NCBI RefSeq assembly: GCF_018257575.1
Contig: NZ_JAERJP010000004.1
Location: 124,001 to 188,000, forward strand
DNA: 64,000 nt
Reading direction: 5' to 3'
From: Tatumella sp. JGM91
GTDB taxonomy: Bacteria; Pseudomonadota; Gammaproteobacteria; Enterobacterales; Enterobacteriaceae
Shown here in pieces: positions 1-64,000 of this stretch. How positions within the stretch are numbered: position 1 is the stretch's first letter; the number at the start of each line of letters is the position of its first letter. A program made the translations under genes and the position numbers. The notes beneath the pieces are model-generated. The model did no database searches and was not told the origin of the DNA. It saw only the letters and a program-made list of their open reading frames with translations.

Positions 1-462
1 GGAGCACTGCGGGCTGCACCGTCGGTCGGGGCATTGATTACCGGCATCTGGATCAGCCGCAACAGCTTTCATAAACATACAGGTATGATTATGTTTGGTT
101 GTGTTGCCGGTTTCGGGGTGGCGACGCTGGTTTTTGCCCTGTCAGATAACATTATCCTGTCACTGTTGGCGCTGGTGGTATTGGGCGGTTTTGATATGGT
201 CAGTATGGTGATCCGTGGTGCGATGGTGCAGCTGGATACTCCTGATGATATGCGCGGCCGGGTTAACGCAGTGAACTCTGTGTTTATTAATACCTCGAAT
301 CAGCTGGGTGAATTTGAAACAGGTTTGCTGGCCAGCGCTATCGGCACAGTTCCGGCGTCGGTGGCCGGTGGTATTGGTACCCTTGTGGTGGCGGGTCTGT
401 GGATGGTGATGTTTCCGCATCTGCGGCGGCGGCAAAAACTGGCACAGGGATCTGAGGTCTGA
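1..462 (+). CDS. MFS transporter, C-terminal part (5' end outside window)
   Basis: The reading frame is open from the first base of the window and stops with TGA at 460-462, so only the last 153 residues or so are visible. Three hydrophobic stretches (around GCVAGFGVATLVFAL, LLALVVLGGFDMVSMVIRG and ASVAGGIGTLVVAGLWMV) alternate with short loops. The segment DTPDDMRGRVNAVNSVFINTSNQ resembles the cytoplasmic loop of MFS_3/EntS-type exporters that follows the tenth helix. A basic tail (HLRRRRQK-like) ends the protein. It is probably an inner-membrane drug or siderophore exporter. The substrate cannot be told from this part, and the true start is not visible. A bidirectional terminator separates it from mqo. 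Confidence 0.75.
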   Translation, partial: GALRAAPSVGALITGIWISRNSFHKHTGMIMFGCVAGFGVATLVFALSDNIILSLLALVVLGGFDMVSMVIRGAMVQLDTPDDMRGRVNAVNSVFINTSNQLGEFETGLLASAIGTVPASVAGGIGTLVVAGLWMVMFPHLRRRQKLAQGSEV

Positions 463-481
463 GCCGAATATGGCGGGATAA

Positions 482-515
482 AAAAATCCGCCGGCTCAGA
501 GAGGGGCGGATTTTT
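482..515. terminator. Bidirectional intrinsic terminator between the MFS gene and mqo
   Basis: The arms AAAAATCCGCC (482-492) and GGCGGATTTTT (505-515) are perfectly complementary over 11 bases around a 12-base loop. Runs of A and T at the ends serve both strands. It lies between two convergent genes. Confidence 0.85.
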
Positions 516-528
516 CAGTAGTAGCCGA

Positions 529-2172
529 TTACAGGGCCATATCCTGCTGCGGAGTTGCCTGCCGGGCAGGGGTATTCTCTGCCGGGCTTGCTACTGACGG
601 GGCCGCGATGCGCGGTGGTTTGGTCAGTTGCAGGCTGGCGGCGGTATCATCCCAGACCTGCTGGGTAAGGGCGACATTGCCGTTAATTTTCTGACCGTAG
701 GTCGGGACGATACTACGGATTTTCTGTTGCCATTCAGGTGTCTGTACCTTATCCGCGAATAGTTTTTCGATCACATTCAGCGTAATAGGGGCGGCAGTGG
801 AAGCACCCGGCGAAGCACCCAGTAAGGCTGCGATGGTTTTTTGCTGGTCGGTAACAATTTCGGTACCCAGTTTCAGCACACCGCCTTTCTGTGGATCTTT
901 CTTCACGATCTGTACCCGTTGTCCGGCCTGCCACAGACGCCAGTCAGACTTTTTAGCATCAGGGTAGTATTCCTGCAGGGCAGCAAAACGATCGTCATCT
1001 GACAGCATAACCTGACCAATCAGGTATTTCACCAGGTCGAAGTTATCAATCCCCACATGGGCCATAGGTAAGATATTGCTGGTTGTGGTGGCGCTTAGCA
1101 GATCAAACAACGAACCATTTTTCAGGTATTTGGTCGAGAAGGTGGCAAACGGACCAAACAACACCACTTTTTTACCGTCGAGATTACGGATATCAATATG
1201 GGGAACCGACATCGGCGGTGCACCGACAGAGGCCTGACCATACACCTTCACTGAATGACGTTCAGTCACTTCCGGATTTTCTGTGACCAGGAATGAACCA
1301 CCGACCGGGAACCCGCCGTAGTTATCTGCTTCCGGAATACCGCTTTCCTGCAGTAATTTCAGGGCTGCGCCGCCGGCACCGATAAACACATATCTGGCAT
1401 CAATCTCATGTTCGGTATTGTCTTTCAGGTTTTTTACCGTCACATGCCAGCTGTTATCCGGATTGCGTTTAAACGCGGTCACTTCTGTGGATAGCTCAAG
1501 GCTGAAGTCAGGTTTAGATTGCAGACTGCTTACCAGCTGACGGGTAATTTCGCCATAGTTGACATCAGTCCCCAGCGGAGTCCAGGTGGCTGCAACTTTT
1601 TGTGCCGGATCACGGCCTTCAATCACCAGCGGTGCCCATTGCTTGATTTGGTTCTGGTCGACAGAAAACTGCATTCCCTGGAACAGGGTTGTGTTTTGCA
1701 GTGCCTGATAGCGTTTAGTCAGGTAATCAACATTGCTATTACCCCAGACAAAACTCATATGTGGTGCGCTGTTAATAAAGGAATGAGGATCTTTCAGTAC
1801 GCCCTGTTTAACCAGGGATGACCAGTACTGACGGGAAATCATAAAGGACTCGTTAATCTCAATCGCTTTACTGATATCAATCGAACCATCAGCACGCTGC
1901 GGAGTATAGTTAAGCTCCATATTGGCAGAGTGTCCGGTTCCGGCATTATTCCAGCCATTGGACGACTCTTCAGCCACGCCGTCCAGCCTTTCAACCATAA
2001 TCTGTTTCCAGTCCGGCTGGAGTTCATTCAGCCAGGTGCCCAGAGAAGCACTCATAATACCGCCGCCGATCAGCAACACATCGGTTTTTTCGCTGGCAGC
2101 AGACGCTGACTGGCTGAAGGTCGCTAAGGCGAGAAGGGAGAGGCTGAAAGCCATTTTCTTTGAATAAGTCAT
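529..2172 (-). CDS. mqo: Malate:quinone oxidoreductase
   Basis: FAD-dependent membrane-associated enzyme that oxidises L-malate to oxaloacetate and passes electrons to quinone, as a TCA-cycle bypass of malate dehydrogenase. The protein (547 residues from the chosen start; E. coli Mqo is about the same length) has a hydrophobic signal-like N terminus. The FAD-binding turn [15 protein letters not shown] follows at about residues 31-45. Characteristic Mqo blocks come next: [29 protein letters not shown] and [17 protein letters not shown] at 2172 is preferred to the upstream in-frame ATG at 2187 because AGGCG precedes it at a good distance. It is transcribed alone, divergent from the bestrophin gene. 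The family assignment is near certain. Confidence 0.97.
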
Positions 2173-2538
2173 AGTACGCCTGGTCATTGAGAAAAACTGC
2201 GGGGGAGTGTAACTCCGGATGTGTCCAATTGTGAATATATTTATGTATTAACATTGATAAAAATAAGTTAATAAATAGGCTTTAGTTATTTAACTAACTG
2301 ATTCTAAATAAATAATTTAAAATTATAAATTTTCACCAATTGAACAAAATAGAATCAGATCTGTTTTTTTTTACCTGATTTGTAACAATTATATCAGTAA
2401 AGTTTATGTGCTTATAACAGGAAGGACCCGGAAAAGGGCCTGCGGCCAGTGACGGATCGCGGAGATAATGCATTGTTCGGTGTTACATCAGAATTATTGT
2501 ATAATTTGCCCCATTGATTCTTCCGGCGTTAATATAAA
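2173..2538. other. Divergent promoter region between mqo and the bestrophin gene
   Basis: A+T-rich 366-base gap without a credible gene. It should carry both divergent promoters. A good -10 hexamer TATAAT lies at 2500-2505, 33 bases before the bestrophin start, but no well-spaced -35 is obvious. A run of nine T lies near 2363-2371. Nothing else is recognised. Confidence 0.5.
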
Positions 2539-3456
2539 ATGATTATCCGTAAACCACAGCACTGGTTCCTGCGCCTGTTTGACTGGCATGGTTCAGTACT
2601 GTCTGATATTGCCTTCCGCATGGGACTGAATGTTGCGATATCAATAGTCGCTATTCTGGTCCTCCCCTGGTACCAGAGCCTGAATGTTAAGTTGTCTACC
2701 GCCCCTTTTAGTCTGCTGGGAATAGCCATCGCTATCTTCCTTGGCTTTCGTAATAATGCCAGTTACGGACGTTTCCTTGAGGCGCGGTTGCTGTGGGGGA
2801 CATTACTGATTAACTGCCGTATTCTGTTGCGCCAGTTACATTGCGTATTACCGGAAAATTCACCGCAATTGATCACGTTTTCTCAATTACTGACCGGCTA
2901 TGCATATGCGCTAAAACATCAGCTAAGATCAACCGATGCAACCGAAGATCTGCGGCGTATTTTACCCGCAGCACTACAATCGCAGGTGCTGGCCAGCCCT
3001 TTCCGCGCTAACCGTATTTTATTAGTCAGCGGTCAGTTCCTCGGGGATCTGCGGCGACAGGGAAAAATATCCGATATTATTTTTTGCGAAATGGACCAGG
3101 CATTACGCAAACTGGAAACGTTACTCGGCGGCTGTGAAAGGCTGGATAATACCCCGATCCCGTTTGCCTATAGTCTGATACTGCACCGCACAGTCTATCT
3201 GTTCTGTACTTTATTACCTTTTTCACTGGTCACCGAACTGCATTATATGACAGTACTGGTGTCAGCCTTTATTTCCTACACCTTTCTGTCTCTGGATTCA
3301 CTGGCAGAAGAGCTGGAACAGCCTTTTGGTACCGGATCCAACCATTTACCCCTCGATGCTATTTGTCTGACCATTGAACGGCATATGCTGGAAATGAACG
3401 ATCAGTCGCCGTTGCCGGCGCCTTTATTACCAGACCACCGTTTTCAGCTGACATAA
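2539..3456 (+). CDS. Bestrophin-like anion channel family protein (YneE-like)
   Basis: Inner-membrane protein of the bestrophin/UPF0187 family, 305 residues, the usual length for E. coli YneE and relatives. The N terminus reads IIRKPQHWFLRLFDWHGSVL, followed by a helix around residues 28-45. The family hallmark IAIFLGFRNNASYGRFLEAR (about residues 60-80) follows, with a second membrane pair at about 210-245 (TVYLFCTLLPFSL, VLVSAFISYTFLSLD). The segment EELEQPFGTGSNHLPLD is the conserved C-terminal bestrophin block. Bacterial members form pentameric ion channels; the physiological role in enterobacteria is unclear. It is a single gene, convergent with the MFS pump, and the ribosome-binding site is weak. 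Confidence 0.9.
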   Translation: MIIRKPQHWFLRLFDWHGSVLSDIAFRMGLNVAISIVAILVLPWYQSLNVKLSTAPFSLLGIAIAIFLGFRNNASYGRFLEARLLWGTLLINCRILLRQLHCVLPENSPQLITFSQLLTGYAYALKHQLRSTDATEDLRRILPAALQSQVLASPFRANRILLVSGQFLGDLRRQGKISDIIFCEMDQALRKLETLLGGCERLDNTPIPFAYSLILHRTVYLFCTLLPFSLVTELHYMTVLVSAFISYTFLSLDSLAEELEQPFGTGSNHLPLDAICLTIERHMLEMNDQSPLPAPLLPDHRFQLT

Positions 3457-3460
3457 TCGC

Positions 3461-3485
3461 CATGGCAGCCAGTGCGGCTGCTATG
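3461..3485. terminator. Hairpin between convergent bestrophin and mdtG-like genes
   Basis: A ten-pair stem (3461-3470 with 3476-3485, one G-U pair) encloses a five-base loop and sits in the 36-base gap between two convergent genes. There is no T run, so it may act only as a weak or factor-assisted terminator. Confidence 0.45.
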
Positions 3486-3492
3486 TCACCAC

Positions 3493-4707
3493 TCAGTCAC
3501 GGGTCACCAGGCTGGCGGCCCGCTGTGCGGTTCTGAAGGTCAGGGTCAGGTAAATCAGGTTAATCAGAATCACAATCGCTGAGGCCAGAAATACCCAGCG
3601 CATGCCCAGTACGGCAGAAGTGACAGAACCCAGCAACGGGCCGGTGACATTGCCCAGGTTCATAAATGACTGGTTATAACCGAACACCCGTCCTGAGACT
3701 TCCGCCGATGAATAGGTGAGTAACAGGGTCTGGATGGCAGGAAACATGGCACCGTCGGCAAACCCCAGCAGGAAACGTAATACAGAAAACTGGGGGACGC
3801 TGCTGACCAGCGACATTAAGGTCAGTAATATAATAAACATGACAAACGCCACCGAAATAATCCGCTTTGGTCCGATATTATCACTCATCCGTCCCCAGAC
3901 CGGGGCGGAAATTAAGGCTGACATTCCCGGCAGTGCGGCAATAAAACCACTCATAAAAGCAATATTATGACTGTCCGGAGCAAGGTGCTGCACATATAAA
4001 AACAGGATCGGATTAACGGAACCGTTACATAATTGCACTACCAGAGTACAGAATAACAGACACAGAATAATACTGGGCGAAGGTACCGTTTTCCAGACAG
4101 ATACCGGCTTAGTACGGATCTTATTTTCAGATTTCTGACGCGGCTGTTCTTTGATAAAAAACAGGGTCACCAGGGTAGTCAGTACCAGTAACAAAGTGGT
4201 GACATGGAATACCGGGCGCAGTCCGACATGATCGGCAAGATATCCGCCGAGTAACGGGCCACCGAGAAAACCGCTGATTTGCGCGGTAGACAAAATACTT
4301 AATGCCCAGCCGCTTTTTCCTTTCGGTACCTGAGAGGCAATTAACGCCATTGCATTGGGGATATACCCGGAAGCCAGCCCCATCAGGCCACGTAACAGAA
4401 ATAACTGCCAGACACTGGTCACCATCCCCTGGAAAAAAATCGCAATCGCCATCCCGACAGCAGCACGGATCAGCATCAGTTTACGTCCTTTACTGTCGGC
4501 CATCCGCCCCCATAACGGAGAAACAATGGCCGAGATAAGGAAAGTAATACTGAAGGTCAGCCCTGACCACAGGGTCAGACTGGCTGTGTCATAATTCCCG
4601 AGCTGTGAGATATAGAGCGGTAAAAAGGGCAGAATCTGGCTGGTGCCTAAACCTGTAATAAAGCATCCCAGCCACAGAGATAACAGGTTCTTTTTCCAGG
4701 AAATCAT
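3493..4707 (-). CDS. mdtG: MFS multidrug efflux transporter, MdtG-like
   Basis: Twelve-helix major facilitator, 404 residues from the chosen ATG. The sequence follows E. coli MdtG closely in several blocks: WLGCFITGLGTSQILPFLPLY, WGRMADSKGRKLMLIRAA (motif A, after helix 2), NAMALIASQVPKGKSGWAL and LRFLLGFADGAMFPAIQTLL. The E. coli protein exports fosfomycin and deoxycholate; the same substrate range here is inference. A TTG two codons upstream (4713) is possible, but neither start has a strong ribosome-binding site. It is a monocistronic gene divergent, across 579 bases, from the OprB-type porin. Confidence 0.85.
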   Translation of the reverse strand: MISWKKNLLSLWLGCFITGLGTSQILPFLPLYISQLGNYDTASLTLWSGLTFSITFLISAIVSPLWGRMADSKGRKLMLIRAAVGMAIAIFFQGMVTSVWQLFLLRGLMGLASGYIPNAMALIASQVPKGKSGWALSILSTAQISGFLGGPLLGGYLADHVGLRPVFHVTTLLLVLTTLVTLFFIKEQPRQKSENKIRTKPVSVWKTVPSPSIILCLLFCTLVVQLCNGSVNPILFLYVQHLAPDSHNIAFMSGFIAALPGMSALISAPVWGRMSDNIGPKRIISVAFVMFIILLTLMSLVSSVPQFSVLRFLLGFADGAMFPAIQTLLLTYSSAEVSGRVFGYNQSFMNLGNVTGPLLGSVTSAVLGMRWVFLASAIVILINLIYLTLTFRTAQRAASLVTRD

Positions 4708-5286
4708 AAGCAATAACGGAGTCTGGTGAGGTCAGGGAGGAAAAAGTATACGCCAGACAGTCTCTGATTGGCAGGGGAAAGTACATTTAACCCGTTGAAA
4801 CGCAGGGAACAGCGGTAAAACAAGCACTTTTTTACCCGTGAGTATGCTGTCCGCTGGCCGGCTCCGCGCCAGCCGGGACGATGCTTCCCGGGCAGGGCCA
4901 CTGAACAATCAGTTATCAGTAATAGGTCCTTGCGGAGATACTTTTGGAATAATCCGCATTAGCCAACACTGGATCTGGATAATTCTGATATAGACTCGCC
5001 TCCTGTATGACTCTTATCACAATAATTAATGATACTTTGAAAAGAATGTTTTATCAGCGTTACTGAATGATAAAGTAATATTGCATAACAGACCGGACTG
5101 TCCGAAAAATAATTTTTTCAGTATGAATTCTCTTTACCGCCAGGGGTTATCTCTGTGACGGGCGGATTAATATTTTCTGAAAAAATGAAACGGCCTGATG
5201 AATAATACTACTCCTGTCCTCAGGCGGTATTTATATTCTGTTATTGCGAATAACTAACGGATTAATTTACTTTTCAGGATGAGCGT
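4708..5286. other. 579-base intergenic region between mdtG-like and oprB-like genes
   Basis: It holds the divergent promoters of the two flanking genes. The left half is G+C-rich, the right half A+T-rich. Short open frames here lack ribosome-binding sites and recognisable products. No RNA gene or strong palindrome was recognised. Confidence 0.4.
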
Positions 5287-6642
5287 ATGAATATAACCGG
5301 CCAGCAGTGGCGTAATCGTAAAAAATCAATAGTATTTCTGTGTGCTGTATTTTCCTGCCCGGCCTATGCCACGCAATGGGAAGCAAGTGTATTAGGTTTT
5401 GAACCCTCAGAACCCGGAGTATTTGGCGATATGCTGGGCCTGAGATCAGATCTCGCCAGGTCAGGGTTTAATTTTAATCTGGCCTATCTCAGCCAGTCGG
5501 CAGTAAATACCGGCGGAGGTTATAACCGTGATCGCAAACTGGCTTATATCGACCAGTTTGCCCTGACTTTTTCGCAAAGTCTGCAGCAGATCACCGGTAT
5601 CCCTGATGCGACTATCGAAGGTAATATCGTTAACCGTAATCATAATAATAATCTGACGGCGGAACGGTTACAGAATCCGGCACTGCCGTTTAATGATCTT
5701 GCTCAGGAAAGCTGGGGCGGGCAATCCATTACACGGCTTGGCTGGCTGACTTTCAGCCGCAGTTTTTTTGAGCGGCGTCTTTTCTGGCGTATCGGTATGA
5801 TGAATAAGGTACAGACCTTCGATCAGTCAATTCCCTGTGATTTTCAGATGCTGACACAATGTGGAGGAAAATCAGCCAATGCTCTGTTGTGGAACAACTG
5901 GAACGTGCATAGCTGGGGAACCACACTGGAATATAAGCTGACGCCGGAAGTGACTCTGAAAGGCGGTATCATGGAACAGAATCCGCGGGCCGCGGATCGA
6001 AATCGCGGCTGGAGTCTGTCCGCCAGAGGCAGTCGCGGAGTCCTGCTGCCGCTGGAAGTCGAGCTGAAAACCACCGTTAAAGGTCTGCCGGGTTTATACA
6101 ATGCCGGTGTATTGCTGACCAATGCCAGCCAGCCTCACTTATCACGCGGAAAATCGCAGCAGGATGGCAGCCGTGATCCGCTGGGGTATCGTAGTTATGG
6201 CAATACCGCATTTATCTGGGCCTCTGCGAATCAGCAGGTCACGTCGCATAAAGACAATAAACAACGCGGGATGAGTCTGTCCTGGAGTGGCAGCCTGGCC
6301 GATCACCGGACTAACCCGATTCAGCTGACCAGTGCCATATCCATGCGTTACCGTGGTCTGTTTGACAGCCGGCCGCGGGACTGGCTGGGGCTGGGGGTAA
6401 GCTATATCAGGATGAGTCACTATGGAAACGAAAAGTACGCGTTCGCCAGAGTGGCGTCTCTGCCGACGGTAGCGGGGTATCCGAACATCAGCAGTTCGGT
6501 GAATGCAGAGCTGTATTACCGTTTTACCATCACCCCGTGGCTGCAAGTTCAGCCGGATATTCAGTACTGGCATAACCCGGCGGGTGACAGAAATACCGCC
6601 GATGGCTGGGTTGCCGGGCTGAAAACGGTAGTGGTTTTCTGA
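5287..6642 (+). CDS. OprB-family carbohydrate-selective porin
   Basis: Outer-membrane beta-barrel porin of the OprB family, which lets mono- and disaccharides diffuse through the outer membrane. The 451 residues begin with a basic-hydrophobic signal peptide (IVFLCAVFSCPAYA, cleavage around residue 29). Family blocks follow: DMLGLRSDLARSGFNFNLAYLSQSA near the start and, at the end, TPWLQVQPDIQYWHNPAG, the typical OprB C-terminal strand, finishing with a terminal phenylalanine. It stands alone behind AGGA at a suitable distance from ATG. Its presence fits an organism oxidising sugars at the cell surface, as the two dehydrogenase complexes suggest. The specific sugar is unknown. Confidence 0.88.
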   Translation: MNITGQQWRNRKKSIVFLCAVFSCPAYATQWEASVLGFEPSEPGVFGDMLGLRSDLARSGFNFNLAYLSQSAVNTGGGYNRDRKLAYIDQFALTFSQSLQQITGIPDATIEGNIVNRNHNNNLTAERLQNPALPFNDLAQESWGGQSITRLGWLTFSRSFFERRLFWRIGMMNKVQTFDQSIPCDFQMLTQCGGKSANALLWNNWNVHSWGTTLEYKLTPEVTLKGGIMEQNPRAADRNRGWSLSARGSRGVLLPLEVELKTTVKGLPGLYNAGVLLTNASQPHLSRGKSQQDGSRDPLGYRSYGNTAFIWASANQQVTSHKDNKQRGMSLSWSGSLADHRTNPIQLTSAISMRYRGLFDSRPRDWLGLGVSYIRMSHYGNEKYAFARVASLPTVAGYPNISSSVNAELYYRFTITPWLQVQPDIQYWHNPAGDRNTADGWVAGLKTVVVF

Positions 6643-6647
6643 GGATA

Positions 6648-6675
6648 ACGGCCCGTTGGCGGGTGAACGGGCCGT
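6648..6675. terminator. Hairpin after the porin gene
   Basis: Perfect ten-base arms ACGGCCCGTT (6648-6657) and AACGGGCCGT (6666-6675) around an eight-base loop, directly after the porin stop and before the convergent fhuB stop. No T run follows, so the strength is uncertain. Confidence 0.6.
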
Positions 6676-6693
6676 CAGTGACAGACAGCAATC

Positions 6694-8655
6694 TCAGCCG
6701 TTATTCTGTCGGCATAACAGCCAGACAAATACCGGTGTTCCCAGCAGTACCGCCATAATCCCCGCCGGAATCTGGAAAGGCCAGATAACCAGCCGCCCCA
6801 GAGTATCAGCCACTATCATCAGTACCGCGCCGGTGATGGCTGCGGCCGGTAAGGCAACCGCAGCCTGACGGATCCCCAGCTGGCGGATCGCCTGAGGTGC
6901 CAGCAGTCCGATAAAGCTCATTGGCCCCAGTAACAGGGTGGCACAGGCACTGAGGATGGCGCAAAATACCAGCAGTACGCCGGTGACCGGCCGCAAGGCG
7001 AGTCCCAGGGATGCGGCCACGGGTCCGCCAAGGGGTAACAGGGTCAGCCAGCGAAAAAACAGCAACGACAGGGGCAGGGCAACAGTAATGATGATCAGGC
7101 CACTGAACGCTGTCTGTGGGGTAGCTCCCCAGGCAGAGCCTGATAACCAGCTGATAATCTGACTGGCATCGGGTGTGCCGCTGGCCAGCAGCAAACTGAT
7201 CACGGCAGCGGCAAGGGCACTCAGGGCCGTTCCGGCCAGCAGAATACGCGATGACGATGCCGCTCCGGCAAAAGCGAAGCAAATAATAATCCCCAGGCTG
7301 AGCAATGCTCCCGCCAGTGCAGCAGGGAAAACAGTGATCCCCGCCGCGCCGGGGAAGATTAACAGCATAACGACCACCCCGCATGCAGCGCCGCTGTTAA
7401 CCCCGAGCACTTCGGGGCTGGCCAGCGGGTTGGCGGTCAGGCGTTGTAATATGACCCCGCCGATAGCCAGTAGCGCGCCGCAACTGCCGGCGACCATGGC
7501 CCGTGGCCAGCGGAACCCTAAAGGATCAGAACCGGTCAGTTGCAGACCCTGTCCGGTGCGGGTAATACTCACCGCCAGCAATGCAGCCAGTATCAGCAGT
7601 ATTACCAGCAGGGCCCATTTTCGGCGGTTGATTTGCCGTGCCCGGCGGGGCTGCGGATGTAAGTCCGGGAGGGTAACAAACCGGGCACGGGCAATAATCC
7701 ACAGCATCAGCGGGATCCCGCCGATGGCGGTAATATTACCGGCGGTGATTTGATAGCCGCCATACGCCATCAATACGGCAACCTGATCACAGGCCAGTAA
7801 TATCAGTGCGCCGAACAGCATCACCAGCAGCAGATGGCTGATAAAACGCTTATGGGGCAGTAACCGGCAGATCTGCGGGGCAAACAGGCCGATAAAACCA
7901 ATAATACCTGCCTGGCTGACAGTCCAGCCGGCGGCGAAGATCACCAGCAATAATCCCCCCAGCCGGATACGCTGGCTGCGGCCACCGAGGCTGCTGATCA
8001 TCGTATCGGATAAACGCAGCAGGTTTAACGGTCGGGAAAAAAGCACAGTCAGCAGGACAATAATCAGCACCACCGGCGTCAGATTTTTCACCACTGACCA
8101 GTCATTCTGGGTCAGATTTCCACTGCTCCAGATAAACACATTCTGCAACTGCTGGTGGCGGAACAGCATAATCCCGTTCTGCAAGGCGGTGCAAAACAGT
8201 CCGATAATCAGTCCGGTCAGCAGCAGGGTGAGGGGAGACAGACGGCGCTGATTACTGAGAATAAAAATAATCACCCCGCAGACCAATGCACCGGCCAGGG
8301 ATAACCCCTGACTGATCAGCACACTGCTGCCCAGCAGGGTGGCCAGCGTCATGCCCAGTTGAGCCCCGGAGGCAATACCGAGGGTCGAAGGTTCGGCCAG
8401 CGGGTTTTTCAGTAATAACTGACACAGCCAGCCCGCCAGCCCGAGCATTGCACCGGTCAGTAATGCCACGGCGATCCGTGGCAGATAGCTGTAGTGCAAC
8501 AGCAGCATATTCTGTTGCTGAAGATCAGCGACAGCCTGTGGCGTCAGTCCCCGGGGATGATGCGGAAAATAATAATGCAGGCTGTTCACGGTCAGTAACA
8601 GCATAATCACGACCGACAACAGCAGAATAATTGATATCACGGCGGATTTACGCAC
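6694..8655 (-). CDS. fhuB: Iron(III)-hydroxamate ABC transporter permease (double-length, FhuB-like)
   Basis: Inner-membrane permease for ferrichrome-type siderophores, 653 residues (E. coli FhuB 660). It is made of two homologous FecCD-type halves: the first has SYLPRIAVALLTGAMLGLAG and NPLAEPSTLGIASGAQLG, and the second repeats it as RLTANPLASPEVLGVNSGAA. Each half ends with the cytoplasmic GFIGLFAPQ/SFIGLLAPQ loop that contacts the ATPase. The GTG at 8655 is chosen because GGAGGA lies five bases upstream; the open frame extends further but inside fhuD. It overlaps the fhuD stop by eight bases, so the two are translationally coupled, and it is last in the fhuF-C-D-B order. Confidence 0.93.
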   Translation of the reverse strand: MRKSAVISIILLLSVVIMLLLTVNSLHYYFPHHPRGLTPQAVADLQQQNMLLLHYSYLPRIAVALLTGAMLGLAGWLCQLLLKNPLAEPSTLGIASGAQLGMTLATLLGSSVLISQGLSLAGALVCGVIIFILSNQRRLSPLTLLLTGLIIGLFCTALQNGIMLFRHQQLQNVFIWSSGNLTQNDWSVVKNLTPVVLIIVLLTVLFSRPLNLLRLSDTMISSLGGRSQRIRLGGLLLVIFAAGWTVSQAGIIGFIGLFAPQICRLLPHKRFISHLLLVMLFGALILLACDQVAVLMAYGGYQITAGNITAIGGIPLMLWIIARARFVTLPDLHPQPRRARQINRRKWALLVILLILAALLAVSITRTGQGLQLTGSDPLGFRWPRAMVAGSCGALLAIGGVILQRLTANPLASPEVLGVNSGAACGVVVMLLIFPGAAGITVFPAALAGALLSLGIIICFAFAGAASSSRILLAGTALSALAAAVISLLLASGTPDASQIISWLSGSAWGATPQTAFSGLIIITVALPLSLLFFRWLTLLPLGGPVAASLGLALRPVTGVLLVFCAILSACATLLLGPMSFIGLLAPQAIRQLGIRQAAVALPAAAITGAVLMIVADTLGRLVIWPFQIPAGIMAVLLGTPVFVWLLCRQNNG

Positions 8656-9565
8656 GGTATTCCTCCGCAGTCTGCACCAGTTTTCCGGCAAAACGTAATG
8701 CTGAATAAAGACTGCCATACAGCCAGATCGGTTCAATAAGCCGGCGACGGTGTTGCAGATTAAAAGGCATCTGCTGCCAGACCGGTGAGCCGGACAATGC
8801 GTTAGTCAGCCCCTGATCACCGTGTGAAAACTGCAACACAATATCTGCCTGACAGGTCAGCAGTTGCTCGATACCGACGATCACACTTCCCCAGATACTG
8901 GACGATCCCTGCCAGGCGGATTGCAGACCGGTGGCGGTGACGACTTCGCCGAAAAGGCTGTCGCGGGTCAGTACCAGGGCCTGACGGGGTGACATCAGGG
9001 TAAACATCAGCACTTTTTTACCTGCCAGTGGTTGCAGTTGCTGCCGGTAAACCGCCATTTGCTGGTCGAAACTGTGCAGGTATTGCTGTGCCACGGGCTG
9101 ACGTTCAAGACGATCTGCCAGCTGCAGTATATTCTGCCGCGCCACACTGAGCAGTGTGCTGCCGGCAACGGCAAACGGATACTGCCATACGGGGGCGATT
9201 TGCTGTAGCCGGGAGACGGATAACGGCGAATGTTGCGGCAGGAGCAGTAACCGGGGAGCCAGGCTGTACAGCAGTTCCAGATTAGGTTCGGTGCGCAGCC
9301 CCAGTTCGGTGACCTGAGGCGGGACAGGCGGTGCCGATACCCAGTTGTTATAGCCACTGATATCACTGACTGCCATTGGTGTCAGCCCCAGAACATACAG
9401 CATTTCGACGGCCGACCACTCCAGTGCGGCAACCGGCGATAATAGCGGGGCAGCCACCGCGCGGCACACTGACGGCAGGCCGGCGGCGGCCAGCAGTAAG
9501 GCTGACCGGCGTAATAACTGACGCCGGCTGAACAGTGCCGGTTGTCCGCCGGAACTATCTGACAT
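8648..9565 (-). CDS. fhuD: Iron-hydroxamate periplasmic binding protein (FhuD-like)
   Basis: Periplasmic siderophore-binding protein that hands ferric hydroxamates to the FhuB/FhuC transporter. It has 305 residues (E. coli FhuD 296). The N terminus carries a twin-arginine signal (SRRQLLRRSALLLAAAG), as in E. coli FhuD. A class III binding-protein fold follows (VEMLYVLGLTPMAVSDI, PNLELLYSLAPRLLLLPQ). The ATG at 9565 has GGGAG upstream and overlaps the fhuC stop by eleven bases; the more upstream in-frame starts lie inside fhuC and are less likely. Confidence 0.9.
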   Translation of the reverse strand: MSDSSGGQPALFSRRQLLRRSALLLAAAGLPSVCRAVAAPLLSPVAALEWSAVEMLYVLGLTPMAVSDISGYNNWVSAPPVPPQVTELGLRTEPNLELLYSLAPRLLLLPQHSPLSVSRLQQIAPVWQYPFAVAGSTLLSVARQNILQLADRLERQPVAQQYLHSFDQQMAVYRQQLQPLAGKKVLMFTLMSPRQALVLTRDSLFGEVVTATGLQSAWQGSSSIWGSVIVGIEQLLTCQADIVLQFSHGDQGLTNALSGSPVWQQMPFNLQHRRRLIEPIWLYGSLYSALRFAGKLVQTAEEYRA

Positions 9566-10367
9566 AGCTGATATACTCCCCGTTCTCCGGCTGGCGGATG
9601 ACGCCCATCGGCACACCGTAAATCTGTTCCAGCTGTGACGGGGTCATCAGCTGACTGACATTACCGTGAAAAATTTTCTCTCCCTGTTTCAGGGCAATAA
9701 ATTCATCACAGAACCGTGCGGCCATATTAATGTCGTGCAACACCATAATAACGGTTAACTTGCGTTGCCGTGACAAGGTGTGGATCACTGACAGCACCTC
9801 TTTCTGATGGGCAATATCCAGCGCGGAGGTCGGTTCATCCAGTAATAAACAGTGGCTGCCCTGAACCACGCACATGGCAATCCACGCTCGCTGCCGTTCA
9901 CCCCCGGACAGACTCTCCACCAGCTGGTCACTGGCACGGGTGAGATCGACACTGGCAATCGCACGGGCAATCGCGTCATGATCCTCATGGCGCATTTTTC
10001 CCAGCGCGCCATGCCAGGCATAACGCCCGAGCCCGACCAGCTCTTTTACGGTCATTCCTTCCGCCACCGGCAGACTCTGGGGCAGATAGGCCACCTGACG
10101 GGCAAACTCCCTGGCCCCCCAGTCAGATAAGGGTTTGCCATGCCAGCGGATCTCTCCGGCGGAAGGCGTACTCTGCCGGCTGAGCAGTTTAATCAGGGTA
10201 GATTTTCCGGAGCCATTATGGCCAATCAATCCCGTGACCCGCTGTGGTGAAAACTGCAGGTTCAGGGGGCGGAGTAATTGCCGCTGTTCAATACTGACTT
10301 GTGCCTGAAAAAGGCCGAATGTTGCCGCACTGGCAAGGGTATCCTGACTGTTCACATTTTTTCTCAT
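9555..10367 (-). CDS. fhuC: Iron-hydroxamate ABC transporter ATPase (FhuC-like)
   Basis: Cytoplasmic ATP-binding subunit energising hydroxamate-siderophore uptake, 270 residues. Walker A is GHNGSGKST at 49-57, followed by the Q-loop VAYLPQ, the signature LSGGERQRAWIAM, Walker B CLLLDEPTSALD and the H-loop VLHDINMA. The block AEGMTVKELVGLGRYAWHGALG is nearly the same as in E. coli FhuC. ATG at 10367 has no strong ribosome-binding site; the GTG four codons later, preceded by GAGAAA, is an alternative start. It lies four bases after the fhuF-like stop. Confidence 0.93.
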   Translation of the reverse strand: MRKNVNSQDTLASAATFGLFQAQVSIEQRQLLRPLNLQFSPQRVTGLIGHNGSGKSTLIKLLSRQSTPSAGEIRWHGKPLSDWGAREFARQVAYLPQSLPVAEGMTVKELVGLGRYAWHGALGKMRHEDHDAIARAIASVDLTRASDQLVESLSGGERQRAWIAMCVVQGSHCLLLDEPTSALDIAHQKEVLSVIHTLSRQRKLTVIMVLHDINMAARFCDEFIALKQGEKIFHGNVSQLMTPSQLEQIYGVPMGVIRQPENGEYISYVR

Positions 10368-10371
10368 CGGA

Positions 10372-11043
10372 TTAACTGTTTTCGCTTTTCAGCAGCGGAC
10401 AGGACGGGCACTTCTGATGCCCGTCGAGCCGGAAAATCAGACAACAGTGGCGGCGTTGCTGGCGCGGAGAGCCGTCCGGCCCGCTCAGGGTGCGTAACGG
10501 CGCATATAAGCGGTTGACCTGGCCGTCTGGCCGGCGGGGCATGGCGAATAACGCCTCCAGCAACTGTACATCCGCCTGTTTTTCGGCAGCCCGCTGCATT
10601 CCCTGCCATAGTCTGACCGCCGCATTACTCCAGAATACGGTCAGATTATGTCCGGCAAAGGTGGCCAGTGTCTGACATACGGGATCAATAAACTGGCTGA
10701 TCAGCTGTTCCAGCTGCTGTTGCTGCCTGTCGAGGGGTAACTGCGGACCCGGGGCACCGGCATTCAGCCAGGTCTCCGGGTATCCGTGGTGGTTAAGTTG
10801 TAGCTGTCCGTTGAATTCCCATAACGGGCTGGCCCGCTGCTCGCAACACAGCCTCACGGCCCAGTTGATCAGCGTATCGGCAAACAGCCAGTGCGACCAC
10901 AGGGACAGCCATGCGGCTTTTTCCGACGGGGAATACTGTTGCCAGACGGCGGGCAGCCATGCACCAAAGGCGTCCGGCTGACAAAGGATCCTGGCAGGAA
11001 CGCCGCTAAACGGCAGTTCAGCCGTAGTATCGGTGACTGACAT
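10372..11043 (-). CDS. fhuF: Siderophore-iron reductase, FhuF family
   Basis: Cytoplasmic [2Fe-2S] protein expected to reduce the ferric iron of imported hydroxamate siderophores so that it is released. The C terminus carries the FhuF signature: adjacent cysteines (RRHCCLIFRL), then CPSC about ten residues on, the C-C-x10-C-x2-C pattern of the family. The length from ATG 11043 is 223 residues; a TTG at 11091 would extend it but overlaps the Fur-box-like site. In E. coli fhuF is monocistronic and far from fhuCDB, whereas here it heads the fhuC-D-B operon. Confidence 0.87.
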   Translation of the reverse strand: MSVTDTTAELPFSGVPARILCQPDAFGAWLPAVWQQYSPSEKAAWLSLWSHWLFADTLINWAVRLCCEQRASPLWEFNGQLQLNHHGYPETWLNAGAPGPQLPLDRQQQQLEQLISQFIDPVCQTLATFAGHNLTVFWSNAAVRLWQGMQRAAEKQADVQLLEALFAMPRRPDGQVNRLYAPLRTLSGPDGSPRQQRRHCCLIFRLDGHQKCPSCPLLKSENS

Positions 11044-11081
11044 GGCAAAATTTCCACTGCTGACAATAAAATTCCTGGAAT

Positions 11082-11100
11082 AATAATGCAAATGATAAAG
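11082..11100. promoter_or_regulatory. Fur-box-like sequence in the divergent siderophore promoter
   Basis: The 19 bases beginning AATAATGCAAATGATAAAG agree with the classical Fur consensus (GATAATGATAATCATTATC) at 12 of 19 positions. They lie between the divergent fhuF-like operon and the TonB-dependent receptor, exactly where iron repression would be expected. The match count is by eye. Confidence 0.6.
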
Positions 11101-11200
11101 AGTTGCATTACTATGCTGCGTTTTGTAGCATTTTTCCGGTAACAGTCAGCGGCAGACATCCGCGAACTGTACCGGTTTACCAGACAAACCAGGCAGAAAA

Positions 11201-13402
11201 ATGAAAATGAGTGGCAGTAGTTTCACACCCGGTCTGCTCCGCCAGGCCATCCTGATGGCACTTCTTCCGGTCAGTAGTTATGCCCTTGGGGCAGGCCATC
11301 CCCCGGGGGATGAAGCCGGAACCGGCAATAATACCTTGCTGGTTACCGCCAGACCGGGGGCAGACACCAATAATGGTCAGGATCCACTGCCGGCATTTCT
11401 GGACGGTGGTATTGCCAATGGCGCACGGCTGGGGGTACTGGGGGAACAGAAAGCCCTTGATGTTCCCTTTAATGTGATCAGCTACACCTCAACACTGATA
11501 GACAGTCAGCAGGCCCGTACTTTGCAGGATGTGGTAAAAAATGATGCATCGGTGCAGAACGTACGTGGTTATGGCAATTTCTCTCAGGGATTCCGTATCC
11601 GCGGGTTTGACCTGCTGGGTGATGATATTGCCCTTAATGGCCTGTACGGGATCCTGCCACGGCAAATTCTTCCTCTGGAAGACGTTGAGCGGGTAGAAAT
11701 TATTAAAGGTTCCACTGCCTTTATGAATGGTGTCCCTGCCGCAGGGAGCGGTGCCGGGGGCAATATTAATATCGAATCTAAACACGCCACCAGTACGCCG
11801 GTCCGGCGTATCAGCGTCGATTATACCTCCCGCCAGCAACCCGGGGTCAGTGCCGATATTGGTCAGCGTTTCGGTGACCGGGACCAGTTTGGTATCCGTG
11901 CTAACCTGGTACAGCGCGAAGGTGAAACACAGATTCACCGTGAGAAAGATCGTACCACTGCCGCTTTTCTCGGCCTTGATTACCATGGCGATAAACTGGA
12001 GAGTTCACTGGATCTGGGGTACGTAAAATCGACGATCCATAATGGCCGGGCAGGTATCCGGCTGGCGAAGGGGATGACCGAAGTCCCTGATGCGCCGGAT
12101 CCGCGCACTAACTACGGGCAGTCATGGAGTTACGCAAATTTAACCACCCGTTATGCCTTACTGAAAAATGACTACCACCTGACACCGGACTGGGTATTCT
12201 ACAGTGCTATCGGGGCTAACCATACCAATGAATGGTCGGCCAGCGGGTCGCCGGTAGTATCAGACCTGAACGGGGATTCCACGATGAGCCGTCTGGATAC
12301 TCATTACTCTGCCGATACAGTGGCCGGTATGGCCGGGGTCCGCGGGAAATTCCGCACCGGTGATGTCAGCCATCAGGTTAACCTCGGTTATTCCGGTATC
12401 TATAATCGGGCAGGCAGCGCCTATCTGATGTCGGGAACTTTCACCGGACCGAATATCTATAACCCTTCGCCGGTAACTGCCGGGCCGATGATTTATTCCG
12501 GCGGTAATATGTCGGCACCTTCCGTACGCAGCCGTACCGTCAATAACGGCATTTCCCTGTCAGATACGCTCGGGATACTCGACGACCGCCTGTTATTCAC
12601 GGCCGGTGCCCGCTACCAGAAACTGCGGGTACGTAACTACCAATACAGTGGTGCGGAAGATACGGCCAGTGCATTTGATGCCCATCGCTGGTCACCGGTC
12701 TATGGTGTGGTATGGAAAGCACAGGACTGGCTGTCTCTGTACGCAAACCATACGGAAGGTCTGCAGGCGGCAGCCGTTGCCCCGTCAAATGCGGTGAATG
12801 CAGGCCAGGTGCCGGGTATCGGACGTACGCGACAGAACGAAGTCGGGGTTAAAGTGCAGCGTGGCACCTTTGGCGGAAACCTGGCCCTGTTTGATATGCG
12901 TAAGATGGCGGGCCGTCTGGACAGTGACCAGGTGTATCGTCTGACCGGTGAACAGCGTAATCAGGGCATTGAAGTCAATATCTTCGGTGAGCCGATCCTC
13001 GGCTGGCGGGTAAATGCCGGCAGCAGCTGGCTGAAACCGGTTATGCACAATACCAGCGACGGATCCAATGGTAAGGATGCTGTAGGCGTACCGCGTAATC
13101 AATGGACACTGGGTTCTGAATGGGATATTCCGGGCGTACAGGGCGTCACCTTATCGGGCACCCTGGTGCATACCAGCCGCCAGTATTACGATGTGGCCAA
13201 TACTATGCCGATACCGGCCTGGACCCGTCTGGACCTCGGGGTACAGTATGTGACCTCACTGCAGGAGACCCGTGTAACCTGGCGCGCCGGGCTGGAAAAC
13301 GTCACCAACAGAAAATACTGGCAAACCGTCGGTCAGAGTAATGGTTATCTGACCCAGGGGGATCCGCGAACCCTTAAATTATCAATGAGTGTCGATTTCT
13401 GA
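11201..13402 (+). CDS. TonB-dependent siderophore receptor (ferrichrome/hydroxamate type)
   Basis: Outer-membrane receptor of 733 residues importing a ferric siderophore. A signal peptide ends near SSYALG (about residue 30). The segment NNTLLVTARPG resembles a TonB box. A plug domain follows (LQDVVKNDASVQNVRGYGNFSQGFRIRGF; VERVEIIKGSTAFMNG), then a 22-strand barrel ending in LSMSVDF with a terminal phenylalanine. The plug resembles the FhuE/FcuA group of hydroxamate receptors, and the neighbouring fhu genes support a ferrichrome-like ligand. The exact ligand is not readable from sequence. It is divergent from the fhu operon and shares its Fur-box-like site. Confidence 0.92.
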   Translation: MKMSGSSFTPGLLRQAILMALLPVSSYALGAGHPPGDEAGTGNNTLLVTARPGADTNNGQDPLPAFLDGGIANGARLGVLGEQKALDVPFNVISYTSTLIDSQQARTLQDVVKNDASVQNVRGYGNFSQGFRIRGFDLLGDDIALNGLYGILPRQILPLEDVERVEIIKGSTAFMNGVPAAGSGAGGNINIESKHATSTPVRRISVDYTSRQQPGVSADIGQRFGDRDQFGIRANLVQREGETQIHREKDRTTAAFLGLDYHGDKLESSLDLGYVKSTIHNGRAGIRLAKGMTEVPDAPDPRTNYGQSWSYANLTTRYALLKNDYHLTPDWVFYSAIGANHTNEWSASGSPVVSDLNGDSTMSRLDTHYSADTVAGMAGVRGKFRTGDVSHQVNLGYSGIYNRAGSAYLMSGTFTGPNIYNPSPVTAGPMIYSGGNMSAPSVRSRTVNNGISLSDTLGILDDRLLFTAGARYQKLRVRNYQYSGAEDTASAFDAHRWSPVYGVVWKAQDWLSLYANHTEGLQAAAVAPSNAVNAGQVPGIGRTRQNEVGVKVQRGTFGGNLALFDMRKMAGRLDSDQVYRLTGEQRNQGIEVNIFGEPILGWRVNAGSSWLKPVMHNTSDGSNGKDAVGVPRNQWTLGSEWDIPGVQGVTLSGTLVHTSRQYYDVANTMPIPAWTRLDLGVQYVTSLQETRVTWRAGLENVTNRKYWQTVGQSNGYLTQGDPRTLKLSMSVDF

Positions 13403-13429
13403 TCACTCCCGTTGCTCCTCAGCCCCTGT

Positions 13430-13456
13430 CCGCCGGCCAGTCCGGCGGCCATTTTT
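13430..13456 (+). terminator. Intrinsic terminator after the TonB-dependent receptor
   Basis: CCGCCGG (13430-13436) pairs with CCGGCGG (13442-13448) around a five-base loop and is followed by CCATTTTT. It lies only eleven bases before the yojI-like start, so that gene may be expressed partly by read-through. Confidence 0.7.
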
Positions 13457-13466
13457 ACAGTGAACT

Positions 13467-15107
13467 ATGTCGCTACTACGATCGATTCTGAAACAGCATT
13501 TGCTGGCTATCGGCGGAATTATTCTGCTTAACCTGACCAGTGCCTGTCTGGGTATTTTTACCATTGCTTATATTAATCAGACCCTGGCCGATGAAAGCTC
13601 GTTATATACCGGGCTGAGCAAGCTGACCGGGCTGCTGATCCTGCTGTTACTGATTACGCTGGCAGCACAGTGGGGACTGACGGCGCTGGGGCATCATTTT
13701 ATCTGGCAGAAACGCAGCCGGATCATCCGGCAAATGATGGCCACACCACTGGATAAGTTAGAGCAACAGGGGGACGGTGAGTTACTGTCTCTGCTGGGGC
13801 CGGATATTCGTAATATCACCCTGGCTTTTGTCCGTCTGCCTGAATTAATTCAGGGAGTCGTGCTGGGCGGGGTGGCGATCGGCTATCTCGGCTATTTATC
13901 CCTGCCTGTATCAGGGATAGTGATTATCTGGATGGGGCTGACTTTTTATACCGGTTACCGGATGGTGGCTAAGGTCTATCATCATATCCGCCATGTCCGT
14001 GACTATGAGAGCCAGTTGCAGGAGGTCTTCCAGGTGGTTATCCACGGTAAAAAAGAACTGAGCCTGAATCCGGCCAGGGCCCGGCATTTTTATGACCATG
14101 ATTATCAGCAGGCGGCCCTCGGCTACCGGCAGCATATTATCCGCGCCGACAGTTTTCATATTTCGGCGATTAACTGGTCAAATATCATGATGCTCGGGCT
14201 AATCGGGCTGATTTTCCTGGCGTCCCGGTCGCTGGGATGGATCTCCGCCACCACAGCCACATCTTTCTCCCTGACCGTCTTGTTTTTACGCTCTCCGTTG
14301 CTCCAGGCGATTGGTGCCTGGCCGACGTTGCTGAGCGGGGAACTGGCCTGGCAAAAAATCAATCAGATATTTCCCGACCGGGCGACGACTGAGCCGCCGC
14401 CTGCTACGGCGATCCCTGCCGACTGGCAGATCCTGCGCTGGGAAAATCTCAGCTGGTATTACCCGCAGAGCGGGTTCCGGGTGGGTCCGGTGAATGCCAC
14501 TCTCAGACGCGGGGAAATTGTATTTATTATCGGTGCCAATGGCTCCGGGAAATCGACCCTTAGTCAGATGCTGGCCGGTTTGTATAAAGATCCTCAGGCG
14601 AAAGTCTGGCTGGATAATCAGCCGCTGGACAATACAGGGTTAAAATCTCTGTTTTCGGTGGTATTTACCCGGCCTTATCTGTTTAAAACCCTGTTTGTTG
14701 AACCACAGCCGGAGGATCAGGCCCTGACAGAACAGTGGCTGGAAAAAATGCAGCTGGGGGAGAAAATTTATGTCAAGGATCACCAGCTGAGTACGCTGGA
14801 ACTGTCTCAGGGGCAAAAAAAACGAGTGGCATTGTTACTGGCGCTGGCGGAAAAGCGCGATATTTTGTTTCTTGATGAGTGGGCTGCCGAACAGGATCCC
14901 CAGTTCCGGCGCTATTTCTATCGTGAATTGTTGCCGTGGTTAGTGTCGCAGGGCAAAACCCTGCTGATTATCAGTCATGATGATGATTACTTTGATGTCG
15001 CAGACCGGGTCCTGCAGATGCAGCAGGGACAGCTTATGGAACTGTCCGCAGCACAGCGGCGGCAGGCTGCCAGAGAGGTACTTGCACAGCCGGTTCAGGG
15101 CGGATAA
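13467..15107 (+). CDS. yojI: ABC transporter with fused membrane and ATPase domains, YojI/PvdE family
   Basis: Half-size ABC exporter of 546 residues (E. coli YojI 547). An N-terminal six-helix membrane domain contains the nearly invariant block HHIIRADSFHISAINWSNIMMLG. The ATPase domain has Walker A GANGSGKST (about 356-364), the unusual signature LSQGQKKRVALLLALAEKRD and Walker B ILFLDEWAAEQDP, all typical of YojI and the cyclic-peptide/siderophore exporters SyrD and PvdE. E. coli YojI exports microcin J25. Next to a siderophore receptor it may handle a siderophore or peptide; this is inference. The ribosome-binding site is poor and a terminator stands just upstream. Confidence 0.9.
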   Translation: MSLLRSILKQHLLAIGGIILLNLTSACLGIFTIAYINQTLADESSLYTGLSKLTGLLILLLLITLAAQWGLTALGHHFIWQKRSRIIRQMMATPLDKLEQQGDGELLSLLGPDIRNITLAFVRLPELIQGVVLGGVAIGYLGYLSLPVSGIVIIWMGLTFYTGYRMVAKVYHHIRHVRDYESQLQEVFQVVIHGKKELSLNPARARHFYDHDYQQAALGYRQHIIRADSFHISAINWSNIMMLGLIGLIFLASRSLGWISATTATSFSLTVLFLRSPLLQAIGAWPTLLSGELAWQKINQIFPDRATTEPPPATAIPADWQILRWENLSWYYPQSGFRVGPVNATLRRGEIVFIIGANGSGKSTLSQMLAGLYKDPQAKVWLDNQPLDNTGLKSLFSVVFTRPYLFKTLFVEPQPEDQALTEQWLEKMQLGEKIYVKDHQLSTLELSQGQKKRVALLLALAEKRDILFLDEWAAEQDPQFRRYFYRELLPWLVSQGKTLLIISHDDDYFDVADRVLQMQQGQLMELSAAQRRQAAREVLAQPVQGG

Positions 15108-15114
15108 ATAAACA

Positions 15115-15134
15115 GGGGCTGCGCGGGCAGCCCC
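15115..15134. terminator. Hairpin between convergent yojI-like and cytochrome genes
   Basis: Perfect eight-base arms GGGGCTGC (15115-15122) and GCAGCCCC (15127-15134) with a GCGG loop, lying between two convergent genes. On the minus strand it is followed by TGTTTATTTAT, so it serves the dehydrogenase operon better than yojI. Confidence 0.65.
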
Positions 15135-15151
15135 CGGGAAAGTGACCCGTA

Positions 15152-16507
15152 TCAGCGTTTTTTACGACGGGATCGCCGCACAACACCAGCGATAATCAGC
15201 CCGGCAACAATCACCACGGCAGCGATCATTCCGCCCCTGGCTATCGACAACAGCGGGGACGGTGCACCTCCTGCCCGCAGTACTGCGACCCGTTGCGGAC
15301 TGGTCTGTACCTCCCTGTCACCGAAGGTGCTGAAGATATAATTAACCAGTGTCGAGATTTGCTGATCATTCATACTGCTGCTGAATGACGGCATAGCCTG
15401 TCCGTGGTCAGGGGTTAATCCGTCGAGAATCGCCATTACCGCATTATCAGCCACCGGACGCTGCAGCGCCGCATTGCCGTACAGCGCCGGCAATCCGCGG
15501 CTGCCCTGGCCCGATAACTGATGGCAGGTTGCACAGTGTTCTGAATAAAGCTGAGCCCCCGGTGAGGCACTGTCGTTCATCAGCGCCAGCTCAGAGACTC
15601 GCGGCGGGCTGGCAGGTAACCGGCCCGGCGCGGCATTCTCCGGCTGAGGTGTAGTGGCGCGAATATAGGTCACGATGGCATTAATATCGCTGGCTGACAG
15701 TCGGCTAAAGCTTTTATTAATCGCTTCCAGCATCGGACCACCCGCCTGTGAACCGGTCGGTGAATGGCCGGCAGACAGATAGCTGGCCAAATCACTGGCA
15801 GACCAGTGACCGATACCGGCATGCATATCCGGGGTGATATTCGGGGCAAACCAGGTACCGAGCGAAGCACCGGCCAGCGCCTGACCCTGTTTCTCGGCCA
15901 TCAGGGCATTGCGCGGGGTATGGCAGGTTGAACAGTGGGCCAGTCCCTGTACCAGGTAAGCCCCGCGGTTCCAGGCCGCAGACTGACTGCTGTCCTCAGT
16001 ATAAGGCTTATCCCCCGCAAACAGCAGATTCCACCCGGCCATGGAAAAACGGATATTGAACGGGAACGGCAAGTCGGTGGCCCGGGTTTTTTGATCGACC
16101 GGAGCCACAGCCTGCATAAAGTATGCATACAGGGCCTGCATATCCTGATCGGTGATTCTGGCATAAGAGGTATAAGGCATTGCCGGGTACAGGCGGGCAC
16201 CGTCTTTTCTGATGCCCTGGCGCACTGCTTTTTCGAAATCGGCCAGTGAATAGTCACCGATACCGTCAGTTTTCGACGGGGTGATATTGGTCGATATAAT
16301 TTTACCGATTGGGGTGGCTATCGCCAGCCCGCCGGCAAAAGGCTTACCGCCATCGGTCGTGTGACAAGCGGCACAGTCCCCGGCGACAGCCAAATATTGC
16401 CCTTTTTCAACCAGCCGTTGTCCGGCACTATCTTCCGCAAAGGCGGTGCTGGTCAGCACCAGCCCGCTGAGCGCAGCCGCAATGCTCAGAGAAAGCAATC
16501 TTTTCAT
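15152..16507 (-). CDS. Triheme cytochrome c subunit of a membrane-bound sugar-acid dehydrogenase
   Basis: Periplasmic, membrane-anchored electron carrier that passes electrons from the flavoprotein subunit to ubiquinone. It has 451 residues: a signal peptide (LSLSIAAALSGLVLTSTAFA, cleaved near 24), three CxxCH heme sites at 45-49 (CAACH), 192-196 (CSTCH) and 325-329 (CATCH), and one C-terminal transmembrane helix followed by a basic tail. This is the standard build of the cytochrome subunit of gluconate 2-dehydrogenase, 2-ketogluconate dehydrogenase and related alcohol/sorbitol dehydrogenases. It is last in the operon after the flavoprotein (11-base gap). The small-large-cytochrome order is that described for gndSLC/kgd-type operons. 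Confidence 0.92.
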   Translation of the reverse strand: MKRLLSLSIAAALSGLVLTSTAFAEDSAGQRLVEKGQYLAVAGDCAACHTTDGGKPFAGGLAIATPIGKIISTNITPSKTDGIGDYSLADFEKAVRQGIRKDGARLYPAMPYTSYARITDQDMQALYAYFMQAVAPVDQKTRATDLPFPFNIRFSMAGWNLLFAGDKPYTEDSSQSAAWNRGAYLVQGLAHCSTCHTPRNALMAEKQGQALAGASLGTWFAPNITPDMHAGIGHWSASDLASYLSAGHSPTGSQAGGPMLEAINKSFSRLSASDINAIVTYIRATTPQPENAAPGRLPASPPRVSELALMNDSASPGAQLYSEHCATCHQLSGQGSRGLPALYGNAALQRPVADNAVMAILDGLTPDHGQAMPSFSSSMNDQQISTLVNYIFSTFGDREVQTSPQRVAVLRAGGAPSPLLSIARGGMIAAVVIVAGLIIAGVVRRSRRKKR

Positions 16508-16518
16508 CGGCGATCCCC

Positions 16519-18123
16519 TCAGAGTTTGCCAAGAATGGCGTCAGCAGTACGTAAACCGAGCGCACAGGCAGTCAGCGTTGAGTTGGCTGTTGCCACTGTC
16601 GGCATCACCCCGGTAGAAACCATGTACAGATTATCGAATTCCCAGGCTTTTCCTGTCGGGTCAGTCACTGAGGTTTTTTCATCGTGGCCCATGGCCAGGG
16701 TGCCGGTAATATGCTGGTTATTACTGTAAACGCCGGGCGGTGAATAGCGGACATCCGTGGCACCCAGCAGACTGGCAATTTCTGCGTACACTTTCAGGGA
16801 GTGCTGCATACCTCTTTCGATATACCCGTCATAGGAATAAGAGAATGCCGGTACCGGTAAGCCCAGAGCATCTTTTTTACGGGTACTGAGCATGGTGCGG
16901 TTATCAGGATCTGGTAATTGTTCGAGCACGTTTTTAATACTCAGTTCATGGGATGCACGGTAGACAATGGCATTATCGAGGTCTGCGCCGGTCAGTCCTT
17001 CTTTAATTGCCCCGGCAGTGACTCCGGCAACCCGTGATGAGTTAGAAATATCAATACGGAATGCGGCCGATTCGGAACGGAATGCACCGTCACGTAATTG
17101 CTGAATAGATGACGGGCTCATCGGGCCCCGGCCCGGCCAGAGTGGCTCATCCACATAAAAGGTGGCAGAGTTTGAGGGATGATCCATCAGGTTACGCCCC
17201 AGCTGATCATAGTTATTACACAGACCCCGGGGGTTTTTATCATCTGCCGACAGCATCAGGATACGCGGTATTTCTATCGCATTTGCGGCCATCACAAAAA
17301 CGTCCGCGGTCACCCGATGGGATTGTTTATTCCAGTCGTAGTAATGCAGCGCGGTGATTTTGCCGTGACCGTTGTGTTCAAGTTTATAGACCACCGCCTG
17401 CGGAATCAGCTCTACTCCGGCTATTTCTGCCGCTGTGGCGGCGATCCCCCCGTGATACTGTGCATCAATCGGGCAAACCGGCATACAGTTGTTGTTACCG
17501 CAACACTGGGGACGGCCATCATAAGGAACCGAATTACGGCCGGTGGTATTGGTCAGCACTTCGTAACGGGGGGCCAGACGTGCGGTCACCCGCTGTTCAA
17601 GGTAAGACATGGTAACGCCCGGCATCGGGTAAGGGTGCCGGCGTGGTGAATATTTAGCCATAGCGTCCGGGCCGGAGACTCCCCACAGCAGTTCCGCTTC
17701 GTAATAGTAGGGTTCCAGGTCCTCGTAACTGATCGGCCAGTCGCGGCCGACGCCGTACAGGGATTTCAGACGGAAATCGTTGGGTAACAAGCGCCAGGCT
17801 TGTGCTGCCCAGTGCCAGCTGGTACCGCCGACCACCCTCAGATATTCCGGCTTATAAGCTTTCGGCCCGGTCTGGTCCAGGTAGCCGTTATCTTCCGGTT
17901 TATAGTCGGGGAACGGGGCGATTTCTGAATTCGGGTAAGGGGCGATAAAATCGTCTTTACGGGCCGAGTGGCGAAAATTATTGACGATTTGATCACGCTG
18001 GATGCGCGGGCCGGCTTCCAGCATCAGGACCTTGCGACCGGCCAGCGCCAGTTTTCGGGCGGTCAGGGAACCGACAACACCGGAGCCGACCACAACGATA
18101 TCGGCAGAAATAGTTTCAGACAT
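16519..18123 (-). CDS. GMC-family flavoprotein subunit of a sugar-acid dehydrogenase
   Basis: Catalytic FAD subunit (534 residues) of the three-part periplasmic dehydrogenase, most likely oxidising gluconate or 2-ketogluconate. The N-terminal dinucleotide fold reads DIVVVGSGVVGSLTARKLALAG. The block VVGGTSWHWAAQAWRLLPNDF and the cysteine-rich stretch CCGNNNCMPVCP (a probable iron-sulfur ligand set seen in this family) follow. The C-terminal part has the GMC NxHxxGTLxMG-type motif (NNQHITGTLAMGHDEK). There is no Sec signal; in this family it is exported folded, hitch-hiking on the Tat signal of the small subunit. ATG at 18123 is preferred to a GTG three codons upstream because of GAGAAG spacing. 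The paralogue is at 55773. Confidence 0.92.
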   Translation of the reverse strand: MSETISADIVVVGSGVVGSLTARKLALAGRKVLMLEAGPRIQRDQIVNNFRHSARKDDFIAPYPNSEIAPFPDYKPEDNGYLDQTGPKAYKPEYLRVVGGTSWHWAAQAWRLLPNDFRLKSLYGVGRDWPISYEDLEPYYYEAELLWGVSGPDAMAKYSPRRHPYPMPGVTMSYLEQRVTARLAPRYEVLTNTTGRNSVPYDGRPQCCGNNNCMPVCPIDAQYHGGIAATAAEIAGVELIPQAVVYKLEHNGHGKITALHYYDWNKQSHRVTADVFVMAANAIEIPRILMLSADDKNPRGLCNNYDQLGRNLMDHPSNSATFYVDEPLWPGRGPMSPSSIQQLRDGAFRSESAAFRIDISNSSRVAGVTAGAIKEGLTGADLDNAIVYRASHELSIKNVLEQLPDPDNRTMLSTRKKDALGLPVPAFSYSYDGYIERGMQHSLKVYAEIASLLGATDVRYSPPGVYSNNQHITGTLAMGHDEKTSVTDPTGKAWEFDNLYMVSTGVMPTVATANSTLTACALGLRTADAILGKL

Positions 18124-18173
18124 TCTGATCACTTCTCACAGGATAAAATTTAACAGTTCACCGGCAGGGCCGG

Positions 18174-18677
18174 TTAAAAAGGTCTGGCCGCCCAGCTGCC
18201 ATAAGCGCCATAGGCGTAAGTCGGGGGGTTAAGCACCGCGGCAACCTGCTGGTTTGCCAGGTCATCAACGTACGCCACACAAATGGCTTTATCACCGCTT
18301 CCGGCAATCCCCAGGTACCAGCCCGTCAGGATCAGCGCCGGTAAGTCAGCCAGATCGGTCACACGACTGTCGGCGGCCAGCCGCGTTTTCAGGGCCGCTG
18401 CAGGGACTGAATTCTGAGTGACCCACTGTTTCAGACGTGACAGACGTTGCGGGAACTGGCTATCAATGTGGCTGAAAGCAGCAAACAGCGCGCGACTGTA
18501 TTCTGCAGGCAGAGTGTTACGGCCGGTTAACAGCATGGAGATATCACTAAAGTCGCTATTGTCAGGTGTGTCGGCGAAAGCCGGTAGTATCGCTGACGGT
18601 AGCAGTGATGTGGCAGCCAGCGCGCCCATTCCCTGCAATATTCGCCTGCGCGATATCTTATTAAACATATCAATCAT
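18174..18677 (-). CDS. Small (gamma) subunit of sugar-acid dehydrogenase, with Tat signal
   Basis: First gene of the operon, 167 residues. A twin-arginine signal (KISRRRILQGMGALAATSLLP) occupies the first 35 residues and carries the folded complex through the Tat system. The mature part contains ILTGWYLGIAG and the C-terminal PPTYAYGAYGSWAARPF, both characteristic of the gluconate/sorbitol dehydrogenase small subunit. AGGA lies seven bases before the ATG at 18677; a second ATG three codons on is possible. The specific substrate of the complex cannot be decided from this subunit. Confidence 0.88.
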   Translation of the reverse strand: MIDMFNKISRRRILQGMGALAATSLLPSAILPAFADTPDNSDFSDISMLLTGRNTLPAEYSRALFAAFSHIDSQFPQRLSRLKQWVTQNSVPAAALKTRLAADSRVTDLADLPALILTGWYLGIAGSGDKAICVAYVDDLANQQVAAVLNPPTYAYGAYGSWAARPF

Positions 18678-19210
18678 TCACATTTCCTGATGTTATTTAT
18701 AGTGTTCAGCAAAGGGTGTAACCACGACATTGTTATTCCAGTGACAAAAAATAGTGATCATCACAATGATAACGCCGGTAAGTATAATCATCTGGTTAAC
18801 TATTATGTACAGGATATTTAACAGGTGCCGGAGAGTGTCCGGCAGCGTTACCGGACGGAATTATCTTTTTGTGGTAGCGTTTACACTCGATGTTTTATCA
18901 GGGTTAATAAAAATAAAAAGCCAAATCAAGATGTTGTATATTTCTGAACCAAAAAACAAAAGTGTTTCATTTATGTTAATTTTACTGCATTGGCCTGATA
19001 AAGAGTAATGTAACAAAGTAATACTCTTTTTAAGGTTACCGGTAACATTGTATTGCTGTCAGCCGGTATCTGGCGATGAGCCGGTCATCAGAATCATGAC
19101 TTTCATCGACGGACTGTCAGTGATCTGAAAGTTAATTATGATTAAGTATTTATCGGGCCCTGATATGCTGTTGATGATGCAAACACAACCTATAAAAAGA
19201 GAGATACACT
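18678..19210. other. 533-base divergent intergenic region
   Basis: A+T-rich gap between the first dehydrogenase operon and the M20 gene, expected to carry both promoters. An 84-codon open frame (18754-19008, plus) has no ribosome-binding site and a composition unlike the neighbours, so I do not call it. No clear palindrome or -10/-35 pair was identified. Confidence 0.4.
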
Positions 19211-20386
19211 ATGTCTGATGTTGTTATCCCGGCGATTAAACAGTATGAAGAGGAGATGATCGCTATCCGTCGTCATCTGCACGCTCACCCGGAACTCAGT
19301 CTGCAGGAATTTGAGACCAGCCAGTTTGTCGCTGAAAAACTGACGGAATGGGGCTACCGGGTGACGCGGGAAATAGGTAAAACCGGGCTGGTGGGGACGC
19401 TGAGCAAAGGGCATTCGGCGAAATCTATCGGCCTGCGTGCTGATATGGATGCCTTGCCGATCCAGGAAACCACCGGACTGAGTTATGCCAGTCAGCATCC
19501 CGGTAAGATGCATGCCTGTGGTCATGATGGCCATACTACCATTTTACTGTCCGCAGCCAGATATCTGGCCAGTGATGAATGCCGGTTTGATGGTACGGTA
19601 CATGTGATTTTTCAGCCTGCGGAAGAAGCGATTGGCGGCGCTGATTTGATGATTCAGGACGGATTGTTTGAGCGTTTCCCCTGCGATGCTATCTATGCAT
19701 TACATAACCGTCCCGGGCTGCCGGCCGGAAAATTTGGTTTCTATGCCGGTCATTTTATGGCCTCGGCTGATACGGTAAAGATCACTCTGCACGGTAAAGG
19801 CGGGCACGGGGCTCACCCGGAAAACACCGTCGACCCGCTGGTGGCCGCCGCCGCGCTGATTATGTCATTACAGACCATTGTCTCGCGTAATGTCACTCCG
19901 GGAGAGACGGCGATTGTCACCGTCGGGATGTTGCATGCGGGAGTGGCGTCCAATGTTATTCCCGAAACTGCGGAGATGGAACTGACGGTACGGGCAATGA
20001 AACCGGAGGTCAGGGAACTGCTGATCCGCCGTATTCATGAAATCAGTGAACTGACAGCCCGGAGCTACGGTGCCAGGGCGACCCTGCAGGTCTGTGAGTC
20101 TTACCCGGTACTGACCAATAGTGCGCAGCACACGGCTGACGCTAAAGCGCTGGCGATTGAAGTCTTTGGCCGCGATGCAGTGGAAGACAATATTATTCCA
20201 TCCACCGGCAGCGAAGACTTTTCTTTTATGCTGGAAAAACGTCCGGGGTGTTATTTTCTGCTGGGAAATGACAGCCCGCAGGGGCAGGGCTGTTCACTGC
20301 ATAACCCGGGGTATGACTTTAATGACCAGATTATTTCTGCGGGGGCGTCTTTCTTCGTCAGGCTGGTACAACGGCATTGCTGCTGA
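19211..20386 (+). CDS. M20-family metal-dependent amidohydrolase (hippurate-hydrolase-like)
   Basis: Cytoplasmic di-metal peptidase/amidase of the M20D group, 391 residues, cleaving an N-acyl amino acid or similar amide. Family landmarks in order: IRRHLHAHPELSLQEFET; GLRADMDALPIQETTGL; HACGHDGHTT (metal-binding H and catalytic-site D); IFQPAEEAIGGA (the catalytic/metal glutamates); GKGGHGAHPE (dimerisation-domain histidine); and STGSEDFSFML (C-terminal metal ligand). A good AGAGAG precedes the ATG. It is a single gene, a paralogue of the M20 enzyme at 34375 that closes the neighbouring catabolic operon. The two may act on related substrates. Confidence 0.9.
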   Translation: MSDVVIPAIKQYEEEMIAIRRHLHAHPELSLQEFETSQFVAEKLTEWGYRVTREIGKTGLVGTLSKGHSAKSIGLRADMDALPIQETTGLSYASQHPGKMHACGHDGHTTILLSAARYLASDECRFDGTVHVIFQPAEEAIGGADLMIQDGLFERFPCDAIYALHNRPGLPAGKFGFYAGHFMASADTVKITLHGKGGHGAHPENTVDPLVAAAALIMSLQTIVSRNVTPGETAIVTVGMLHAGVASNVIPETAEMELTVRAMKPEVRELLIRRIHEISELTARSYGARATLQVCESYPVLTNSAQHTADAKALAIEVFGRDAVEDNIIPSTGSEDFSFMLEKRPGCYFLLGNDSPQGQGCSLHNPGYDFNDQIISAGASFFVRLVQRHCC

Positions 20387-20407
20387 GAGGTAAGCCGATA
20401 AGGGCTC

Positions 20408-20429
20408 TCCCCGGTACGGATACCGGGGA
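20408..20429. terminator. Hairpin between convergent M20 and binding-protein genes
   Basis: Nine-base arms TCCCCGGTA (20408-20416) and TACCGGGGA (20421-20429) are perfectly complementary with a CGGA loop in a 48-base convergent gap. There is no T run. Confidence 0.6.
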
Positions 20430-20434
20430 AAGAC

Positions 20435-21211
20435 TTACTGTGGCGGATAGACGCTGAAGGTAAAATACTTTTTTTCGATACGCGCATATTCACCGCTTTT
20501 ATGGATCGCGGCGATAGCATTATTAATTAAGGTCAGACGGGCAGTATCACCTTGACGTAAGCCGATCCCGGAACCCTGCCCGAAAAACACCTTATCTTCC
20601 GGCTGTGCACTGACAGAATAACCTTTCCCCTGCGGTGTTTTCAGAAAACCGTTATCTGCGGTGACGGCATCTGTCAGGGTGCCGTCCAGCCGGCCGGCAA
20701 CCAGATCCGGGTAGATTGCATCCTGATTAGGATAGGAGACGACCTGTACCCCGGCCGGGGCCCATTTTGCTTTCGCCCAGGCTTCCTGGGTGGTTCCCTG
20801 GGCAACCCCGATAGTTTTTCCTTTCAGCGTTGCCAGGTCATCGGTGATATGGCTACCGTCAGCCACCACCAGTGCATTCGGTGTATGATAAATCATGTCC
20901 GAGAAAGCAATTTGTTGCTGGCGTTTCTCGGTACGGGACATAGAAGAGAGGATGGCATCAAATTTTTTCGCTTGCAGTGCCGGAATCAAACCGTCGAAGC
21001 TGAGCTCTGTCCATTGGCAGGTCACCTGTGCCTGTTTACAGATAGCGTTACCGAGATCAATATCGAATCCCTGTAATTTGCCTTCTGCTGTTTTAAATTC
21101 AAAGGGCGGAAAGGTGGGATCCACGGCAAAGCGCAATACGTCAGCAGCGCTGGCAATACCGCTGATACCTAACAAACCGGCCAGCCCACAGGCAGAAATG
21201 ATTTTTTTCAC
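20435..21211 (-). CDS. Polar amino acid ABC transporter substrate-binding protein
   Basis: Periplasmic binding protein of family 3 (HisJ/ArgT type), 258 residues. A Sec signal (ISACGLAGLLGISGIASA) is followed by the typical start LRFAVDPTFPPFEFKTAEGKLQGFDIDLGNAICKQ, which forms the ligand cleft. The hinge block FDAILSSMSRTEKRQQQIAFSD and the late EYARIEKKYF also fit the family. It probably binds a basic or polar amino acid. No permease or ATPase gene lies beside it, so it is an orphan that must share another transporter or act in sensing. It is convergent with the M20 gene. Confidence 0.88.
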   Translation of the reverse strand: MKKIISACGLAGLLGISGIASAADVLRFAVDPTFPPFEFKTAEGKLQGFDIDLGNAICKQAQVTCQWTELSFDGLIPALQAKKFDAILSSMSRTEKRQQQIAFSDMIYHTPNALVVADGSHITDDLATLKGKTIGVAQGTTQEAWAKAKWAPAGVQVVSYPNQDAIYPDLVAGRLDGTLTDAVTADNGFLKTPQGKGYSVSAQPEDKVFFGQGSGIGLRQGDTARLTLINNAIAAIHKSGEYARIEKKYFTFSVYPPQ

Positions 21212-21471
21212 TAATGATTACCTTATTAATTATAATACCCTGTTATCCGGCAACCGGAGGTTACCCGGCCCTGTATTCTTAATTCTGCTGCAGTCTGTCC
21301 TCTGCAACCTGTATTTCAATAACAGAACAGAAAGTAACGGTCAACAGGGATTAAGCGCAATCAGAACAGGGGGAGAGCATCGGCTGACGCAATAAATATG
21401 AGCGGTAAATCCCCGCATAGACAACGTGCCGCCTGAGTGCGTTTTGCCCTGCGGAACAGACTGCCAGGAAT

Positions 21472-22170
21472 ACGCTCGTGCGCTTTGCACTTATTCGCCA
21501 CCGTGTTCAGCCAGGCGAAACGGCAGAGAGCGGGCTGACTTTTTATACCCTGTATATACACCTGTGCCCTGGCTGGCTTACCCGCAGCAGGACAGCACGC
21601 TGTTCAGGGTGGCTGACGGGCAGCACCTGAAGGCGTATGTGGATAAATCCCGGCAACGGGCGGCAGTATGTGCACAAATCTCAGGTTAAAACTTTAGAAG
21701 GTAAGTTGACTTACAACGCTGAAGGAAATGATATTTCATCATCTCTATATGATAGCCGGGTTATTCACTGGACGGGTAATGATCTTTCAGGCGTAACACC
21801 TGGTCGTGGTTATGATATGGGGGGGCGTACTGAGAACGATGTATATAATGATATGATTGCATCAGGCATACCTAACCCTCAGGCTGTTAAAATATCAAAA
21901 TGCGCAGGACTTAAAGGCGTTGCTGCTCGTGATCATGTAAGTACTGTTCATTCTGCATATATAAATGATGAATCTTTAAAGCAGGCGTTAGTAAACAACA
22001 TTAAAACGTCCCAGAGGGATTGGATTAAATTCAGGGATTCTGATTGTAAGTTATACTCATTCCAGATAGATAACAAAAGCCCGGCATATCAAACGACCGT
22101 CAATCAGTGTGTTGCAAAAATGTCAGAAACCAGAGGGGAAGAGTTGGCTGAGCTTTCTGGCAACATGTAA
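21472..22170 (+). pseudogene. Broken effector-like gene joined to an LprI-like (DUF1311) domain
   Basis: Three reading frames read as one degraded protein. Frame 1 (from about 21472) gives TLVRFALIRHRV and GLTFYTLYIHL. Frame 2 (about 21565-21650) gives WLAYPQQDSTLFRVADGQHLKAY. Frame 3 gives GNGRQYVHKSQVKTLEG and stays open to 22170. Two frameshifts are therefore likely. The FYTLYIHL and VADGQHLKAY pieces resemble M23-peptidase/SH3-type proteins. The last 60 residues (TSQRDWIKFRDSDC, CVAKMSETRGEELAEL) resemble the lysozyme-inhibitor LprI/DUF1311 domain. The 3' part (ATG 21637, 177 codons) could still be translated but lacks a ribosome-binding site. Base use is A+T-richer than the neighbours, suggesting transfer. 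A link to secreted antibacterial effectors is a guess. Confidence 0.5.
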
Positions 22171-22188
22171 GCTATGGAAATAAATTTT

Positions 22189-22215
22189 AAAAGGGTCTTT
22201 CTGAGATCCTTTTTT
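22189..22215 (+). terminator. Intrinsic terminator after the LprI-like frame
   Basis: AAAAGGGTCT (22189-22198) pairs with AGATCCTTTT (22204-22213) with one G-U pair and a five-base loop, followed by more T. It indicates that the upstream frame was once a transcribed gene. Confidence 0.75.
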
Positions 22216-22322
22216 ATGTTTTTAACTTCCATATCCCGCTCTTTTTGTAAAATGTCGTATTTTGCAGCTTCGCTCCCATTGGGAAAAAATGTTGGACCTT
22301 GTTATGCCTGCGGGTCTTGAGC

Positions 22323-22348
22323 GGAGTGCTTCACATGCATAGCACTCC
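22323..22348. promoter_or_regulatory. Inverted repeat, possible upstream activator site
   Basis: GGAGTGCT (22323-22330) and AGCACTCC (22341-22348) are perfect inverted arms ten bases apart, about 250 bases upstream of the sigma-54-type promoter. This is the kind of place where an enhancer-binding activator would bind. The protein is unknown. Confidence 0.4.
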
Positions 22349-22580
22349 ATTCTGTCTAAAAAACACCCTTAACGCAGGATGTTTTCCGTTTTCCGGCCAG
22401 AACCCGGACAGCTTCTTTTTAGTGCATTCCTTCTGCGGTTGCATTATTTTGGTGTTTTTATCAAATCATTTAAAAACAGCAGGTTATATTTATTCTTTGC
22501 GATTGATTTCAAATTTATCGTCTGTTCGGCAGGAAATTTTTTTCCGTCCCCGTTAAACGCATTTTATTTCGCAAAATATC

Positions 22581-22596
22581 TGGCACGCATTCTGCA
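22581..22596 (+). promoter_or_regulatory. Sigma-54 (RpoN)-type promoter of the catabolic operon
   Basis: TGGCACGCATTCTGCA matches the RpoN consensus TGGCACG-N4-TTGCA with one mismatch. The invariant GG (22582-22583) and GC (22594-22595) are exactly ten bases apart. The start of transcription would be near 22607, about 48 bases before the aldehyde dehydrogenase ATG. RpoN control usually means nitrogen limitation or a dedicated enhancer-binding activator; none is encoded in the window. Confidence 0.7.
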
Positions 22597-22654
22597 TTAT
22601 CCAGTCAGACGGTATTTTCATTGTTTGTACTGCATGACTGAATAAGGTGTGTCT

Positions 22655-24127
22655 ATGTTAAGTTTCGACCCGAATAAGGTTGAGTTCAGCACCGGGAATT
22701 ATATTGACGGACAGTATTGTCATAAAAACCAGGGGCAGATTCCGGTACACCGGCCATCTGACGGACAAAGCTATGCCGATATTCCGGAAAGCGGTGCACA
22801 GGTGGTTGCTCAGGCGGTTGAAATAGCGGAACAGCAACGTATCCGCAGCGGCTGGTCAGAGGCATCGCCACGTCAGCGCGGGGCAGTATTACGCCGCTGG
22901 GCCGATTTAATTGAAGCCGATGCGCCTTATCTTGGCCAGCTCGAAGCTCTGGGATCAACACGGCCGATCAGCGACGTGATTCATCACGAAATTCCCTTTA
23001 CGGCAGAAGCGATCCGTTTTTACGGCGAGTGTGCGGATAAATACAGCGGTGACCTGTTACCGACCCGTAAAGACAGCCTCGGGATGCTGGTGCCTGAACC
23101 TTACGGGGTGGTCGGGGCGATTACTCCGTGGAACTTCCCGTTATCGATGGCGTCGTGGAAATGCGGACCGGCGCTGGCGGCGGGCAACGGGGTGGTGCTG
23201 AAACCTTCAGAACTGACGCCATTTTCCACCCTGCGGCTGGCCGAATTGGCAGTACAGGCCGGCCTGCCTGCCGGGGTACTGAATATTGTTCAGGGCAGCG
23301 GCAGGCATACCGGCAGTGCACTGGTGAAACATCCGCAGGTCCGCAAGGTTTCCTTTACCGGTTCGACGGCGACCGGGGCGCAAATCATGAGTGACGCCGG
23401 ATTTAATGGTATGAAGCCTGTCACCCTCGAACTGGGCGGTAAAAGCCCGCAACTGGTCTTTAACGATGCCGGTGACCCGGCAGAGGTGGCCGCGCGGATC
23501 CTGCGCGGATTTACCGCCAATGGCGGCCAGGCCTGTGTTGCCGGAACACGGCTGGTTGTGCAGCGTGGTATCGCCCCGGCACTGATCGATCATCTGCTGC
23601 AGTTATGTCAGTCATTCCGTCCCGCCAATACCTGGCAGGGATCCTGCCAATACTCCCCGTTAATCGACCAGCGTCAGGGCGAGAAAGTGCAGCGTCTGGT
23701 GCAGCAGTGTTGTGAACAGGGCGGGGAAATTCTGACCGGCGGCCAGCGCTTTGCCGGGACAGAACAGGGCTGGTTCTGGCAGCCAACCCTGCTGAGCGGC
23801 GTGGCAGCGGATAATTGTGCGGTACAGGAAGAGATTTTTGGTCCGGTACTGACGGTGCAGTATTTCGATGACGAAGATGAAGGGATCGCCCTGGCACAGC
23901 ATGAAACCTATGGCCTGTGTGCCGGAGTACATACCCTCAGTTTACCGGTGGCGATGCGGGCCATGCAGTCGCTGAATGCGGGCACCGTATGGATTAACCG
24001 TTATGGCCGCAGTGGTGACTTTATTATTCCGACCGGCGGATTTATGGGGTCGGGTATCGGTAAAGATCTGGGACGTCAGGCTTTCCAGGCCTGTCAGCGC
24101 CAGAAAAGTGTACTGATCGATTTTTAG
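22655..24127 (+). CDS. NAD(P)-dependent aldehyde dehydrogenase
   Basis: First gene of the operon, 490 residues, the usual length. It oxidises an aldehyde to the acid, here probably the product of the DAO-family oxidases downstream. Visible blocks are GVVGAITPWNFPLSMASWK (substrate/NAD region), KPSELTPFSTL, FTGSTATGAQIM (NAD-binding loop), LELGGKSPQLVF with the general-base Glu at about 259, and GQACVAGTR with the nucleophile Cys at about 294. Overall it resembles the gamma-glutamyl-gamma-aminobutyraldehyde/betaine aldehyde group. ATG 22655 follows AAGG by seven bases; a GTG two codons earlier is less well placed. Confidence 0.9.
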   Translation: MLSFDPNKVEFSTGNYIDGQYCHKNQGQIPVHRPSDGQSYADIPESGAQVVAQAVEIAEQQRIRSGWSEASPRQRGAVLRRWADLIEADAPYLGQLEALGSTRPISDVIHHEIPFTAEAIRFYGECADKYSGDLLPTRKDSLGMLVPEPYGVVGAITPWNFPLSMASWKCGPALAAGNGVVLKPSELTPFSTLRLAELAVQAGLPAGVLNIVQGSGRHTGSALVKHPQVRKVSFTGSTATGAQIMSDAGFNGMKPVTLELGGKSPQLVFNDAGDPAEVAARILRGFTANGGQACVAGTRLVVQRGIAPALIDHLLQLCQSFRPANTWQGSCQYSPLIDQRQGEKVQRLVQQCCEQGGEILTGGQRFAGTEQGWFWQPTLLSGVAADNCAVQEEIFGPVLTVQYFDDEDEGIALAQHETYGLCAGVHTLSLPVAMRAMQSLNAGTVWINRYGRSGDFIIPTGGFMGSGIGKDLGRQAFQACQRQKSVLIDF

Positions 24128-24153
24128 TTCTGTCTGTTAACGGAGACCACGCT

Positions 24154-24822
24154 ATGCCTGTGTTTACCCCGAAGTTTATTACCTTTGACTGCTACGGCAC
24201 CCTGATTAATTTTGATATGGCAGGTGCCGCACGCCGCTGTTTTGCCGACCGGGTCGGGGCAGATGTTATGCCGGCCTTTATCAGCGACTTTGCCCGTTTT
24301 CGGTTAGATGAAGTGCTGGGAGCCTGGAAACCTTACTATGAGGTGGTCAGTAATGCCCTGCAAAGATCCTGTCATAAATGGAAAGCCGAATGGCAACCGG
24401 CCGACAGTGATTTTATTTATGCCGACTGTAAAACCTGGACTGCACATCCGGATGTGCCCGGCGGGCTGCAAAAAATTGCCTCTGAGATCCCGTTAGTACT
24501 GCTGACCAACTCTATGAACGATTTGATACCCCACCATGTACCGCGGCTGGGGGCACCGATATATATGACCATCACCGCCGAGGAGACCGGCGCTTACAAG
24601 CCGGCGATGCGTGGTTTTGAATATATGCTCGACAAACTGGGCTGCGGACCGGACCAGATCCTGCATGTTTCCTCCAGCCTGCGTTACGACCTGATGACCG
24701 CCCATGATCTGGGGATCACCCATAAAGTCTTCGTTAACCGCGGTCATGAACCCGGCTGTCCTGAATATGGTTACAGTGAAATTCAGGATATCAGCGAACT
24801 GCCCGCAATCGTCGGTCTGTGA
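24154..24822 (+). CDS. HAD superfamily hydrolase, haloacid dehalogenase type II
   Basis: Cytoplasmic 222-residue HAD enzyme. The nucleophile Asp is residue 12 in ITFDCYGTLINFD. Motif II is VLLTNSMND, followed by the lysine region GAYKPAMRGFEYML. Motif III includes ILHVSSSLRYDLMTAHDLG, which has Ser-Leu where phosphatases have GD, as in L-2-haloacid dehalogenases. The size and cap fit the type II dehalogenase family. In this nitrogen-catabolic setting a real haloacid substrate is doubtful and another small hydrolysis is possible. It starts 26 bases after the aldehyde dehydrogenase. Confidence 0.85.
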   Translation: MPVFTPKFITFDCYGTLINFDMAGAARRCFADRVGADVMPAFISDFARFRLDEVLGAWKPYYEVVSNALQRSCHKWKAEWQPADSDFIYADCKTWTAHPDVPGGLQKIASEIPLVLLTNSMNDLIPHHVPRLGAPIYMTITAEETGAYKPAMRGFEYMLDKLGCGPDQILHVSSSLRYDLMTAHDLGITHKVFVNRGHEPGCPEYGYSEIQDISELPAIVGL

Positions 24823-24838
24823 CAGGAGTGTAATCCCC

Positions 24839-26116
24839 ATGAAACTGGAATCATTCTGGCAACACACCGCCCCGGAATTTCACGGGGGATGTCAGCAACC
24901 GTTACCCGCCAGGGCGGATGTGGTGGTGATCGGTGCCGGGTTCAGTGGCATCTCAGCGGCTCGTCAGCTCGCCCGCCAGGGACTGGAGGTGGTGGTGCTG
25001 GAAAGGGAGCAGGTGATGAGCCAGGCTTCCGGGCGGAACGGCGGCCACTGTAACAGTGGCGTGGCACAGAATTTTGCGGCACTGGCAGCAAAGAAAGGAC
25101 TGGAGACCGCCACCAGATTTTACCGTGCTTACGATGATGCGGTCAGTTATGTGCAATCCCTGATCAGCGAAGAGTCTATCGATTGTGATTTCCGCCTGTG
25201 CGGCAAAATAAAACTGGCGAGTAAACCCGGCCATTTCGCCTCCCTGCAGTCAGCCGCCGAACTGATGCGCAAAACCGTCGATCCGGAGGTGGAATTACTC
25301 TCTGCCAGTGAGATCCGCGATGAAGTCGGCAGTGATGCTTTCCACGGGGGATTACTGCAAAGGCGTGGCGGGCAGATGCATATGGGCAAATTCGGGACCG
25401 GGCTGGCAGAGTCTGCCGCCAGCGCCGGGGCCCGGATTTTTGAACAGCACGAAGTCACCGGACTGACCCGGCTGGCAGGTTATCAGCACCGGGTGACTAC
25501 GGCGCACGGCAGTATTGTTGCCGATAAAGTCCTGCTGACCTCCGGCTGTTCAAACCAGGGGCCTTTCCCGTGGTTTCAGCGGCGGATTGTGCCGGTCGGC
25601 AGTTTTATTATCACTACAGCCCCCCTGGCGGCACAGACCTTACAGCGTCTGTTGCCAAAAGACCGCACTTATGTCACCTCGATGAATATCGGTAATTATT
25701 TCCGTACCACTGCTGACCGGCGGCTGGTGTTTGGTGGCCGGGCCCGTTTCTCTGTCAGTAATCCCGCACAGGACCAGCGCAGCGGCGACATCCTGCGCAC
25801 CTCAATGCAACGTCTGTTTCCGCAACTGGCAGATACGCCTGTCGACTATTGCTGGGGCGGGATGGTGGATATGAGCGCCGATCGGCTGCCCCATGCGGGT
25901 GAGCAGGACGGACTGTTTTACACCATGGGTTATAGCGGACACGGCACTCAGATGTCCGTATTGATGGGAAAAGTGATGGCAGACCTGATCAGCGGCGCCT
26001 CTGACAACAACCCATGGCAAAGCCATGGCTGGCCGGCGGTGCCGGGGTATTTTGGCAAGCCCTGGTTTCTGCCCCTGACCGGACTGTATTACCAAACGAA
26101 AGATCGCCTGTTCTGA
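24839..26116 (+). CDS. DAO-family FAD-dependent oxidoreductase (PuuB-like)
   Basis: Soluble flavoenzyme of 425 residues oxidising an amine to an imine/aldehyde. It has the N-terminal FAD fold DVVVIGAGFSGISAARQLARQGLEVVVLE followed by ASGRNGGHCNSG, the pattern of the gamma-glutamylputrescine oxidase/glycine oxidase branch. A C-terminal FAD block reads YCWGGMVDMSADRLPHAG and MGYSGHGTQMS. The ATG is chosen at 24839, behind AGGAG, 16 bases after the HAD stop; the open frame extends upstream inside the HAD gene. Together with the aldehyde dehydrogenase it mirrors PuuB-PuuC of putrescine catabolism, but PuuA and PuuD are absent. Confidence 0.88.
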   Translation: MKLESFWQHTAPEFHGGCQQPLPARADVVVIGAGFSGISAARQLARQGLEVVVLEREQVMSQASGRNGGHCNSGVAQNFAALAAKKGLETATRFYRAYDDAVSYVQSLISEESIDCDFRLCGKIKLASKPGHFASLQSAAELMRKTVDPEVELLSASEIRDEVGSDAFHGGLLQRRGGQMHMGKFGTGLAESAASAGARIFEQHEVTGLTRLAGYQHRVTTAHGSIVADKVLLTSGCSNQGPFPWFQRRIVPVGSFIITTAPLAAQTLQRLLPKDRTYVTSMNIGNYFRTTADRRLVFGGRARFSVSNPAQDQRSGDILRTSMQRLFPQLADTPVDYCWGGMVDMSADRLPHAGEQDGLFYTMGYSGHGTQMSVLMGKVMADLISGASDNNPWQSHGWPAVPGYFGKPWFLPLTGLYYQTKDRLF

Positions 26117-26146
26117 CAACAAAAATCGTGATGTGGAGAGGATCGG

Positions 26147-27751
26147 ATGAAAAAAGATAACGGACAGTCCCTGAGTCATGTTCAGCTGAATAGCCTGCTG
26201 CAAAAGGGGTCTTTATCGCGGCGTAGTCTGCTGAAAATGTTATCTGCCGGGGCGGTACTCAGCAGCGGAATTATTGGTTTTCCTGAACTGGCCATCGCCG
26301 AAAGCGCTCCGCTAAAAGGCGGTAAAATGCGTGCGGCCATGTCCAACTCATCGGCCACTGATACTCTGGACCCGGCCAAAGCCAATAACAGTGCCGATTA
26401 CACCCGCCAGTTTATGTTTTACAACGCCCTGACCGAAATTGATGATCAGCTGGTGGCAAAACCGGCACTGGCATCATCGGTGCATTCTGATGACGGCATC
26501 AGCTGGCAGATTACCCTGCGGCCGGGGGTCAGTTTCCACCACGGAAAATCCCTGACCGCAGACGATGTGGTCTGGTCGCTGGCCCGCCATAAAGACCCGG
26601 CGGTGGCGTCGAATGTGTTTGCCCTGGCACAGCAATTTAAAACTATTTCGGCGGTTAACCCTCAGCAAGTCTCGATTGTGCTGGAAGGCGCTAATTTTGA
26701 TTTGCCGCTGATGCTGGCATTGCCATCATTCCTGATTGTGCCGGCTAATACCACGGACTTCAGTAAAGGGATTGGCACCGGACCTTTTGTCTGCCAGACC
26801 TTTGTCCCGGGCATGCATACAATTGGTACCCGTAACCCGGATTACTGGAAACCCGGCCTGCCGCACCTTGACCAGCTGGAACTGCTGGGGGTGTCTGACC
26901 AGGCGGCGCGGGTGAATGGCCTGATGTCCGGTGACCTGCATATCTGTTCAGCCATCAGTCCCGGCTATGCCCGACAGCTGAATGCCAGCGGCGGGCAGTG
27001 CAAAATTCTGGAGAGTAAGTCCGGGATGTATACGGACCTGATTATCCGTACCGATACGGCACCGGGCAGCAACCCTGATTTTGTGATGGCGATGAAGTAT
27101 CTGCAGCCGCGTGAAATGATGGTGAAAACGGCCCTGCAGGGATACGGCACGGTCGCCAATGATACCCCGGTTCCGCCGTGGCACCCCCTGTATAACGCTG
27201 ATCTGAAACCCCGGCCGGTCGATACAGATAAAGCCCGTTTTTACCTGAAAAAAGCGGGTATGGAAGGGGCCAGGGTGGAGGTTATTACCGCGCCGACCCT
27301 CGACGGTGCCATCGAAGGCGGCCTGATGATGCAAAACATCGCACAGCAGGCCGGACTGAACCTGAATGTACGGCGGGTGCCTTATGAAGGTTACTGGTCG
27401 GCCCACTGGATGAAAGATCCTGTCGGCTATGGGTCGATTAACCCGCGCCCGACGCTGGATCTCTCGTTTTCCCAGTTCTACCTGTCAGGGTCGGCCAATA
27501 ACGAATCAAAATGGAAAAATCCGCAATTTGACCAGTTAGTGGTTGCAGCGCGCGGGGTGCAGGATCCGGTCAAACGCAAACAGATGTACGACGATATGCA
27601 GACGCTGATTTATGACCACTGCGGTACACTGATCCCGATGTTTGTCAGTTCACTGGATGGCTACAGCAGCAAGGTTCAGGGGCTGAAAGCATGGCCTGCG
27701 GGAATGATGATGGGTTACCGCTTCCATGAGAATGTCTGGCTGTCTGCCTGA
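26147..27751 (+). CDS. Peptide/opine-type ABC transporter substrate-binding protein (family 5)
   Basis: Periplasmic binding protein of the DppA/OppA class, 534 residues. The N terminus carries a twin-arginine signal (SLSRRSLLKMLSAGAVLSSG), unusual for DppA/OppA, which use Sec. SBP family 5 features include GKMRAAMSNSSATDTLDPAK, the ligand-frame block ITLRPGVSFHHGKSLTADDVVWSL, and IGTGPFVCQTFVPG. It should capture the substrate of the operon, a peptide-like or acylated amino compound, for the permeases encoded next. It starts 30 bases after the oxidase gene. Confidence 0.9.
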   Translation: MKKDNGQSLSHVQLNSLLQKGSLSRRSLLKMLSAGAVLSSGIIGFPELAIAESAPLKGGKMRAAMSNSSATDTLDPAKANNSADYTRQFMFYNALTEIDDQLVAKPALASSVHSDDGISWQITLRPGVSFHHGKSLTADDVVWSLARHKDPAVASNVFALAQQFKTISAVNPQQVSIVLEGANFDLPLMLALPSFLIVPANTTDFSKGIGTGPFVCQTFVPGMHTIGTRNPDYWKPGLPHLDQLELLGVSDQAARVNGLMSGDLHICSAISPGYARQLNASGGQCKILESKSGMYTDLIIRTDTAPGSNPDFVMAMKYLQPREMMVKTALQGYGTVANDTPVPPWHPLYNADLKPRPVDTDKARFYLKKAGMEGARVEVITAPTLDGAIEGGLMMQNIAQQAGLNLNVRRVPYEGYWSAHWMKDPVGYGSINPRPTLDLSFSQFYLSGSANNESKWKNPQFDQLVVAARGVQDPVKRKQMYDDMQTLIYDHCGTLIPMFVSSLDGYSSKVQGLKAWPAGMMMGYRFHENVWLSA

Positions 27752-27765
27752 GTAAGGAGTGTGCG

Positions 27766-28719
27766 ATGAACCGTTATATGTTGTTGCTGATTGCCCGGCG
27801 TATCGGGGCGGGACTGCTGACACTGGTTATTGTTTCGATGGTGGTGTTTTTTATCACCAGTTTATTACCGGGCGATGCCGCTCAGATGATCCTCGGGCAA
27901 AATGCCACACCGCAGACGGTTGCTGCATTGCGTCACCAACTTGGCCTGGACCAGCCATTACTGGTCCGCTATTACCACTGGTTTACCGGTCTGTTCTCCG
28001 GCAATTTCGGCATATCGTTTGCCAGCCGTATCCCGGTGGCACAGCTGATCGCCGCCCGTATCCCGGCGACCCTGGAACTGGCCGCGGCCACCAGCCTGGT
28101 GTCGGTGCCGCTGGCCCTGTTTATCGGCATTACCGCCGCCATGCAACGGGATAAGTGGCCGGATAAACTGCTGGTCAGCGGCACGATGGCGACCGTGGCG
28201 GTCCCGGAATTCCTGATTGCCACCGTGGCGGTGATGATTTTTGCGGTGCGTCTGCACTGGGTCCCTGCGATGTCGTTCGGCAGCCCTGAGCCGGGCATGC
28301 TCAGTTTTATTAACACCTATGCACTGCCGGTGCTGACCCTGTGCTGTGTACTGACAGCACAGATGGCCCGCATGACCCGTGCCGCCATTATCAGTCAGCT
28401 GGACAGTCCTTATATAGAAATGGCGATACTGAAAGGCGTCTCCCCGGTACGCGCCGTTATGCGCCATGCTTTACCTAATGCGGCCGGTGCCATCGCCAAT
28501 GCCATCTCCCTGAGCCTGTCCTACCTGTTTGGCGGGGTGATCATTATCGAAAACATTTTCAACTATCCGGGGCTGGCCAGCCAGCTGGTGGATGCGGTCA
28601 GTAACCGTGACCTGCCGGTGGTACAAATCTGTGTGATGCTGTTTGCCGGTTGCTACCTGTTGTTATTGCTGCTGGCGGACATTGTCACTATCGCGTTTAA
28701 CCCGAAATGGAGGGGCTGA
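27766..28719 (+). CDS. ABC transporter permease, DppB-like
   Basis: Inner-membrane permease of 317 residues. It has the DppB-type N-terminal helix (RIGAGLLTLVIVSMVVFFIT), the LPGDAAQMILGQNATPQ periplasmic block and five further helices. The cytoplasmic EAA loop reads YIEMAILKGVSPVRAVMRHALPNA, where the ATPase docks. It pairs with the DppC-like permease that overlaps its stop by one base (TGATG). Confidence 0.92.
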   Translation: MNRYMLLLIARRIGAGLLTLVIVSMVVFFITSLLPGDAAQMILGQNATPQTVAALRHQLGLDQPLLVRYYHWFTGLFSGNFGISFASRIPVAQLIAARIPATLELAAATSLVSVPLALFIGITAAMQRDKWPDKLLVSGTMATVAVPEFLIATVAVMIFAVRLHWVPAMSFGSPEPGMLSFINTYALPVLTLCCVLTAQMARMTRAAIISQLDSPYIEMAILKGVSPVRAVMRHALPNAAGAIANAISLSLSYLFGGVIIIENIFNYPGLASQLVDAVSNRDLPVVQICVMLFAGCYLLLLLLADIVTIAFNPKWRG

Positions 28720-29570
28720 TGAGATATTTAAGCGCAGCGTGGCATTTTTTTGTCGCCTTAACACCGGCAGGCCGTCTGGGGCTACTGGTGTCATTATTCT
28801 GGGTAGTGATCGCGATTGCCGGACAGGCACTGGCCCCGTATCCGGTGAATGATATCGGCGCCGGCCCTCTGTTCGGCGGTATGTCAGCCCATTACTGGCT
28901 GGGTACCGACTACCTGGGTCGCGATATCTTAAGCCGCATTATCGCCGGCAGCCGTTACTCCATCGGGCTGGCCCTGACTTCCGCAATACTGGCCAGCGTG
29001 ATCGGCACCTTACTGGCCCTGCTGGCGGCAGTTTCCGGCAGCTGGCTGGAGGAAATCCTTGGCCGGATTAACGATGCGCTGCTGGTGCTGCCGGGTAAAG
29101 TGATGTCCCTGATGATCGTGGCAGTGTTTGGTTCTTCACTGCCAATGCTGATTATTACCGCCGTCTTTACCTACTGGCCGGGGGCGTACCGGATAGCTTT
29201 TGCACTGGCCAGCCAGTTGCGCAATATGGACTATGTACGGGCCTCGGCATTGCGCGGCGAAAGTCGCTGGTATCTGGCAATCCATGAAATTTTACCGAAT
29301 ATGATCCATCCGATGCTGACCGACTTCGGCTTACGTTTTGTCTATATCGTGCTGTTGCTCAGTGGTCTGAGCTTTCTCGGGCTGGGTGTGCAGCCGCCTC
29401 AGGCCGACTGGGGCAGCCTGGTACGTGAAAATCTGCAGGGGCTGTTTGACGGTTCTCCGGCGATCCTGATGCCTGCGCTGGCCATTGCCAGCCTGACCAT
29501 CGGCGTCAACCTGTTTATTGACAGCCTGCAAAATATGCGTCCGTTAGTGCGGGTTCAGGAGGGAGTATGA
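28719..29570 (+). CDS. ABC transporter permease, DppC-like
   Basis: Inner-membrane permease of 283 residues with the family start (LGTDYLGRDILSRIIAGSRYSI) and EAA loop (YVRASALRGESRWYLAIHEILPNMI), ending in FIDSLQNMRPL. The ATG at 28719 overlaps the DppB stop (TGATG) and has GGAGGGG upstream; an ATG four codons earlier is less well placed. Its stop overlaps the next ATG by four bases. Confidence 0.92.
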   Translation: MRYLSAAWHFFVALTPAGRLGLLVSLFWVVIAIAGQALAPYPVNDIGAGPLFGGMSAHYWLGTDYLGRDILSRIIAGSRYSIGLALTSAILASVIGTLLALLAAVSGSWLEEILGRINDALLVLPGKVMSLMIVAVFGSSLPMLIITAVFTYWPGAYRIAFALASQLRNMDYVRASALRGESRWYLAIHEILPNMIHPMLTDFGLRFVYIVLLLSGLSFLGLGVQPPQADWGSLVRENLQGLFDGSPAILMPALAIASLTIGVNLFIDSLQNMRPLVRVQEGV

Positions 29571-31228
29571 CAGTGACTGTGTATCCGGCGACACCGCTGA
29601 TTATGGCCGACGGCCTGCAGGTCAGTGCATTCAGTCAGGGGACTGAAACCGTACTGGTCAGTGATATTCATTTATCGGTGAAAAAAGGTGAAGTTCTGGC
29701 ACTGATTGGTGAATCAGGATCGGGAAAAACAACGATCGCCATGGCACTGATGGGATATGCCCGCCACGGCTGCAGGATCACCGGCGGCAATATTCATGTG
29801 GCGGGCCGGGATGTGCGGGCCATGAGTGCCCCGCAGCTGCGCCAGTTCCGCGGTAACGATATCGCGTATATTGCCCAGAGTGCCGCATCGTCCTTTAACC
29901 CGGGGATGAAGATTATCGATCAGGTGACTGAGCCGGTACTGATCCACCGGCTGATGTCCCGCCAGCAGGCCAGACAGAAAGCCATCGCCCTGTTCCGCGA
30001 ACTGGCATTACCCCGGCCAGAGACTATCGGTGAAGGTTATCCCCATCAGGTATCAGGCGGGCAGTTACAGCGGCTGATGACCGCAATGGCGCTGATGGCT
30101 GATCCTCAGGTAATTATCCTCGATGAACCGACCACCGCACTGGATGTCACCACTCAGGTCGAAGTACTGAAAGTGCTGCGTAATGTGGTGGCCCGCCGCG
30201 GTATGACGGCAGTTTATGTCAGCCATGATCTGGCGGTGGTGGCGCAGATGGCAGACCAGATTATGGTATTGCAGCAGGGCCGAATGATTGAGTCCGGCCC
30301 GACCGCACGGCTGCTGGGCCATGCCAGCGAACCCTATACTCACCAGTTAATGGATGCCGCGCGGCATCACCCCCGGCCGGGCCACTGGCAGCGCGACAGC
30401 AGGGATATCCATCCCTTGCTGGAAGTCCGTGACCTGGCCGTGGGCTACGGGGCGAGGAATAAACAGGGGTTGCCGAAAATCCGTATTCTGGAGCAGATCA
30501 ACCTGCAGTTATGGCGCGGCCAGGCGATAGGCATTATCGGTGAGTCGGGTTCCGGAAAAACAACCCTTGCCCATGCGATTGCCGGGCTGAATCCTGCCTG
30601 GAATGGTCATCTGTTATTTAATCACCACTATATTTCCACGGATCTGCAGCAGCGCCAGCCGCAGGAGTTACGGCAGATCCAGTATGTTTTCCAGATGGCA
30701 GATACGGCACTGAATCCGGCCCACACGGTCGGCGAGATCCTTGGCCGTCCCCTGACATATTTCCGGCAGTTACACGGAGACGCGCTGGAGAGCGAGATTA
30801 TCGCCTTACTGGCACTGGTAAAACTTCCTGCCACACTGCGTCACCGTAAACCGGCATCCTTGTCCGGCGGGCAGAAACAACGGGTCAGCCTCGCGCGGGC
30901 GCTGGCGGCCCGGCCGGAAATTATTATCTGTGATGAGGTCACCTCCGCGCTGGATACGGTCGTCGCTGCGGCAATCCTTGACCTGATTTCCGAGCTGCGG
31001 CGCAAGCTGAAATTATCGGTATTGTTTATCAGCCACGATATGCATGCGATCCGCGCGGTCTGTGATGAGATTGTGGTGATGAAACAGGGCCGGATTGTCA
31101 CGCAACTGGCCAGTGACGATTATGACAAGCCTTCCGGCGAACTGTACTTTGAGCGCCTGAAACGGGCGGTACCTGAGTTACGCTGCGGCTGGCTGGATGA
31201 ACACCGGGATACGCTGAAAGCGGAATAA
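29567..31228 (+). CDS. ABC transporter ATPase with two nucleotide-binding domains (DppD-DppF fusion)
   Basis: Cytoplasmic energising subunit of 553 residues, combining in one chain what E. coli encodes as DppD and DppF (compare GsiA and YejF). Domain 1 has Walker A GESGSGKTT (about 47), signature VSGGQLQRLMTAMAL and Walker B VIILDEPTTALD. Domain 2 has Walker A GESGSGKTT (about 325), LSGGQKQRVSLARALA and EIIICDEVTSALD. Both halves keep all catalytic residues. It is coupled to the permease gene through ATGA. Confidence 0.93.
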   Translation: MTVTVYPATPLIMADGLQVSAFSQGTETVLVSDIHLSVKKGEVLALIGESGSGKTTIAMALMGYARHGCRITGGNIHVAGRDVRAMSAPQLRQFRGNDIAYIAQSAASSFNPGMKIIDQVTEPVLIHRLMSRQQARQKAIALFRELALPRPETIGEGYPHQVSGGQLQRLMTAMALMADPQVIILDEPTTALDVTTQVEVLKVLRNVVARRGMTAVYVSHDLAVVAQMADQIMVLQQGRMIESGPTARLLGHASEPYTHQLMDAARHHPRPGHWQRDSRDIHPLLEVRDLAVGYGARNKQGLPKIRILEQINLQLWRGQAIGIIGESGSGKTTLAHAIAGLNPAWNGHLLFNHHYISTDLQQRQPQELRQIQYVFQMADTALNPAHTVGEILGRPLTYFRQLHGDALESEIIALLALVKLPATLRHRKPASLSGGQKQRVSLARALAARPEIIICDEVTSALDTVVAAAILDLISELRRKLKLSVLFISHDMHAIRAVCDEIVVMKQGRIVTQLASDDYDKPSGELYFERLKRAVPELRCGWLDEHRDTLKAE

Positions 31229-31252
31229 AATAATTAACAGAGGATGGTCTTT

Positions 31253-32584
31253 ATGCCTGCGCTTATTCAATACGTTCAGGACAGTCTGTATCTGCCGTCG
31301 TCGGCTGATGTGGTGATTATCGGTGGCGGTATTGCCGGGGCGGCAGCCTGCTGGGAACTGGCCCGCCAGGGGGTCAATGTCGTACTGCTGGAAAAAGGCT
31401 TGATCGGTGCTGAGCAGTCGAGCCGTAACTGGGGCTGGTGCCGTCAGCAGAACCGCGATGAACGTGAATTACCGCTGATTATTCATGCATTGCAACGCTG
31501 GCAGCAACTGAACCAGGAAACCGGTGAAGAGCTGGGGTTCCGTAAAACCGGTCTGGTGTATGCCACCCGTAATGAACAGGATATTGCGGCCTGGGATAAC
31601 TGGGGGAAAATGGCGAAAAGCTATGATATTCGCAGTCAGATCCTCAATGCCTCACAGGCCAGAGCGCTGACCCCGGGCAGTACCACCGACTGGAAAGGCG
31701 GGGTTCATTCCCCCGACGATGGTCATGCAGAGCCCTCGATGGCGGCCCCAGGGCTGGTACGTGCGGCCATCAGAAAAGGGGCTCAGGTTTTTCAGCAATG
31801 TGCCGTGCGTGGACTGGATATCAGCGCCGGGCGGGTCAGTGGTGTAGTGACTGAGCGCGGAATAATAACAACCTCGCGTGTTATCTGTGCCGCCGGGACC
31901 TGGACATCCATGTTTTGTCGCCGTCACGGCATTGATTTACCGCTGGGGAATGTGATTGGCAGTGCTTTCCGCACTTTGCCGGTAAAGCAGGTGATCAGTG
32001 TCCCGTTTTATACGGACAGCTTCGCCTGCCGTCCGCAGCTGGATGGCGGTTATACCGTCTCCGTTTCGGGGCGCGGCCGTCTTGAACCGGGCTTCCAGGG
32101 GCTGAAATATGCCCGTCAGTTCTACAGTACTTTCAACGCACGGCGCCACAATCTGACGGTCAGTCCCGGAATTATGCCGTTTATCCGCGGGCCTGAGGCC
32201 CTGGCCCGCTGGTCAATGGAGGGTGTTTCCCCGTTTGAAAAAGTAAGGATCCTCGATCCGGCTGCCGACCAGGCGATGGTTCAACAGGGGCTGACGGCGA
32301 TGGTGCGCGAGTTTCCACAGCTGCAAGGGATTCAGGTCGCCCAGAGCTGGGGCGGGATGATAGACAGTACCCCGGACGCTATCCCGGTGATTTCACCGGT
32401 CGAAAAACTTCCGGGTTTGATTGTCTCCGCAGGCTATAGTGGTCACGGATTTGGTCTCGGGCCGGGTGCCGGACGGCTGGCGGCAGATTTAGCCACCGAT
32501 GCGCCGCCGGTCGTTGATCCGACACCCTACCGTTATTCACGCTTAGTTGACGGCAGCGGACTGAATACCCCGGGAATGATGTAA
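31253..32584 (+). CDS. DAO-family FAD-dependent oxidoreductase (second copy)
   Basis: Flavoenzyme of 443 residues with the FAD fold DVVIIGGGIAGAAACWELARQG followed by EQSSRNWGWCRQQNRDE, and the C-terminal FAD block VAQSWGGMIDSTPDAIPVIS and AGYSGHGFGLGPGAG. It belongs to the glycine oxidase/D-amino-acid dehydrogenase-like group, but the SRNWGWCRQQ segment differs from the ASGRNGGH pattern of the oxidase at 24839. The two enzymes are therefore distant paralogues, perhaps acting on successive intermediates. ATG 31253 is preferred to 31244 because AGAGGA is then properly spaced. Confidence 0.87.
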   Translation: MPALIQYVQDSLYLPSSADVVIIGGGIAGAAACWELARQGVNVVLLEKGLIGAEQSSRNWGWCRQQNRDERELPLIIHALQRWQQLNQETGEELGFRKTGLVYATRNEQDIAAWDNWGKMAKSYDIRSQILNASQARALTPGSTTDWKGGVHSPDDGHAEPSMAAPGLVRAAIRKGAQVFQQCAVRGLDISAGRVSGVVTERGIITTSRVICAAGTWTSMFCRRHGIDLPLGNVIGSAFRTLPVKQVISVPFYTDSFACRPQLDGGYTVSVSGRGRLEPGFQGLKYARQFYSTFNARRHNLTVSPGIMPFIRGPEALARWSMEGVSPFEKVRILDPAADQAMVQQGLTAMVREFPQLQGIQVAQSWGGMIDSTPDAIPVISPVEKLPGLIVSAGYSGHGFGLGPGAGRLAADLATDAPPVVDPTPYRYSRLVDGSGLNTPGMM

Positions 32585-32594
32585 GGAAAAGAGA

Positions 32595-33449
32595 ATGACA
32601 ATTGAACTACGTAGCATGCAGGAAACAGATTTAGCTCAGGGGTTCCGGCTGAGCCAGCAGGTCAGCTGGCCACACCGTTATCAGGACTGGCAACAGGCGC
32701 TTTCTCTGGGCGAAGGGGTGGTGGCTGAAAATCAGCATGGGGTGGTTGGCTGTGCGCTACTGTGGCAGTGGGGTGAAGCGCGCAGCACACTCGGGCTGGT
32801 GATTGTAGACCCGGCTTGCCAGGGGCAGGGGATCGGCAAGCAGCTGATGCAGGCATTACTGGAAAAAGCCGCTGGCGGAAATGTCCGGCTGCATGCCACC
32901 GAAATGGGTAAAGGTCTGTATCAGAAATATGGTTTTGTCGTGCAGTGCAGTGTTTTTCAGCACCAGACCGCACAGCTGCCGGAAATCAGCGCTCCCCGGC
33001 CTGATGCCACCGCCGGGGAAACTGTCCGTCCGCTGCGCAGGGAGGAGTTACCGGCACTGATCGAACAGGATTATCAGGCCCATGGCCTGTATCGTCCGGC
33101 ATTGTGGCAGGATTTGTTACAGAGTGCCGACGCGCTGCTGGTGCTGGAAAACCCGGCCCGGCCGCTGGGATATATGGTGATACGTAAATTTGGTCGTGGC
33201 CATGTTATCGGCCCTATGCTGGCGGCGGATGAATCCAGCGCCAGAAAATTATTTGGTTATGCGGCGGCACAGCTGACCGGTCAGTTTGTCCGTATTGATA
33301 CTTACGGTAATACAGCGTTTTCTGACTGGCTGTCAGAGTGTGGGTTACCGGTGGTGGATGCGCCACTGATGATGGTGCGGGGCACGCCCTGGCAACGTAA
33401 GCCAGAGGCGATGGCTGATTTCAGTTTTATGTCACAGGCGATGGGCTGA
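32595..33449 (+). CDS. GNAT-family N-acetyltransferase (two-domain)
   Basis: 284 residues. The N-terminal GNAT domain has the acetyl-CoA loop LVIVDPACQGQGIGKQLMQALL and the later YQKYGFVVQCSVFQHQ. The C-terminal half (TVRPLRREELPALIEQDY onward) looks like a second, weaker acyltransferase-type domain. It probably acylates or protects an amino intermediate. It lies ten bases after the oxidase gene and overlaps the next gene by one base (TGATG), so it belongs to the operon. Confidence 0.82.
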   Translation: MTIELRSMQETDLAQGFRLSQQVSWPHRYQDWQQALSLGEGVVAENQHGVVGCALLWQWGEARSTLGLVIVDPACQGQGIGKQLMQALLEKAAGGNVRLHATEMGKGLYQKYGFVVQCSVFQHQTAQLPEISAPRPDATAGETVRPLRREELPALIEQDYQAHGLYRPALWQDLLQSADALLVLENPARPLGYMVIRKFGRGHVIGPMLAADESSARKLFGYAAAQLTGQFVRIDTYGNTAFSDWLSECGLPVVDAPLMMVRGTPWQRKPEAMADFSFMSQAMG

Positions 33450-34375
33450 TGAGTATTGTTTACCGTTCCGCGCCGCAACGCGGGCAAATCTGGCAGGCGT
33501 GGCTGGCAGAACATGCCGCCGATCTGCCCTTTTATCAGTGGCCGGAGACCGGTGATCCGCAACAGGTCCGCTATCTGGTGAGCTGGGATATTCCGGATAA
33601 TCTGGCTCAGCGTTTCCCGAATCTGCAGGTTATTTTCTCGGTGGGTGCCGGGGCCGACCAGTTTACCTCAGAGGCGGTGCCGCCCGGGGTCAGTATTGTA
33701 CGGATGATTGAACCCGGTCTGATGGATGATATGGCGGCTTATATTACCTTCTCGGTGGTGGCACTGCACCGCGGAATGCCCCGTTATCTTGAACAGCAGC
33801 GCCAGCAGCAATGGCTTAAACACCCTGCGCCGGCCGCGGCGGACTGCCGTGTCGGTATTCTCGGGCTGGGAAATCTGGGGCAGGCTGCCGCCCGGGTGCT
33901 GAACACACTGGGGTATTCCTGTGCCGGCTGGAGCCGTACGCCCAAGTCAGTCGCGGGTGTGACCAGTTATCACGGTGACCCGCAACTGGGCGAGTTCCTG
34001 CGGCAATGTCAGATACTGGTGTGTTTATTGCCGCTGACAGATCAGACCCGCGGCATACTCAGCCAGGCGCTATTTTCACAGTTACCGGACGGGGCCTGCC
34101 TGGTACATGCCGGGCGGGGGAAACAGCTTAACCATCAGCATCTGCTGGAGGCCCTCGACAGCGGCAAACTGAGCCGTGCGGTTATTGATGTGACTGAACC
34201 GGAACCACTGCCGGCCGGACATCCGTTCTGGCTGCATCCGAAGATCTGGCTGACACCGCATATTGCCAGCGAAACTCATGCAGAAAGCGCGGTAAAAGTG
34301 TTACTGGACAATATCCGTAACCACCAGCAGGGTAAGCCGATGAAGGGTGTTATTGATAAACAACGGGGGTACTGA
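33449..34375 (+). CDS. D-2-hydroxyacid dehydrogenase, GhrA-like
   Basis: NAD(P)H-dependent reductase of 2-oxoacids (glyoxylate/hydroxypyruvate reductase A type), 308 residues. It has the substrate-side block VIFSVGAGADQF, the Rossmann turn VGILGLGNLGQAAARVLNTLGY, LVCLLPLTDQTRGIL, and the catalytic region DVTEPEPLPAGHPFWLHPKIWLTPHIAS with Glu and His. GhrA itself lies elsewhere in typical enterobacteria, so this copy is likely dedicated to an oxoacid formed in the pathway. It overlaps both neighbours by one base. Confidence 0.88.
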   Translation: MSIVYRSAPQRGQIWQAWLAEHAADLPFYQWPETGDPQQVRYLVSWDIPDNLAQRFPNLQVIFSVGAGADQFTSEAVPPGVSIVRMIEPGLMDDMAAYITFSVVALHRGMPRYLEQQRQQQWLKHPAPAAADCRVGILGLGNLGQAAARVLNTLGYSCAGWSRTPKSVAGVTSYHGDPQLGEFLRQCQILVCLLPLTDQTRGILSQALFSQLPDGACLVHAGRGKQLNHQHLLEALDSGKLSRAVIDVTEPEPLPAGHPFWLHPKIWLTPHIASETHAESAVKVLLDNIRNHQQGKPMKGVIDKQRGY

Positions 34376-35508
34376 TGGATATTCAGAAATGGACCAGCGT
34401 CCGCCGTCAGCTGCACCAGCATCCGGAAACGGGGTTTGCTGAGGAAAAAACGGCGGCACGGATAGCAGAGTCTCTGCGCACGATGGGGATCTCCGTCGAA
34501 CAAGGGATCGGTAAAACCGGCGTGGTCGGGCTATTACAGGGTAAACGCCCCGGCCAGCGGATGATCGGCCTGCGGGCGGATATGGATGCCCTGCCAATGC
34601 AGGAGCAGGGCAGCAGCGCCTGGGCGAGTAGCACTGCCGGGGTTGCCCATGCCTGCGGGCATGACGGCCACATTGTGATGTTGCTGGCCTGTGCCGAAAC
34701 TCTGGCCAGAAACCCGGATTTTTCCGGCAGTGTGTGCTTTATTTTTCAGCCGGCAGAAGAGGGTCTGGCGGGGGCGAGGGCGATGATAGATGACGGCTTA
34801 TTCAGCCGTTATCCCTGCGATGCAGTATACGCTATCCATAACTGGCCTGAATTACCCCTCGGAGAGTTACGTACCCGGCCGGGGCCGATGATGGCGGCCG
34901 CTGATCGTTTTGATATTACCTTATCCGGCGGTGGCGGCCATGCGGCTCAGCCGCATCTGAGCCCGGATACTCTGCTGGCAACCAGTGAACTGGTGGTGGC
35001 CCTGAACAGTCTGGTCCCCAGAACGCTGAACCCCCATGAGGCGGCATTACTGACAGTGACCCAAATACACGGCGGTACTTCGCACAATATGATCCCGGCA
35101 GCGGCCACCATCACAGGCACGGTCCGGACCTTTAGTCCGCAGGCAAGGGATACCCTTGAGCGGCAGCTGCGGCTGAAAACGGAACATATCAGCGCCGCCA
35201 GCGGGCTGCATGCAGAGATCCGTTACCACCGCTATTACCCGGCAACCTGTAACAGTCCGCGTGAAACCCGGCTGGCCCTGGCAGCCGCAGAACGGGCCGG
35301 TCTGATTGCTCAGCAGGCCGATTATCCGGCCCTGACCTCCGAAGATTTTTCTTTTATGTTGCAGGAAAAACCCGGGGCCTATGTCTGGCTGGGATCCGGT
35401 CCCGGTTATCCGTTACATCATCCCTGTTTTGACTTTAATGATCAGGCAATCCCTTACGGGGTGCGCTGGCTGTGTGAAGTGGTGTACGGGGAAAGTGACG
35501 GGCTGTAG
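34375..35508 (+). CDS. M20-family amidohydrolase
   Basis: 377 residues, a paralogue of the enzyme at 19211, with the same landmarks: VRRQLHQHPETGFAEEKTA, GLRADMDALPMQEQGSS, HACGHDGHIVM, IFQPAEEGLAGA, GGGGHAAQPH and LTSEDFSFMLQEKPGA. It should hydrolyse an N-acyl amino compound after import, releasing the amine or amino acid for the oxidases and aminotransferase of the operon. It starts within the stop of the preceding gene (TGATG). It is the last gene of the tightly packed run; the aminotransferase follows after 149 bases. Confidence 0.9.
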   Translation: MDIQKWTSVRRQLHQHPETGFAEEKTAARIAESLRTMGISVEQGIGKTGVVGLLQGKRPGQRMIGLRADMDALPMQEQGSSAWASSTAGVAHACGHDGHIVMLLACAETLARNPDFSGSVCFIFQPAEEGLAGARAMIDDGLFSRYPCDAVYAIHNWPELPLGELRTRPGPMMAAADRFDITLSGGGGHAAQPHLSPDTLLATSELVVALNSLVPRTLNPHEAALLTVTQIHGGTSHNMIPAAATITGTVRTFSPQARDTLERQLRLKTEHISAASGLHAEIRYHRYYPATCNSPRETRLALAAAERAGLIAQQADYPALTSEDFSFMLQEKPGAYVWLGSGPGYPLHHPCFDFNDQAIPYGVRWLCEVVYGESDGL

Positions 35509-35657
35509 TCAGGGCGGCCATTACAGCCCGTGTCCGCAGCAGTAATATTTCGCCAGAAAAGAAAGCGTGTTATCTCGTTACCGGCGGGCAGTTCTGCCGG
35601 ACGGCAGGTGGTCGCATCAATGGGCCACAACAACCCCACTAATCACAGGAATCTACT

Positions 35658-36959
35658 ATGAGCGATATAACAGCGGTAACCCATAATGATGTCTGGCTGG
35701 ATCGGCGTCACAGGCATGTCCCCCGCGGGATAGTCACGGCACATCCTCTGGTGGTGGAAAGAGCCAGCGGCAGCGAAGTCTGGGATACGGAGGGTAACCG
35801 TTACCTGGATTTTGTCGGCGGTATCGGGGTACTGAATGTCGGGCATAATCACCCGGCGGTTAGCGCGGCGGTCACCCGTCAGCTGTCGAAGGTGTCTCAT
35901 GCCTGCTTCCAGGTCGCCGCCTATCCGGGGTATATCAGTCTGGCAGAACGCCTGAATCAGCTGGTGGGCAAAGACACGGAGTGCCAGAGTGTGTTTTTTA
36001 CCAGCGGCGCAGAAGCGGTTGAGAATGCAGTAAAAATTGCGCGGGCGGCGACGGGACGGCCGGGGATTATCGCCTTTGATGGTGCCTTTCATGGCCGCAC
36101 ATTGCTCGGTACCAGCCTGACCGGTATGAGCCAGCCGTATAAACAAAACTTCGGCCCTTTTGCTTCTGCCATCTATCGTTTGCCGTACCCGAATCCGTAT
36201 CGTGACATCAGCTGGCAGCATTGTCTGAATGCGCTGGAGATGCTGTTTTCGGCACAGATCGTGCCGGAGCAGGTGGCGGCGATATTACTGGAACCGGTGC
36301 AGGGGGACGGTGGTTTTCTGCCGGCACCGCCGGCTTTTATGCAGGCATTGCGTAAAATTACCGAAAAACACGGCATCTTACTGATTTGTGATGAAGTTCA
36401 GACCGGATTCGGGCGGACGGGAAAAATGTTCGCCTTCGAACACGCAGACATTATGCCGGACCTGGTCACGGTTGCCAAAAGTCTCGGCGGCGGGCTGCCC
36501 ATTTCCGGGGTGACCGGCCGTACTGAAATAATGAATGCCCCTCTGCCCGGCGGGCTGGGAGGGACCTACGGCGGAAATGCGCTGGCCTGTGCGGCCGCCC
36601 TGGCGGTACTGGATGTAATAGAACAGGAAGATTTACTGGCCCGCAGTCTCCGCCTCGGGCAGATGCTCCGCCAGCGGCTGGAACAGCTGGCCGGTAAATA
36701 TGCCTGTATTGGTGAGGCGCGCGGGGTCGGTTTTATGCAGGCGGTGGAAATTATTGATCCGGACAGCGGAAAAGAAGACCCGGCCCTGACGCAGGTAATT
36801 CTGCAGGCGGCATTCAGCGAAGGACTGCTGCTGATTAAATGCGGGTTGCAGCGTAATGTGATCCGTTTTCTGGCACCGCTGGTGACCACCGATTCTCAGC
36901 TGGAGGAAGCCTTACATATTTTTGATATCGCGCTGGCGAAAGGGACCGGCCGGATTTGA
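35658..36959 (+). CDS. Class III PLP-dependent aminotransferase (4-aminobutyrate type)
   Basis: 433 residues, GabT/PuuE-like. Visible blocks are DFVGGIGVLNVGHNHPAV, the PLP-phosphate loop FFTSGAEAVENAVKIARAATG, FHGRTLLGTSLTG, the cofactor Asp in LLICDEVQTGFGRTG, and the Schiff-base lysine in LVTVAKSLGGGLP. TYGGNALACAAALAVLDVIEQE follows. It would transfer an amino group from GABA or a similar omega-amino acid to 2-oxoglutarate, giving a semialdehyde that the first gene could oxidise. CAGGAAT precedes the ATG. The 149-base gap upstream leaves room for its own promoter. Confidence 0.92.
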   Translation: MSDITAVTHNDVWLDRRHRHVPRGIVTAHPLVVERASGSEVWDTEGNRYLDFVGGIGVLNVGHNHPAVSAAVTRQLSKVSHACFQVAAYPGYISLAERLNQLVGKDTECQSVFFTSGAEAVENAVKIARAATGRPGIIAFDGAFHGRTLLGTSLTGMSQPYKQNFGPFASAIYRLPYPNPYRDISWQHCLNALEMLFSAQIVPEQVAAILLEPVQGDGGFLPAPPAFMQALRKITEKHGILLICDEVQTGFGRTGKMFAFEHADIMPDLVTVAKSLGGGLPISGVTGRTEIMNAPLPGGLGGTYGGNALACAAALAVLDVIEQEDLLARSLRLGQMLRQRLEQLAGKYACIGEARGVGFMQAVEIIDPDSGKEDPALTQVILQAAFSEGLLLIKCGLQRNVIRFLAPLVTTDSQLEEALHIFDIALAKGTGRI

Positions 36960-36975
36960 TGACGAAAAATTTTAT

Positions 36976-37029
36976 CTGATAAACCACGCCACAGACGTAG
37001 CCATTTGCTATTAAGGCGTGGTATATCAG
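36976..37029. promoter_or_regulatory. Long inverted repeat upstream of the Lrp/AsnC gene
   Basis: CTGATAAACCACGCC (36976-36990) and GGCGTGGTATATCAG (37015-37029) are inverted copies matching at 14 of 15 positions, 24 bases apart. They end 33 bases before the regulator start. It may be the operator of the regulator (autoregulation). A hairpin acting as terminator of the aminotransferase gene is possible, but there is no T run. Confidence 0.55.
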
Positions 37030-37061
37030 TTAATTAAGTTTCGTTGATCTCAGAGGGTATT

Positions 37062-37556
37062 ATGAATGGTCTGCTAAAACTGGATAGACTGGATATCAGT
37101 ATTCTTGCCCATCTGCAGAAAGACGGCCGGATCAGCAATGTGAACCTGGCGGAGGCGGTCGGCTTATCGCCAAGCCCTTGTCTGCAGAGGGTGAAACGCC
37201 TGGAGGCGGCCGGATTTATTGGCGGATATGAAGCCAGCCTGAATCTGGCCAAAATTACCGAATCTGTCAGTGTGTTTACCGAAGTGACACTGAATGGTCA
37301 CCGGCGTGAAGACTTTCAGCGTTTCGAACACTGTCTGAGTCAGACTGACGAACTGATGGAATGCCACCTGATCACCGGAGGATATGACTATCTGCTGCGG
37401 TTTCTGACCCGCAGTATTGAGCATTACCAGGAGGTAATTGAGGGGCTGCTGGACGAGAATATCGGCATCGGCAAATACTTCAGTTATATTGTGATTAAAT
37501 CACCGATCCTCAAAAAGAGTGTTCCCCTGTACAGCCTGCTGGAAAAAAGTGAATAG
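37062..37556 (+). CDS. Lrp/AsnC-family transcriptional regulator
   Basis: 164 residues. The N-terminal helix-turn-helix (LDRLDISILAHLQKDGRISNVNLAEAVGLSPSPCLQRVKRLEAAGFI) is followed by the ligand-binding RAM/AsnC domain, with HLITGGYDYLLRFLTRSIEHY as the usual GxYDYLL block. It probably senses an amino acid or pathway intermediate and controls the catabolic genes just upstream. The ATG at 37062 is preceded by AGAGGG; an upstream TTG at 37044 is less likely. Lrp-type regulators are common beside amino-acid and ectoine-type degradation genes. Confidence 0.9.
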   Translation: MNGLLKLDRLDISILAHLQKDGRISNVNLAEAVGLSPSPCLQRVKRLEAAGFIGGYEASLNLAKITESVSVFTEVTLNGHRREDFQRFEHCLSQTDELMECHLITGGYDYLLRFLTRSIEHYQEVIEGLLDENIGIGKYFSYIVIKSPILKKSVPLYSLLEKSE

Positions 37557-37656
37557 CCCCCGGACTGTCTGGCCTGATGGTCAGGGCAACAAAACACCGG
37601 AAGACCGCTCAGTCCCCCGGTAATTGTGGCAGAGTGTCAGCGATCGGCCGGGTAAA

Positions 37657-37947
37657 TCAGTCCAGACCTTCGGTCAGCACCACCCGGTAGCGGGCCCCTT
37701 TCAGCCGGTGCAGCTTCGCCGCCTGATAAGCAGGGCTGTGGTACCAGTCACGGGCCGCAGCAGTGTCGGGAAATTTCAGTATCACGACACCTTCAGTGTC
37801 TGCACCTTCGAGGCTTTCTGCGGCACCGTAAAATGCCAGCGGCGTCAGAGGATGATCTCCGCGGGCAGCGCTGGCTTTTTCGGCATAGATATCCATTTCT
37901 GCCTGGTCGCAGGTCTGATCACGGATAAATACAATATAGGCGCTCAT
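37657..37947 (-). CDS. DUF1330 family protein
   Basis: Small 96-residue protein of the DUF1330 family (ferredoxin-like alpha/beta barrel, dimeric). The start SAYIVFIRDQTCDQAEMDIYAEKA and the later VVILKFPDTAAARDWYHSPAYQ are typical, the latter being the most conserved family block. Function is not established. It follows the DJ-1/PfpI gene by a single base and so belongs to the curA operon. Confidence 0.88.
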   Translation of the reverse strand: MSAYIVFIRDQTCDQAEMDIYAEKASAARGDHPLTPLAFYGAAESLEGADTEGVVILKFPDTAAARDWYHSPAYQAAKLHRLKGARYRVVLTEGLD

Positions 37948-37948
37948 C

Positions 37949-38632
37949 TTATTGCCCTTTAATCGCTTTGATTAATTCACGGGCGGTTTCGGCAGAAGAG
38001 CCCGGGTTCTGCCCGGTGATCAGCAGACCGTCACGTACCACATAAGATGCCCAGTCCGGGCCTTTACTGTATTCGGCTCCCTTCTGTTTCAGCATATCTT
38101 CGACCAGGAAGGGCACCACATCGCTAAGCTGCACGGCATCTTCTTCACTGTTACTGAAACCGGTGGCCCGCAGTCCTTTAACCAGCGGCTGGCCATTGGC
38201 TTGTTTTGCATGACGCAGCACCCCCGGCGCGTGGCAGACCGCAGCCACCGGCCGGCCGGCTGCCAGTAATGTTTCGATAATACTGACTGAGCGGGTATCT
38301 TCGGCCAGATCCCATAACGGACCATGACCGCCCGGATAGAAGACCGCATCATAGTCGCTGGCGTTGACCTCAGACAGTCTGAGGGTGGCGGCCAGCTGTG
38401 CGGTTGCTTCGGCGTCTTTTTCGAAACGCCGGGTGTCGTCTGTCCGGAAATCAGGCAGGTTGCTTTTCGGGTCCAGCGGTGGTTGTCCGCCGGCCGGAGA
38501 ACTGAGGGTCAGTGTGGCCCCGGCATCTTTAAAGACATAATAAGGCGCAGCCAGCTCTTCAAGCCAGAATCCTGTTTTTTCACCGGTGTTACCCAGTTTA
38601 TCGTGGGAAGTCAGTACAATTAAAATATTCAT
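37949..38632 (-). CDS. DJ-1/PfpI-family class I glutamine amidotransferase-like protein
   Basis: 227 residues. The start is NILIVLTSHDKLGNTGEKTGFWLEE, and the nucleophile elbow AAVCHAPGVLRHA holds the conserved Cys. FYPGGHGPLWDLAED supplies the acid residue region and WASYVVRDGLLITGQNPGSS lies near the end. These features match the Hsp31-like/ThiJ group that repairs or removes glyoxal-type carbonyl damage; the exact activity is unknown. ATG 38632 follows GGAG. It is co-directional with curA (16-base gap) and DUF1330, under the same TetR control by inference. Confidence 0.88.
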   Translation of the reverse strand: MNILIVLTSHDKLGNTGEKTGFWLEELAAPYYVFKDAGATLTLSSPAGGQPPLDPKSNLPDFRTDDTRRFEKDAEATAQLAATLRLSEVNASDYDAVFYPGGHGPLWDLAEDTRSVSIIETLLAAGRPVAAVCHAPGVLRHAKQANGQPLVKGLRATGFSNSEEDAVQLSDVVPFLVEDMLKQKGAEYSKGPDWASYVVRDGLLITGQNPGSSAETARELIKAIKGQ

Positions 38633-38648
38633 CAATTTTTCTCCGGGG

Positions 38649-39686
38649 TTAGTGGTCACCGGCGACACGGATCACCAGCTTGCCGTAGTTGTTACCCTGT
38701 AACATGCCGCTGAAAGCCTGCGGGGCCTGTTCCAGCCCCTCAACAATATCTTCACGGTAATAAATCTTTTTCTGCCGCAGCCAGTCGCTCATCAGGGTCC
38801 GGAAGGCAGGGAAATGGGGGGCGTAGTCGTCAAAAATGATAAATCCCTGAATACGGATACGTTTTTTCAACAGTGTACCGATAAACTGCGGCAGACGGTC
38901 GGGACCGGCGGCGGCTGTATTGTCGTTGTAATGGGCGACCACACCACACAGGGGGATCCTTGCTTTGCTATTGAGTAGCGGCAGCACCGCATCGAACACC
39001 GCTCCGCCAACGTTTTCGAAGTAAATATCAATTCCGTCCGGGCAGGCGGCCTGTAATTGTTGCCGAAAGTCGGGTGCACGGTGATTCAGGCAGAGATCAA
39101 ACCCGGCATTGACCACCGCATCACGGCATTTTTCATCACTGCCGGCAATGCCGACCACACGGCAGCCTTTCAGCTTACCTATCTGTCCGACGGTGCTGCC
39201 GACCGGCCCGGTTGCGGCAGCAACCACCAGGGTTTCACCGGCCACCGGCTGACCAATATCTGTCAGCCCCATCCAGGCGGTGAAGCCCGGCATGCCGGCC
39301 ACGCCTAATGACAGGGAAGGGTGTTCAGGGTTGCTTCCCAGACTGACCACCCCCTGGCCGTCAGACAGGGCGTAATCCTGCCAGCCTGACCAGGCCATGA
39401 CCCAGTCGTCTTTTTTAAATTCCGGGTGACGGGAACGGATAACCCGGCTGATGGTTCCGCCCACCATAACCTCACCGATAGCCACCGGCGGAGCGTAGGA
39501 AGGGGCATCACTCATCCGGCCACGCATATAAGGGTCGAGAGATAAATAGACGGTGCGCAGCAGGATCTGTCCTTCATCCGGCGCAGGGATCTCCGCATTT
39601 TCGAGGCGGAAATTATCAGAGGCCGGACAGCCATCGGGACGGGAAGCCAGTACCCAGCGGCGGTTGGTGTGTTCTGTCTGTGGCAT
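38649..39686 (-). CDS. curA: NADPH-dependent medium-chain reductase, CurA-like
   Basis: 345 residues, the same length as E. coli CurA, which reduces the double bond of curcumin and other alkenals/enones. Typical leukotriene-B4-dehydrogenase-type blocks are YLSLDPYMRGRMSD, GMPGFTAWMGLTDIGQP, VAAATGPVGSTVGQIGKLKGCRVVG (NADPH fold) and YFENVGGAVFDAVLPLL. There are no zinc ligands, as expected. ATG 39686 follows GGGAGA. It is first in an operon with the DJ-1/PfpI and DUF1330 genes, and a palindromic TetR-type site lies directly upstream. Confidence 0.9.
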   Translation of the reverse strand: MPQTEHTNRRWVLASRPDGCPASDNFRLENAEIPAPDEGQILLRTVYLSLDPYMRGRMSDAPSYAPPVAIGEVMVGGTISRVIRSRHPEFKKDDWVMAWSGWQDYALSDGQGVVSLGSNPEHPSLSLGVAGMPGFTAWMGLTDIGQPVAGETLVVAAATGPVGSTVGQIGKLKGCRVVGIAGSDEKCRDAVVNAGFDLCLNHRAPDFRQQLQAACPDGIDIYFENVGGAVFDAVLPLLNSKARIPLCGVVAHYNDNTAAAGPDRLPQFIGTLLKKRIRIQGFIIFDDYAPHFPAFRTLMSDWLRQKKIYYREDIVEGLEQAPQAFSGMLQGNNYGKLVIRVAGDH

Positions 39687-39706
39687 AATATCTCCCGTAA
39701 TTAAAT

Positions 39707-39721
39707 TAGACCAGTCGTCTA
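39707..39721. promoter_or_regulatory. Probable TetR operator upstream of curA
   Basis: TAGACCAGTCGTCTA is a palindrome around a central G with six of seven pairs matching, 21 bases upstream of the curA start. It resembles the TAGAC...GTCTA sites of NemR-type TetR regulators, and a TetR gene lies 69 bases away. Confidence 0.65.
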
Positions 39722-39789
39722 GATGGTATGTAAAAACAACATTCAGGGTAAGGGGATAAGTCAGTAAACGCACATAATGGCAAACTGAA

Positions 39790-40386
39790 TTATAGTCCCA
39801 GTAGCCGTTTTGTCAGGATCATTGCCGCCTCCAGTGACAGTCGCTCACCGGATATTTTGCCCAGCAGACTGGCACCAAGCCACAGCTGGTAAAGGTTACG
39901 GGCAAATGCTTCACTGCCTTCCGGCGGGATCTGAAAATTATCCTGTGCGGCCAGCTGGTCTATCAGGGTAGCCAGCCGGCCGATAATCTGCCCGGTCCCC
40001 TGGTTCAGTACCGCACGCATCCGGTCAGATAAGTCACTGACCTCGGCACCCAGCTTGACGGCCAGGCATTTATGGCCTTTCGGAACCTGCTGGTTGTCTG
40101 TCTCCAGCCAGCCTTGCCAGTAGCGCATCAGCGTATCCGCGGCACAGGTGCCGGTAGTGATTAAACGATCCATTTCTGCCATATACCCGCAAAAATAATC
40201 TTCCAGCATCGCGCTGCCAAACTCTTCTTTGGACGAAAAATAGTAATAGAAAGATCCTTTCGGGATACCGGCCGCGGTCAGAATTTCATTCAGGCCAACG
40301 GCGGAGAACCCTTTGCGGGTAATGATTTCTTTTGCAACCTGCAACACCCGCTGCCGGTTTTCATTGACTGACGGTGATATGTTCAT
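39790..40386 (-). CDS. TetR/AcrR-family transcriptional repressor
   Basis: 198 residues. The N-terminal helix-turn-helix reads RVLQVAKEIITRKGFSAVGLNEILTAAGIPKGSFYYYFSSKEEFG. The C-terminal domain resembles that of NemR/AcuR repressors, which respond to electrophiles through cysteines; here Cys residues occur in YFCGYM, TGTCAAD and GHKCLAV. It is upstream of and co-oriented with curA, with the palindromic site in between, so it most likely represses the curA operon. It may be induced by enones or aldehydes; that part is inference. Confidence 0.88.
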   Translation of the reverse strand: MNISPSVNENRQRVLQVAKEIITRKGFSAVGLNEILTAAGIPKGSFYYYFSSKEEFGSAMLEDYFCGYMAEMDRLITTGTCAADTLMRYWQGWLETDNQQVPKGHKCLAVKLGAEVSDLSDRMRAVLNQGTGQIIGRLATLIDQLAAQDNFQIPPEGSEAFARNLYQLWLGASLLGKISGERLSLEAAMILTKRLLGL

Positions 40387-40836
40387 CTGCTGAACGGGCC
40401 TCGTATTTTAAATGGCGGATGCAGGCTCAGATGCCGGAAACCGGAGGAAATAACAGTATAAACAGCGGCGATTCCCTCAGCCACCCCTCTGTGCGGAATA
40501 CCGCGGGTCCGCAATATCCGCGGGTTTTGCCGTACCGCGCCGGCCACAGATCACGCTGCCGCGCGCTCCGTATTCTGCGGTGGTTAATATTATAACGATG
40601 CTCGCTGCGGAATGGCCGGAAGCAATAGTGACAGTGTCACTATTATTGCGCGCTAATGGTTGTCTGATCGCTTGCCGGCCAGCGGGCTGGCAGTCACCCT
40701 CAGGGGATCAACGCTACAGAGTACTGACTTCTGTGAATATTTTTGTATTATAGCCCCGCAGCCGGGGATTATCCGGCGCTGTTTAAAGTACCGCCCCGGG
40801 CGGTACTGTCATTTTATCGCACAGGGGACGGGCAGT
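40387..40836. other. 450-base divergent region between the TetR and LysR genes
   Basis: G+C-rich left part with two short open frames (not called) and a perfect 21-base palindrome at 40624-40644, described separately. The open frame of the LysR gene extends back to 40660 without a plausible start before 40837. Confidence 0.5.
40624..40644. promoter_or_regulatory. Perfect palindrome AATAGTGACA / TGTCACTATT around a central G
   Basis: Ten-base arms at 40624-40633 and 40635-40644 match perfectly. The core AGTGAC-N3-GTCACT occurs again at 46132-46146 in the promoter of the CynT-like gene. This looks like the binding site of a dimeric regulator in the TetR/LysR divergent region. Confidence 0.5.
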
Positions 40837-41748
40837 ATGGAACGACTGGAATGTGACCGGATGTTTATTGCGGTGGTGGAAGCAGGCAGTTTTACCGCTG
40901 CAGCCCGGCGGCTGCATACCAGCCACGGCCAGGCCTCGAAATTAATTTCCAGACTGGAACATATTCTCGGTGTTCAGCTGTTTCGCCGCAGTACCCGTTC
41001 ACTGGCGGTCACTGAGGTCGGGCTGGCCTATTATCAGCGGGTCCGCGCACTGATTGATGAATACGATGCACTGAATGATGCCATCCGCCATACTTCTGAA
41101 GCCCCGGCGGGCCGGTTACGTATTTCGGCACCTGTCACTTTTGGTACCACGCAGTTAACCCCGCGGCTGATCGATTTTGCCGGTCGCTATCCGGATATTG
41201 AACTGGATGTCAGTTATGCCGACCGGCTGGTAAATATTATTGATGAAGGTTTTGATCTGGCGCTGAGGATAGGCTCTCTGCCGGACAGCAGCCTGATGGC
41301 CCGTAAATTATGTGATATCAGGATCTTACTTGTCGCTTCGCCGCAGTATCTGGCACGCCGCGGAACACCGCAACACTGGTCTGCGCTGGAACACCATGAC
41401 TGTATTATCGATACCAATTTTCGCGACCCTTTTCGCTGGCCATTTTCTGCACCTGCCGGGGGCCTGCAGGAACAGGCGGTCAGCGGGCGTCTGAAATTTT
41501 CCAACGCCGAAGTCTGTCTGCAGGCAGTCACAGCCGGTCTGGGAATTGCCCGTTTGCCGACTTTTGTGGCCGGAGATGCCCTGAAACGGCTGCAGGTTGT
41601 TACGGTACTGGACGATTATGCCCCCGCACCTCTGGGATTATTTGCCCTTTATCCGCCGGCAAAATATCTGGCGCATAAATCCAGGGCGATGATTGATTAT
41701 CTGGCAGAGACCTTTACGGCGATACCGGACTGGGATCAGGGCTGGTGA
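40837..41748 (+). CDS. LysR-family transcriptional regulator (YhaJ-like)
   Basis: 303 residues. The N-terminal winged helix-turn-helix (MFIAVVEAGSFTAAARRLHTSHGQASKLISRLEHILGVQLFRRSTR) is followed by a CrgA/YhaJ-type effector domain (RLRISAPVTFGTTQLTPRLIDFAGRYPDIELDV; VTAGLGIARLPTFVAGDAL). It lies directly upstream of a DoxX gene and a yqjG homologue. In E. coli the LysR protein YhaJ activates yqjF (DoxX), so this is probably the local activator. ATG 40837 is chosen because the LysR domain starts there, though an upstream open frame exists. Confidence 0.88.
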   Translation: MERLECDRMFIAVVEAGSFTAAARRLHTSHGQASKLISRLEHILGVQLFRRSTRSLAVTEVGLAYYQRVRALIDEYDALNDAIRHTSEAPAGRLRISAPVTFGTTQLTPRLIDFAGRYPDIELDVSYADRLVNIIDEGFDLALRIGSLPDSSLMARKLCDIRILLVASPQYLARRGTPQHWSALEHHDCIIDTNFRDPFRWPFSAPAGGLQEQAVSGRLKFSNAEVCLQAVTAGLGIARLPTFVAGDALKRLQVVTVLDDYAPAPLGLFALYPPAKYLAHKSRAMIDYLAETFTAIPDWDQGW

Positions 41749-41750
41749 TT

Positions 41751-41767
41751 ATTTCCATTATGGAAAT
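41751..41767. promoter_or_regulatory. Perfect palindrome in the DoxX promoter
   Basis: ATTTCCAT (41751-41758) and ATGGAAAT (41760-41767) are perfect inverted arms around one central T, between the LysR gene stop and the DoxX start (85 bases on). It is a likely LysR-type binding site. Confidence 0.55.
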
Positions 41768-41851
41768 TAAGATGCGCCCTGTGGGCGGCTAATCAGTGTG
41801 GCCCCGATAAGGTAGTCTTGTTAGCAACAACACCTTATTGAGGAAATAATC

Positions 41852-42256
41852 ATGACCGATCATCGTACTGCCCCTTATGCTGTTCTGCTGCTACGCGTTA
41901 CCCTCGGAGTGCTGTTTCTGGCTCACCTCGGGCTGAAGTTATTTGTCTTTACCCCGTCGGGAACGGCGCAATACTTTCAGTCACTGGGACTGCCCGGCGG
42001 GCTGGCGTATCTGGTCATGTTGCTGGAGCTGGCGGGCGGGCTGGCATTAATTCTCGGGGTATACGCGCGTATTGCCGCGGTGGTGTTAATCCCTTTGTTA
42101 CTGGGCACTATTGTTACGGTACATGGTCCGGCAGGATTCTTCTTTACTGATGCCAACGGTGGCTGGGAGTTCCCTGCTTTCTGGATTATAGCTCTGCTGG
42201 TGCTGGCATTAAGCGGTGATGGTAAGTACGCGTTAAAACCAACATTCCGTCACTGA
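41852..42256 (+). CDS. DoxX-family membrane protein (YqjF-like)
   Basis: Small inner-membrane protein of 134 residues with four hydrophobic helices (VLLLRVTLGVLFLAHLGLKLF; LAYLVMLLELAGGLALILGVYA; IAAVVLIPLLLGTIVTVHG; FWIIALLVLALSG). The DoxX core pattern is visible. E. coli YqjF is induced by nitroaromatic and hydroquinone compounds. GAGGAAAT precedes the ATG. It is followed by yqjG after 13 bases, the same pair as in E. coli. Confidence 0.88.
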   Translation: MTDHRTAPYAVLLLRVTLGVLFLAHLGLKLFVFTPSGTAQYFQSLGLPGGLAYLVMLLELAGGLALILGVYARIAAVVLIPLLLGTIVTVHGPAGFFFTDANGGWEFPAFWIIALLVLALSGDGKYALKPTFRH

Positions 42257-42269
42257 GCCGGAGGGCATT

Positions 42270-43211
42270 ATGTTAGTCAATGGACAATGGAGCGCCGACT
42301 GGCATCCGGTACAGGCAGTCGATAAACAGGGCGGCTTTGTCCGCCAGGTGTCCGGGTTTCGCCACCAGATCACGCCTGACGGTAAGGACGGTTTTCAGGC
42401 AGAGGCGGGGCGCTATCATCTGTATGTGGCATTTATTTGCCCCTGGGCGTCACGCACCCTGATGGCCCGTAAACTGAAAGGGCTGGAGCAGGTGATCACT
42501 GTGTCGGTGGTCGAGCCCTGGTTGCTGGACCAGGGCTGGCACTTCGGGGATTATCCGGGGTCTGTGGCAGATCATGTGAATCATAGCCGCTGGCTCCATG
42601 AAATTTATACGCGGGCAGACCCGCAGTATACCGGCCGTGCGACGGTACCGGTATTGTGGGACAAAAAAACGGCGACGATTGTGAACAATGAGTCAGCAGA
42701 TATCCTGCGTATGCTGAACAGCGGCTTTGGTGCATTAGCGGAGAATACGATTGATTTGTATCCACCGGATTTGCAGGCGGAGATTGATGCGCTGAACGAT
42801 GAAATCTATCCGGCACTGAATAACGGTGTCTACCGGGCCGGTTTCGCGACAACCCGCCACAGTTATCAGCAGGCTTTCAGCGATGTTTTCTCGATGCTCG
42901 ATCGGCTGGAACAACGAATGAGTGATGGCCGTCATTTTCTGCTCGGTGACCGCTTTACCGAGGCGGATATCCGGCTGTTTGTGACACTGATCCGTTTTGA
43001 TGCAGCCTATTTCGGTCTGTTCAAGTGTAATCAGTATCCTCTGACGGCCTTTCGGTCACTGTATGCCTATACCCGGCGTATTTTGCAGCTGCCGGGCGTC
43101 CGCGAGACGGTAAATATCGACCATATAAAACAGGGATACTACTCTATTAAGGCACTTAACCCGACGGGGATTGTCCCGGCCGGGCCTGACTTAAGCGGAC
43201 TGGGACTATAA
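42270..43211 (+). CDS. yqjG: Glutathionyl-hydroquinone reductase, YqjG-like
   Basis: 313 residues of the Xi-class glutathione transferase family, which reduces glutathionyl-hydroquinones to free hydroquinones. The catalytic cysteine is residue 57 in YVAFICPWASR. VPVLWDKKTATIVNNESADILRMLN forms the glutathione site and LGDRFTEADIRLFVTLIRFDAAY is the C-terminal helical domain. It is in an operon with DoxX and the esterase, under the LysR gene. It fits protection against quinones. Confidence 0.92.
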   Translation: MLVNGQWSADWHPVQAVDKQGGFVRQVSGFRHQITPDGKDGFQAEAGRYHLYVAFICPWASRTLMARKLKGLEQVITVSVVEPWLLDQGWHFGDYPGSVADHVNHSRWLHEIYTRADPQYTGRATVPVLWDKKTATIVNNESADILRMLNSGFGALAENTIDLYPPDLQAEIDALNDEIYPALNNGVYRAGFATTRHSYQQAFSDVFSMLDRLEQRMSDGRHFLLGDRFTEADIRLFVTLIRFDAAYFGLFKCNQYPLTAFRSLYAYTRRILQLPGVRETVNIDHIKQGYYSIKALNPTGIVPAGPDLSGLGL

Positions 43212-43220
43212 GAGGGTGAT

Positions 43221-43823
43221 ATGAGCAAGAAAATAGTGATCCTGCTGCACGGTGTCGGCAGTAACGGTGCCGACTTACAAGGGCTGGGGGATTTCTGGCA
43301 GGCATCAATGCCGGAAGTGATTTTTGTGGCCCCTGACGCGCCGCAGCATTGTGATATGGGTAGCGGTTATCAATGGTTTAGTGTTAATGGTGTGACAGAA
43401 CATAACCGGCCACAGCGGGTGGTCGCTGCCCGTGAATCTTTTGATGCTGTTATCCGGGCTATTCTGGACCGGCATCAGATAACTGCCGAAGATCAGGTGA
43501 TACTGACCGGGTTTTCACAGGGCAGCATTATGTCGCTGGATGCGGTGGTTCGTGATGCACTGCCGCTGGCCGGAGTAGTGGCATTTTCGGGGCGGCTGGC
43601 TTCCCCGCCGCCGTTCTATCCGGCGAACGGCACCAGGGTTCTGTTGATCCACGGCCAGGCAGATCCGGTGATCCCGTGGACTGAAAGCCGTGATGCACAG
43701 CAGCAACTGGCAGATGCCGGGGCCGCAGCAACCTTTATCCCTGAACCGGGTTTACCCCACACGATTTCTGCTCAGGGTATTGCTCACGGCGGAGAGTTTA
43801 TCCGTCAGCGTTTTGGCCTGTAA
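43221..43823 (+). CDS. Alpha/beta-hydrolase, carboxylesterase/phospholipase family
   Basis: 200 residues. The oxyanion region is IVILLHGVGSNGADL, the nucleophile Ser is about residue 99 in ILTGFSQGSIM, Asp lies in IHGQADPVIPW and His in GLPHTISAQG, so a full catalytic triad is present. It resembles E. coli YpfH and related short-chain esterases. It starts nine bases after yqjG behind GAGGGTGAT, so it is part of the DoxX-YqjG operon. The natural substrate is unknown. Confidence 0.88.
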   Translation: MSKKIVILLHGVGSNGADLQGLGDFWQASMPEVIFVAPDAPQHCDMGSGYQWFSVNGVTEHNRPQRVVAARESFDAVIRAILDRHQITAEDQVILTGFSQGSIMSLDAVVRDALPLAGVVAFSGRLASPPPFYPANGTRVLLIHGQADPVIPWTESRDAQQQLADAGAAATFIPEPGLPHTISAQGIAHGGEFIRQRFGL

Positions 43824-44002
43824 CCGGGGTTAACCTGTCGCCGGACAACAAACGGTTGTTACGCTGTTGGCCGGCAATCAGCGGTCTTTCGGATAAAATC
43901 TGCTGTTTTACAGTCAGTTGTGGGAAAAACTGTTGCCGCTGAATATCATATTCTGTCTGCGGTCTGTTATGATGCTGCAGACTGAAATACAGGAGGTGAC
44001 AG

Positions 44003-44644
44003 GTGAAAGGACGTGAAAAATCCCCCGGGCGACGTTCACAGGCGGTTGCTGCGAAACGCACAGCCATTGTGAATGCCGCACTGTCTTTATTTTCACAGTA
44101 TGGTTTACATGGCACTCGCATCGAGCAGGTTGCTGCTCTGGCTGCTGTATCAAAAACCAATCTGCTGTACTACTTCCCTTCAAAAGAACAACTTTATCTG
44201 GCGGTGTTGCAGGATATTCTGGCGATCTGGCTGGCTCCCTTACGGGCGTTACATGCAGATCAGCAACCGCTGCAAGCCATTAACCACTATATTCGTCTGA
44301 AACTGGAAGTTTCCAGAGATCATCCGCAGGCATCGCGGCTGTTTTGTCTGGAAATCCTGCAGGGAGCTCCGGTCTTACATAAGGAACTGGAAGGTAATTT
44401 ACGTGAGCTGGTGGATGAAAAAGCCGCACTTATCCGGCACTGGATTTCTGCGGGGCAGCTGGCAGAGGTCGACCCGCGGCAGCTGATTTTTATGTTATGG
44501 TCAGTCACCCAGCATTATGCGGATTTTGCGGTTCAGATACGCTCAGTGACCGGGAAATCGCTGCAGGATCCTCAATTTTTTGCCGATACCCTGCAAAATA
44601 TTCAGACGGTTATTGGCAGGGGGTTGTGCCCGCAGCAGGCATGA
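44003..44644 (+). CDS. rutR: TetR-family regulator of pyrimidine metabolism, RutR-like
   Basis: 213 residues, following E. coli RutR closely over the whole length: ALSLFSQYGLHGTRIEQVAALAAVSKTNLLYYFPSKEQLYLAVL (helix-turn-helix), IRLKLEVSRDHPQASRLFCLEIL, and FMLWSVTQHYADFA. RutR senses uracil/thymine and controls carAB and the rut operon. No rut genes lie in the window, so the regulator is separated from that operon here or acts mainly on other targets. It has its own 180-base upstream region. Confidence 0.92.
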   Translation: MKGREKSPGRRSQAVAAKRTAIVNAALSLFSQYGLHGTRIEQVAALAAVSKTNLLYYFPSKEQLYLAVLQDILAIWLAPLRALHADQQPLQAINHYIRLKLEVSRDHPQASRLFCLEILQGAPVLHKELEGNLRELVDEKAALIRHWISAGQLAEVDPRQLIFMLWSVTQHYADFAVQIRSVTGKSLQDPQFFADTLQNIQTVIGRGLCPQQA

Positions 44645-44669
44645 CTGTGCTGCGGCTATTGCTTTTTTT
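44630..44669 (+). terminator. Intrinsic terminator of rutR
   Basis: CCGCAGCA (44630-44637) pairs with TGCTGCGG (44648-44655), overlapping the rutR stop, and a run of seven T follows at 44663-44669. Confidence 0.65.
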
Positions 44670-44748
44670 GGCGTTACAGTCCCGGAATTGATATTTCCCT
44701 TTTGGCGGGTTTCAGGCTGAACTGTACAGACGGGCACTCAGCGGGGAA

Positions 44749-44931
44749 ATGAGCATGATACGACAATTACGGCAACAGCTGGCACGGATTCGCGGCCTGA
44801 TAAAACGCAGCCCGGCGGCTGACAGGGTAAAAGACAGTCATCTGTTACTGGAATCGATGATCCCGATCCTTGGTTTATATGGTATCGGGCCCGGCCATCT
44901 TGATTACCGGCAGGCACATAATGATGAATAG
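44749..44931 (+). CDS. Possible small protein, unrecognised
   Basis: 60 codons starting ATGAGCATG behind GGGGAAA. The predicted peptide begins basic (MIRQLRQQLARIRGLIKR) and ends acidic, with a short hydrophobic segment MIPILGLYGIGPG. I do not recognise it. The ribosome-binding site and the overlap with the next small frame (ATGATGAATAG) are the only support; it may be chance. Confidence 0.3.
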   Translation: MSMIRQLRQQLARIRGLIKRSPAADRVKDSHLLLESMIPILGLYGIGPGHLDYRQAHNDE

Positions 44932-45133
44932 TCATCATCATCATCGCTTGTTACGGGTGACCTACTGGAATGAGCTGTGCTACGGGGCGTCCACGGCCAG
45001 TGACCGGAGACTGGCTGTCAGGAAAACCGGCAGGCATCATCAAAATCCAGCCGTGGCAGACGGCTGTGTAACTTACTGCTGTCACTGTAGCCCGGATTCA
45101 CCGGCATATTTACCCGCCAGTCACTGCCTTTAA
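44921..45133 (+). CDS. Possible small His/Cys-rich protein, unrecognised
   Basis: 70 codons starting at ATGATGAAT, overlapping the previous small frame by eleven bases. The peptide has four consecutive histidines near the start (NSHHHHRLL) and a cysteine cluster (CVTYCCHCSP) near the end, which could bind metal. No family is recognised and base use does not clearly mark it as coding. This is a speculative call. Confidence 0.22.
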   Translation: MMNSHHHHRLLRVTYWNELCYGASTASDRRLAVRKTGRHHQNPAVADGCVTYCCHCSPDSPAYLPASHCL

Positions 45134-45342
45134 AAAAGTGGCATTGATTATTTGCGCATCAAGCCCGGCCATGAGACCGACATCCGGCACGCGGGCAGCC
45201 ATCATAAATTAAGTGCGGACTGCTCAACAGGGGGGGCATCGTTACCTCCGAATACACACAACCAGTCAGCCTTTGTGCCCCGGACATCAGGGGTGCGGGT
45301 AATTATGCTGAAAATAGCGACCAGTGACAGGGGTAACAGAAT

Positions 45343-45366
45343 CTCCTGCAGCAAAGACTGCAGGAG
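45343..45366 (-). terminator. Hairpin downstream of the CynT-like gene
   Basis: CTCCTGCAG (45343-45351) and CTGCAGGAG (45358-45366) form a perfect nine-pair stem with a six-base loop, 31 bases past the cynT-like stop on the minus strand. It is followed there by ATTCTGTT. Confidence 0.6.
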
Positions 45367-45396
45367 GCGGTACCGGACAGAGCCGGTTACCGGGGG

Positions 45397-46032
45397 TTAT
45401 TCAAAACAGACGTGCGGGTTATCAGCCAGTGGCACGAAGGTTTTACCGTCGCTATCCAGTGCCTGTACCTGGCCGCTTTCAATATCAAACACCCAGCCAT
45501 GCAGGTGGATCTGATTATTGCGCAGGGCGACGGCGACGGACGGATGGGTTTTCATGTTATTCAGCTGAGCAATAACGTTTTCACGTACCATGGCGCTGAC
45601 TTTATGTTCTTCGTCCGGATAACTGTTTTTCTCGACAACGGCTTTCGCTGCATCGGCATAACGCAGCCAGTGTTCGACAGCAGGCATAGTATCCATGCAC
45701 TGGCATTTGGCGATAGCGCCCATTGCACCACAGTTAGAGTGGCCACAGATGATAATGTCTTTTACGCCCAGCGCGACAACAGCATATTCGATGGTGGCAG
45801 AGACGCCGCCCGGCTCCGGGCCGAAAGACGGAACGATATTGCCTGCGTTACGGATCACAAATAACTGACCAGGTTCCTGCTGGGTCACCAGTTCCGGGAC
45901 CAGACGGCTGTCTGAGCAGGAAATAAACAAGGCCTTAGGATTCTGACTGTCTGCCAGGCTATGGAATAATTCTTTTCGCTCAGGATATACTTCGGTCTGA
46001 AAGTTCAGAAACCCTTGAATAATTGTTTTCAT
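45397..46032 (-). CDS. cynT: Beta-class carbonic anhydrase, CynT-like
   Basis: Cytoplasmic zinc enzyme interconverting CO2 and bicarbonate, 211 residues. Zinc ligands are Cys39 ([15 protein letters not shown]), His98 and Cys101 ([13 protein letters not shown]), with the Asp-Arg pair in CSDSR. Long stretches follow E. coli CynT ([47 protein letters not shown]). No cynS or cynX lies nearby, so it probably serves general bicarbonate supply rather than cyanate breakdown. ATG 46032 begins at the conserved MKxIIxGFLxFQ; the open frame extends twelve codons upstream. Confidence 0.93.
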
Positions 46033-46130
46033 AACTCGCCCAAATGATAAAAAAATCGGCTTAATCATAGAACGAATGTCCGGCAGGGGGAAGTCCCCGC
46101 GCTAAAAGCTATTATTAATCGGCCGGTTCT

Positions 46131-46147
46131 TAGTGACGTTGTCACTT
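46131..46147. promoter_or_regulatory. Palindrome AGTGAC-GTT-GTCACT in the divergent promoter
   Basis: Inverted six-base arms three bases apart, about 100 bases upstream of the CynT-like start and 150 bases upstream of the divergent amidotransferase. It has the same core and spacing as the palindrome at 40624-40644. Confidence 0.45.
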
Positions 46148-46297
46148 ATCAGCCACCTGCTGACAGCAATCGTGGCGGAAGATAATCACCGGCAGGCAGT
46201 ATATTTTGATACTTGTTTCGACCGCGATTTAAAGCTATTACTGATTGTCTTATCGGGATTATCCGGCCGGTGATGGTCAGAAAACCAGGAAATTACA

Positions 46298-47032
46298 ATG
46301 CATCAGCCTCAGATTATTATTGTACAAACCGGCACTCCGCCGGAGGATATTCGCCAGCAGTATGGTGACCTGCCAGACTGGTTCAGCCAGGCGATTGGCG
46401 TCCCCCTGAAGGAGATACTGGTGGTCCGTGTGTTTGACGGCGACGAGCTGCCGGCACCGGATCCCCGGCGGCTGGCGATTATTACCGGTTCCTGGGCGAT
46501 GGTGACCGAAAAACTGCCGTGGAGTGAAAAAACCGCAGCGTGGATCCGCAGTGCTATGGCAGTCAGTATGCCCCTGTTCGGGGTTTGTTACGGACACCAG
46601 TTGATGGCTTATGCTCTGGGGGGCGAAGTCCGCTATCTGGATTCTGTTCGCGAAACCGGCTGCCTGTCCGTCAGCCTCAGGGAAGCGGCAAAGAATGATC
46701 CTTTAGTAGGTACACTGCCGGACAGCTTTCCCGCACACCTGACACATATGCAAACTGTCAGCCGTGCCCCGCAGGGGGCTAAAGTTCTGGCGGATTCTGC
46801 GGCTGACGGACACCAGATTGTGCGTTACGGGCCAAATGCTGTTTCGACCCAGTTTCACCCGGAATTTACGGTGGCTGCCGCCAGAGCCATGACTGCACGT
46901 AACAGTGAAATATTTGCCGCCGAAGGGCGCGATACTCAGGCGATCATTGATGGCATCACCCAGACCCCCGAGGCAACCCGGCTGTTAACCGCATTTATTG
47001 CTCAGTACGTGGCCGGATACCGGCCACAATAG
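46298..47032 (+). CDS. Class I glutamine amidotransferase-like protein
   Basis: 244 residues resembling the GATase domain of GMP synthase and the stand-alone YfeJ-type proteins. The catalytic Cys lies in PLFGVCYGHQLMAYALGGEV and the His-Glu of the triad in VSTQFHPEFTV, so the hydrolase appears intact. No synthetase domain is attached. It could hydrolyse gamma-glutamyl compounds (compare PuuD), but this is not established. CAGGAAAT precedes the ATG. It is divergent from the CynT-like gene. Confidence 0.87.
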   Translation: MHQPQIIIVQTGTPPEDIRQQYGDLPDWFSQAIGVPLKEILVVRVFDGDELPAPDPRRLAIITGSWAMVTEKLPWSEKTAAWIRSAMAVSMPLFGVCYGHQLMAYALGGEVRYLDSVRETGCLSVSLREAAKNDPLVGTLPDSFPAHLTHMQTVSRAPQGAKVLADSAADGHQIVRYGPNAVSTQFHPEFTVAAARAMTARNSEIFAAEGRDTQAIIDGITQTPEATRLLTAFIAQYVAGYRPQ

Positions 47033-47108
47033 CAGACAGTGTAACAGGGTATGCTGCCTGCTGCTGTTTCCGGCCGGGGCTGCGGCAAATGTGTAGTCCT
47101 GTGGCGGA

Positions 47109-48518
47109 TTATTGTTTCTTTAGCCGGCTGATACTGAGCATCACCGCCAGGCCGCCGGACAATACTGCCAGCCATAACGCAGTCTGTACGCCGTGGTATT
47201 CCTGCAGCAGGCTGTGCTGACCGGACAGGGCGAGGATCACTCCGACAATCGCGGTTCCCAGACACTGTCCGAACATGCGCATTATTGCCAGCACCCCGGA
47301 AGCATAACTGCTGTGTTCTCTGGCGACATTAGACAGCATTTCACGGTTATTCGGACTCTGAAAGCAGCCGAAGCCGATGCCACAGACCAGACTGCGTAAG
47401 CAGATATCCCACGCTGCGGCATTGTCCGGTAACAGGGCCAGCAGGATCAATCCGGTGACAAATATTCCCAGCCCGAGGGTCGAGATAATGGCCGGAGGGA
47501 TACGGTCGGAAAGGCGTCCGGCGTGGGGAGCCGCGAGGATAATACCGAGGGGCCAGGGAGTAAACAACAGTGCCGAAAAGAAGGCGCTGTGTCCGTAGAT
47601 ATTCTGGAACAGAAACGGTAACGCAATAAAAGTGATTCCCTGGCTGACAAATGAGGCCATTGAGGTGATGGCGGCCAGAGAAAAGCGTGCAGACGAAAAA
47701 ATATTCAGGGGCAGCAGGGGGGCAGCAGCGTTGCGTTCAACCGCGATAAATGCCAGTCCTGCAACTAACGCCAGTAAGCCGTAACCCGCTGCCAGCAACA
47801 GGTCATGGCCGGAAAGCCCCGGACTGCCGGGCGCAGCGAGACTGTCGGCGGCCATAATCAGCGCGCCGGGGATAATGGCCGATAATACTGCGCCTGTCAT
47901 GTCGAAAGGCAGTGATATTTTCTGTGAACGGCCCGGTAATACCCGTAATGTCAGTATCACTGCAATGATCCCCGGTGGAAGGTTAATCGCAAACAGCCAT
48001 TGCCAGCTCATGACCGACAGTATTGATCCGCCGAGTATCGGCGCAATGGCAGTGCCTGATGCAACCAGCAGAGCATTCATCCCGAGAATACGTCCCAGCA
48101 GCCGGTTTGGAAATACGGAACGCAGTATCGCGGGGCCAATGCTGAGTGTCGCCGCCCCGCCAATTCCCTGTAAAATACGCATCCCGATCAGGGTATGAGG
48201 ATCCGCTGACAGGGCGCAGCCCAGTGAAGACAAGGTGAAAATGATCTGACCTGCGGCAAATAAGTGCCTGAAGCCGATACGGGTGGCCAGGGCTGCAAAA
48301 ATAGCCAGCGTCATAGCCGCCGCCAGCAGGTAGCCATTTGAGACCCAGACCACTTCTGAGGCAGGTACGCCCATAGCTCTGGCTATCTGTGGTAAGGCGA
48401 TATTTACCATAGAGCCGTCAAAGACGGACATGGCGGTGGTCATCATTACCGCAATCATTGCCAGCCGTCGCGGCCGGCCGGGTAAGCCTTCATCACCCGG
48501 TAAATCTGAAAATAGCAT
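47109..48518 (-). CDS. MFS transporter, DHA2 (14-helix) drug exporter family
   Basis: 469 residues. The N-terminal membrane start AVMMTTAMSVFDGSMVNIALPQIARAMG contains the DHA2 motif D1-like segment, followed by VVWVSNGYLLAAAMTLAIFAALATRIG. The motif C-like ASGTAIAPILGGSILSVMSWQWLFAINLP follows. It probably exports toxic compounds by proton antiport. It is monocistronic and convergent with the amidotransferase gene, and no regulator is adjacent. Confidence 0.88.
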   Translation of the reverse strand: MLFSDLPGDEGLPGRPRRLAMIAVMMTTAMSVFDGSMVNIALPQIARAMGVPASEVVWVSNGYLLAAAMTLAIFAALATRIGFRHLFAAGQIIFTLSSLGCALSADPHTLIGMRILQGIGGAATLSIGPAILRSVFPNRLLGRILGMNALLVASGTAIAPILGGSILSVMSWQWLFAINLPPGIIAVILTLRVLPGRSQKISLPFDMTGAVLSAIIPGALIMAADSLAAPGSPGLSGHDLLLAAGYGLLALVAGLAFIAVERNAAAPLLPLNIFSSARFSLAAITSMASFVSQGITFIALPFLFQNIYGHSAFFSALLFTPWPLGIILAAPHAGRLSDRIPPAIISTLGLGIFVTGLILLALLPDNAAAWDICLRSLVCGIGFGCFQSPNNREMLSNVAREHSSYASGVLAIMRMFGQCLGTAIVGVILALSGQHSLLQEYHGVQTALWLAVLSGGLAVMLSISRLKKQ

Positions 48519-48775
48519 GCTTTATAACTCCGCAGGCGGTCCTGTAAAAATAGAATAATGACGTTCTTTTATCGCAGCAGAAGGGGGCAGGCCGGGGATC
48601 CGTAACTGACTGATGCTTTAAAAACAGTATATTAGCTTGATGACGCTCTGCCGCAAGCAGTCAGTTATTTCAGTATATGAACTGCTGCAGAAAAACGCTG
48701 TATCCGTCCGGCAGTCAGGTTAGGATGAACCGGCCGGTATTTTCCGGAAAACATTACCGATGGTGGAGCCTTGTT

Positions 48776-49900
48776 ATGTATAGCGAATTTATCGATCTCC
48801 CTTCTCCCGCGCCGGGCATGACCCTGCAATTAACCAAATATACTTTTGGTGATGTGTGCGCCGGCAGAACGGCGTATTTTCAGGCAGGATTGCATGCTGA
48901 TGAACACCCCGGATTACTGGTGTTACAGCATCTGAAGCAGCTACTGGTGCAATGTGAGCGGGAATGGCGATTGTCTGGGGGAGTAGTGATCATTCCTGTC
49001 GCCAATCCGGTCGGGCTGATGCAAAACGTCTCCGGTCATGTTACCGGCCGTTATCATCTGGCTAACGGGGAGAACTTCAATCGTAATTTTGCCGATCTTC
49101 AGGCAGTACTGACCCGTGATGGCGCACAGACGCTCAACAGTAATGCACGGCAGGATTGCCGGGCATATATCACCCGCCTGCTGGGTGACGTAAGGCCGGC
49201 AGATACGGTCTCCGCCATAAAGCACAGTCTGCTGAGCGAGGCTTTACAGCATGATGTGGTCATCGATTTACATTGTGATCAGTCGGCAATTCTGCACCTG
49301 TACACTAACCGTTGTCATCATCTGCGGGCAGTGAACCTGGCAGCCTCGCTGGGGGCGGAAGTCATTATTGAAGAACAACTTGCCGGTGGCCAGCCGTTTG
49401 ATGAGTCGGTATTACGTTGCTGGCAATGGTTTGCTGAACATAAAGGACTGGCGGCGGAGGATATCCCGTTTACGGTCACTGTGGAGTTGCGGGGCCAGGC
49501 CGATGTCAGTGACCTGCTGGCAGCCAGAGATGCAGAAGCACTGCTGCGCTTTCTGGAAACAGAAGGGATAGTCGCGGCCCGGCAAACGGAAGCCCCCGAC
49601 TGCAGCCAGGTGGTCTGCTACCCGTTAGAAGGTGTCAGCTATTTGCAGGCACCGGCCGAAGGGATTATTAGCTGGCAACGACAGCCGGGGGACAAAGTGG
49701 TTGCCGGAGACTTACTGGCAGAGGTGGTCATCCTGAGCGGGGCAGAAGAAAATAACCGTTTGCCGGTACTGAGCCCGCAGGATGGCCGGCTGGTAACCCG
49801 GCCACTGATCAGTTACGTCCGCCAGGGACAGAATATTGGTATGCTGGCGGGGTATCAGCCGCATAATGACCGCCGCGGCGGGACCTTATTATCTGACTGA
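48776..49900 (+). CDS. Succinylglutamate desuccinylase/aspartoacylase-family zinc hydrolase
   Basis: 374 residues of the AstE/AspA (M14-like) family. Zinc ligands are in YFQAGLHADEHPG (His and Glu) and VVIDLHCDQSA (His). Further family blocks are VVIIPVANPVGLMQ and GENFNRNFADL, the arginine of which binds substrate carboxylate. The C-terminal part (YLQAPAEGIISWQRQPGDKVVAGDLLAEV) is the biotinyl-like barrel found in this subgroup. It probably deacylates an N-acyl amino acid. ATG 48776 is preceded by GGAG; the open frame extends 33 codons upstream without support. It is a single gene. Confidence 0.87.
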   Translation: MYSEFIDLPSPAPGMTLQLTKYTFGDVCAGRTAYFQAGLHADEHPGLLVLQHLKQLLVQCEREWRLSGGVVIIPVANPVGLMQNVSGHVTGRYHLANGENFNRNFADLQAVLTRDGAQTLNSNARQDCRAYITRLLGDVRPADTVSAIKHSLLSEALQHDVVIDLHCDQSAILHLYTNRCHHLRAVNLAASLGAEVIIEEQLAGGQPFDESVLRCWQWFAEHKGLAAEDIPFTVTVELRGQADVSDLLAARDAEALLRFLETEGIVAARQTEAPDCSQVVCYPLEGVSYLQAPAEGIISWQRQPGDKVVAGDLLAEVVILSGAEENNRLPVLSPQDGRLVTRPLISYVRQGQNIGMLAGYQPHNDRRGGTLLSD

Positions 49901-50143
49901 GTTGACGTAAAGCCCGTCCGCAGGCAGGCGGGGAGGCTGATAGTTGTCCGGTGATGGTTATCAGATGATCCGCAGAGGAAGATGAATTAAAGCATTTACT
50001 TTTTAATACCTTAAAAAATAATGTGATATTTATCGCAAGCTTAATGTTAACATATTCGCCGCACAGCATTTTCCTGTCGGCATCTGCTGACAGGTAAGTG
50101 TAATAATTTCCTCCACCCTGACAAAGATAAGAAAATTCAATTC

Positions 50144-50974
50144 ATGCAGTTATGTAGTTTTAAACTTAAAGCCACCGGTCACCATAGTTTTGGCATCATC
50201 AGAGACAACGGTGTTACCGATGCCGGTAAATATCTTGACTATGCAGATCTGAAAGCGGTTCTGACTGCTCAGGCCTTAGATGAGCTAAATGGACTCGCTG
50301 ACCGCCCTGTGGATTATTCCCTTGATGAAATTACCTTTTTACCGGTAATTGAAACTCCGGGAAAAATCCTGTGTGTCGGCATGAATTATTCAGAAAAACG
50401 CAAAGAGTTCGGTGAAACTAACCCGGCACCGACCCTGTTTGTCCGCTTTGCCGATACCCTGACTGCGCATCAGATGCCATTACAGAAACCGGCCAGCAGT
50501 GAGCAGTTCGATTATGAAGGCGAACTGGCGGTAATTATCGGTAAACCTGCACATCAGGTGGCTGCGGAAGATGCCCTGCAGTATGTTGCCGGATACAGCT
50601 GTTTTATGGATGCCACGGTACGCGATATGCAATTCACCTGGTTTACCGCCGGTAAAAACTGGCCGGCGACCGGTGGATTTGGTCCCTGTATGACCACCAG
50701 TGATGAAATCGCGGATCCGCAGCAACTGGATATTAAGACCTTTTTAAACGGTCAGCAGGTACAGCATGATTCGACGGCCAATATGATCCATACGGTGGCG
50801 AATATTATTGCTTATGTAACCTGTTTTACGCCGCTGGCCCCGGGAGATGTAATTATTACCGGTTCACCGGGCGGTGTAGGTAAATCAAGGACTCCGCAGC
50901 TGTTTATGTTCCCGGGAGATAAAATCTCTGTCGAGATCAGTCAGATTGGCGAACTGGCTCATACTATCGCCTGA
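50144..50974 (+). CDS. Fumarylacetoacetate hydrolase-family protein
   Basis: 276 residues. The FAH core is visible as KILCVGMNYSEKRKEFG, PTLFVRFADTL, the metal ligands in FDYEGELAVIIGK, YSCFMDATVRDMQ, and the C-terminal DVIITGSPGGVGKSR. Relatives hydrolyse acylpyruvates or act as hydratases/decarboxylases in aromatic degradation. The substrate here is unknown and no aromatic-pathway genes adjoin. The ribosome-binding site is weak, and a clear terminator follows. Confidence 0.9.
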   Translation: MQLCSFKLKATGHHSFGIIRDNGVTDAGKYLDYADLKAVLTAQALDELNGLADRPVDYSLDEITFLPVIETPGKILCVGMNYSEKRKEFGETNPAPTLFVRFADTLTAHQMPLQKPASSEQFDYEGELAVIIGKPAHQVAAEDALQYVAGYSCFMDATVRDMQFTWFTAGKNWPATGGFGPCMTTSDEIADPQQLDIKTFLNGQQVQHDSTANMIHTVANIIAYVTCFTPLAPGDVIITGSPGGVGKSRTPQLFMFPGDKISVEISQIGELAHTIA

Positions 50975-50991
50975 TACAGCCCCCTCCCTTG

Positions 50992-51027
50992 CGGCAGTAC
51001 GCAGTGATTGCGTCTGCCGTCTGTTTT
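50992..51027 (+). terminator. Intrinsic terminator of the FAH-family gene
   Basis: CGGCAG-T-ACGCA (50992-51003) pairs with TGCGTCTGCCG (51009-51019) with one bulged T and a five-base loop, followed by TCTGTTTT. Confidence 0.75.
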
Positions 51028-51164
51028 CCGCCTTCGATACTCTTTTCTTCGTCCGTCAGGGCGCAATATCCCGCTAATCAGAATACTGCCGGTCAGTGAA
51101 CACTGATTTTTTACCCGCAGAATAACGGCTGGCGCAGAGACGACCGTCACCGGCCGCCGGAGGG

Positions 51165-51614
51165 TCAGGCTTTTACTGGCTGGCAGTGACTGACGCGGAA
51201 CAGGCGGCGACAGTAATCGAGGAAGTAGCCGTACAGCGCACCCATCATCACAGAGACCAGGATATTGGAGCTGACGGCAGCGCTAATCTGGTGCCAGTCA
51301 GCGCCGACAAACCATAAAATAGTGACGTAGACCGGTGACTGGAAAGTGACATAACTGAAAACATCAGCACTGCTTTTCATCCAGCCTGATTTTCTGATAG
51401 TTAATGACTTCCGGATAATCCAGTCGCGGTACAGGCCATAGGGCACCGCAATAATAATATTTACCGGAATAGCGACCAGTCTTGACGATAATGATTGTTC
51501 GAAACTCATCCCCGAAAGGAAAATCTCTATCATCATATTAACGACGGTGCAGTACACCACCATCGCAAAGGTGTCTGCTACCGCATGACGCAAGCGGGAC
51601 TGCGCAGAGTACAT
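51165..51614 (-). CDS. alaE: L-alanine exporter
   Basis: Inner-membrane exporter of L-alanine, 149 residues, the same length as E. coli AlaE and following it throughout: [64 protein letters not shown] and [11 protein letters not shown]. Four transmembrane helices are visible. E. coli alaE is Lrp-controlled; here a nine-pair inverted repeat lies about 130 bases upstream. It is monocistronic and convergent with the FAH-family gene. Confidence 0.96.
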
Positions 51615-52004
51615 GGTTGTATTCCCCGGGATATAGTCAGTAATGCCGTAAAAATCGCCGAATGGCAGAGATTTTTGTGGTGTATTTTATGGCGTGCAGA
51701 GTATATCCCTGCCATTGAAATGGCAACTAGCTGAAAATTTTTATTTATCGACTTTTTGTCGATAAAGTTCTCTGTAATCACAGACTTTTTGCCTGCCACG
51801 CTACTTTTATGCTTCCTGTTTGTTTATTTTTAATAAATTCAATCAGATAGATTTTATGTTTTTGCGGGTCAGGTACGCGGCTAGTGTCTGATTGTGCGGT
51901 TGTCGTTTATCTGACGGGATAAATGACTATGCTGGTGGCAAACAACTGTCGTGGCTAGCGGGCCATGGACGGGTAAACAGCATACTATTCTCAGGCGGTA
52001 TATC
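51615..52004. other. 390-base divergent region between alaE and the LLM gene
   Basis: A+T-rich. It holds the inverted repeat TTTATCGAC (51744-51752) / GTCGATAAA (51758-51766) with a TTTTT loop. Short open frames on both strands lack ribosome-binding sites and are not called. Confidence 0.45.
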
Positions 52005-53027
52005 ATGAAAAAAATTGGTTTTTTATCCTTCGGCCACTGGACGCCTTCTTCCCGCTCGGCCACAGTCAGTGCCGCAGATGCCCTGACTCAGTCGATTGAA
52101 CTGGCCGTGGCGGCTGAAGAGGCGGGGGTAGATGGTGCATATTTCAGGGTTCACCATTTTGCCAGACAACTGAGCGCCCCTTTTCCGTTACTGGCCGCTA
52201 TCGGTGCCCGGACCCGTAAAATAGAAATTGGTACCGGAGTTATCGATATGCGTTATGAAAACCCGCTGTATATGGCCGAACAGGCAGCGGCGACAGATTT
52301 GATTAGCGGGGGCCGGTTACAGCTGGGGATCAGCAGGGGATCCGGTGAACAGGTTATTGATGGCTGGAGTTACTTTGGTTATCGCCCGCAGCAGGGGGAA
52401 TCGGACGCTGATATGGGGCGTCGTCATACCGGCACTTTTCTTGATGTCTTAGGTGGTGAGGGATTTGCCAGACCAAATCCGCGGCCGATGTTTCCCAATC
52501 CTCCGGGACTGTTGCGGCCGGAACCGTTTTCCGAAGGATTGCGTGAGCGAATCTGGTGGGGTTCCGGTTCTAACGGCACCGCGCGCTGGGCCGCGGAGCA
52601 GGGGATGAACTTGCAGAGTTCGACCCTTAAAGATGATGAAACAGGAGAACCGTTCCACGTTCAGCAGGCAGAGCAAATTCGGACCTACCATCAGGCCTGG
52701 GCGCAAGCTGGTCATACCCGTAGTCCGCGGGTTTCGGTCAGCCGCAGTATCTTTGCTATTACCAGCCAGCAGGACTGGGATTTTTTTGGCGGGATGGCTC
52801 AGGGCGGAGATCAGATTGGCTATCTGGATGAACACACCCGCGCTATCTTTGGTCGCAGCTATGCCGCAGAGCCTGACAAACTGATCGAACAACTGGCGGC
52901 TGATGAAGCGGTTGCGCTGGCCGATACTTTACTGCTGACCATACCGAATCAGCTGGGCGTTGATTACTGTGTGCATCTCATGGATACCCTCCTCAGGGAG
53001 GTGGCTCCGGCGCTGGGCTGGCGGTAA
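52005..53027 (+). CDS. LLM-class flavin-dependent oxidoreductase (luciferase-like)
   Basis: 340 residues of the bacterial luciferase-like monooxygenase family, an FMN-using TIM barrel. It has the N-terminal KKIGFLSFGHWTPSSRS and DGAYFRVHHFARQLSAPFPLLAAIGARTRKIEIGTGVIDMRYENPL (the usual flavin-side strand region). TDLISGGRLQLGISRGSGEQVIDG and WWGSGSNGTARWAAEQGMNLQSST follow. The substrate is unknown; no flavin reductase or sulfonate genes adjoin. ATG 52005 begins at the family start; the open frame extends upstream. A hairpin containing a LexA box follows. Confidence 0.88.
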   Translation: MKKIGFLSFGHWTPSSRSATVSAADALTQSIELAVAAEEAGVDGAYFRVHHFARQLSAPFPLLAAIGARTRKIEIGTGVIDMRYENPLYMAEQAAATDLISGGRLQLGISRGSGEQVIDGWSYFGYRPQQGESDADMGRRHTGTFLDVLGGEGFARPNPRPMFPNPPGLLRPEPFSEGLRERIWWGSGSNGTARWAAEQGMNLQSSTLKDDETGEPFHVQQAEQIRTYHQAWAQAGHTRSPRVSVSRSIFAITSQQDWDFFGGMAQGGDQIGYLDEHTRAIFGRSYAAEPDKLIEQLAADEAVALADTLLLTIPNQLGVDYCVHLMDTLLREVAPALGWR

Positions 53028-53051
53028 AACCGGCGAAAAGCTCCCCGCAAC

Positions 53052-53108
53052 TGACCGGAATGGGAGAAACTGTATATATATACAGTACCTCGTATTCCGG
53101 TCATTTTT
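53052..53108 (+). terminator. Long nested hairpin after the LLM gene
   Basis: TGACCGGAAT (53052-53061) pairs with ATTCCGGTCA (53094-53103), followed by TTTTT. Inside lies an 18-base perfect palindrome (53069-53086), so the structure is a double-stem terminator-like hairpin about 50 bases long. Confidence 0.65.
53068..53087. promoter_or_regulatory. LexA (SOS) box, near-perfect consensus
   Basis: CTGT (53070-53073), ATATATAT, ACAG (53082-53085). The 20-base site agrees with the enterobacterial SOS consensus TACTGTATATATATACAGTA at 19 positions. It is embedded in the hairpin after the LLM gene, 450 bases before the next recognised start. Confidence 0.7.
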
Positions 53109-53536
53109 GTTTAAAAAAAATGCAAAAACGGTGATTATCCCTGGTATTATAACTGTTAATAAGAATCATTAGCCTTTGCAATCGATATTATCAGAGACCT
53201 CTTCGTCATCCCGGTTTAACAATAATCGCCTTACTCTGTTAACGGACAGCCATGACCGGCGACTATGTGAACTGATTTTAACATTCCGAAAAGCCATTAA
53301 TTATTAATTCCTTTTAAAATAACAAGTTAAATTAATCTCCAGGACTTTTCGATTTCCTTTATTGCAACCACCAATTCACATTCACAAAATACTGTTAACT
53401 TAAACTGTAATTTAATTTATGAAAGTGTAAATTTATGGTTACTTTTTGAGATTTATTCTGCTGCTGAGAGATAGAATCACAGGGCGTGAGTACTGTCGTC
53501 GCGGACAGATGTGTCTAATACGTATCAAGGAAATTT

Positions 53537-54130
53537 ATGAATAACAACAATAAGCCTGATCAACGGCAGCAGCTGAGCGAGCAAGGCCTGCGTCGTCGCC
53601 GGTTGCTTGGCCAGACCAGCGGGCTGGTGGCGACGTTTGCCATAGGTTCGGCAGTGGCCGGCGCAACACTCAGTAACAGCGCAACCGCAGCACCTGCACC
53701 TGCACCGGCAGCCCCGGATACCCGGACCCTGAACCAGTTTATGAAAACATCACGTTTTCTGACCGGACACCACAGTCTTGATCTGACTATGGGTGAGCGT
53801 TTGTATGTTGCCTTTGCAGATAAAAATCCGCAGTTCACAACTCAGCTGGCGGCACTGAACCAATGGATAGCCGATAAACAGCCCGCAGATGTCGAAGCCC
53901 TGCAGAGTCAGTTACAGGGGCAACCGCTACATGACCTGATGATGTCAGTGATTAAAGGCTGGTATCTGGGAGTGACTGATGACAGTCACCATGCAAAAGT
54001 TTACGGCTACCAGAATGCCCTGATGTATCAGGTGCCAAGAGACGGGATGGTGATTCCTACCTACGCACATAATGGTCCCGATTACTGGACTGCCGATCCG
54101 CCTCCGGTCGATCGTCTGCTGACCTTTTAA
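53537..54130 (+). CDS. Small (gamma) subunit of second sugar-acid dehydrogenase, Tat signal
   Basis: First gene of the second complex, 197 residues. A twin-arginine signal (LRRRRLLGQTSGLVATFAIGSAVAG) extends to about residue 52 and is followed by an Ala-Pro repeat (APAPAPAAP) as a linker. The mature part has FLTGHHSLDLTMGERLYVAF, VIKGWYLGVTDD and the C-terminal VIPTYAHNGPDYWTADPP typical of the family. It is longer than the small subunit at 18174, which ends in a different tail. AGGAAATTT precedes the ATG. Confidence 0.9.
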   Translation: MNNNNKPDQRQQLSEQGLRRRRLLGQTSGLVATFAIGSAVAGATLSNSATAAPAPAPAAPDTRTLNQFMKTSRFLTGHHSLDLTMGERLYVAFADKNPQFTTQLAALNQWIADKQPADVEALQSQLQGQPLHDLMMSVIKGWYLGVTDDSHHAKVYGYQNALMYQVPRDGMVIPTYAHNGPDYWTADPPPVDRLLTF

Positions 54131-54243
54131 ACAGAACACAACAAACTTCACGGTCGCGGTATACCGTCCGACTGTGGCTTTTTATTGTCTGCTGTTGTTA
54201 CCCGTAACAAAGGTCTGATAGCAGAAATTTTTCCGGAGTTAAT

Positions 54244-55731
54244 GTGAAATATCAGAAAGCGATACATGCAAAAAAAGCAGCCGGTTTTCGCCGAACGCTG
54301 CTGAGTGTCTGTCTCGGGGTCAGCGCATTAGGTGCACTGCCGGCATTTGCCGCGGAGCAGGTTCCTGTCAGTCAGCCCGCGGTAGATAACAGCGCCGATG
54401 CCTTACTTAAGCAAGGGCATTACCTGGCGATAGCCGCTGACTGTGCGGCTTGTCATACTGATCCAGAGACGAAGAAAACCTTTGCCGGTGGTTATGCTAT
54501 TCACTCCCCGATGGGCGTCATTTATTCGACCAATATCACGCCGTCGAAGCAGTACGGGATTGGTAATTATACAGAAGCACAGTTCGAACAGGCAGTACGT
54601 CACGGTATCCGTGCCGATGGCAGCCATCTGTACCCGGCGATGCCTTATACCTCTTATGCCGGGCTGACAGATAAAGATGTCCATGCCCTGTATTACTACT
54701 TTACCCACGCGGTACAGCCGGTGGAGCAGGCAAACCGGCCAACTAACCTCGGTTTCCCGTTTAATATCCGTCAGGCGATGTGGGGCTGGAACCTGTTGTT
54801 CCTGAACCAGAAACCTTATCGTGATGATCCGTCACAGAGTGCTGACTGGAACCGCGGTAAATATCTGGTAGCTAACCTTGAGCACTGCGGTGAGTGTCAT
54901 ACGCCGCGTAATATCATGATGGGTACCGAAACCGGGAATGCTGAGTATAGCGGTGCCGCATTAGGCAGCTGGTATGCACCTAACCTGACATCAGATCGTC
55001 TCAGCGGCCTGGGCAGCTGGCAGCGTGATCAGTTAATGACTTACCTGAAAACCGGTCATGTGACCGGCAAAGCCCAGGCCGCCGGACCGATGGCCGAAGC
55101 GATTACCAACAGCCTGCAATATCTTGATGATAAAGATATCGGGGCCATTGTGACCTATCTGCAAAGTCTGCCGGCGGTCAGCCAGCCTCATCAGGCGAAA
55201 CCTACCGGTGATTTCGGGACATCGGCGGGTGCCAATCCGGACTCTGCGGTACGTGGCACCCAGCCGATGGGATCAGCGCTGCCTGAGGATATGAGCGGAG
55301 AGGCACTTTACGATACCACCTGTGCCAGCTGTCACCAGTCTTCCGGTGCCGGTACCGAAGATCATTTCTATCCGTCGTTATTCAATAATACCGCGACCGG
55401 GGGGAATACACCGAACAACCTGGTTTCGGCCATTCTGTTCGGTGTACAGCGTGAAGTGAAAGGTAAGCAAGTGCTGATGCCGGCTTTCGGACCAGGATCT
55501 GATGTTCAGTCATTAAATGATCAGCAGGTTGCGAAACTCAGTAATTATATCTTTAAACAGTTTGGCAACCCACAGCTTTCGGTTACCGCGGATCAGGTGA
55601 AAACCTTGCGTGAAGGGGGAGCTCAGCCTTTCCTGGCGAAATACGCGGCTGCCGGCTCGGTGGCAGGCGGAATTATTCTGCTGCTGATTATTGTTTTAAT
55701 TATTGTACGGGTTTCACGTAAACGTCGCTGA
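54244..55731 (+). CDS. Triheme cytochrome c subunit of second sugar-acid dehydrogenase
   Basis: 495 residues, starting at GTG behind CCGGAG. A signal peptide ends near LPAFAAE (about 37). Heme sites are CAACH at about 67-71, CGECH (in the block EHCGECHTPRNIMMG) and CASCH (in the block TTCASCHQSSGAGT). A single C-terminal helix (AGGIILLLIIVLIIV) and a basic end anchor it in the cytoplasmic membrane. It passes electrons from the flavoprotein to quinone. It lies between the small subunit (113-base gap) and the flavoprotein (41-base gap), an order different from the first complex. Confidence 0.93.
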   Translation: MKYQKAIHAKKAAGFRRTLLSVCLGVSALGALPAFAAEQVPVSQPAVDNSADALLKQGHYLAIAADCAACHTDPETKKTFAGGYAIHSPMGVIYSTNITPSKQYGIGNYTEAQFEQAVRHGIRADGSHLYPAMPYTSYAGLTDKDVHALYYYFTHAVQPVEQANRPTNLGFPFNIRQAMWGWNLLFLNQKPYRDDPSQSADWNRGKYLVANLEHCGECHTPRNIMMGTETGNAEYSGAALGSWYAPNLTSDRLSGLGSWQRDQLMTYLKTGHVTGKAQAAGPMAEAITNSLQYLDDKDIGAIVTYLQSLPAVSQPHQAKPTGDFGTSAGANPDSAVRGTQPMGSALPEDMSGEALYDTTCASCHQSSGAGTEDHFYPSLFNNTATGGNTPNNLVSAILFGVQREVKGKQVLMPAFGPGSDVQSLNDQQVAKLSNYIFKQFGNPQLSVTADQVKTLREGGAQPFLAKYAAAGSVAGGIILLLIIVLIIVRVSRKRR

Positions 55732-55772
55732 GATACCGGGACTTATTGAATTTGTAGTATTTAGAGGTGGTT

Positions 55773-57404
55773 ATGTCTGAACAATATAGCGCAGATGTGG
55801 TAGTGGTTGGTGGCGGCATCTGTGGTGGTACTGTAGCAAAAGAACTGGCGGAAGCCGGGTTATCCGTATTAGTGCTGGATGCTGGTCCGCGCTGGGAAAG
55901 GGGTGAAGTGGTTGAGAACTGGCGTAATATGCCGCCGGTGAATAAAGCCGAATCTGATTATGCGACACCTTACCCTGCAGAGCCCTGGGCGGTTCATCCG
56001 CAGCTGAACCCCTATAATAATTATCCTCAGGTGACCGGCCCGGATGCGAGCGCTTTCCGTCAGGGAATGATTAAAGGGGTCGGTGGCACCACCTGGCACT
56101 GGGCAGCCTCCTGCTGGCGTTTTCTGCCTCATGACTTACAACTGTATTCAACCTATGGTGTTGGCCGTGACTGGGTAGTGACTTACGATGAGCTGGAAGA
56201 TTATTACTACCGTGCGGAAGTCCTGATCGGGGTTAATGGGCCGAACGATACTTCCCTGAAATATGTTGCACCGCGTAAAAAACCATTCCCGATGGAACCT
56301 ATGCCTTATGGCCCGGCTGACCGTCTGTTTACCAAAGTGGTTGCCACGGCAGGCTATGATAATACACCGGTGCCTCAGGGCCGTAACAGCCGGCCTTATG
56401 ATGGTCGTCCGCAATGTTGTGGTAATAACAACTGTATGCCTATTTGTCCGATCGGGGCGATGTATAACGGTATTCACAGTATTATTAAAGCGGAAAAAGC
56501 CGGAGCCAAAGTACTGCCAAATGCGGTGGTCTATAAATTCGATACGGACGAGAATAATAATATTACCGCGCTGTATTACTACGACCCGGATAAAAATTCA
56601 CACCGTGTGACCGCACGTACGTTTGTGCTGGCAGGGAACGGGATTGAAACGCCGAAGCTGCTGCTGATGGCGGCTAACGATCGTAACCCGAAAGGTATTG
56701 CTAACAGTTCCGATATGGTCGGCCGTAATATGATGGACCACCCGGGGATCCTGATGAGCTTCCAGGCGGCAGAACCGGTCTGGACAGGGGGTGGATCGGT
56801 GCAGATGAGTTCTATCACCAACTTCCGTGACGGAGACTTCCGTCGTGAACAATCGGCAATTCAGATCGGCATGAACAATACCTCACAAAACCATAAAGCC
56901 GGTGTTAAAGCACTGCAAATGGGGCTGGTGGGTAAAAAACTGGATGAGGAAATTCGTCGTCGTGCGGCATGTGGAATGGATATCTATGTTAACCATGACA
57001 TTCTGGCGAACCCGGATAACCGTCTGACCCTGAGTACAGAATATAAAGATAAGCTGGGCATTCCTTATCCGCATGTGACCTATGATGTGGGTGATTATGT
57101 CCGTAAGGCTGCGGTTTCTTCCCGCGAGCACCTGATGACTATCGCCAGGTTGTTTGGCGCGACCGAGATTGAAATGACCCCTTACTTTAACCCGAATAAC
57201 CATATTATGGGGGGCACCATCGGCGGTCATGATCCGAAAGACTCGGTGGTGGATGGCTGGATGCGTACCCACGATCACCAGAACCTGTATATCGCTTCCG
57301 GCGGGGTTATGGCGGCAGCGGGTACTGTGAACTCAACCCTGAGTATGGTTGCTTTGTCACTGCGTGCCTGTGACAGTATTAAGCGCGACCTGCAACACGG
57401 TTAA
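55773..57404 (+). CDS. GMC-family flavoprotein subunit of second sugar-acid dehydrogenase
   Basis: Catalytic FAD subunit of 543 residues, paralogous to the one at 16519. FAD fold DVVVVGGGICGGTVAKELAEAG; GVGGTTWHWAASCWRFLPHDL; cysteine-rich CCGNNNCMPICP; and the C-terminal NHIMGGTIGGHDPKDSVVDGW with the catalytic-region His-Asn. It lacks its own signal and should be exported with the Tat-tagged small subunit. One of the two complexes is probably gluconate 2-dehydrogenase and the other a 2-ketogluconate or related dehydrogenase; sequence reading alone does not settle which. ATG 55773 is preferred (GAGG upstream) over GTG 55767. Confidence 0.92.
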   Translation: MSEQYSADVVVVGGGICGGTVAKELAEAGLSVLVLDAGPRWERGEVVENWRNMPPVNKAESDYATPYPAEPWAVHPQLNPYNNYPQVTGPDASAFRQGMIKGVGGTTWHWAASCWRFLPHDLQLYSTYGVGRDWVVTYDELEDYYYRAEVLIGVNGPNDTSLKYVAPRKKPFPMEPMPYGPADRLFTKVVATAGYDNTPVPQGRNSRPYDGRPQCCGNNNCMPICPIGAMYNGIHSIIKAEKAGAKVLPNAVVYKFDTDENNNITALYYYDPDKNSHRVTARTFVLAGNGIETPKLLLMAANDRNPKGIANSSDMVGRNMMDHPGILMSFQAAEPVWTGGGSVQMSSITNFRDGDFRREQSAIQIGMNNTSQNHKAGVKALQMGLVGKKLDEEIRRRAACGMDIYVNHDILANPDNRLTLSTEYKDKLGIPYPHVTYDVGDYVRKAAVSSREHLMTIARLFGATEIEMTPYFNPNNHIMGGTIGGHDPKDSVVDGWMRTHDHQNLYIASGGVMAAAGTVNSTLSMVALSLRACDSIKRDLQHG

Positions 57405-57430
57405 TTGTTCATTGTTTCAGGTATGATGAC

Positions 57431-57458
57431 AGGCCCCGCGACGGGGCCTGATTTATTT
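57431..57458 (+). terminator. Intrinsic terminator of the second dehydrogenase operon
   Basis: AGGCCCCG (57431-57438) and CGGGGCCT (57442-57449) form a perfect stem with a CGA loop, followed by GATTTATTT. Confidence 0.8.
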
Positions 57459-57467
57459 GTGAGGAGG

Positions 57468-58367
57468 TCACAGGGAGGATGATGAAGCCGATTCCCCGGC
57501 CCGCGAGGGTGATAAGGGGCGGGAAGGACGGCTGTAATTGATCCCGATGGCGACAGCGATCAGGCAGCAACCGGCAAACAGTCTCAGCAGGGGAACATCG
57601 TTACCCCACAGCAGCATATTAATAATCAGCCCGACGGGCACATGCAATTCGTTGAAAACCGACAGGGTAGCCACTGAAACCAGAGTGCTGCCTTTTGCCA
57701 GCCAGTAACTGCCCAGCGCGGTAGCAACCACACTCAGATAAATAAGCACTGACCATTGGGCCCCGGACTGGGGTAAATGTCCCTGCTGCCCGAAAAAATA
57801 GTACAGGGGACCGGTAATACAGATAGCGCCAAGGAAGAAATGACCAAATAGTCGTGGCAGGGCGACATCCGGTTTATATTTCAGTAACAGCCGGCGGCAC
57901 AACACCTGCCCGGCGGCAAACGTCAGGTTAGCCAACTGTAAAAGCCAGAAGCCTTTCCAGAAGTGTCCTGTCAGGGGATGATAGTGGATCACTATTCCGC
58001 CGGAAACGGCAAACATTGCCGCCAGCAGCGTCCATGGATTAAAACGCCGTTCCAGGGCATTATTGATCAGGCTGATATATAACGGTGTCTGGGTGGTAAA
58101 TAACAGCATTTCCGGCACGGTCAGCAGAGTGTAGCTTTGATAGGACAGGGCATAGGTGATACCAAATTGCAGCGCACCTGCGGCCCAGAGACCGGCAATA
58201 AGCCGTGACGGCAGGTTCCGCCACACCATAAACGGCAGAAAAATAAGGGTACCTGCAAGGGTACGGATAAATACGGCAAAGTAACTGTCAACCTGGCCCG
58301 CCAGAAAATGGCCGGTCAGGCTAAAAGAAGAGCCCCAGAGAAAGGTAACGATCGCGAGATACCACAC
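57468..58367 (-). CDS. EamA-family (DMT) transporter
   Basis: Inner-membrane exporter of about 299 residues with ten hydrophobic segments in two EamA halves (IVTFLWGSSFSLTGHFLAG at the start; YLSVVATALGSYWLAKGSTLVSVATLSVF in the second half). Such proteins export metabolites or amino acids. The open frame reaches 58433, but a good promoter (TTGCAC, 18 bases, TATAAT) overlaps that part, so translation must begin later; the only usable codon is GTG at 58367, with a weak AGG upstream. It is divergent from the nitroreductase-ligase-thiolase genes and may export their product. Confidence 0.82.
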   Translation of the reverse strand: MWYLAIVTFLWGSSFSLTGHFLAGQVDSYFAVFIRTLAGTLIFLPFMVWRNLPSRLIAGLWAAGALQFGITYALSYQSYTLLTVPEMLLFTTQTPLYISLINNALERRFNPWTLLAAMFAVSGGIVIHYHPLTGHFWKGFWLLQLANLTFAAGQVLCRRLLLKYKPDVALPRLFGHFFLGAICITGPLYYFFGQQGHLPQSGAQWSVLIYLSVVATALGSYWLAKGSTLVSVATLSVFNELHVPVGLIINMLLWGNDVPLLRLFAGCCLIAVAIGINYSRPSRPLSPSRAGESASSSSL

Positions 58368-58403
58368 AGACTTGTAAACCTGTAGTTGAAAATAAAGTTT
58401 ACG

Positions 58404-58433
58404 ATTATAAAGAGACTCTTCACTACAGTGCAA
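58404..58433 (-). promoter_or_regulatory. Sigma-70-type promoter of the EamA gene
   Basis: On the minus strand -35 TTGCAC (58433-58428) and -10 TATAAT (58409-58404) are separated by 18 bases. The predicted transcript starts near 58397, which limits the translation start of the EamA gene. Confidence 0.65.
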
Positions 58434-58487
58434 GTGTCCGGTATCCTGCCAGCAGATATTGTATTGCTACTTCAGGTTGTCCCCTTA

Positions 58488-59192
58488 ATGCAGACTTCAG
58501 AACACCCGCTGCCGGATTTTCTGGCTGATCGCCATTCCTGCCGTGCTTTTTTAACCGATGCCGTTCCCCTGACGGATATACAGACTATGCTTACCGCGGC
58601 CCGCAGCGCCCCGAGCGGCGCAAACCTGCAACCAGGGGCTTTCCATGTATTTACCGGACAACCCCTGCAGACGCTAACCCGCCGCTTATCGAAAATTGCT
58701 GAGACAACGCCGCCCGAAGAGGAGCTTTACAGTTATTTTCCCCGGCCGATGTCTGCGGTACTGAAACAACGGCAACGGGCGGCCGGTTATGCACTGTATC
58801 GGGCGCTGGGTATCGAAAAGCGTGATATTGCCGGACGAAAAGGTCAATTTGCTGCTAACTATCGCTTCTTCGATGCACCGGTTGGTATGGTTGTGACAAT
58901 TCAGCGGGATATGGGGGCAGGCTGTTATATGGACCTCGGTATGGCGCTGATGAATCTGTTTCTGACCGCCGGTCATCTTGGCTACGGCTGTTGCGGTATC
59001 GGGGCGCTGGCAAATTACGGACGCGGTCTGCATCAGCTACTGGATCTTCCTGACGATCAGCTGGTGGTGTGTGGCATTGCGCTGGGGCGGCCGGACCCCC
59101 TGGCTGCGGTGAATCAGTTCCGTACCGACAGGGCGGCACTGGATGAGTTTTCTGTATTACATGGCTTTAATCAAGGAGAGCAAGGGCAATGA
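58488..59192 (+). CDS. Nitroreductase-family flavoprotein
   Basis: 234 residues. The FMN-binding N terminus reads DRHSCRAFLTDAVPLTDIQTMLTAARSAPSGANLQP, and the C-terminal FMN block GYGCCGIGALANYGRGLHQLLDLPDDQLVVCGIALGRPD is typical of the nitroreductase superfamily. It uses FMN to reduce or oxidise a small molecule. Its stop overlaps the start of the acyl-CoA-synthetase-like gene (ATGA), so it is the first of three coupled genes, which suggests a dedicated step rather than general detoxification. ATG 58488 has only a weak AGG upstream; longer versions would run into the divergent promoter. Confidence 0.87.
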   Translation: MQTSEHPLPDFLADRHSCRAFLTDAVPLTDIQTMLTAARSAPSGANLQPGAFHVFTGQPLQTLTRRLSKIAETTPPEEELYSYFPRPMSAVLKQRQRAAGYALYRALGIEKRDIAGRKGQFAANYRFFDAPVGMVVTIQRDMGAGCYMDLGMALMNLFLTAGHLGYGCCGIGALANYGRGLHQLLDLPDDQLVVCGIALGRPDPLAAVNQFRTDRAALDEFSVLHGFNQGEQGQ

Positions 59193-60343
59193 GTCAGTCA
59201 CAACCGGCGATTTCTTACCACGGACGGCCTCTTGCGACGGCTCGGGGAGAGCAGGCGGAGGCATTACGCCTGCTGACTGAACGTTACGGCCGGGGAAAAA
59301 GTTTTCGTGCAGTCAGTCAGGCACCGTGGATCGAAACGGTGGCCGATAACGATCATATTGAATGTACTACCTGTGGCAGTAGTGGCGCGCCGAAAGTTAT
59401 TCGTCGTCATCGTTTATCCTGGCAACGTACTTTTGATATCAATCAGCAGCTATTCGCACTTAATCATCATGATCGCAGTGCGGTATTTGGCGGATTAAAC
59501 CATTCACTGTCACTGTATGGTGTCTGTGAGTCGTTACACCTGGGGATCCCTCTGCATGTTACCGGAGGCATGCGGCCACGTAATCAGATTGCTTTACTGG
59601 CAGAGTTTGCGGTAACGATTCTTTATATTACGCCGACCCAGTTGCGTTTACTGACCAGTAGCGGACAGCGATTACCTGATGTCCGGTTGATCCTGTGTGG
59701 CGGCGGTAAGCTGGATACGAAAACCCGTCAGCGGGCAATGGAATGTTTTCCTTCTGCGCAAATCCATGAGTTTTACGGTGCTTCAGAGACCAGTTTTATC
59801 ACTCTGGCGGATGATCAGACCCCCGAAGGTTCAGTGGGCAAAGCTTATCCCGGAGTCCGTATTGATATCCGGCATCCGCGGGACGGTGCCGGTGAAGTCT
59901 GGGTAAGCAGTCCTTACCTGTTCGATGGTTACGCCGCAGGAGGCAGTGCTGAAACCCGTATTGACGGCGATTTTATCACCGTCGGCGAACTGGGCTGGCT
60001 GGATGAACAAGGCTATTTATGGCTCGCTGGCCGGCGCAGCCGAATGGTGACCATCGCCGATCAGAATGTTTTCCCGGAAGCCGCAGAAGCGATTATCAGC
60101 CAGCGACTGGAGCAGGGGGCTGTGGCGGTTATTGCCTGCGCTGACCCTCTGCGCGGGCATGTCCTGCATGCGTTTATTCAGGGTCAGGCGGATCCGTTGC
60201 TGGAAAAACAACTACGCGCCGATATCAGTCAGCAGCTGGGCAAAGAAAGGGTACCCCGCTGGTTTCATTTTATCGCTGACTTTCCGTTACTGAGTGGCGG
60301 TAAACCTGATCTGCAACGTCTGGAGGCATCGCTGAATACGTGA
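59189..60343 (+). CDS. Short AMP-binding acyl-CoA synthetase-like enzyme
   Basis: 384 residues, well below the 500-600 usual for acyl-CoA synthetases because the N-terminal region before the P-loop is short. The adenylate motifs remain: ECTTCGSSGAPKVIRRHR (phosphate loop, about 58-75), HEFYGASETSFITL, and VGELGWLDEQGYLWLAGRRSRMV (the ribose Asp region appears as GE..W). C-terminal FHFIADFPLLSGGKPDLQRLE supplies the catalytic lysine region. It should adenylate a carboxylate and load it on CoA or a partner. It overlaps both neighbours by four bases. Confidence 0.86.
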   Translation: MSQSQPAISYHGRPLATARGEQAEALRLLTERYGRGKSFRAVSQAPWIETVADNDHIECTTCGSSGAPKVIRRHRLSWQRTFDINQQLFALNHHDRSAVFGGLNHSLSLYGVCESLHLGIPLHVTGGMRPRNQIALLAEFAVTILYITPTQLRLLTSSGQRLPDVRLILCGGGKLDTKTRQRAMECFPSAQIHEFYGASETSFITLADDQTPEGSVGKAYPGVRIDIRHPRDGAGEVWVSSPYLFDGYAAGGSAETRIDGDFITVGELGWLDEQGYLWLAGRRSRMVTIADQNVFPEAAEAIISQRLEQGAVAVIACADPLRGHVLHAFIQGQADPLLEKQLRADISQQLGKERVPRWFHFIADFPLLSGGKPDLQRLEASLNT

Positions 60344-61482
60344 GTGTTATTATTGCAGCATTACGTACCGCAGTCGTTCCGCGCGGCGGTGCATTTAACC
60401 AGTTACAGCCACATCAGCTGGCGGCACCTGTGGCTGAGGCCTTATTAACCCAGGCAGGGATCGCCCGCGGTGAGGTTTCGCAGCTTATTCTGGCAAACTC
60501 CCTCGGTGCCGGGGGCAATCCGGCGCGGGTGACAGCGCTGGCGGCGGGGCTGGATCAGGTGTCCGGGATCAGTATTGATACCCAGTGTGCCGGAGGGCTG
60601 GATGCGGTCGCCCTGGCCTGCTCGCTGGTGGACTCGGGGATGGCTGATATTGTGATGGCTGGTGGTGCAGAAAGTTATTCCCGGCGGCCACTACGGGCCA
60701 GAACATTCCCGGACCAGCGGCCCGCCGAATTTTATACCCGGCCAGCATTTACCCCGCAGGCCGACACCGATCCGGATATGACCGAAGCGGCCAGCGCCCT
60801 GGCCGATAAGTATCATATCACCCGTCGTGAGCAGGATAATTATGCGCTGGAAAGTCATCGTAAGGCACTGCTGGCGGCCAGTGAGTTAGGGCGTGAGATT
60901 GTGCCGGTTGCCGGTGTAACGTCTGACGTATACAGCAGGGCCCTTTCGCCACGTCTGGCGCAGCGGGCACCGTTACTGGCAGGATCGGTCAGTCTGGTTT
61001 CCACCGCCGTTGAAGCAGATGGCGCTGCGCTTTGTGTTGTGGTGTCAGAGCAGGTGGCAGCAAGACTTCAGCCAGCCTTTGCCCTGACCTGCAACGGATA
61101 TCAGACTGCCGGTGCTGACAGCCGTTTACCCGGAGCCGCGCCGGTTACGGTGATCCGCCGCTTATTTGAGCGTTATCCGCAGTTTGATCCGCGTCTCTGT
61201 GTGACAGAGATGATGGAGGCCTATGCGGCACAGGCGATAGTATGTATCCGGGAAAGCGGGCTGACTGCCGCGAATGTAAATCTGGGCGGCGGCGCGCTTG
61301 CCAGGGGCCACCCGATCGGTGCCTCAGGGACTATTCTGCTGTGTCGTTTATTCCATGAACTCCGCCGTCACCGGCAGCAACAGGGGGTATGTGCAATAGC
61401 GGCAGCCGGCGGAATTGGGTCGGCCATGCTGCTGAGCCGCTGGAACAGACCGGCGATATCATCCATGACGGGGTTGCCATAA
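60340..61482 (+). CDS. Atypical thiolase-family protein
   Basis: 380 residues, starting at GTG inside the preceding stop (GTGA). The nucleophile Cys83 is present (IDTQCAGGLDAVALACSL), as is the GGGALARGHPIGASGTILL block with the catalytic His. Two canonical positions are changed: the NEAFA motif reads MEAYAAQ, and the C-terminal CIGGG cysteine is replaced (CAIAAAGGIGSA). It may therefore condense or transfer acyl groups by an altered mechanism, like the KAS/SCP2-type relatives. It is the third member of the nitroreductase-ligase-thiolase operon. Confidence 0.85.
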   Translation: MSVIIAALRTAVVPRGGAFNQLQPHQLAAPVAEALLTQAGIARGEVSQLILANSLGAGGNPARVTALAAGLDQVSGISIDTQCAGGLDAVALACSLVDSGMADIVMAGGAESYSRRPLRARTFPDQRPAEFYTRPAFTPQADTDPDMTEAASALADKYHITRREQDNYALESHRKALLAASELGREIVPVAGVTSDVYSRALSPRLAQRAPLLAGSVSLVSTAVEADGAALCVVVSEQVAARLQPAFALTCNGYQTAGADSRLPGAAPVTVIRRLFERYPQFDPRLCVTEMMEAYAAQAIVCIRESGLTAANVNLGGGALARGHPIGASGTILLCRLFHELRRHRQQQGVCAIAAAGGIGSAMLLSRWNRPAISSMTGLP

Positions 61483-61933
61483 GCCCGGTTCCCGGTTCCC
61501 GGTTTATGGCGTTATTGGCTTACTGAATCTGAAGGGGCGGAGCCCTTCTGTGGCGGTGGCATATTATATCGGGTGGGAAATAATAGCGCGGATATATTTC
61601 CCGTCCGGAAAAAAACGAATGGTTAATTTTTGTACATGGACGAAAAAAACAACCCTGTGATAGCATTTCGCGAATTATAAACAGGCGATTTCAGCATTAT
61701 GCTTTTTAATTCGTATAATTAAACTATTAATTTTTACACCAGTAAGACTCCGATAAACGTTTTTATGTAAATAGTTTATTTTTATGTAAATAAACTCCAC
61801 TCCGTTTATCTCTGTCAGTCGGTAAATACTCTGTGTGCTTATAAGTTTATATTCTGTTATTCATTTTTTTGTCTGTTGTTAATTAACTATGTTGTTTGTA
61901 TTAATTTTTCCAATCCACCTTCAGGAGATGTAC
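61483..61933. other. 451-base A+T-rich region with repeats upstream of the exported carbonic anhydrase
   Basis: It starts with three tandem copies of CCCGGTT (61484-61504). At 61761-61773 and 61780-61792 lie two copies of TTTTATGTAAATA, 19 bases apart, flanked by inverted GATAAACG (61752-61759) and CGTTTATC (61803-61810). No gene is seen; this is probably the promoter/operator of the next gene. Confidence 0.5.
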
Positions 61934-62674
61934 ATGAAAGATAATCACCCGTTGCAGTCATCGCGCCGTGACGTATTGAAAAAAACCTTTGCCTTGTCAC
62001 TGATATCAGTCACAGGCGCAGCGGCTATTCCGTTGCCGGCAATGGCGTTCAGCGATATCCTGAGTAAGGAAGAGCGTGATAAAATGACCCCTGATGAGAT
62101 TATTGAACATTTCAGACAGGGTAATATCAGATTCCGTCAGAATAAGCCGATGGAGCATGATTACCTGGCGCAAAAACGCAGAACATCATCAGGACAATAT
62201 CCTGCTGCAGTGATACTGAGTTGTATTGATTCGCGCGCCCCGGCTGAAATTGTACTGGATACAGGGATCGGTGAAGTATTTAATTCCCGGGTGGCAGGTA
62301 ATATCAGTAACCGTGATATTCTGGGCAGTATGAAATATTCCTGTGCTATTGCAGGGGCAAAAGTTGTGTTTGTATTAGGTCATACCCGCTGCGGGGCTGT
62401 CCGCGGTGCGATAGATAATGCCGAACTGGGTAATCTGACTGGCTTGTTAAACGAAATTAAACCCGCGATTAGCCAGACCGTCTATCAGGGAGAACGAAAA
62501 GGAAGTAATTATGATTTTGTTGATGCAGTTTCCCGGAAAAATACAGAACTGACTATCGGTAATATCCGTAAAAATAGCCCGGTACTGAATTCCATGGAGC
62601 AGGAAGGAAAAATTAAGATTATTGGCGGGATGTACCATCTGATTGGCGGGCGGGTGGAAATCTTCGAAGTCTGA
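61934..62674 (+). CDS. Tat-exported beta-carbonic anhydrase
   Basis: 246 residues. The N terminus is a twin-arginine signal (SSRRDVLKKTFALSLISV, cleaved near AMA at about 36), so the enzyme should act in the periplasm. The beta-carbonic anhydrase core follows: ILSCIDSRAPAEIVLDTGIGEVFNSRVAGNI with zinc Cys and the Asp-Arg pair, and VFVLGHTRCGAVRGAI with zinc His and Cys. It hydrates CO2 outside the cytoplasm, unlike the CynT-like enzyme at 45397. AGGAGA precedes the ATG at 61934. It is a single gene. Confidence 0.92.
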   Translation: MKDNHPLQSSRRDVLKKTFALSLISVTGAAAIPLPAMAFSDILSKEERDKMTPDEIIEHFRQGNIRFRQNKPMEHDYLAQKRRTSSGQYPAAVILSCIDSRAPAEIVLDTGIGEVFNSRVAGNISNRDILGSMKYSCAIAGAKVVFVLGHTRCGAVRGAIDNAELGNLTGLLNEIKPAISQTVYQGERKGSNYDFVDAVSRKNTELTIGNIRKNSPVLNSMEQEGKIKIIGGMYHLIGGRVEIFEV

Positions 62675-62885
62675 CGATATCCGCTGCTGATTTAACCGAA
62701 GGCAGGGATATAAAGAAACAACGCTTATGCCGTTACTTGCCTTATGTTATTAAGTTTATATATACACCTTTTGTCGCGAATTATAGCCGGATAATAACTG
62801 AGCGTTATTCACTCGGTGCTGGCAGTAATGACTTTCCTGTGCATTGGTCACCTGTACGCTGGCGATAGCCGGCTCTGTTATACCA

Positions 62886-62925
62886 GGGGTCAGCGTCATT
62901 TTTATCACAGTAACCCAATCTGCTT
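62886..62925. repeat. Possible Tn3-type terminal inverted repeat
   Basis: The sequence starting GGGGTCAGCGTC and ending near CTTAAAG resembles a Tn3-family end (GGGG at the outside, TAAG inside, about 40 bases) and abuts the transposase fragment. Only one end is seen and the match is loose. Confidence 0.25.
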
Positions 62926-63166
62926 AAAGCGAAAGCAGACGTCCAATTTTAGACGTTTCACGCCGGTGTTTTTCCTGCACGTCTGCCATAAGCGGTTTAG
63001 CCCTGCTGCGGCTCTCATCCTCAAGCGGCTTCATATGGAAAAACATCGCATCCACCAGGTTGCCGCTGAACTGGCGATAGCGGATACAGGCATAACACAG
63101 AAGGTAAAGGCGGGACTGCTCAGGCTTCAGGTTACGTAGATCGTAAATGGTAAGTTCCGAATGCAA
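62924..63166 (-). pseudogene. Tn3-family transposase (TnpA), internal fragment
   Basis: About 80 codons reading HSELTIYDLRNLKPEQSRLYLLCYA and IRYRQFSGNLVDAMFFHMKPLEDES, the conserved middle segment of Tn3-family transposases. It ends in a stop after KIGRLLSL, where the intact family continues. Both ends are missing, so it is a relic. The fragment directly abuts a resolvase fragment on the other strand. Confidence 0.8.
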
Positions 63167-63484
63167 GAGAAATTGCTGATGCCCTTCAGACCCGTGGCGT
63201 GAAGCTTGCTCTGGGCAACAGATCCGATGGGTAAGATGTTCTTTAATGTGCTGGCGACGTTTGCCGGGTTTGAAGGCGATCTGATACGTCTTCGCACGCG
63301 CGAAGGGATGGCCATTGCACGGGCGAAAGGAAAACTGCGGGGGAAGCAGCCGAAGCTGTCAAATAAACAGCAGAAAGAGCTTTGCAGGATGCACGGAAGC
63401 GGCGAGTACTCTATCAGCGATCTGGCTGAATTATTCTCCGTCTCCCGTCCCACGGTCTATCGGACGCTTTCCCGTGGGAAATAA
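63160..63484 (+). pseudogene. Serine resolvase/invertase, C-terminal fragment with a frameshift
   Basis: The first frame gives NAREIADALQTRGVKLALG, then the reading shifts by one to TDPMGKMFFNVLATFAGFEGDLIRLRTREGMAIARAKGKLRGKQPKL and a C-terminal helix-turn-helix (SISDLAELFSVSRPTVYRTL). This is the distal part of a Tn3-type resolvase. The catalytic serine half is missing and several residues are lost at the frameshift, so it cannot be active. Confidence 0.85.
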
Positions 63485-63522
63485 TGGAAAATTGGATCTA
63501 ATGAAATAAGCAAGGAGCAGTT

Positions 63523-64000
63523 ATGTACTACAGAAATGAAGTTATAAGTTATTTGCAGGCTAATAAAATTCTTGCGTTAAAACTCGACCACGCATTAGCG
63601 GGGGTAGGAAAAGCCGTATCAAATCAGATTGATACAATCGGTGCAGGTGCAACGCGTGTGCTGTATTATACATCCTGCTTTACTGATGAATATCAGGATG
63701 TCTGCCAGAAACAAAAAAACGAAGATATTCGATTTACTAAAGGCGTTTATCATATTATAAGGCATGGAGATGTTGTGTATAACATGCTTAAAATTTACTT
63801 TGAAGAAGTATTCCGGTACAAAACGTCCGATCAACTAGAGCACATCAAACAACTGTTAATGGCAGTAAATATTCATATTGCCGCAAGCTCACTCACAAAC
63901 ACAGGATTTGCTTTAGCAACAGCATCATTTGTTGCTGCAGGCATGAATCTAAGTCTCGAACTCAGTGCACTGGCAGGGCGAAGAGCGGGCGGGGTTGTAG
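63523..64000 (+). CDS. Unrecognised protein, 3' end outside window
   Basis: Open from ATG at 63523, behind AAGGAG with a six-base spacer, to the window edge (159 codons). No family is recognised. The visible part starts YYRNEVISYLQANKILALKL, has two cysteines about 12 residues apart (TSCFTDEYQDVCQ) and a predicted hydrophobic stretch near the edge (TGFALATASFVAAGMNL). Base composition is clearly A+T-richer than the core genes, and it directly follows transposon remains, so it is probably acquired cargo. A membrane-acting toxin or immunity-type protein is one possibility, without direct support. Confidence 0.65.
   Translation, partial: MYYRNEVISYLQANKILALKLDHALAGVGKAVSNQIDTIGAGATRVLYYTSCFTDEYQDVCQKQKNEDIRFTKGVYHIIRHGDVVYNMLKIYFEEVFRYKTSDQLEHIKQLLMAVNIHIAASSLTNTGFALATASFVAAGMNLSLELSALAGRRAGGVV

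Follow-up and report, generated by a model that had tools for sequence, protein, structure and literature searches.

Among described systems, those closest to the locus analysed here come from Bacillus and Staphylococcus, where a biotin-controlled ligase–thiolase pair is already known. In the parts of the literature drawn on for comparisons (PMC6391492, PMC11089781, PMC7235819, PMC4554459, PMC6593275, PMC12642757, PMC3045373, PMC11487621, PMC4016012, PMC9561691), Bacillus subtilis yhfUTS comprises the pair and the BioY-like YhfU under BirA control, the yhfU operator being bound by B. subtilis BirA with biotin and ATP, and the yhfS-yhfT promoter of Staphylococcus aureus is repressed via BirA and biotin. 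The same parts label YhfT and YhfS a putative ligase and acetyltransferase and give the pair no tested function. YhfU of B. subtilis, however, is also reported there as a pantothenate S component, and the link to biotin may therefore be less direct.

The pattern of an adjacent ligase and thiolase with predicted BirA control and a vitamin transporter is present in the window (the whole 64,000-nucleotide stretch of DNA that was analysed), as detailed in Table 1. A sequence-only reading had placed four genes here, three of them coupled by four-base overlaps, and the ORF calls agree: NTR and LIG share ATGA (59189–59192), and LIG and THL share GTGA (60340–60343). All four products scored above Pfam cut-offs (EamA 63 bits; Nitroreductase 89, or 88.8 bits against a cut-off of 23.5; AMP-binding 91, or 90.6 bits against 29.9; Thiolase_N/C 128/81). 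The neighbourhood comparison which that reading had proposed shows the four genes to be a conserved unit, the arrangement being kept in all 5 other members of the genus searched. In its longest form the EamA ORF is readable from a TTG at 58433 (57468–58433, minus strand), and the longest NTR ORF occupies 58386–59192 (plus strand), with an in-frame ATG at 58488. Because the predicted operator falls within the longer EamA ORF, the GTG at 58367 is the more likely start of the transporter gene; it gives a product of 299 residues, the length of E. coli BioP.

Table 1. Features of the locus, in window coordinates.
Feature	Coordinates	Strand	Details
EamA/DMT transporter, BioP (YigM)-like, probable biotin importer	57468..58367	-	299 aa from likely GTG start
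Predicted BirA operator	58372..58404		between divergent genes; 16/18 match to TTGTAAACC-N15-GGTTTACAA
Nitroreductase-family flavoprotein (NTR)	58488..59192	+	234 aa; PF00881
ANL-superfamily acyl-AMP/CoA ligase (LIG)	59189..60343	+	384 aa; PF00501
Thiolase-fold protein (THL)	60340..61482	+	380 aa; PF00108/PF02803

The consensus used for the operator is one which we take to be the BirA palindrome. The site between the divergent genes was its sole match in the window, where none is expected (0 in 100 shuffles), and the 3.5-Mb genome has the strict pattern twice, in the EamA/NTR promoter and in the bioA/bioB interval. A BirA HTH repressor domain is encoded in the same genome (TIGR00122, 74.9 bits, cut-off 70; G000:C23). 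Conservation extended to 9/9 enterobacterial loci carrying the NTR–LIG–THL trio, each with a single site matching 15/18 or better, adjoining the transporter start; at every one of these loci the score of the best site upstream of NTR was reached by 0/500 base shuffles. Both sides of the shared promoter are thereby predicted to be under BirA/biotin control. A consensus scan for a sigma-70 promoter at the operator, which is of low informative value, gave no match.

Outside Enterobacteriaceae, 0/72 ligase upstream regions had a BirA-type site; the best operator-like match at the gammaproteobacterial locus L160, where raw matches include a nitroreductase, was 12/18. Scanning upstream of E. coli bioP recovered no BirA-type operator either (best match 12/18), and the part of PMC4554459 drawn on states that BirA represses yigM. 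BioR control in the alphaproteobacteria was considered and rejected, as BioR-like boxes were found in 2/59 bioM upstream regions and 0/73 ligase upstream regions. Exact boxes adjoined bioM at L073 and L074 only, and the one-mismatch boxes of L060, L066, L072 and L081 were located elsewhere than bioM. Looking for a common inverted repeat in the LIG and bioM upstream regions likewise gave nothing beyond the level of shuffles.

The leftward gene product matched E. coli BioP (b3827) over its full length (37% identity, 299 columns, E 3e-62), and TIGR00950 was the best NCBIfam match of both proteins. ‘BioP-like’ is the label used here because the window's protein misses the TIGR00950 cut-off (188 against 230 bits; E. 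coli BioP, 310 bits). It is the sole homologue at E≤1e-20 in its genome. At 3/9 enterobacterial trio loci, the place of the transporter is held by BioY with an ECF ATPase. Taken together, the nearness to BioP and the presence of BioY in its place in three relatives indicate import instead of product export, and the EamA protein is probably a biotin importer. The earlier description of a DMT exporter sharing the promoter is borne out as to the promoter and not supported, on this evidence, as to the direction.

LIG, noted beforehand as a short adenylating enzyme, does retain adenylation motifs and is approximately 100 residues shorter than full-length relatives, the deficit lying within its N-terminal half. 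Its C-terminal lysine K372, which we take to be that of the A10 motif of ANL enzymes, was invariant in alignments of 9 and 25 rows, and similarity extended to malonyl-CoA synthetases and MenE. Structural comparison, which for the LIG and THL models informs on general fold and not on substrate, gave MenE (5bur) as the best match to LIG (model pLDDT 90; Z 31.5, rmsd 3.1, 368 aligned); residue 1 of LIG aligned to MenE residue 14, hence this is not a plain truncation of the start. The THL model (pLDDT 92.9) matched 4xl3 (Z 56.7, rmsd 1.7, 366 aligned). For NTR, the closest solved structure by sequence was 3gr3.

Claisen thiolases rely on Cys89, Asn316, His348 and Cys378. THL retains the acyl-Cys (Cys83) and His (His324), and has Met292 at the Asn316 position and Ala354 at the Cys378 position, so that two of the four residues are substituted. 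Both substitutions are conserved in the close family (Met 84/85, Ala 84/84), as are the catalytic Cys (85/85) and His (84/84), counted over rows with the column in an alignment of 87 rows in which six enterobacterial sequences were entered twice. Cys378 was absent from the more distant copies too, and the usual Claisen base was therefore missing in every THL copy read. The altered catalytic motifs reported by the sequence-only reading are accordingly real and conserved. THL scored above the cut-off of TIGR01930, acetyl-CoA C-acyltransferase (249.5 against 240.55 bits).

Profile comparison connects the pair to its Gram-positive counterparts. The B. subtilis proteins YhfT and YhfS presumably belong to the PRK07638 and PRK06690 models, respectively. 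PRK07638 was the best NCBIfam match of LIG (201 bits, residue 59 corresponding to profile position 149) and PRK06690 the second best of THL (227 bits), but both fell short of membership (cut-offs 518 and 498 bits); among control genomes, the PRK07638 cut-off was passed by 1/14. By profile, then, LIG and THL are putative distant relatives of YhfT and YhfS.

In other genomes, THL was present in 78/80 ligase loci and BioY in 56/80. Where at least 4.5 kb was available on both sides, 48/60 loci had a BioY or EamA gene and 12/60 had neither. Further loci showed BioY in 6/9 and neither gene in 3/9; BioY was present in 7/7 plasmid regions opened (by annotation; Microvirga by tblastn) and, by raw matches, at L161. 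The pair adjoins bioMNY in Rhodobacterales, and across the loci is linked to two unrelated transporter families. Plasmid relatives of NTR (at least 52% identity) lay on 22 records, all 22 of which carried the ligase, and in one 32-row clade NTR was not adjacent to LIG. A limited literature search that included the nitroreductase returned no on-topic paper, as judged by listing. Rodionov 2002 is reportedly cited by other papers for yhfT/yhfS in biotin operons, and prior mention of some of the present loci there is possible.

Presence of the pair did not follow capacity for biotin synthesis. Although the window's genome has bioB, bioD and, by eye, a bioC-like gene, bioB was missing in 30/46 carrier genomes. 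Among the carriers, P. marinus DSM 25228 (L076) and Sulfitobacter sp. DFL-14 (L089) have no bioFADB, and a published growth test, in the part drawn on, classes both as biotin auxotrophs for which desthiobiotin did not support growth. In the family of Mameliella alba, bioB was missing in 216/248 genomes and the ligase was not enriched in those without it (40/43 versus 176/205, Fisher p 0.32; in one of the two tallies compared, the 8 best candidates per genome were scored, at E≤1e-60, and both tallies were taken as the same draw of genomes, the same handles recurring).

These observations bear on several explanations. An alternative, BioZ-like route to a pimeloyl precursor, with LIG forming a dicarboxyl-CoA for extension by the thiolase-like enzyme, would suit the loss of the Claisen base, as a decarboxylative condensation, and would accord with the bioB and bioD of the window's genome and with a trio approximately 2.4 kb from bioD in G141 (opposite orientation, two ORFs between). 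De novo pimeloyl synthesis is nonetheless unlikely, because so many carriers are without bioB and two, classed as biotin auxotrophs, failed on desthiobiotin, and was rejected as the main role; the bioC-like gene already present in the window's genome also speaks against the route, which we rate as very improbable. It is also conceivable, if unlikely, that the trio spares biotin: when acetyl-CoA carboxylase fails under biotin starvation, the ligase and thiolase-like enzyme would feed acyl units into fatty-acid synthesis so that less biotin is needed. Predicted BirA control of the trio, the resemblance of LIG to malonyl-CoA synthetases and MenE, and the names given to YhfT and YhfS in the literature consulted are all consistent with this, and a passage of PMC9561691 raises, for two other strains growing without biotin, the idea that biotin dependency is bypassed. 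Such sparing would, however, leave the tie to biotin transporters unexplained, THL is without the Cys378 base, and no full bypass is apparent in the two auxotrophic carriers, as far as the published test goes. A role in pantothenate and CoA metabolism, with a pantothenate-carrying BioY-like partner and biotin as signal only, draws on the report on YhfU, which is encoded with YhfT/YhfS. We regard it as highly unlikely, since the transporter of the window's genus is BioP-like and not BioY, and since 27/38 other carriers have a single BioY row while most tested carriers are without bioB and therefore need a biotin importer.

What fits best is salvage or retention of a biotin vitamer tied to its import, and with moderate confidence we interpret the locus as a BirA-controlled module for acquiring biotin, whose trio recovers or retains such a vitamer. 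When biotin is scarce, BirA would leave the operator and both sides would be expressed, leftward the BioP-like importer and rightward the operon of NTR, ligase and altered thiolase. The ligase would then adenylate the carboxylate of an imported vitamer, acyl transfer would proceed via the THL cysteine together with a flavin-dependent redox step, and biotin would be recovered or retained. The sequence-only reading had instead proposed what amounts to a secondary-metabolite operon, an orphan small-molecule pathway whose product is exported. The compact set of ligase, thiolase and flavin enzyme might suggest as much, but the reading is scarcely credible given the BioP-like and BioY neighbours and the predicted biotin operator in the shared promoter, which places the locus in biotin nutrition. 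Linkage to importers would be expected equally were imported biotin trapped by conversion to biotinyl-CoA, or to biotinyl-Cys on THL, and so held in the cell, and THL does retain the acyl-Cys and His. Trapping nevertheless leaves the flavoprotein unexplained, and free biotin is the substrate on which biotin protein ligase acts; we give it a low probability. Equally doubtful is a particular proposal for salvage, the repair of shortened biotin. Bisnorbiotin is a side-chain-shortened biotin produced by the beta-oxidation of other organisms; such a compound could be imported, ligated, extended on THL by decarboxylative condensation, and reduced by the flavoprotein and house-keeping reductases, restoring biotin in cells unable to make it, a role that YhfT and YhfS might share. 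Decarboxylative condensation would fit here because the lost Cys378 is a base that such a reaction can do without.

What is new is the range of independent settings in which the pair occurs: beside a transporter that is either BioP-like or BioMNY, accompanied by a nitroreductase or lacking one, on chromosomes and plasmids, and in gamma- and alphaproteobacteria. Many carriers being without bioB, the pair is set apart from de novo synthesis. If the salvage reading is true, biotin auxotrophs, those of the sea included, are supported by a vitamer that is neither biotin nor desthiobiotin, and the question is testable in culturable strains with published responses to biotin and desthiobiotin.

The earlier statement that no described pathway has this gene set stands in part. 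A BirA-controlled pair is described, as yhfUTS and yhfS-yhfT, yet in the literature drawn on neither has an assigned function or mention of a nitroreductase. Among individual components, biosynthetic thiolases (Z. ramigera, C. acetobutylicum) share the fold of THL (Z approximately 56 over 365 residues) and its acyl-Cys and His, but differ at Asn316 and Cys378, which are Met and Ala throughout the close family of THL. E. coli BioP (YigM) resembles the EamA protein in full-length identity and best family model, although it adjoins metR, whereas the window's gene adjoins an enzyme operon. The bioMNY ECF transporter takes the transporter's place near the pair at three enterobacterial and many alphaproteobacterial loci, and differs in that BioY is absent from the window's genus (0/6 genomes searched). 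S. aureus yhfS-yhfT is alike in being a BirA-controlled ligase–thiolase pair, although the part of the source drawn on mentions no adjacent transporter. From B. subtilis yhfUTS the window differs by its BioP-like transporter, its nitroreductase, its shorter ligase and its sub-cut-off profile scores; the two are alike in the profile matches of LIG and THL, in the BioY of the window's relatives, and in a BirA operator, which in the window is a predicted one.

The sequence-only reading had described a transporter gene diverging from three coupled genes for a nitroreductase-family protein (NTR), an AMP-binding ligase (LIG) and a thiolase-fold protein (THL). This description was borne out by ORFs, overlaps (ATGA and GTGA, coupling NTR, LIG and THL) and Pfam families, which matched for 4/4 genes. 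Just downstream lies a beta-carbonic anhydrase gene whose product has an N-terminal stretch resembling an export signal; bicarbonate is a substrate for biotin carboxylases. Elsewhere in the window, two sets each combine a small secreted subunit, a multi-haem-motif cytochrome and a GMC-type oxidoreductase (labels by eye), resembling three-subunit membrane gluconate or sorbitol dehydrogenases.

Coordinates of the cluster and of other features observed in the window
Feature	Coordinates	Strand	Basis or remark
EamA transporter	57468-58433	-	longest ORF; likelier start GTG at 58367
NTR, nitroreductase-family	ATG 58488, stop 59192	+	ORF and Pfam
LIG, AMP-binding ligase	59189-60343	+	ORF and Pfam
THL, thiolase-fold	60340-61482	+	ORF and Pfam
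Dehydrogenase-like set	15152-18677		by eye
Dehydrogenase-like set	53537-57404		by eye; adjoins biotin cluster
Beta-carbonic anhydrase	61934-62674		PRK15219 type, 410 bits (cut-off 221)
ORF like C-terminal part of serine recombinase	63206-63484		by eye; close to window end

The stretch separating the divergent genes contains TTGTAAACC-N15-AGTTTACGA, which we take to be a biotin operator, the predicted site of the repressor BirA. The strict pattern matched once in the window (0 expected, 100 shuffles) and at two places in the 3.5-Mb genome: this locus, and between a bioA-like ORF (called from its look) and bioB (TIGR00433, 412 bits). A BirA repressor domain is encoded in the same genome. Nine enterobacterial loci carry all three enzyme genes: the window, five genus members, and G141, G313 and G373, three genomes included among the 8 matches of a family scan of 392 genomes (the ninth locus, in G005, evidently lay outside that draw). 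All nine showed exactly one site with a score of 15/18 or better and a 15-base spacer, intergenic and adjoining the transporter start; a site closer to NTR scored 14 in L035, and L034 and L037 each had an additional, weaker site. In the 300 bases upstream of NTR, 0/500 base shuffles equalled the observed site score at every enterobacterial locus. Upstream of non-enterobacterial ligases, operator sites numbered 0/72.

The transporter gene's product shares 37% identity over 299 columns with E. coli BioP (YigM), a biotin importer, and TIGR00950 is the best NCBIfam match of both, although the window protein scores under the cut-off. Each of the six genus genomes has only this one homologue at E<=1e-20, and BioY was found in 0/6. 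Three loci differ: in G141, G313 and G373, BioY, an ECF ATPase and a T-component-like gene (weak or unscored in NCBIfam) take the divergent position, and G313 and G373 retain a BioP homologue (38%) at another place; two unrelated families of biotin importer thus alternate beside the same enzymes. G141 also has bioC and bioD within a few kilobases, oppositely oriented and separated from the cluster by two ORFs.

This association extends beyond enterobacteria. Scanning GTDB contigs with a ligase alignment gave 236 relatives, and tblastn of the best 80, mostly Rhodobacterales, recovered THL in 78/80, BioM in 63/80, BioY in 56/80 and NTR in 36/80. Sixty loci had flanks of 4.5 kb or more in both directions: 48 contained BioY or the EamA gene, with THL at every one, and 12 contained neither transporter. 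On PLSDB plasmids the ligase occurred in 23 records, which included all 22 with NTR relatives at 52% identity or above (the next NTR being 40%), the LIG and NTR matches lying 1.1–3.1 kb apart. BioY, by annotation, adjoined an AMP-binding protein and a thiolase in 6 of 7 plasmid regions opened; an unannotated Microvirga plasmid record carried bioM, bioN, bioY, LIG and THL in series by tblastn, without NTR. Five Rhodobacterales plasmids (L140, L141, L143, L145 and L146) carried the biotin transporter, ligase, thiolase and nitroreductase as a cluster, near repABC genes in L141 and L143; genes for biotin acquisition can thus reside on plasmids in this order.

The thiolase family was found in 12 of 398 Pseudomonadota genomes sampled, the window's included. 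Nine of the other 11 loci were read, and BioY adjoined the ligase–thiolase pair in 6/9; it was not found in L164, L165 or L168, though an ABC ATPase matched weakly in the last. NTR was present in 1/9, L160 (G885), from a gammaproteobacterium of a different family, where BioM, BioY, LIG, THL and NTR (identities: NTR 49%, LIG 31%, THL 41%) lie on one strand. The complete set, nitroreductase included, therefore exists as a single run outside enterobacteria too, the most complete apart from that of Salipiger abyssi, in which ligase, thiolase, ATPase, T component, BioY and nitroreductase are co-directional. An operator of enterobacterial form was not found in L160 (best 12/18). In a midpoint-rooted ligase tree, from which L160 was left out, the nine enterobacterial sequences grouped in a single clade adjacent to Breoghania and Mangrovicoccus; its position within alphaproteobacterial rows suggests acquisition by lateral transfer.

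LIG retains the adenylation motifs and C-terminal lysine but lacks ~100 residues within its N-terminal half; its predicted structure (pLDDT 90) best matches MenE. The ligase ORFs of L164–L166 encode 503–509 residues, so the short form looks derived. NTR is closest to a Bartonella nitroreductase (3gr3). THL has a full thiolase fold in its predicted structure and, aligned with solved thiolases, keeps Cys83 and His324, but has Met292 and Ala354 at the positions of Asn316 and Cys378. Its close family has Met at the former in 84/85 rows and Ala at the latter in 84/84. Eleven further copies read by eye gave Met and Ala in 7 (L155 among them), Asn with Gly in three (L157–L159) and His with Ala in L160: no copy read retained the Cys378 residue, whereas the residue at Asn316 varied. 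As Cys378 is the base in the ordinary Claisen reaction, acyl transfer or decarboxylative condensation would be more plausible for THL than ordinary thiolase chemistry.

Biotin synthesis genes were patchy among 46 carrier genomes, with bioB above cut-off in 16 and bioD in 12. The 30 without bioB comprise 29 of 39 genomes reached through loci, whose completeness is not stated, and Tatumella saanichensis (G001, L034), which keeps NTR, LIG, THL, the BioP-like gene and the operator, with only a second, weaker bioD-like gene. From its gene content this species is probably a biotin auxotroph; bioB is present in 5/6 genus members. In the family of Mameliella alba (248 genomes), 43 had the ligase, 32 had bioB and three had both, so the module is retained where bioB is missing, though without enrichment in such genomes (p 0.32). 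Pacificibacter marinus DSM 25228 (LIG, THL, NTR, BioY) and Sulfitobacter sp. DFL-14 (LIG, THL, BioY) are both listed as biotin auxotrophs without bioFADB, and desthiobiotin did not support their growth (PMC9561691); the module thus confers neither prototrophy nor desthiobiotin use on these two strains. The same paper describes two other strains that grew without added biotin, for which its authors proposed an unknown route or bypass.

Together, the importer link, the predicted biotin repression of the enterobacterial version and the occurrence in genomes without bioB favour a role in processing an imported compound, namely a biotin vitamer. LIG would activate the vitamer's carboxylate, the product would pass through the THL cysteine and, where NTR is present, the vitamer would be oxidised or reduced. 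Alternatively, the enzymes may trap biotin, held as a thioester, or may have a partial biotin-sparing role. L164 and L165, whose pairs lack a neighbouring bio transporter, have a hotdog-type-thioesterase-like ORF (by eye; L164:3009-3437, L165:3047-3457) directly preceding the full-length ligase, and such an enzyme would free an acyl-CoA product.

In the literature searched, which did not cover Rodionov 2002, no prior report was found of a BioP-like divergent arrangement, a nitroreductase as third member, a short ligase form, a thiolase consistently lacking its base, or the reasoning from bioB-less genomes. BirA control of a ligase–thiolase pair is already known: B. subtilis BirA needs both biotin and ATP to bind the yhfU operator (PMC4016012), and BirA with biotin represses the S. 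aureus yhfS-yhfT promoter (PMC6391492). The window's enzymes distantly resemble these systems, the best NCBIfam model for LIG being PRK07638, linked to the YhfT ligase, and those for THL being TIGR01930 (above cut-off) followed by PRK06690 (below cut-off), linked to the YhfS thiolase. B. subtilis YhfU carries pantothenate, according to PMC11487621, a caution against assuming that whatever accompanies a BioY-like gene must have biotin as its substrate; this caution is weaker here because the transporter partner in the window's genus is BioP-like.
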